Positions 1 to 7,380 of a stretch of 7,380 nucleotides of DNA are shown one piece after another. The position numbers were made by a program, and so were the translations under genes. Each line of letters starts with the position of its first letter. Position 1 is the first letter of the stretch. Under the pieces are notes generated by a model that was not told where the DNA came from, searched no databases, and saw nothing but the letters and a program-made list of their open reading frames with translations. The DNA is from an uncultured Archangium sp. (GTDB lineage: Bacteria > Myxococcota > Myxococcia > Myxococcales > Myxococcaceae): positions 1 to 7,380 of the forward strand of contig CAMLFP010000285.1 of assembly GCA_946479335.1 (NCBI GenBank), read 5' to 3'.

Positions 1-1367
1 CTTTCGATCGCGAACAGGACGTCGCCCGCGGCCGCCGCCAGCAGCGGAGCGTCGGCGAGTCCGAGGGTCGGCGGACCATCGATCACGACCAGCTCGAACT
101 TTTCGCTCGCCTCGGTGATGATCTTGCGGATGCGGCCGGTCGGCAGGCGCGTACCCAGCACGTTGGCCATCAGCGCGACTCCCGCGGGCACCGCGACGGC
201 CAGCAACATCCACATCAGGAGCGCCACGGGGATGCCGATGATCGTCACGCACAGCAGCAGCGTCAGCGGCAGCAGCGCGAGCACTCCCAGCACGCCCACC
301 ACGCCGTTCTTGGTGAACTCCGCGCTGATGGAGTTCTCCATCAGCTTCATGCGCTGCGGCGCCAGCACCAGCAGCACGAAGCCCAGGCCGAAGAGCGTCG
401 CGAACTGCACGAGGAACGTCGGGAGGCTGAAGCCGTGGACTTCGTCGTCAGACTCCACGTGGCGGGTCGCGCGGTCGCTCTTCACCACGCTGCGCGCCAC
501 CGCGGTGCCCAGCGTGCTGCTCCCCATCGAGACCGTCTGCCCTTCGACGATGGCGCCAGCTTCGCGCACCACGGTGCCGCCGAACGACACCGCGTCACCC
601 TCGACCACCGCGCCCGGCTTGAGGATCACGTCGCCGCCGAAGGCCACCGCGTCACCTTCGACGCGCGCGCCTTCTTCGACCGTCACCGGCCCGCCGTACG
701 CCACCGCGTTGTCGACGCGCTCGCCCTTCGCCACGGTCAGCGGCCCACCGGTGCTGACGCGGTGCCGCTGCAGCTCGGCCTGCGCCTCGTCGAGCTCCGC
801 CTTCGCCGAGGCTGCGTCTTCCTCCGCGTCGCTCAGGTCTTCGAGCTGCTCCTGCGCGTCATCGGCGGCCTGCTGGGCGGCTTCGTAGTTGGCCTCCGCG
901 AGGTCGCGCGCCTCCGCGGAGGCGTTGCGCAGCGACTCGAGTTTCTCGCGGGCGGTCTCCGCCTGGGCACGGAGGGCCTCGGCCTTCGCGCGCAGCTCGT
1001 CGGCGTTGGCGTTCAACCCCTGCGGTGGGATCGCCGGAGCCGGGGGCGCGGCAGGCAGGGCCGGCGCGGGCGGGGCGACGGGCAGCGCCGGCGCCGCGGC
1101 CTGATTCGTCGCCGCGCGCTTGTGGATGACCCACACCTCGCCCTCGTGGGTCACCTCGAGGTCGTACGCCGCGGTCAACGTCTTCAACGCGGCGTCGGCG
1201 GGCACGCCCTTCAGGCGCACCTGGGCGTGTTCGTCGAGCGCGCCGATGACCACCACGTTCAGTTGGCCCTTGTCGGCCAGCTCGGCGATCGCGTCCTTCA
1301 GCGAGCCCGAGTACTCCATCGAGACGGGTTCCGCGGCGAGCAGGAGCAGCAGGGAAGAAGCGAGCAT
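1..1367 (-). CDS. Envelope protein: STN-like domain, coiled coil, bactofilin-like beta-solenoid, membrane segments, ending in a tyrosine-kinase Walker B fragment (partial)
   Basis: The frame is open from ATG at 1367 to the window edge (455 codons, no stop). A short hydrophobic leader (MLASSLLLLLAA) suggests export. Residues about 15-80 resemble the STN domain of secretins and TonB-dependent transducers (SLKDAIAELADKGQLNVVV, then ALKTLTAAYDLEV). A Pro/Ala linker follows, then a charged coiled coil (about 119-204). Residues about 205-285 hold Gly/Val repeats of 18-19 residues built on VEGDAVAFGG and VEGDAVSFGG, typical of polymer-forming (bactofilin-like) beta-solenoids. Hydrophobic segments lie at about 315-335 and 357-404. 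After TRLPTG (residue 411) the sequence changes to a BY-kinase-like stretch with VVIDGPP (427-433) and LADAPLLAAAA. The start overlaps the anti-sigma stop as TGATG, with AAGGTGG upstream. It probably acts at the cell envelope, perhaps as sensor or target of the sigma system. The C-terminal part may be a recombination or assembly junction. Domain calls are by eye. Confidence 0.8.
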   Translation of the reverse strand, partial: MLASSLLLLLAAEPVSMEYSGSLKDAIAELADKGQLNVVVIGALDEHAQVRLKGVPADAALKTLTAAYDLEVTHEGEVWVIHKRAATNQAAAPALPVAPPAPALPAAPPAPAIPPQGLNANADELRAKAEALRAQAETAREKLESLRNASAEARDLAEANYEAAQQAADDAQEQLEDLSDAEEDAASAKAELDEAQAELQRHRVSTGGPLTVAKGERVDNAVAYGGPVTVEEGARVEGDAVAFGGDVILKPGAVVEGDAVSFGGTVVREAGAIVEGQTVSMGSSTLGTAVARSVVKSDRATRHVESDDEVHGFSLPTFLVQFATLFGLGFVLLVLAPQRMKLMENSISAEFTKNGVVGVLGVLALLPLTLLLCVTIIGIPVALLMWMLLAVAVPAGVALMANVLGTRLPTGRIRKIITEASEKFELVVIDGPPTLGLADAPLLAAAAGDVLFAIE

Positions 1368-1840
1368 CACGACACCACCTTCGCAGCGCGGGGCTGCACG
1401 AAACGTCGGAGCGCGGCGAGGGCCGCGGTCAGCGTGAGCGAGAGCACGAGCACCAGCGGCAGCGCAGCGGTAGACCACACCACCGCGAGCCCCGAGCCGA
1501 ACGCGACCGCGCCTTCACGCAGCTTCACCACCAGCGACGCCAGTTGGAGACCGAAGCCTCCGGTGGCGCCGCCACTTGCCAGGAGCGCTGCAACCGCCAG
1601 CGAGAGCGTCACGCCGATGATGGCCACCGCCGACAGCACGTCGGCGCGCGACATGGCCTTGGGCTCGGTCGCGACGCGGGTCATCACCTGCGAAAGAAAA
1701 TCAGGGGGCGGCAGCGGGTCGGCCAGCCGCAGGAGGTCCTTCTCCAGCTGCCGGTGCTCCTCGAGCAGCCGCGCCCGGTCGGCGTCATCAGGCGCGATCT
1801 CCAGCAGCAGCGCTTTGAGCTCAGGGTCGAATTCGTTCAT
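1367..1840 (-). CDS. Putative membrane-bound anti-sigma factor (two transmembrane helices, no zinc motif)
   Basis: This 157-residue protein follows the ECF sigma gene with a 4-base ATGA overlap and is followed by the envelope-protein gene with a TGATG overlap, the classic arrangement of a sigma/anti-sigma pair. The N-terminal 65 residues are cytoplasmic-like and acidic/helical, ending in PLPPPDFLSQVMTRVA, which resembles the linker after the anti-sigma domain of zinc-finger (zf-HC2) anti-sigma factors. The HxxxCxxC zinc motif is absent; there is no cysteine in the protein. Hydrophobic helices lie at about 68-88 and 118-142, leaving a loop of about 30 residues that would be periplasmic if the N-terminus is inside. 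GGTGA just upstream is a partial Shine-Dalgarno. By position it should hold the sigma factor at the membrane until a signal arrives. The role rests mainly on gene order and topology; sequence similarity is weak. Confidence 0.72.
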   Translation of the reverse strand: MNEFDPELKALLLEIAPDDADRARLLEEHRQLEKDLLRLADPLPPPDFLSQVMTRVATEPKAMSRADVLSAVAIIGVTLSLAVAALLASGGATGGFGLQLASLVVKLREGAVAFGSGLAVVWSTAALPLVLVLSLTLTAALAALRRFVQPRAAKVVS

Positions 1841-2592
1841 GACTTCACCGTGTTTCTGGTCGCCTTCTCGGCGGCCGACGTCGCGCTGCGCTTGCCGTCG
1901 TCACGCTCGCCCGCGGAGGCAGCGGGCGAGTTCCCTTCGAGGGCTCCGGGGTTTCTGGTCGCCTTCTCGGCGGCCGACGTCGCGCTGCGCTTGCCGTCGT
2001 CACGCTCGCCCGCAGAGGCCGCGGGTGAGTTCCCTTCGAGGGCGCCGGTCATGCGGGTGCGCAGCTTCTCGCGGGCGCGGAACAGCCGCGCCATGATCGT
2101 GCCGGGGGCGACGTCCATCACCTCCGCGATCTCCTTCGTGGTGCGCTTGTGCACGTAATACAGCGCCAGCACCTCGCGATCGTCGACCGAGAGCGTGGCC
2201 ATCGCGTCTTCCAGCGACTTGCGCTCCTGGCGCGCGATGGCGCCTTCTTCCAACGTCGGCTCCGACGACGGCAGCGCGTGGGAGTGATCCTCCACGTCTT
2301 CGGTCTTCACCTTCGTGCGGCGGCGCAGCAGGTCGAGGCACTGGTTGCGCGCGATGGCCAGCACCCACAGGTCGAAGGGCCGCGCGTCGTCGTAGCGCTC
2401 GAGGTTCTGGTACGCGCGCAAGAACGTCTCCTGCGCGACCTCCGCGGCCTCAGCCTCGGTGCGCAGCAGGCGCAGGCACAACCCGTACACCTGGCGCTGC
2501 ATCGAGCGCACCAGCGCCGCGAAGGCGTTGTTGTCGCCCCTTCGCGCCCGGCGGACCTCTTCAACCCAGGGGTGTGCCGGTTCCGTCGCCAT
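1837..2592 (-). CDS. ECF-family RNA polymerase sigma factor with duplicated C-terminal tail
   Basis: The protein contains both conserved regions of group 4 (ECF) sigma factors. Region 2 spans about residues 11-92, with AEVAQETFLRAYQNLERY and FDLWVLAIARNQCLDLLRRR, which bind core polymerase and the -10 element. Region 4 spans about 127-180, with LSVDDREVLALYYVH and the helix-turn-helix TTKEIAEVMDVAPGTIMARL, which binds the -35 element. The normal ECF fold ends near residue 181. A further 65 residues are two near-identical 33-residue copies rich in Ala, Ser, Glu, Lys and Arg, followed by TVKS. I chose ATG at 2592 because it places region 2 at the usual distance. GTG at 2643 (17 residues more) is in frame, has GGAAGGG almost touching it, and cannot be excluded. 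No good Shine-Dalgarno precedes 2592; the leader there is pyrimidine-rich. The 100 or so bases between truD and this gene may hold its own promoter, but I could not identify one. A palindrome GAAGC-T-GCTTC lies at 2656-2666. Confidence 0.92.
   Translation of the reverse strand: MATEPAHPWVEEVRRARRGDNNAFAALVRSMQRQVYGLCLRLLRTEAEAAEVAQETFLRAYQNLERYDDARPFDLWVLAIARNQCLDLLRRRTKVKTEDVEDHSHALPSSEPTLEEGAIARQERKSLEDAMATLSVDDREVLALYYVHKRTTKEIAEVMDVAPGTIMARLFRAREKLRTRMTGALEGNSPAASAGERDDGKRSATSAAEKATRNPGALEGNSPAASAGERDDGKRSATSAAEKATRNTVKS
1852..2049 (-). repeat. 99-bp in-frame tandem duplication in the sigma-factor tail
   Basis: Bases 1852-1950 and 1951-2049 are direct tandem copies, 99 bp each, both starting gtttctggtcgccttctcgg on the plus strand. 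By eye they differ at five positions. Four are silent in the minus-strand reading (TCG/TCA, GCT/GCG, TCC/TCT, GGA/GGC). The fifth, at the outer edge, gives Pro versus Thr. The duplication keeps frame and adds 33 residues, including the peptide GALEGNSPAASAGERDDGKR. It is not flanked by recognisable mobile-element ends and looks like slippage or unequal recombination within the gene. Confidence 0.97.
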
Positions 2593-2695
2593 CAGGCCAA
2601 ACGAGAAGGACGAAAGTGGAGGAAGGACAGATGAGGCTTGCACGCCCTTCCGTACGAAGCTGCTTCACTCTGATTGCGTCGAAATTCGCCAGCGA

Positions 2696-4096
2696 TTACC
2701 GGCGTTTCGAGTTCTCCATACGGCGAGACTGCTTGAGCTGCTTCCGCTCTTTCTGTTTCGCGAGGAAGCCCTGCGCCTTCTGCTGGGCGACGACCTCGGG
2801 CGCGCGTTTCCGCGGCTCGCCCGACTTGTGGTCGATCTTCGCCCGGGAGCGCTGCTGCGGCGCGGGGGCCTCCGCCTCCTCTTCGCGGCGGGGGCGGGGC
2901 GCGACGTCTTCGAAGCCCTCCTTCTCGACGCCGAAGTGGAAGAGCCGCTTGACGACCAGCGTCGCGTACGCGCCGGGCGGCAGCGTGAAGGCGATATTCA
3001 CCTTGATGAAGCCGCGGTTGAAGTCGTCGGGGCGCGGCTTGCCGATGACCAGCTTCGCGGGGTGCACGATGAGCGGGCGCTCCTCGTGCTTGAAGAAGAG
3101 CAGCTTGGGCGCCTCCTTGATGCGGAGGTCTTCGAGCTTGAGCTTCTCGCGGCCCAGCACCCACTTCACGGCCTCTTCGACCTTCGGGTCGGTGAAGGTC
3201 GAGTCGGGCGCGAGCAGCGGGAAGGTGGCGTTCGCGAGGTACTTGAGCACCTCCGGCGAGCCGCCGGTGTGGTGGAGCAGCGTGCCGGCCTGGTACGGCA
3301 TGGGGAAGATCTGCTCGCGCGGCAGCACCAGCTGCAGCAGGCGGCGCGCTCCCTCGTTCCACAGGTACGACTGGTAGGTGAAGAGCAGCATCGCCCGGTA
3401 GTCGGAGTCGATCTGCAGGAACGCGTTCACGAAGTCGTTGGGCTCGTCGCGCAGCGCCTGGATGATGCGGAAGTACTTGCGGCCGGCCTCGAAGGGCACC
3501 TTCGCGGTCCAGTTGCCCCAGTTGGAGGCCCAGAACTGCTTCACCTTCGCGTCGTCGGTGAGGTCGAGCGGCGAGGGCCTGGCAAGGTAGTTGTGCAGCG
3601 CGGCCTCGAAGTCTCCGCGGAGGAGATCTTTCGCGATGAACCCCTGGCCGTGCTTGAGCGAGCCGAAGCGCTGCGAGTCGAAGTAGTTCACCACGCCCAG
3701 GCGCTCGACCTCGGTGGCGGCCAGCGTCACGAGGTTCAGGTCCTGCTCGCGCAGCTGACGCACGGTGACGGCGAAGCGGTTCGAGGTGATGTTGCGCGCC
3801 GAGAGCGCCTTGTCGGTGCGCCCGAGGAACTTGAGGCGCAGATCTTCGTCTTGCATGTCGACGTCGACGCCGCGCACCGCGATGAGCTGCTCGGTGCGGC
3901 CCTGCTTGTCTTTGAGGCCGCAGTAGCTGATGGAGCGCGGCGGCAACCCGAAGCGGTTCTGGATGCGCGCCACCGCGTCGAAGGTCGACAGCTTCTGCTT
4001 GTCCATCAGATAGACGCGGTAGGGGCCGTCGGTGGTCTCGTCAAAGCGGTACGACTCCTTGACGGAGAAATCCTCGGGCTTCTGCTTGAGCTTCAT
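2696..4096 (-). CDS. truD: TruD-family tRNA pseudouridine synthase with a charged C-terminal extension
   Basis: TruD enzymes convert uridine 13 of certain tRNAs (notably tRNA-Glu in E. coli) to pseudouridine in the cytoplasm. Family marks are clear: KPEDFSVKE at residues 6-14; YCGLKDKQGRTEQ with the catalytic aspartate at D63; SNRFAVTVR at 105-113; NYFDSQRFG at 137-145; YQSYLWNE at 241-248; and the closing LPPGAYATLVVKRL at 372-385. At 466 residues it is longer than E. coli TruD (about 350). Part of this is a tail from about 397 to 466 that is rich in Arg, Lys, Glu and Gln with a KQKERKQLKQSRR run, not part of the fold I recognise and likely disordered or RNA-binding. The start is the first ATG, directly followed by the family N-terminus; AAAGG lies about 20 bases upstream, so the ribosome binding site is weak. 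It lies 38 bases after the PilZ gene and may be co-transcribed with it. Stop TAA at 2696-2698; no terminator seen. Confidence 0.93.
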   Translation of the reverse strand: MKLKQKPEDFSVKESYRFDETTDGPYRVYLMDKQKLSTFDAVARIQNRFGLPPRSISYCGLKDKQGRTEQLIAVRGVDVDMQDEDLRLKFLGRTDKALSARNITSNRFAVTVRQLREQDLNLVTLAATEVERLGVVNYFDSQRFGSLKHGQGFIAKDLLRGDFEAALHNYLARPSPLDLTDDAKVKQFWASNWGNWTAKVPFEAGRKYFRIIQALRDEPNDFVNAFLQIDSDYRAMLLFTYQSYLWNEGARRLLQLVLPREQIFPMPYQAGTLLHHTGGSPEVLKYLANATFPLLAPDSTFTDPKVEEAVKWVLGREKLKLEDLRIKEAPKLLFFKHEERPLIVHPAKLVIGKPRPDDFNRGFIKVNIAFTLPPGAYATLVVKRLFHFGVEKEGFEDVAPRPRREEEAEAPAPQQRSRAKIDHKSGEPRKRAPEVVAQQKAQGFLAKQKERKQLKQSRRMENSKRR

Positions 4097-4134
4097 GCAG
4101 CGCGCGCCGTAGCACCTTTACGCGCGGCCCGCTG

Positions 4135-4761
4135 CTAGCGAGACAGGTGTTTCTTGAGGCGCTCGCGCACCACCGCCTGCGGGTCGACGAAGCGCACCCC
4201 GAAGCCGTGCACGCCGTACTTGCGGCCGCTCCACACCACGCGCGCGGCCAGCGGGTGACCGCCCCAGCGCCCGAAGAGCGTCGCCAGCTTGAGCGTCACC
4301 TCGTCGCCCGGCGCCGCGTCGACCAGGTGCGTGGTGCCGATGAACGCGCCGGTGTTCGACACGTCGCGAATCACGCCGCGCACCTGCGCGTGGGCAAACT
4401 CCAGCAGGCACGGCACGTTCAACTGCTCCCGGGAGTCGAGCGCCGTACCGTCCTCCAGCGGGCGCCCGGCGCAGAGGGCCACCATCTCCGCTACCGGCTT
4501 CTTCGCTTCGCCCTGGAACACCACCGCCAGCCCCGGCTCCTGCCGCGTCAGCGCCGTGTCGAAGCGCGCGCGCACCGTGCCCTCGAAGGTGAAGACCGCC
4601 GGCGAATCGGCCAGCGAGATCTCAAGCCTCACCCGCTCGCCGACGGCGTGGGTGGGTTGCCCCGGCACGAACAACGACAGCACCGAGCCCTCGGCTCGGG
4701 TTGATGCCAGAAGTGCGCGGCGGTGCGGGTAACGGGTACGAAGAATCGATGCGCCACTCAT
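4135..4761 (-). CDS. Double PilZ-type protein, possible cyclic-di-GMP effector
   Basis: The 208-residue soluble protein looks like two PilZ-like beta-barrel units. The first (about 22-100, containing SLFVPGQPTHAVGERVRL and FTFEGTVRARFDT) resembles the PilZ-related family known as paralogs in Myxococcus (TIGR02266 type). The second (about 111-205) contains VRGVIRDVSNTGAFI, AAPGDEVTLKL and HGFGVRFVD. PilZ domains bind cyclic-di-GMP with an RxxxR motif followed by D/NxSxxG. Here RxxxR occurs only at the N-terminus (R10-R14, RYPHR). DxSxxG occurs only in the second unit (D133, S135, G138), where the position expected for the second arginine is asparagine (REQLN, 111-115). Binding is therefore uncertain. 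The ATG lies in the loop of an 8-bp inverted repeat and has no clear Shine-Dalgarno. The gene is divergent from the CLC transporter and 38 bases upstream of truD. Confidence 0.82.
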   Translation of the reverse strand: MSGASILRTRYPHRRALLASTRAEGSVLSLFVPGQPTHAVGERVRLEISLADSPAVFTFEGTVRARFDTALTRQEPGLAVVFQGEAKKPVAEMVALCAGRPLEDGTALDSREQLNVPCLLEFAHAQVRGVIRDVSNTGAFIGTTHLVDAAPGDEVTLKLATLFGRWGGHPLAARVVWSGRKYGVHGFGVRFVDPQAVVRERLKKHLSR

Positions 4762-4778
4762 GTAAAATGCGAGTGGCG
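4752..4778. repeat. Inverted repeat around the PilZ start codon
   Basis: CGCCACTC at 4752-4759 and GAGTGGCG at 4771-4778 are perfect 8-bp inverted copies separated by 11 bases. In the PilZ mRNA the start codon (4761-4759) is at the stem/loop border, so the hairpin could limit translation. As DNA it could be an operator. No T-run follows on either strand, so it is not an intrinsic terminator. Function is not known. Confidence 0.5.
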
Positions 4779-4807
4779 GTAAACCCCGAACGGCAGGCAG
4801 CCGGCAA

Positions 4808-4825
4808 GGTGTGCTTCATCACACC
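4808..4825. repeat. Small inverted repeat in the divergent intergenic region
   Basis: GGTGTG at 4808-4813 and CACACC at 4820-4825 are perfect 6-bp inverted copies around a 6-base spacer (CTTCAT). It lies upstream of the proposed promoter of the CLC gene and 47 bases upstream of the PilZ start. It could be an operator for either gene or chance in GC-rich DNA. No T-run accompanies it. Confidence 0.35.
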
Positions 4826-4838
4826 GGCGCGTACAAAA

Positions 4839-4867
4839 TTGACGCGCTCGCGACCGCGCCGCACAGT
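4839..4867 (+). promoter_or_regulatory. Candidate sigma70-type promoter for the fluoride riboswitch/CLC transcript
   Basis: TTGACG at 4839-4844 matches the -35 consensus TTGACA at five of six positions. With a 17-base spacer the -10 would be CACAGT at 4862-4867, only three of six matches to TATAAT. Transcription would then begin near 4874, just before the aptamer at 4881, which is the expected spacing for a riboswitch leader. The -35 and the position support it; the poor -10 weakens it. Confidence 0.4.
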
Positions 4868-4880
4868 TCGCGGCACATGA

Positions 4881-4940
4881 ATGGCGGTGGAGTCCGCCGT
4901 CGACGCGTCTGGTGCTGCCAGACAGCCAATGACTCCTGCG
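4881..4940 (+). promoter_or_regulatory. Fluoride riboswitch aptamer (crcB motif), variant
   Basis: The RNA can form the full crcB-motif architecture. The 5' pseudoknot strand GGCG (4883-4886) pairs with CGCC (4895-4898), extendable by A-U and U-G to 6 bp. A 2-base linker GU comes next, then P1 GGAGUC (4889-4894) with GACUCC (4931-4936), a perfect 6 bp. A 6-base joiner (4899-4904) follows. The last stem starts with GC (4905-4906) pairing GC (4925-4926), then GUCUGG/CCAGAC (4907-4912/4918-4923) with one bulged A. Four bases CAAU (4927-4930) lead into P1 and UGC follows it. Helix lengths and linkers match the Thermotoga petrophila fluoride riboswitch as I recall it. Differences from the usual sequence are GGUGG for GAUGG, CAAU for UGAU and UGC for UAC. 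It lies in the leader of a CLC transporter of the fluoride-exporting type, the classic regulon member. Fluoride binding is predicted to turn the gene on. Confidence 0.8.
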
Positions 4941-4962
4941 TGTCGTCCTTCTTCTTGAATGG

Positions 4963-4996
4963 GCGCCGTGGGTCGTTTCCTCCGGCGCACCGGAGG
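4963..4996 (+). promoter_or_regulatory. Riboswitch expression platform hiding the ribosome binding site
   Basis: CCUCCGG (4979-4985) pairs perfectly with CCGGAGG (4990-4996) around the tetraloop CGCA. This buries GGAGG at 4992-4996, the Shine-Dalgarno of the CLC gene (5 bases before GTG at 5002). A mutually exclusive helix, GCGCCG (4963-4968) with CGGCGC (4983-4988), six G-C pairs, would break this stem and expose the site. No U-run follows, so control is likely at translation initiation. The CUCC of aptamer P1 (4933-4936) could also pair with the GGAG if P1 is open. Pairings are seen in the sequence; the switching model is inferred. Confidence 0.65.
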
Positions 4997-5001
4997 TTGA
5001 T

Positions 5002-6213
5002 GTGAAGCAGATCAGTCTGCAGGTCGTGCTGGGCGCGCTGGTGGGCGTGGTGTGCGGGTGCGCGTCGGCGCTGTTCCTCACGCTGCTCGAGTGGGTGACG
5101 GCGACGCGCGTGGCCGACGAGCGCTGGGTGTGGGCGTTGCCGCTCGGGGGGCTCGCCATCGGGCTCGTGTACGCGCGATTCGGTGCGCGGGTGCGCGCGG
5201 GGAACAACCTCATCATCGACACCATCCACGACGGCGGGCCGGAGGTGCCGTTGCGCATGGCGCCGATGGTGTTGCTGGGCACGGTCAGCGCGCATCTCTT
5301 CGGCGCGAGCGTCGGCCGCGAGGGCACCGCGGTGCAGATGGGTGCCAGCCTCGCTGACTTCCTCTCCCACCGGCTCAAGCTGCCGGCGGCGCTGCGCGCG
5401 CAGCTCCTCTCGGCGGGCGTGGCGGGCGGCTTCGGCTCGGTGTTCGGCACCCCCATCGCCGGCGCGATCTTCGGGCTGGAGTTCGTGCGGAAGGGCCACG
5501 TGAAGTACGCCGCGTTGCTGCCGGCGCTCGTCGCCGCGGTCGTCGGTGATCTCACCACCCGCGCGCTCGGCGTGGGGCACACGCACTACCGGGCGCCGCC
5601 GCCGACGCCGCTGACCTGGGAGCTGGCGCTGAAGTGGCTCCCCTTCGCCGCGGCCATCGCGTTGACCACGGTGGGCTTCGTCGAGCTCACGCACCTCCTC
5701 AAGAAGCACGCCGAGAAATGGGCGCCGCACCTGCCGGTGCGGATGGCGCTCGGCGGCGTGGGGTTGATCGTGTTGTGGCGCGGGTTCGGCTCCGATTTTC
5801 TGGGGCTCGGCGTCCCGACCATCGTGCGCGCGTTCGAAGACCCGGGGCTGCCGGCGTACGTCTTCGCGCTCAAGCTGGTGTTCACCGCGGTGTCGATCGG
5901 CGTCGGCTTCCCCGGCGGAGAGGTCACGCCGCTGTTCTTCATCGGCGCGACGCTCGGGAGCGCACTCGCCCGCCCGCTGGGGATTCCCCTCGAGCTCGGC
6001 GCGGGCGTGGGGCTGGCAGCGGTGTTCGCTGCGGCGTCGAACACGCCGATCGCGCTGTCGGTGATGGCGGTGGAGCTGCTCGGCGCGAATGTGCTGCCCC
6101 ACGTGGCCATCGTCGCCGTCGTCGCGCACGTGTTGACCGGTGACCGCAGCATCTACACCTCGCAGCTGCGCGCGACGGCGGACGTCGCCGGAGGTGGACG
6201 GCAGTCGCACTGA
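5002..6213 (+). CDS. CLC-family fluoride/proton antiporter (CLC-F type)
   Basis: The protein (403 residues, about ten hydrophobic segments, no CBS domain) is an inner-membrane CLC transporter. The classic chloride motif GSGIP is replaced by GNNLI at 67-71. The gating-glutamate motif is GREGT (105-109, E107) instead of GREGP, and the later anion-site loop reads GFPGGEVTPLF (302-312). These changes define the fluoride-selective branch, in which the serine of GSGIP is replaced by Met or Asn and GREGT is typical; members export fluoride in exchange for protons. Other CLC marks are GTPIAGAIFGLEF (149-161) and SNTPIALSVMAVELLG near the C-terminus. The GTG start is set by GGAGG at 4992-4996 with a 5-base spacer; an overlapping ATG at 5000 meets a stop at once. 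The ribosome site lies in a hairpin downstream of a fluoride-riboswitch-like RNA, so the gene is probably induced by fluoride. The annotation chloride channel would be the likely automatic label and is probably wrong about the ion. Confidence 0.92.
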   Translation: MKQISLQVVLGALVGVVCGCASALFLTLLEWVTATRVADERWVWALPLGGLAIGLVYARFGARVRAGNNLIIDTIHDGGPEVPLRMAPMVLLGTVSAHLFGASVGREGTAVQMGASLADFLSHRLKLPAALRAQLLSAGVAGGFGSVFGTPIAGAIFGLEFVRKGHVKYAALLPALVAAVVGDLTTRALGVGHTHYRAPPPTPLTWELALKWLPFAAAIALTTVGFVELTHLLKKHAEKWAPHLPVRMALGGVGLIVLWRGFGSDFLGLGVPTIVRAFEDPGLPAYVFALKLVFTAVSIGVGFPGGEVTPLFFIGATLGSALARPLGIPLELGAGVGLAAVFAAASNTPIALSVMAVELLGANVLPHVAIVAVVAHVLTGDRSIYTSQLRATADVAGGGRQSH

Positions 6214-6265
6214 AACACGTGTGATGCTGACTCGTTAGCGCTGGCGCGCGCGTTGCTCAGGGCCC

Positions 6266-6287
6266 GGGCTCTCTCAAACAGGAGCCC
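6266..6287 (+). promoter_or_regulatory. Ribosome binding site and overlapping hairpin upstream of the lipoprotein gene
   Basis: AGGAG at 6280-6284 sits 8 bases before ATG 6293 and is a good Shine-Dalgarno. It overlaps a 6-bp inverted repeat, GGGCTC (6266-6271) with GAGCCC (6282-6287), loop 10 bases. No T-run follows, so a terminator for the CLC gene is unlikely. The stem could modulate translation or be chance. No other convincing element was seen in 6214-6292. Confidence 0.5.
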
Positions 6288-6292
6288 TCACC

Positions 6293-7279
6293 ATGCGCTG
6301 CGTTCTCGTCGTGACTCTCGGAGTGTTGACCCTCGGTTGTGAACCCGCCTTTGAACCCGGCGAGGCGCATGGAGCGCGGGCGGTGACGCGGCTTCCTCCG
6401 TCTCCGTCGGAGGGGGCGAGCGCCTCGCAGCGCGCGTCGAACCGGGAGCAGAACGAAGCCGCCATTCTGTGGGGCGTGCAGGAAGAGGCGCGGCAGCGTG
6501 GTTGGCACATCGTGCGTGATGAGGCGCGCCGCGGGCTGGCGTGGCTCCGGGTCGCGGACGCGCGCGCGGGTACGCTGACCGAAGCGCCCGACGGGAGCTG
6601 GAGCTTGAAGCCCGGCGGTGAAGCGCTGCACGTCGTCAGACGAGATGGTGTGGCGTTCGACGTTCGCGTGCTTGCGATGGAGGGGGCGATCTCCAACGCC
6701 GACTTCCCTCGCGTGGGTGACACCTTGAAGACCGAGGTGGAGTTCAACGACGGCCGCAGCTGGGAGTGCACGCTGACCGGCGAGGCGGTGGAGGGCACCG
6801 ACGAGGCCCAGGTGCGGACGCACTGCGCTGGCACGTTCGGTGTCGAGGCGTTCACCGCGGAGGTCGACGCCGTCGAGCGCGGAGTGGTGGAGGTGTTCTC
6901 GAAGCCGTACGGCACGCGCGTGGGTGGAGAGAGCTCGATCGAGGGCACGGTGGACGTCGGCGGTGTGCAGGTTCGCTTCACGACCAGCGACGAGTTCGCG
7001 AACTGCTCAGATGCGTCGCGGTGCGCCGCCTTCTCGGAGCGCGTCTCGATGTCGAGCCACCTCTCGGGCGAGAAGTTCGACACCGCGGTTGCCTGGGAGC
7101 GCGCGCTGACGGTCGAGGTCGCGAACGCGCCCGCAAACGTGGAGTGGAGCGGCACCGTCACGCGCGGAGGCATCGAAGTGGGCGCGATGCAGAAGCGCGC
7201 GCTCATCGAGGACCGCGTGGCGCTTGACGTCACGCTCGACGGCGAGACCTTCACTACGCAGACGGTCTTCGGGAACTGA
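6293..7279 (+). CDS. Putative secreted lipoprotein of unknown function
   Basis: The 328-residue protein starts with a short hydrophobic leader, MRCVLVVTLGVLTLGC, ending in a lipobox-like TLGC with the acylated cysteine at C16. The -3 residue is Thr rather than the usual Leu, so the box is slightly off consensus. A Ser/Pro/Ala-rich low-complexity linker follows (about 20-50), then a soluble, acidic, beta-strand-rich region with many short alternating stretches (VGDTLKTEVEFNDGRSWECT, VEWSGTVTRGGIEV). Besides C3 and C16 there are four cysteines, in SWEC, RTHC and NCSDASRC, an even number consistent with disulfides outside the cytoplasm. I do not recognise the family. Strong codon bias and a good AGGAG upstream (8-base spacer) show it is real. 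It is 79 bases after the CLC gene and 10 bases before another lipoprotein gene, so the latter two are probably co-transcribed. Link to fluoride is not supported beyond adjacency. Confidence 0.85.
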   Translation: MRCVLVVTLGVLTLGCEPAFEPGEAHGARAVTRLPPSPSEGASASQRASNREQNEAAILWGVQEEARQRGWHIVRDEARRGLAWLRVADARAGTLTEAPDGSWSLKPGGEALHVVRRDGVAFDVRVLAMEGAISNADFPRVGDTLKTEVEFNDGRSWECTLTGEAVEGTDEAQVRTHCAGTFGVEAFTAEVDAVERGVVEVFSKPYGTRVGGESSIEGTVDVGGVQVRFTTSDEFANCSDASRCAAFSERVSMSSHLSGEKFDTAVAWERALTVEVANAPANVEWSGTVTRGGIEVGAMQKRALIEDRVALDVTLDGETFTTQTVFGN

Positions 7280-7289
7280 GGGGACGACC

Positions 7290-7380
7290 ATGAAGCTTCA
7301 CGCGCTGATGGTTTCGTCGTGTGTCGTGTTGTTCGCCTGCGGCCCGCAAAATGGCTCGGGCGGGCCGGCGTCCTCCACGG
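7290..7380 (+). CDS. Start of a second putative lipoprotein (partial, cut by window edge)
   Basis: ATG at 7290 follows the previous stop by 10 bases, with GGGGA (7280-7284) just upstream as ribosome binding site. The first 30 residues form a lipoprotein signal: MKLHALMVSSCVVLFAC with a good lipobox LFAC (C17), followed by a Gly/Ser/Pro-rich stretch (GPQNGSGGPASST) typical of the tether after the lipid anchor. The body of the protein is outside the window, so no function can be given. Confidence 0.8.
   Translation, partial: MKLHALMVSSCVVLFACGPQNGSGGPASST

Follow-up and report, generated by a model that had tools for sequence, protein, structure and literature searches.

Fluoride riboswitches of the crcB motif (Rfam RF01734) are built from a P1 hairpin, a six-pair pseudoknot and a P3 hairpin, carry the fixed letters U7, A40, U41 and U48, and lie in the leaders of fluoride exporters. 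CLC/EriC is placed among the fluoride-responsive genes in an excerpt of PMC7266159. Excerpts of PMC10687018 describe two long-range A-U contacts in the solved aptamers: a reversed Watson-Crick pair between positions 6 and 38 (given there as A10-U38, and as A5.U35 in part of PMC8004769) and the linchpin pair A40-U48, which is also described in part of PMC8752731. In the excerpts of PMC13273304, a covariation study of RF01734, covariation is assigned to P1, the pseudoknot and P3. The locus described here is a unit of this known kind, a riboswitch together with a fluoride exporter; what distinguishes it is a natural swap of the tertiary pair 6/38, with covariation in searches of three phyla. We read it, with a probability of about 0.9, as a crcB-class riboswitch of a G6-C38 sub-type, presumably binding fluoride, that controls a CLC-F exporter, probably at the level of translation.

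The window, which is the whole stretch of 7,380 nucleotides that was analysed, contains an open reading frame on the + strand (5002–6213; 403 aa) with a GTG start, five bases 5’ of which sits a GGAGG. By sequence comparison, this gene encodes a CLC-F type fluoride/proton antiporter. Its product matched the Voltage_CLC profile (PF00654) with 213.8 bits, and the best solved relative was the CLC-type fluoride/proton antiporter 6d0j (188 bits, residues 9–400). The best ClcA chain among the solved structures reached 23.7 bits, and on this comparison a chloride CLC was rejected. No NCBIfam model was found at or over its cut-off for this product. The signatures named in a preliminary description of this DNA were all present: GNN at residues 67–69, GREGT at 105–109 and GGEVTP at 305–310. 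In an alignment of 20 sequences, the window included, G67, GREGT and GGEVTP were invariant and N68 and N69 nearly so; the invariant E107 of GREG is what we take to be the gating glutamate. The homology to 6d0j includes the same GREG and GGEVTP stretches, with differences at GNN (GMN in 6d0j) and GREGT (GREGV in 6d0j). A protein search, in which only the candidates sharing most words were scored, gave 7981 of 7998 scored candidates at E<=1e-20.

Upstream of the gene, the leader follows the fluoride aptamer layout on the + strand from 4882 to 4937, with positions numbered in what is presumably the T. petrophila scheme. P1 (UGGCG-GU-GGAGUC-CGCCG; 4882–4886 with 4895–4899) has five pairs, the outermost being U-G, and encloses positions 6 and 7 (4887–4888) and the pseudoknot 5’ strand GGAGUC (4889–4894), which can pair with 4931–4936. 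After the P1–P3 linker UCGAC (4900–4904) follows P3 (GC-GUCUGG-UGCUG-CCAGAC-A-GC; 4905–4926), in which A4924 is bulged in the minimum-energy folds. The stretch 4929–4937 holds A40 (4929), U41, the pseudoknot 3’ strand GACUCC (4931–4936) and U48 (4937), so that the letters of the linchpin pair are retained as A4929 and U4937. All five P1 pairs (one U-G) and all six pseudoknot pairs are possible. The pair next to the pocket differs: G6 (4887) stands where A6 of the reversed Watson-Crick pair is canonical, and its partner C38 (4927) where U38 is canonical. Of the layout claimed beforehand, the P1 and the pseudoknot stood, and the linkers described as correct stood only in part, UCGAC being unlike the AUAAC/AAAC-type linker of most of 17 relatives (L123, with UUCGAC, comes close). 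Folding of 4870–5010 was compared with 200 shuffled sequences, none of which folded as well (z -3.65); with the match to the relatives’ model given below, this ruled out a chance fold. The best fold of the window computed without a pseudoknot has a shifted eight-pair hairpin instead of P1, with G6 paired locally. G6 could have a second role in such a hairpin, which would leave C38 unexplained.

In a 501-base search, the Rfam Fluoride model matched the window at 4874–4945 with 23.6 bits (E=2.3e-4), and the three further matches listed reached only 11–12 bits. The gathering cut-off of RF01734 in Rfam is 34 bits. Since the score lay below this limit, an independent covariance model (R1) was made from the aptamers of the 17 relatives, with the window left out. 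R1 matched the window at 4880–4943 with 44.3 bits (E=5.2e-11), and its sole other match in the window scored 7.3 bits (E=0.48). Weaker R1 matches in L405, L408, L410 and L411, which are degenerate or unclear, were left out of the counts. The relatives bear G-C at 6/38 and 16 of the 17 pass the Rfam cut-off, the exception being L130 (26.1 bits), which places the G-C form as such inside the family. On these matches we assign the leader to the fluoride riboswitch aptamers. It had been anticipated that a covariance search could miss so deviant an aptamer, and it does so: no Rfam family reaches its own gathering cut-off anywhere in the window, so a standard scan passes the aptamer by. Curated cut-offs thus lose some true family members, the window being one. 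Compared with RF01734, the window shares P1, pseudoknot, P3, the four fixed letters and the position in a fluoride exporter leader, and differs in G6-C38 for A6-U38, the linker, the bulge in P3 and the score. RNA shape (RF01734, R1) and protein motifs (the CLC-F comparisons) agree on the same ion, as had been proposed.

The leaders of related CLC-F genes were then compared. Among the 13 closest genome loci (L001–L013), five carried an aptamer over the Rfam cut-off on the strand of the CLC gene, namely L001 (Polyangium fumosum), L004 (titled Planctomycetota), L005, L006 and L013. The core sequences GGCGGUGGAGUCCGCC and CAAUGACUCCU of the window are common to these five. L004 may represent a transfer or a mis-binned contig. 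The eight other loci had no aptamer by the Rfam cut-off or by R1; on L002, L003, L007–L012 and L014, the best R1 match was 12.1 bits (E=0.16). The Rfam model was run on 20 loci, consisting of L001–L014 and six chosen for their scan matches, and 11 of these passed the cut-off. Among the 14 that were not chosen, six passed (the five above and L014). With five of 13 loci having the aptamer and eight lacking it, the riboswitch is a frequent but not a constant companion of these exporters.

Between aptamer and start codon, folding and comparison point to a switch strand, GGCGCCGUGGGUCGUU (4962–4977, + strand), with two alternative partners: 4928–4940 in a putative OFF state, or, through GCGCCG (4963–4968), CGGCGC (4983–4988) in a putative ON state. 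A predicted hairpin on the same strand (CCUCCGG-CGCA-CCGGAGG; 4979–4996) covers the Shine-Dalgarno sequence GGAGG (4992–4996). When fluoride is scarce, the pseudoknot 3’ strand (4928–4940) would pair with 4962–4977, by which the aptamer would be broken up, and the hairpin at 4979–4996 would hide the ribosome-binding site. Mg2+ and fluoride would stabilise the aptamer, so that the pseudoknot retains its 3’ strand; the downstream GCGCCG, now free, would bind CGGCGC within the 4979–4996 hairpin, which would expose the ribosome-binding site and allow the exporter to be made.

The relatives agree with this arrangement in several respects. The switch strand has an invariant CGU-GG in 13 aligned leaders, the window included. 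By our own reading of the minimum-energy folds, the pseudoknot 3’ strand is paired with the switch strand in 13 of 16 leaders (the window, L001, L004, L005, L006, L013, L116, L117, L119, L121, L124, L125 and L127); in L120 this pairing is partial, and L118 and L130 are without it. In at least eight leaders (the window, L001, L004, L117, L119, L121, L125 and L130), again by our own reading, the likely ribosome-binding site lies in a further hairpin. Pairing of aptamer letters 39–52 with downstream sequence was stronger than in at least 95% of shuffles in 11 of 18 leaders. The ON duplex, formed by the freed strand with later sequence, reached this 95% level in only 6 of the 18 leaders, and L001, L117 and L124 have a compensated change in it (GCACCG/CGGUGC for GCGCCG/CGGCGC). 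For the window alone, the OFF duplex gave p=0.10 and the ON duplex p=0.35 against shuffles, its switch strand being less regular. In equilibrium folding alone, the window leader showed no ON state with a free ribosome-binding site, and its seven-pair hiding hairpin persisted in the best fold after removal of the aptamer strand; the ON state would therefore need timing during transcription, or fails. The output is probably translational, as suggested by the relatives and more weakly by the window itself.

Transcription termination is an alternative to translational control. Excerpts of PMC11077080 and PMC13273304 describe a transcriptional output for the fluoride riboswitches treated there, and the switch hairpin, like a terminator, shares sequence with the pseudoknot strand. 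The + strand from 4750 to 5010 contains no terminator-like site, on which ground a terminator-type platform was ruled out, and the last hairpin covers the ribosome-binding site; a translational fluoride riboswitch has moreover been reported (excerpt of PMC11077080). Termination is thus unlikely here, and the translational model was kept because of the relatives and the absence of a terminator. In high-GC bacteria, a leader of this translational kind could be used to put gene expression under the control of fluoride.

To place the letters at 6/38 in a broader sample, RF01734 matches at E<=0.001 were surveyed in genomes of six phyla and in smaller sets, including a Dyella genome. Matches were found in 24 of 377 genomes for Myxococcota, 34 of 199 for Planctomycetota, 33 of 200 for Pseudomonadota, 53 of 149 for Acidobacteriota, 51 of 119 for Bacillota and 41 of 121 for Chloroflexota, the phylum of each search group being derived from the named locus at the centre of the search. 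Up to 30 matches per search and 100 of the further, weaker ones were taken. The counts were restricted to places found by Rfam, because a loose hand scan gave many chance matches (81 sequences yielded 55 on their minus strands). In the Rfam structure line, neither position 6 nor position 38 is paired, so RF01734 does not select for their agreement. Of 304 distinct rows, 55 below the scan-score limit were left out (19 were insignificant places by Rfam, and the remainder read mostly A-U, several out of register) and 249 were kept. From these, four without U7 (L126 with G-C; L327, L332 and L334 with A-U) and six judged by eye were dropped, leaving 239. The by-eye drops were L099, L106 and L110, at places scored E 0.03–0.6 by Rfam, and L260, L286 and L363, real Rfam matches misplaced by the scan, in which A6 and U38 can be read by eye.

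The 239 distinct aptamers had A-U in 206 cases, G-C in 27, U-A in three and A-C in three, with no G-U. Only the three A-C cases are non-complementary, so that 236 of 239 aptamers are complementary at 6/38, whereas 2000 free shuffles gave 184 on average and never more than 196; retaining the six by-eye drops as scanned would give 238 of 245. An earlier, overlapping count had given A-U 44, G-C 18, A-C 1 and four rows of other types. When all column pairs at a distance of two or more were ranked by corrected mutual information, 6–38 came fourth, below one P1 pair and two pseudoknot pairs; without the correction, one further pseudoknot pair also stood above it. The G-C cases comprised 13 from the Myxococcota search, three titled Polyangium, Myxococcaceae and Polyangiaceae, one titled Deltaproteobacteria, the window, six from the Acidobacteriota search and three Planctomycetota, one of the latter being L004. 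The U-A form was seen in L330, L337 and L341 (longer stretches L412, L413 and L415), all from the Acidobacteriota search. In the literature searched, no report of a G-C form at 6/38 was found; the alternation may already be visible in Ren et al. 2012 or in the Rfam alignment.

Instead of base pairing, such a pattern could reflect the common descent of a few lineages. A single phylum supplies most G-C forms (16 of 27 by Myxococcota search or title, besides the one titled Deltaproteobacteria and the window), and the covariation statistics were calculated without a tree. Shuffling within search groups, which roughly correspond to phyla (the window and one smaller locus set were placed with Myxococcota), still reached at most 217 complementary cases in 2000 shuffles, against the 236 observed. 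A-U, G-C and U-A moreover occur side by side within the Acidobacteriota search, and 6 and 38 pair in the solved structures (PMC10687018). Ancestry as the sole source of the covariation is accordingly improbable, and we regard 6/38 as a base pair. By analogy, G6-C38 may be taken as a compensated, geometry-preserving swap of A6-U38, with the trans geometry presumably kept.

In seven aptamers (L251, L327, L332, L334, L339, L347 and L126), position 7, which adjoins the fluoride pocket, is A and not U; five of the seven came from the Acidobacteriota search.

The genes downstream of the variant aptamers were examined as well. CrcB, Na+/H+ exchanger and enolase genes belong to the usual fluoride-responsive genes. 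A CLC gene followed in 12 of the 17 tested G-C loci, the window not counted. Five of these 12 had come from the search with the CLC protein itself; among the 12 loci located by RNA search alone, a CLC-F relative followed in 7, which is the fairer figure. L118 (G-C) was followed by CrcB (profile match) and L119 (G-C) by a CrcB-like start read by eye. In Pfam profile searches of sequence pieces, L421 (G-C) preceded CrcB, L414 and L422 (G-C) preceded Na+/H+ exchangers and L415 (U-A) preceded enolase. L416 and L417 (G-C) preceded dynamin-like GTPases.

A decayed riboswitch, in which the shape is left and fluoride binding was lost with A6, U38 and the linker change, would agree with a score under the Rfam cut-off, with a linker that differs from that of most relatives and with the lack of an aptamer at most (8/13) of the closest CLC loci. 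The changes to G6 and C38 compensate each other, however, and recur in searches of three phyla, partly upstream of fluoride genes, and the six pseudoknot pairs, U7, A40, U41 and U48 are all retained. Decay is on this evidence highly improbable. That the G6-C38 class senses another ligand, such as another ion, is barely credible: both changed letters adjoin the fluoride pocket and other riboswitch classes do have variants that bind new ligands, but G-C forms precede CrcB (L118, L421) and CLC-F genes and one U-A form precedes enolase.

The tRNA Levitt pair alternates between A-U and G-C. Like it, the aptamer pair is a long-range trans (reversed Watson-Crick) pair; name and geometry of the Levitt pair are given in an excerpt of PMC3902895. 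The aptamer pair differs in adjoining the Mg2+/fluoride site, and its geometry in the G-C form is presumably the same. Isolated G:C reversed Watson-Crick pairs are described in the same excerpt as rather unstable without extra support. On balance we lean towards the view that the aptamer has at least three interchangeable natural versions (A-U, G-C and U-A), with the backbone geometry of the pair, and not its letters, shaping the pocket, and that the G-C version, common in Myxococcota and there coupled to a probable translational three-way switch, may have another affinity for fluoride or another requirement for Mg2+. The natural swap allows the construction of the fluoride pocket to be probed cleanly: A-U, G-C and U-A should be exchangeable, and aptamers with a mismatch, G-U for example, should bind less well.

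Some further observations were made in the surveyed genomes. Aptamers were located directly upstream of dynamin-like GTPase genes at L112:1598–3064, L114:2–1483 (minus strand), L126 (minus strand), L416, L417 and L113:1555–3057, in the Myxococcota and Acidobacteriota searches; Dynamin_N was identified by Pfam in five of these and in L113 by eye only. No paper treating a fluoride riboswitch together with dynamin was found in the literature searched. Two G-C aptamers lie approximately 1.4 kb apart on contig C115 of genome G024 (L409:1501–1566 and L409:70–126, both on the minus strand), with R1 scores of 45.7 and 55.8 bits, respectively. Dyella mobilis (genome G593, L050) has nine fluoride riboswitch matches over the cut-off within approximately 58 kb of contig C35 (39326–97077) and a tenth match on another contig, and a single contig of genome G1174 carries eight, of which four pass the cut-off. 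In the window itself, a 98-base repeat is present at 1852–2048 in two copies that are 96% alike and spaced 99 bases. It lies inside the 3’ end of an ECF sigma factor gene (1837–2643, minus strand), by which 33 tail residues are duplicated.
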